Assembly: GCA_001803565.1 (NCBI GenBank)
Contig: MHDQ01000142.1
Span: forward strand, 1 to 6,078
Source of the DNA: Nitrospinae bacterium RIFCSPLOWO2_12_FULL_45_22
GTDB taxonomy: Bacteria > 2-12-FULL-45-22
DNA length: 6,078 nt
Reading direction: 5' to 3'
How positions within the stretch are numbered: position 1 is the first letter of the stretch; the number at the start of each line of letters is the position of its first letter. Position numbers and translations under genes: made by a program. The notes under the pieces are model-generated. The model ran no database searches and was not told the DNA's origin. It worked only from the letters and a program-made list of their open reading frames with translations. Below, in pieces: positions 1 through 6,078 of this stretch.

Positions 1-489
1 TCTCTCATCATGGGGGTGGATCTTTTTTGCTGCCTCTGGGTCTACTTCTTGCAGCTTCAAATATAAGTCTGATATGCCTTTTTCCTTAACCCATTTTTTC
101 ATTTCAGGCTTTAGTCTTCTATCTGCCCCTGGCCCGCCAAAGAGTCCCCGAACAAGGGCCTTGATATAGAGTCCTGTGCCTCCAACGATCAGGGGGATTT
201 TCTGTTTCTGATTAAACTCTTCTACTAAAGTGAGACACCTTTTTAAATAATCTGCTACCGTAAACTCTTCGTCCGGATAGACAATGCTGATAAGATGATG
301 TGGGACTAGCTCTAGTTGTGCCTGGCTGGGCTTACCAGTGCCTATATCTAAATAGCGATATATTTGTCTTGAGTCCGCGCTTATGATCTCAGTATTAAGC
401 CATTGGGCCAAACTAATAGCCAGGGCAGTCTTTCCTACGCTAGTAGGGCCAACTAAAAAGATTATTCCCGGTGGCGAGGGATTGGCCAT
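1..489 (-). CDS. miaA: tRNA dimethylallyltransferase MiaA, N-terminal half (truncated by window edge)
   Basis: The frame opens with ATG at 489-487 and stays open for 163 codons to the left edge, so roughly half of a protein of about 300 residues is visible. MiaA transfers a dimethylallyl group from dimethylallyl diphosphate to N6 of A37 in tRNAs that read codons starting with U. Visible hallmarks are the P-loop GPTSVGKT near residues 14-21, DSRQIYRYLDIGTGKP near 38-53 (the DSxQxY and GTxKP signatures), HHLIS, then VGGTGLYIKAL near 119-129. The start is two bases after the hup stop codon and lacks a clear Shine-Dalgarno, which suggests translational coupling to hup. The IspH product DMAPP made from this same window is its co-substrate. 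That is a metabolic link only, not evidence of co-regulation. Identification is secure; the C-terminal half cannot be judged. Confidence 0.95.
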   Translation of the reverse strand, partial: MANPSPPGIIFLVGPTSVGKTALAISLAQWLNTEIISADSRQIYRYLDIGTGKPSQAQLELVPHHLISIVYPDEEFTVADYLKRCLTLVEEFNQKQKIPLIVGGTGLYIKALVRGLFGGPGADRRLKPEMKKWVKEKGISDLYLKLQEVDPEAAKKIHPHDER

Positions 490-491
490 TA

Positions 492-770
492 CTACGAGTC
501 AACCAGTTCTTTTAATTTCTTGCTGGGCCTAAAAAAAATGATTTTTTTGGCAGGTATACGTACTTTATCGCCGGTTTTTGGGTTCCTGGCCTCCTTTGCG
601 TTGCGCTGCTTTACCCGAAAACTACCAAAGCCCCTTAGTTCTACTTTTTTATCGCCTACCCTTAATGCCTCGATTATACCAGCAAAGACAGTATTTACCA
701 CAATCCCGGTATCCTGCTGGGTTAAATTGACCCGTTCAGCCACTTGCTGTATAAGTTCAGCCTTGGTCAT
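492..770 (-). CDS. hup: HU/IHF family DNA-binding protein
   Basis: This 92-residue protein has the usual length and layout of HU/IHF subunits. It starts with an N-terminal helical dimerisation part (MTKAELIQQVAERV, residues 1-14 onward). The family signature ELRGFGSF follows at 44-51, then the DNA-clasping beta arm with RNPKTG at 62-67 (the proline at its tip intercalates in characterised homologues), and a closing IIFFRPSKKLKEL. The FRPSKKLK ending looks closer to IHF subunits than to classic HU, but homodimer or heterodimer use cannot be decided from sequence. A strong Shine-Dalgarno AAGGAG at 779-784 lies eight bases before the ATG. The gene is first of a pair with miaA, and its leader lies beside the repeat-rich spacer. 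The protein bends and compacts DNA in the nucleoid. Confidence 0.95.
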   Translation of the reverse strand: MTKAELIQQVAERVNLTQQDTGIVVNTVFAGIIEALRVGDKKVELRGFGSFRVKQRNAKEARNPKTGDKVRIPAKKIIFFRPSKKLKELVDS

Positions 771-778
771 AATATTAT

Positions 779-784
779 CTCCTT
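779..784 (-). promoter_or_regulatory. Ribosome binding site of hup
   Basis: AAGGAG read on the minus strand, eight bases upstream of the ATG at 770. It fixes the start of the HU/IHF gene. Confidence 0.8.
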
Positions 785-809
785 AATTAGGGGTTAGAAT
801 CTGTCACAA

Positions 810-977
810 AATAACTTGATCAATTGTATGGTATAGGAGTCTCCTTTTTTAGTGTAAGAAGAGGAGATATGGGGATGGTGGGGATAGGGAGATTTATATA
901 TAATTCTTTTTTTATCTCCAACATCTCCTTTATCCCCTTATCTCTTTGTCTTACACATTTAACTTGATCAAGTTATT
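810..977. repeat. MITE-like nested inverted repeat (about 168 bp)
   Basis: The outer ends are a perfect 14-bp inverted repeat: AATAACTTGATCAA at 810-823 and its reverse complement TTGATCAAGTTATT at 964-977. Inside lie 25-bp arms at 852-876 and 932-956. They match at 21 of 25 positions without gaps and begin with GTGTAAGA/TCTTACAC. The left inner arm is purine-rich and the right one pyrimidine-rich, with repeated GGAGAT/ATCTCC words. The arms could fold into one long hairpin with about 28 unpaired bases on the left side (824-851). No open reading frame and no clear target-site duplication are seen. Non-autonomous mobile element is an inference; a structured leader or terminator-like region is the alternative. 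Confidence 0.55.
961..974. repeat. 14-bp perfect palindrome AACTTGATCAAGTT
   Basis: AACTTGATCAAGTT is its own reverse complement. A near-copy, AACTTGATCAATT, stands at 813-825, so TAACTTGATCAA is also a 12-bp direct repeat (812-823 and 960-971). The site forms part of the right end of the larger inverted repeat. It could be a protein binding site, but nothing in the sequence identifies the protein. Confidence 0.5.
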
Positions 978-987
978 GCGGAGCAAT
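975..987. repeat. Small hairpin ATTGC-GGA-GCAAT
   Basis: Perfect 5-bp arms (975-979 and 983-987) around a 3-base loop, overlapping the right edge of the MITE-like element. There is no T tract on either side, so it is not a terminator by the usual rule. Confidence 0.35.
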
Positions 988-1019
988 GCCTTAGCAGTAA
1001 GCCGTGAGGAGTAAGAAGT

Positions 1020-1050
1020 TAACGGCTCACTAAAAATAAGTAACCGCTCA
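1020..1050. repeat. Paired 10-mers TAACGGCTCA / TAACCGCTCA
   Basis: TAACGGCTCA at 1020-1029 and TAACCGCTCA at 1041-1050 differ by one base and are offset by 21 bp. The first copy also pairs with an upstream AGCCGT (1000-1005) through ACGGCT (1022-1027). They look like decayed repeat units leading into the octamer array that follows. Confidence 0.4.
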
Positions 1051-1052
1051 GC

Positions 1053-1076
1053 CACCAAGGCACTAAGTCACCAAGA
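1053..1076. repeat. Three tandem octamers (CACCAAGG family)
   Basis: CACCAAGG (1053-1060), CACTAAGT (1061-1068) and CACCAAGA (1069-1076) are consecutive 8-base units with consensus CACYAAGN. From memory, similar CACCAAGG-type strings occur scattered in spacers of many environmental bacterial genomes. That resemblance is recollection, not a search result. Confidence 0.5.
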
Positions 1077-1101
1077 AGCTCAAAACTTAAAATGCAAAGT
1101 C

Positions 1102-1189
1102 TAACTTGACTTTGTCACATTATCCGAAACCTATTGATAATTCTGCCTTGTACAAAAATAGAAGGGTTAAATGTGACAAAGTCAACTTA
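1102..1189. repeat. Long inverted repeat at the 3' end of sppA
   Basis: Arms 1102-1121 and 1170-1189 pair over 20 bp with a single mismatch, including 16 uninterrupted bp (TTGACTTTGTCACATT at 1106-1121 against 1170-1185). The 48-base loop can pair further (CTATT 1131-1135 with AATAG 1157-1161). The right arm contains the sppA stop codon (1187-1189), so the transcript of sppA would end in this hairpin. There is no T tract after the stem, so it is not a standard intrinsic terminator. It may stabilise the 3' end of the rpsA-sppA mRNA or be another small repeat element. Confidence 0.6.
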
Positions 1190-2080
1190 ATAGGGTAGTA
1201 GGTATTGGATCTTTAGCCCCAAAGGTATATGGGAGGGTGCAAAAGAATATTGACCTAATAGCCAGCTTAAGAGGCCCCTTTTCTTCTCTGGTTTTACTAC
1301 TTTGGGTTTACCGGGGATTTTTGCCAGCTTGGCAGCATAAGCTATAGCATCTTCCAGCGTCCCTAATTGATCTATCAGTCCCAAATCTTTGGCTTGCTGG
1401 CCGGTAAATATCCGGCCATCGGCTAACTCTTTTACCTTATCTAGAGGGAGCTTTCTCCCCTGGGCTACTGCCGTTATAAATTGGTAATGGACGTCATCTA
1501 TGAGTTTCTGCAAGATACCTAGCTCTTCATCTGATAAAGGTCTAAGGGGAGAGCCCATATCTTTATGCTTCCCACTTTTAATAACCGTAGTTTTTAAGCC
1601 TATTTTTCCTAATAGTTCTTCGATATTAGAAAGGGCCATAATCACTCCAATACTACCAGTAATAGTCCCGGGATTAGCCAATATTTTGTTGGTGGCACAG
1701 GCAATGTAATAGCCACCCGAGGCCCCTATATTGCCTATAGAGGTTACTACTGGCTTACCCCTTTTTTTTATCGTAAGGACTTCTTTATAGATTTCCTGGG
1801 CAGGTACTACCCCCCCACCAGGGCTATCTATCCGGAGCACTATACCTTTAACTGTCTCTTGCTGACCGTACTCTCTTAAATTGTCTATTATTTCCTCAGA
1901 CTCGGTTATAACACCACTGATCTCTATCAGGGCTATCTTATCCTTTTCTGCCCAGGGGAACCCTTTGTCTTCAAGGGTAATAAAACCAAGTCGAAAAAGC
2001 CCTATTACTACCAGGATTAAGATTAAGGTTAGACAGCCTAGCCGAAATGGGTGAGCTCTAAACTTTCTCATGGTATTCAT
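1187..2080 (-). CDS. sppA: Signal peptide peptidase SppA (short, S49 family)
   Basis: This 297-residue membrane-anchored serine protease is the short, single-domain form of family S49, as in Bacillus SppA, not the duplicated E. coli type. A basic N-terminus is followed by one transmembrane segment at about 14-34, and the rest should face outward. The clp/crotonase-like core shows VLRIDSPGGG at 81-90 (oxyanion region). The nucleophile is Ser121 in GNIGASGGYYIA, and the general base is probably Lys173 in SGKHKDMGSP, 52 residues later as in B. subtilis SppA (Ser147/Lys199). ADGRIFTGQQAKDLGLID at 220-237 is also typical. It cleaves remnant signal peptides in the membrane. The ATG lies nine bases after the rpsA stop without a convincing Shine-Dalgarno, so coupling to rpsA is likely. 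The in-frame ATG at residue 4 is an alternative start. Confidence 0.95.
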   Translation of the reverse strand: MNTMRKFRAHPFRLGCLTLILILVVIGLFRLGFITLEDKGFPWAEKDKIALIEISGVITESEEIIDNLREYGQQETVKGIVLRIDSPGGGVVPAQEIYKEVLTIKKRGKPVVTSIGNIGASGGYYIACATNKILANPGTITGSIGVIMALSNIEELLGKIGLKTTVIKSGKHKDMGSPLRPLSDEELGILQKLIDDVHYQFITAVAQGRKLPLDKVKELADGRIFTGQQAKDLGLIDQLGTLEDAIAYAAKLAKIPGKPKVVKPEKKRGLLSWLLGQYSFAPSHIPLGLKIQYLLPY

Positions 2081-2089
2081 ATAAAATTA

Positions 2090-3820
2090 TCAATTTTCTT
2101 CCCTAGAGGATTCAGCCTCTTCTGCTTTTGGGATGGAGCCTGAGCCCTCTCCCAGGGATAAAGCTTCCTCTTCTGCCCCTTCTCGGGCTATTAAGCTTAG
2201 CCCTAGTTTTCTCCCCTCCAGTTCAATCCTAATTATTCTAACCATCACTTCATCGTCCAGAGAGATTACCTCAGCGGGGCTAGATATTTTTTTCTCACTC
2301 AATTGAGAGAGATGGATTAATCCCTCAATCCCCTCTTCTATCTCAGCAAAGGCACCGAAGTTAGTAAGTTTAATAATTTTGGCCTTAACCACATCACCAA
2401 CTTTATAGCTACTTTCAACCTTTTCCCATGGGTCTGGTGTTAATTGCTTGATACCAAGCGAGAGACGGGCAGTTTCCTGATCAATATTCAAGACCTTAGC
2501 GCTAACCTTCTGCCCCTTCTTTAGTATATCTGAGGGATGTTTAATCTTTTGGGACCAGGAAATATCGGATATATGAATCAGCCCATCTATACCTTCTTCT
2601 AGGGCTAAAAAAGCACCAAAATCCGTTAGATTCCGGATCTTACCCTCCACTGTTGATCCTACCGGATATTTCTCCTTGATGGTATCCCAGGGGTTAGGCT
2701 CTATCTGCTTCATACCGAGGGATATGCGCCTATTTTCTTTATCCAGGGACAAAACTACTGCTTCAATTACATCACCCGGGGATACTATCTTAGACGGGTG
2801 TTTAATCCTCTTATCCCATGAGAGTTCAGAGACATGAACCAGTCCTTCGATGCCTGGCTCTAGTTCTACAAATGCACCATAATCGGCAATGCTAATAACT
2901 TTCCCCTTAACCTTGCTCCCTAGGGCATATTTAGTATCAGCTTCTGCCCAGGGGTCTTGTTTCATCTGTTTTATCCCAAGGGATACCCGTTGGCTTTGGC
3001 GGTCATATTTAATGATTATAATCTTGACTTTGTCTCCTAGACTAAGTAGTTCCGACGGATGTTGGATCCTACCCCAGGCCATATCAGTTATATGGAGCAA
3101 GCCATCAATACCTCCTAAATCAATGAAGGCGCCATAATCAGTGATATTTTTCACTACCCCGTCGAGGATTTGTCCTTCTTCTAAGCGGGCTAAGAGATCC
3201 CGTCGGCTTTCCTCTTTCTCCTCTTCCAGGATTGCCCGCCGAGAGAGGACTATATTGCCACGACGTCTATTCATTTTTATAATCTTCATCCTAAACTTTT
3301 GCCCGATGAGTTTGTCCAGATTCCTTATGGGTCTCAAATCAATTTGTGAGCCTGGTAGGAATGCCTTCAAGCCTATGTCTACTGCTAAGCCCCCTTTAAT
3401 CTTAGCTATTACTGTACCTTCCACTGCTTCATTATTATCATAAGCCTGTGTGAGATCATCCCAGACCTTTATCTTATCGGCCTTTTCCTTAGAGAGAACT
3501 ATTTGGCCTTCACTATCCTCCATCTTTTCCAGGTAGACTTCTACCTGGTCTCCTATTTTAAGGCCCCTACCTGCACCAGGGAACTCAGAGAGAAGGATAG
3601 AGCCTTCTGACTTATAGCCCACATCTATTAAGGCCGAATCTTTTTCTATCTGAATAACTACCCCCTGAACTATTTCGCCTTCCCGGAAGGGTTTCAGGGT
3701 CTCTTCATAGAGTTCATCCATATTTTCATATTCTTCCAAATTAAAATTATTATCGGTTAAAACAAGAGCTGATGCCTTATTAGACAGCTCTTGTTGCCCT
3801 GCCTCTTTCTCTTCAAGCAT
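2090..3820 (-). CDS. rpsA: 30S ribosomal protein S1 (six S1 domains)
   Basis: This 576-residue protein is close to the length of E. coli S1 (557). Six OB-fold S1 repeats can be placed at about 46-112, 131-196, 215-285, 300-372, 387-459 and 473-545. Repeats 3-6 are the most canonical, each with an [DN][YF]GAF motif followed by a GL[LIV]H[IVL][ST] motif, and repeats 3-5 end in SLG[IM]KQ. Repeats 1 and 2 are diverged, as in other full S1 proteins where they contact the ribosome while 3-6 bind mRNA. The tail (546-576) is acidic and rich in Ser/Glu. S1 recruits mRNA leaders to the 30S subunit. A strong AGGAGG at 3830-3835 supports the start. The unusually structured leader upstream may allow self-regulation, which is known for E. 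coli rpsA, but that is inference here. Confidence 0.97.
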   Translation of the reverse strand: MLEEKEAGQQELSNKASALVLTDNNFNLEEYENMDELYEETLKPFREGEIVQGVVIQIEKDSALIDVGYKSEGSILLSEFPGAGRGLKIGDQVEVYLEKMEDSEGQIVLSKEKADKIKVWDDLTQAYDNNEAVEGTVIAKIKGGLAVDIGLKAFLPGSQIDLRPIRNLDKLIGQKFRMKIIKMNRRRGNIVLSRRAILEEEKEESRRDLLARLEEGQILDGVVKNITDYGAFIDLGGIDGLLHITDMAWGRIQHPSELLSLGDKVKIIIIKYDRQSQRVSLGIKQMKQDPWAEADTKYALGSKVKGKVISIADYGAFVELEPGIEGLVHVSELSWDKRIKHPSKIVSPGDVIEAVVLSLDKENRRISLGMKQIEPNPWDTIKEKYPVGSTVEGKIRNLTDFGAFLALEEGIDGLIHISDISWSQKIKHPSDILKKGQKVSAKVLNIDQETARLSLGIKQLTPDPWEKVESSYKVGDVVKAKIIKLTNFGAFAEIEEGIEGLIHLSQLSEKKISSPAEVISLDDEVMVRIIRIELEGRKLGLSLIAREGAEEEALSLGEGSGSIPKAEEAESSREEN

Positions 3821-3829
3821 AGCAAATAT

Positions 3830-3835
3830 CCTCCT
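3830..3835 (-). promoter_or_regulatory. Ribosome binding site of rpsA
   Basis: AGGAGG on the minus strand, nine bases before the ATG at 3820. It is the strongest Shine-Dalgarno in the window and fixes the S1 start. Confidence 0.85.
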
Positions 3836-3849
3836 CTGCTTTAAATTAA

Positions 3850-3867
3850 CGCCGGCTAAAGCCTGCG
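3850..3867. repeat. Imperfect palindrome in the rpsA leader (dispersed-repeat-like)
   Basis: CGCCGGC (3850-3856), TAAA loop, GCCTGCG (3861-3867): 7-bp arms with one mismatch. Read on the minus strand, the unit continues from GGTAGTCGCAGGCTTTAGCC into GGCG. This resembles GTAG-headed palindromes built on GGCTTTAGCC that are scattered in many bacterial genomes. The family assignment is from memory and unverified. The element sits about 15 bases upstream of the rpsA Shine-Dalgarno. Confidence 0.45.
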
Positions 3868-3877
3868 ACTACCACAA

Positions 3878-3952
3878 AACCGCATTATTAAAATGAAAAT
3901 TCCTATACGATTAAATTAATTAGGACGCTGATTTCCCTAGATTAATGCGGTT
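3878..3952. repeat. 10-bp inverted repeat AACCGCATTA / TAATGCGGTT
   Basis: Perfect 10-bp arms at 3878-3887 and 3943-3952 enclose 55 bp of AT-rich sequence. Together with the hairpins on either side, they make the spacer between ispH and rpsA mostly self-complementary. It could be a small decayed element or a long-range stem in the rpsA leader. Confidence 0.5.
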
Positions 3953-3961
3953 CTTGAATGC

Positions 3962-3982
3962 ATTTTCATAAATCATGAAAAT
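3962..3982. repeat. Hairpin ATTTTCAT-N5-ATGAAAAT
   Basis: Perfect 8-bp arms (3962-3969 and 3975-3982) with a 5-base loop. A third copy of ATGAAAAT stands at 3893-3900. The stem lies 40-60 bases downstream of the ispH stop. It is AT-rich and its run of Ts on the minus strand precedes rather than follows the stem, so it does not make a standard terminator. It could equally be an operator. Confidence 0.45.
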
Positions 3983-3993
3983 CTCCGTCGGGT

Positions 3994-4008
3994 ACCCACA
4001 AAGTGGGT
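3994..4008 (-). terminator. Hairpin just after ispH, possible weak terminator
   Basis: ACCCAC (3994-3999), a 3-base loop, and GTGGGT (4003-4008) form a perfect 6-bp GC-rich stem, 14 bases past the ispH stop codon (4022-4024). No U tract follows on the minus strand, so intrinsic termination is doubtful. The position suggests a 3'-end stem for the tyrA-cmk-ispH transcript. Confidence 0.3.
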
Positions 4009-4021
4009 GTGCGTCCAAAAT

Positions 4022-4867
4022 TTATTGACCATCGAACTTTGAGAGCAATTTTTCCCGGATATCTTCTATAAGCCAATAGGGGGTAGAAGCCCCGGCGGTT
4101 ATCCCTATCGTCTTCTTCCCATCTAACCAGGGAATCTCTATGTCATCGGCCGCCTCTATCTGAAAAGTATGGGGTTGTTCCTGGCGACAGAGGTGAGTTA
4201 AGTGGGCAGTATTAGCACTAGCTCTACCTCCTATTACCAGCATAACATCAACTTTCCTGGCCAGCTCTACTGATTCTTTATACCGAGCTTCAGTAGAGGT
4301 ACAAAGAGTATTGAAGACTTTTATTTCTTTAGCTATTTTTAGCAGTTCTGACAAGGCCGACAAGAAATTTGCCCCGGGTTGAGTGGTTTGAGCTACTACA
4401 CCTATCCGCTCCTGGATTATATGTTGACTTATCTCTGTCTTGTCCCTGATAACGATACTGTTTTTTCCGGCATATTCCTCGATCACTTTTACTTCAGGAT
4501 GCTCCTTATCGCCTATAATTATTACTTGATAGCCCTCTTCTCTAAGAAATTCAGCATATTCCTGCACTTTTTTAACCGTAGGACAGGTAGCATCCAGGAT
4601 ATTTATCTTCTTATTTTGGGCTTCGGTAAATACCGAAGCTGGGGCTCCATGAGAGCGGATGACCAGGGCACCTTTTTTAATTTGGCTCATATCTTCAATT
4701 ATCTTTAAGCCATTTCCCTCCAGATCCTTTACCACCTGAGGATTATGGATCAAAGGCCCCAGGGAATATAGGGGCTCTTGGCCCTCTTTCAAAGCCTCAT
4801 ATGCCAGCGAGAGGGCCCTCTTTACTCCATAGCAAAAACCTGCTTTTTGGGCGACTAAAACCTCCAC
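4022..4867 (-). CDS. ispH: 4-hydroxy-3-methylbut-2-enyl diphosphate reductase IspH (LytB)
   Basis: This is the last enzyme of the non-mevalonate isoprenoid pathway, reducing HMBPP to IPP and DMAPP with a [4Fe-4S] cluster. The 281 residues are normal for short IspH. All three cluster cysteines are present: Cys12 (GFCYGV), Cys95 (DATCPTV) and Cys189 (NTLCTST). Substrate-site residues also match the E. coli enzyme: His41 (IHNPQVV), His73 (RSHGA), His123 and Glu125 (EHPEV), the Thr pair at 161-162, Ser217/Asn219 (ASANTAHL) and Ser261 (TAGAST). The third-cysteine motif is somewhat divergent from the common NTIC-x-AT-x-x-RQ. The start is a GTG one base after the cmk stop, preceded by AAGGAAGG ten bases upstream. 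It puts the first cysteine at position 12, as in E. coli. It is co-transcribed with the TyrA-Cmk gene, judging by spacing. Confidence 0.96.
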   Translation of the reverse strand: MEVLVAQKAGFCYGVKRALSLAYEALKEGQEPLYSLGPLIHNPQVVKDLEGNGLKIIEDMSQIKKGALVIRSHGAPASVFTEAQNKKINILDATCPTVKKVQEYAEFLREEGYQVIIIGDKEHPEVKVIEEYAGKNSIVIRDKTEISQHIIQERIGVVAQTTQPGANFLSALSELLKIAKEIKVFNTLCTSTEARYKESVELARKVDVMLVIGGRASANTAHLTHLCRQEQPHTFQIEAADDIEIPWLDGKKTIGITAGASTPYWLIEDIREKLLSKFDGQ

Positions 4868-4868
4868 T

Positions 4869-6078
4869 TTAGGACAGCCTTCCTTTTATTTCTTTTAGCA
4901 TGATCTCTTTTACTTTTTCAATAGATAATTGCGTGGTATCTATGTAGATAGCATCTGGGGCCAGGCTCAAAGGAGCTAAGTCTCTATTGGAGTCATCCAT
5001 ATCCCGTTTCCTTAGACTTTGTTCAATAGTCTTCAGGTCTACCTCCAACCCCGCCTCTTTTAATTCTTTATGCCGACGATAAGCCCGGGCTTCTACTGTA
5101 GCATCCAGATAGAATTTTACTTCGGCCTCGGGAAATATTACTGTCCCGATATCTCGGCCATCCATAACTACCCCGCCATCTTTCCCCAGGTTCCTTTGCA
5201 ATTCCAACAGGGCCTTCCTTACCCCAGCAAAAGCTGATACTGCCGAGGCCCCCTTACCAATCTCTTCATCCTTAATCTTGTCTGTTATGTCTTCCCTATC
5301 CAAATAGGCCCGCACAGTATTATCGTCCATAGTCCTAAACTGCAGCTCGAGGGCCGAGCTGAGCTGTGCCAGGGATTCCTGATCATCCCAGGAAATCTTT
5401 TCTTGCCGGGCTTTCCAGGCCACTGCCCGGTAGATAGTACCAGTACTAATATAAGTATAATTAATGGCCTTGGCAATAAGCTTGCCTAAACTACTTTTCC
5501 CTCCACTAGCTGGGCCATCAACAGCTATTATTAACTCATTCTTTCGCCTGCTCCTTTCGCAGGATTTTACTATTGCCCGAAATTCCCTGGCTAGAGCAAA
5601 CTGCTGTTCCAATGCGTCCCCTTCTGCCTTTGCTATATAGGACTTTAGCCGTTCCAGATGTTCCTGGAAATATTCTATGGCCTGTAAGATGTTATTTCGG
5701 TTAGAGAGACAAATATCCCGCCACATGAGGGGATGACTGGAGGCCACCCGGGTAAAATCTTTAAACCCACCAGCCGGGAAAGAAAGCATCTGCTCATCTT
5801 CCTGAGCTAGCTCTCGAATAGTATTCACTAACGAATAAGCCACCATATGGGGTAAGTGACTGATCCGGGCCAGGGAGCAGTCATGGGCTTCTGGCTCCAT
5901 AAGGATCACTTTCACCCCGATCATCTCCCAGAGCTGACTTATCTTCTCTATTGCCCAGAGGTGAGTCTTTGAAGTTGGGGTTAAAATACATTTAGTATTG
6001 GCAAAGAGTTCTGGAAAAGCGGCTTCTACTCCGGACTTCTCTGTCCCGGCAATGGGATGTCCTCCAACTAAAGAGATA
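4869..6078 (-). CDS. tyrA-cmk: Prephenate dehydrogenase (C-terminal part) fused to cytidylate kinase, 5' end off window
   Basis: One frame without a stop runs from the right edge to TAA at 4869-4871, 402 visible residues. Residues 1-172 are the TyrA part: GGHPIAGTEKSG (5-16, catalytic-type His7), ISHLPH (72-77), then AGGFKDFTRVA (102-112), whose Arg110 matches the prephenate-binding Arg of Aquifex TyrA. Its NAD-binding start lies outside. Residues about 180-402 are a full-length cytidylate kinase, which phosphorylates CMP/dCMP: P-loop GPASGGKS (188-195), STGTIYRAVA, DGRDIGTVIFP (306-316), and the LID-type RDMDDSNRDLAPL. The ATG at 5924 falls inside the TyrA domain and is not the gene start. 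TyrA and Cmk are usually separate, commonly with aroA between them. AroA is missing here. The junction carries a ribosome-site-like sequence and an out-of-frame ATG, so an indel may explain the fusion. Domain calls are secure; the fusion as expressed protein is less so. Confidence 0.88.
   Translation of the reverse strand, partial: ISLVGGHPIAGTEKSGVEAAFPELFANTKCILTPTSKTHLWAIEKISQLWEMIGVKVILMEPEAHDCSLARISHLPHMVAYSLVNTIRELAQEDEQMLSFPAGGFKDFTRVASSHPLMWRDICLSNRNNILQAIEYFQEHLERLKSYIAKAEGDALEQQFALAREFRAIVKSCERSRRKNELIIAVDGPASGGKSSLGKLIAKAINYTYISTGTIYRAVAWKARQEKISWDDQESLAQLSSALELQFRTMDDNTVRAYLDREDITDKIKDEEIGKGASAVSAFAGVRKALLELQRNLGKDGGVVMDGRDIGTVIFPEAEVKFYLDATVEARAYRRHKELKEAGLEVDLKTIEQSLRKRDMDDSNRDLAPLSLAPDAIYIDTTQLSIEKVKEIMLKEIKGRLS
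5531..5557 (-). promoter_or_regulatory. Relic or frame-shifted cmk start signal at the TyrA-Cmk junction
   Basis: On the minus strand AAAGGAG (5551-5557) is followed, 11 bases later, by ATG (5537-5539), which reads ATG-AGT-TAA and stops at once. The cmk frame is one base away. Adding one base just after the AGT would give a start such as Met-Ser-x-Ile-Ile-Ala-Val-Asp-Gly-Pro, a normal cytidylate kinase N-terminus. It would also make the TyrA frame end at TGA (5518-5520), a classic short overlap. The signals are seen directly; their history is inferred. Confidence 0.5.

Follow-up and report, generated by a model that had tools for sequence, protein, structure and literature searches.

In an uncultured Nitrospinae bacterium, prephenate dehydrogenase (TyrA) and cytidylate kinase (Cmk) are encoded in one open reading frame, and we consider it highly probable that this frame is a genuine fusion of two neighboring operon genes, tyrA and cmk. 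We favor this reading because the frame holds both domains and lacks a canonical start for Cmk close to their boundary, because this is the single Cmk gene of the genome, and because the same architecture occurs in three genera of the related Nitrospinota family f268 and in a genome of another family (G389). The reading also rests on the linkers of f268, which vary and yet keep Cmk in frame, on unfused relatives that show intermediate states, and on an AlphaFold2 model with confident domains, a terminal TyrA helix, and a short flexible linker.

Results

The fused frame and its neighborhood

The window, i.e., the whole stretch of DNA that was analyzed, is the entire contig C142, 6078 bp long, from an assembly of 3.67 Mb in 321 contigs that is 85% complete. 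A stop-free frame of 402 aa occupies positions 4869-6077 of the minus strand. The original prediction that TyrA and Cmk share one frame is thus borne out; it had the architecture right, but lacked the strand and the 5' truncation of TyrA. TyrA is truncated because the window is the whole contig and the gene runs off its end. What remains (the last ~170 residues) is the end of the NAD-binding domain and the complete dimerization domain; the N-terminal NAD-binding half lies outside the contig here and is complete in the fused relatives.

In this one frame, Pfam profiles place PDH_N at residues 2-59 (profile positions 97-154 of 154), PDH_C at 61-160 (1-100 of 102), and Cytidylate_kin at 184-398 (1-210 of 211). 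The dimerization domain therefore runs to its end and is followed by a short linker and a full Cmk, as had been proposed. On the minus strand, the TyrA part covers 5598-6077, the junction coding for CERSRRKNE was placed at 5535-5561 by sequence and three-frame reading, and the complete CMP/dCMP kinase occupies 4869-5534, with its TAA stop at 4869-4871. The Cmk half scores 242.6 bits against TIGR00017 of NCBIfam (cut-off 135.55), and its alignment includes the Walker A motif GPASGGKS, GRDIGT, and the lid motif, as in cytidylate kinases. The TyrA half is 37-59% identical to TyrA of the relatives and has the motifs of a prephenate dehydrogenase, SHLPH (with the catalytic His) and WRDI. Judged by these motifs, both halves look functional. 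In the 85%-complete assembly the fused copy is the only Cmk, and there are no other matches to PDH_N.

All recognizable genes of the contig are on the minus strand, in the order tyrA-cmk, ispH (lytB; 4022-4867, GTG start), rpsA (ribosomal protein S1; 2090-3820), sppA (signal peptide peptidase; 1187-2080), hup (HU-family DNA-binding protein; 492-770), and miaA (1-489, its 3' end cut by the contig end). Among these, rpsA is the next gene of the supraoperon and has a homologous position in the relatives, the order of sppA and hup matches theirs, and hup-miaA is also found in genome G032. The GTG of ispH lies one base past the cmk stop (TAAAGTG, 4865-4871), a spacing that suggests translational coupling. 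Contig C227, which carries mreB-like and hflX-like genes, aroK, and aroC, was considered as a continuation of the window through miaA, and this was not shown.

The junction

The protein reads KSCERSRRKNE and then LIIAVDGP, which leaves about nine residues between TyrA and Cmk; the corresponding DNA is AAATCCTGCGAAAGGAGCAGGCGAAAGAATGAGTTAATAATAGCTGTTGATGG. At the usual start site of cmk, an SD-like GAAAGGAG is followed 11 nt later by an ATG that is one base out of frame. The two elements are probably a relic of cmk's own start. If the fusion is real, the out-of-frame ATG would be such a relic; otherwise, it may mean that the assembly lacks one base. Since the junction sequence alone cannot separate these two readings, we searched for the same architecture in other genomes.

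The same fusion in other genomes

The first search covered 386 genomes from across the phylogeny and found the fusion in the source genome only, and tyrA immediately 5' of cmk, with no aroA between them, in several unrelated families. The second used a DNA pattern for adjacent tyrA-cmk across a collection of 84,980 species and returned 50 loci, nearly all from Nitrospinota and Omnitrophota. The tyrA stop lies before or just within cmk in 49 of them, and the remaining one is fused (L078, Nitrospinota NC_groundwater_1031). In the third survey, of 77 Nitrospinota genomes, a TyrA-Cmk frame was found in five species from three genera of f268 (each 48-50% identical to residues 3-398 of the window's frame) and in one species of family f263, G389 (40% identity). 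The full set of PDH_N, PDH_C, and Cytidylate_kin is present in L113, L117, L123, and L078, and the window has the arrangement of f268: one frame with these three domains and a short linker. Chance is excluded as an explanation of the fused frame because six other genomes share it. Relatives with the same fusion, proposed as a check of the original prediction, thus exist in f268 and G389; separate genes, which were to count against it, are found in many relatives, but others are fused as here. Protein patterns run on genome contigs retrieved no close relatives of the source, and the one other genome examined from its order (G001) had no match. The fusion was not found on plasmids, nor, at the thresholds used, in the phyla of G207 and G018. 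Overall, fused genes are found in three separate groups, out of about twelve family-level lineages in which tyrA and cmk are adjacent.

These genomes bear on the possibility that the assembly of this contig is wrong by one base; tyrA and cmk would then overlap in the organism, and cmk would begin at the out-of-frame ATG. Several observations fit such an error. The SD-like element and the ATG are at the right place and off by a single base, one base missing just after this ATG would give the overlapping layout of L086 and L090, and overlaps of 17-23 nt exist in L086, L090, and L100, where the tyrA stop falls inside the I/V-D-G codons. Yet, the other complete genes of the contig, ispH, rpsA, sppA, and hup, are all intact, and the six other fused genomes are independent of this assembly. 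In our judgment, which is not a computed value, an error is improbable.

Tandem repeats of 7 bp encode the linkers of f268; the unit is CTCAAAG in G454/L078 and resembles CAATCTT in the other genomes. The linkers vary in length and repeat content among genera, and Cmk is in frame in 5/5. That Cmk stays in frame despite these differences is what selection for a fused product would predict. Positions 3099-3136 of L078 and the junctions of L113-L117 show how the 7-bp repeats, free of in-frame stops, make up the inter-domain linker, with a repeat unit that differs by genus. No tandem repeats were found in the linker of the window, and no 7-bp repeat was seen by eye in that of G389. Within its Cmk domain, L078 also has an in-frame insertion (2853-2894) coding for PPLSSPPSEGGEGGG, which is absent from the other fused species and looks like a small inserted repeat element.

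Expression of the fused frame

In an AlphaFold2 model built from a 35-row alignment (mean pLDDT 89.6, both domains mostly >90), the last TyrA helix extends to residue 176, a short loop of low confidence spans 177-182, and the first Cmk strand begins at 183. With a pTM of 0.65, this model does not fix how the two domains are placed relative to each other. Upstream of the Cmk P-loop (DGPA), the closest in-frame ATG, GTG, or TTG is at a distance of 31 codons; it is a TTG and belongs to the last TyrA helix. The frame could be really fused and Cmk still be made also, or mainly, as a separate protein, by internal initiation (e.g., at this TTG) or by cleavage of the linker. In favor of such a route, an AAGGGG-like stretch lies just upstream of the TTG, and the linker is basic and is modeled as flexible. 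However, none of the fused genes has a canonical start near the Cmk boundary, and their nearest in-frame starts, 26-54 codons upstream of DGP, are within TyrA and at places that are not conserved. We regard a separate Cmk as quite unlikely. Programmed frameshifting at the junction, giving TyrA alone and TyrA-Cmk as in dnaX, is very improbable: the SD-like element before CGA AAG AAT GA and the A_AAG tetramer, followed by a TGA in the -1 frame, fit it, but there is no slip heptamer, the downstream structure is no better than that of shuffles (z 0.4 to 1.4), and the feature is absent from the other fused genes.

Unfused relatives and the number of origins

In most relatives, tyrA stands directly before cmk and the two are separate genes. 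They may be neighbors in different frames, overlap, or share a frame that is broken by one stop. The last of these states was found in five further genomes among the 77 Nitrospinota; one stop also separates the tyrA and cmk parts of G660 and those of G032, in which tyrA ends with TCC TGA where the window has TCC TGC. A concatenated tree of the adjacent pairs only groups the window with f268 (99/96) and places G389 apart. In the best of the broader trees, each built from one gene, the window does not group with f268, and a single clade is not rejected (p-AU 0.135 for Cmk and 0.114 for TyrA). Two or three independent fusions are the better guess, which is not proven.

Some loci deserve mention in their own right. 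The tyrA genes closest to that of the window (L124, L132, and L180 of family f266; 55-59% identity) are followed by rpsA, with no cmk between. The contigs of L097 and L107 are labeled Neomarinimicrobiota and Nitrospirota, and their tyrA-cmk group inside Nitrospinota in the trees; they are probably mis-binned or misnamed. The cmk of G032 is interrupted by Ns, an assembly gap, around position 2305 of L034, where the frame changes. At 3110-3150 of L089 (Nitrospinota CSMAG_3060), cmk has no ATG, GTG, or TTG, and an SD-like AAGGAG precedes ATA/ATT codons, which therefore points to a non-canonical start or to a base error in a run of A. Finally, the Cmk of L038 (G188) is in a 666-aa open frame immediately after AroA, with one TGA reported in the match, and may represent an AroA-Cmk fusion or an open-frame coincidence.

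The whereabouts of aroA

The fusion had been attributed to the loss of aroA from an ancestral cluster. This is not supported: the relatives also lack aroA at that site and carry it at another. In Nitrospinota, Omnitrophota, and G032, tyrA is directly ahead of cmk with no aroA between, and AroA is encoded elsewhere in every fused relative searched (f268 and G389), as well as in G032 and others; in G032 its place is behind aroC, at the opposite end of this cluster. The claim that aroA is missing stands for the place between tyrA and cmk, but not as gene loss from a genome whose assembly is 85% complete and breaks after aroC. A search for aroA elsewhere in this assembly matched, within the EPSP-synthase family, MurA only. 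The aroK and aroC genes are on C227, and this contig ends right at the end of aroC; aroA may therefore be simply unassembled, in the gap that follows.

Discussion

Under a genuine fusion of neighboring operon genes, the ancestor would have had tyrA immediately 5' of cmk, with no aroA between, within a pheA-hisC-tyrA-cmk-rpsA-sppA-hup cluster. The stop of tyrA and the separate start of cmk would have been lost by substitution or by a small indel at the junction, giving one protein. In this product, a CMP kinase that folds on its own would be attached by a short C-terminal tether to a dimeric prephenate (or arogenate) dehydrogenase. Each half would keep its own reaction, and the link would ensure that the biosynthetic enzyme and the core nucleotide kinase are translated 1:1. 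Two independent enzymes made 1:1 from one cistron are the most likely outcome, and we infer that full-length TyrA-Cmk is made, uncleaved and with both halves active. If the fusion is selected at all, co-expression is the best reading of what is selected. The fusion thus most likely reflects gene neighborhood and shared expression rather than new chemistry, in agreement with the original view that shared expression is the simplest reason for it. So far, nothing supports channeling between the two enzymes or a functional cross-talk of tyrosine with pyrimidine metabolism.

A bolder reading, which we think rather unlikely, is that TyrA-Cmk is a conserved bifunctional protein, formed on two or three occasions in the same way and retained because the link itself has a function, the heptanucleotide repeats of one family, stop-free in every frame, having served as an instant linker. 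If so, the link might tie tyrosine synthesis to pyrimidine nucleotide status, or stabilize one half via the dimer of the other.

A fusion of neighboring operon genes is of interest beyond this genome. It adds a core nucleotide kinase to the partners of TyrA and shows that operon neighborhood alone can choose a fusion partner. The relatives, with separate frames, overlaps, a shared frame with one stop, and fused genes, provide a natural series for operon gene fusion, including linkers made of 7-bp repeats. The fusion also calls for caution in Rosetta-Stone inference, as it need not imply a functional link between tyrosine and CMP.

In the open-access literature we found no description of a TyrA-Cmk protein, consistent with the earlier remark that it is not known to be characterized; automatic UniProt or InterPro annotations may exist. 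TyrA is known as a popular fusion partner, and the published list comprises AroQ, AroF, HisHb, ACT, and REG, without Cmk; the catalytic partners listed there are all from aromatic biosynthesis (PMC1173090). The mixed-function supraoperon pheA-hisC-tyrA-(aroA)-cmk-rpsA of the same study has the gene order and content seen here, where no aroF/aroA stands between tyrA and cmk. The fused frame has no match to the EPSP synthase domain (PF00275) and qualifies neither as TyrA-AroA nor as AroA-Cmk. TyrA-AroA (EPSP synthase; NCBIfam PRK14806, tyrA-aroF in Jensen's nomenclature) likewise has TyrA at the N-terminus and a partner from the same supraoperon, but in the window Cmk takes the place of an enzyme of the aromatic pathway, and the score of 190 bits, which comes from the TyrA part only, falls short of the cut-off of 902. 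AroA-Cmk (NCBIfam PRK11860) likewise has Cmk at the C-terminus, joined to an upstream neighbor of the aromatic pathway, but its N-terminal partner is AroA instead of TyrA, and the window scores 204 bits, over Cmk only, against a cut-off of 943. PanC-Cmk (PRK13477) and Cmk-Der (PRK09518) also put Cmk in one chain with an enzyme lacking an obvious metabolic link; their partners are others, and the window matches over the Cmk part only. In this company, TyrA-Cmk is new as a fusion architecture and familiar in kind.
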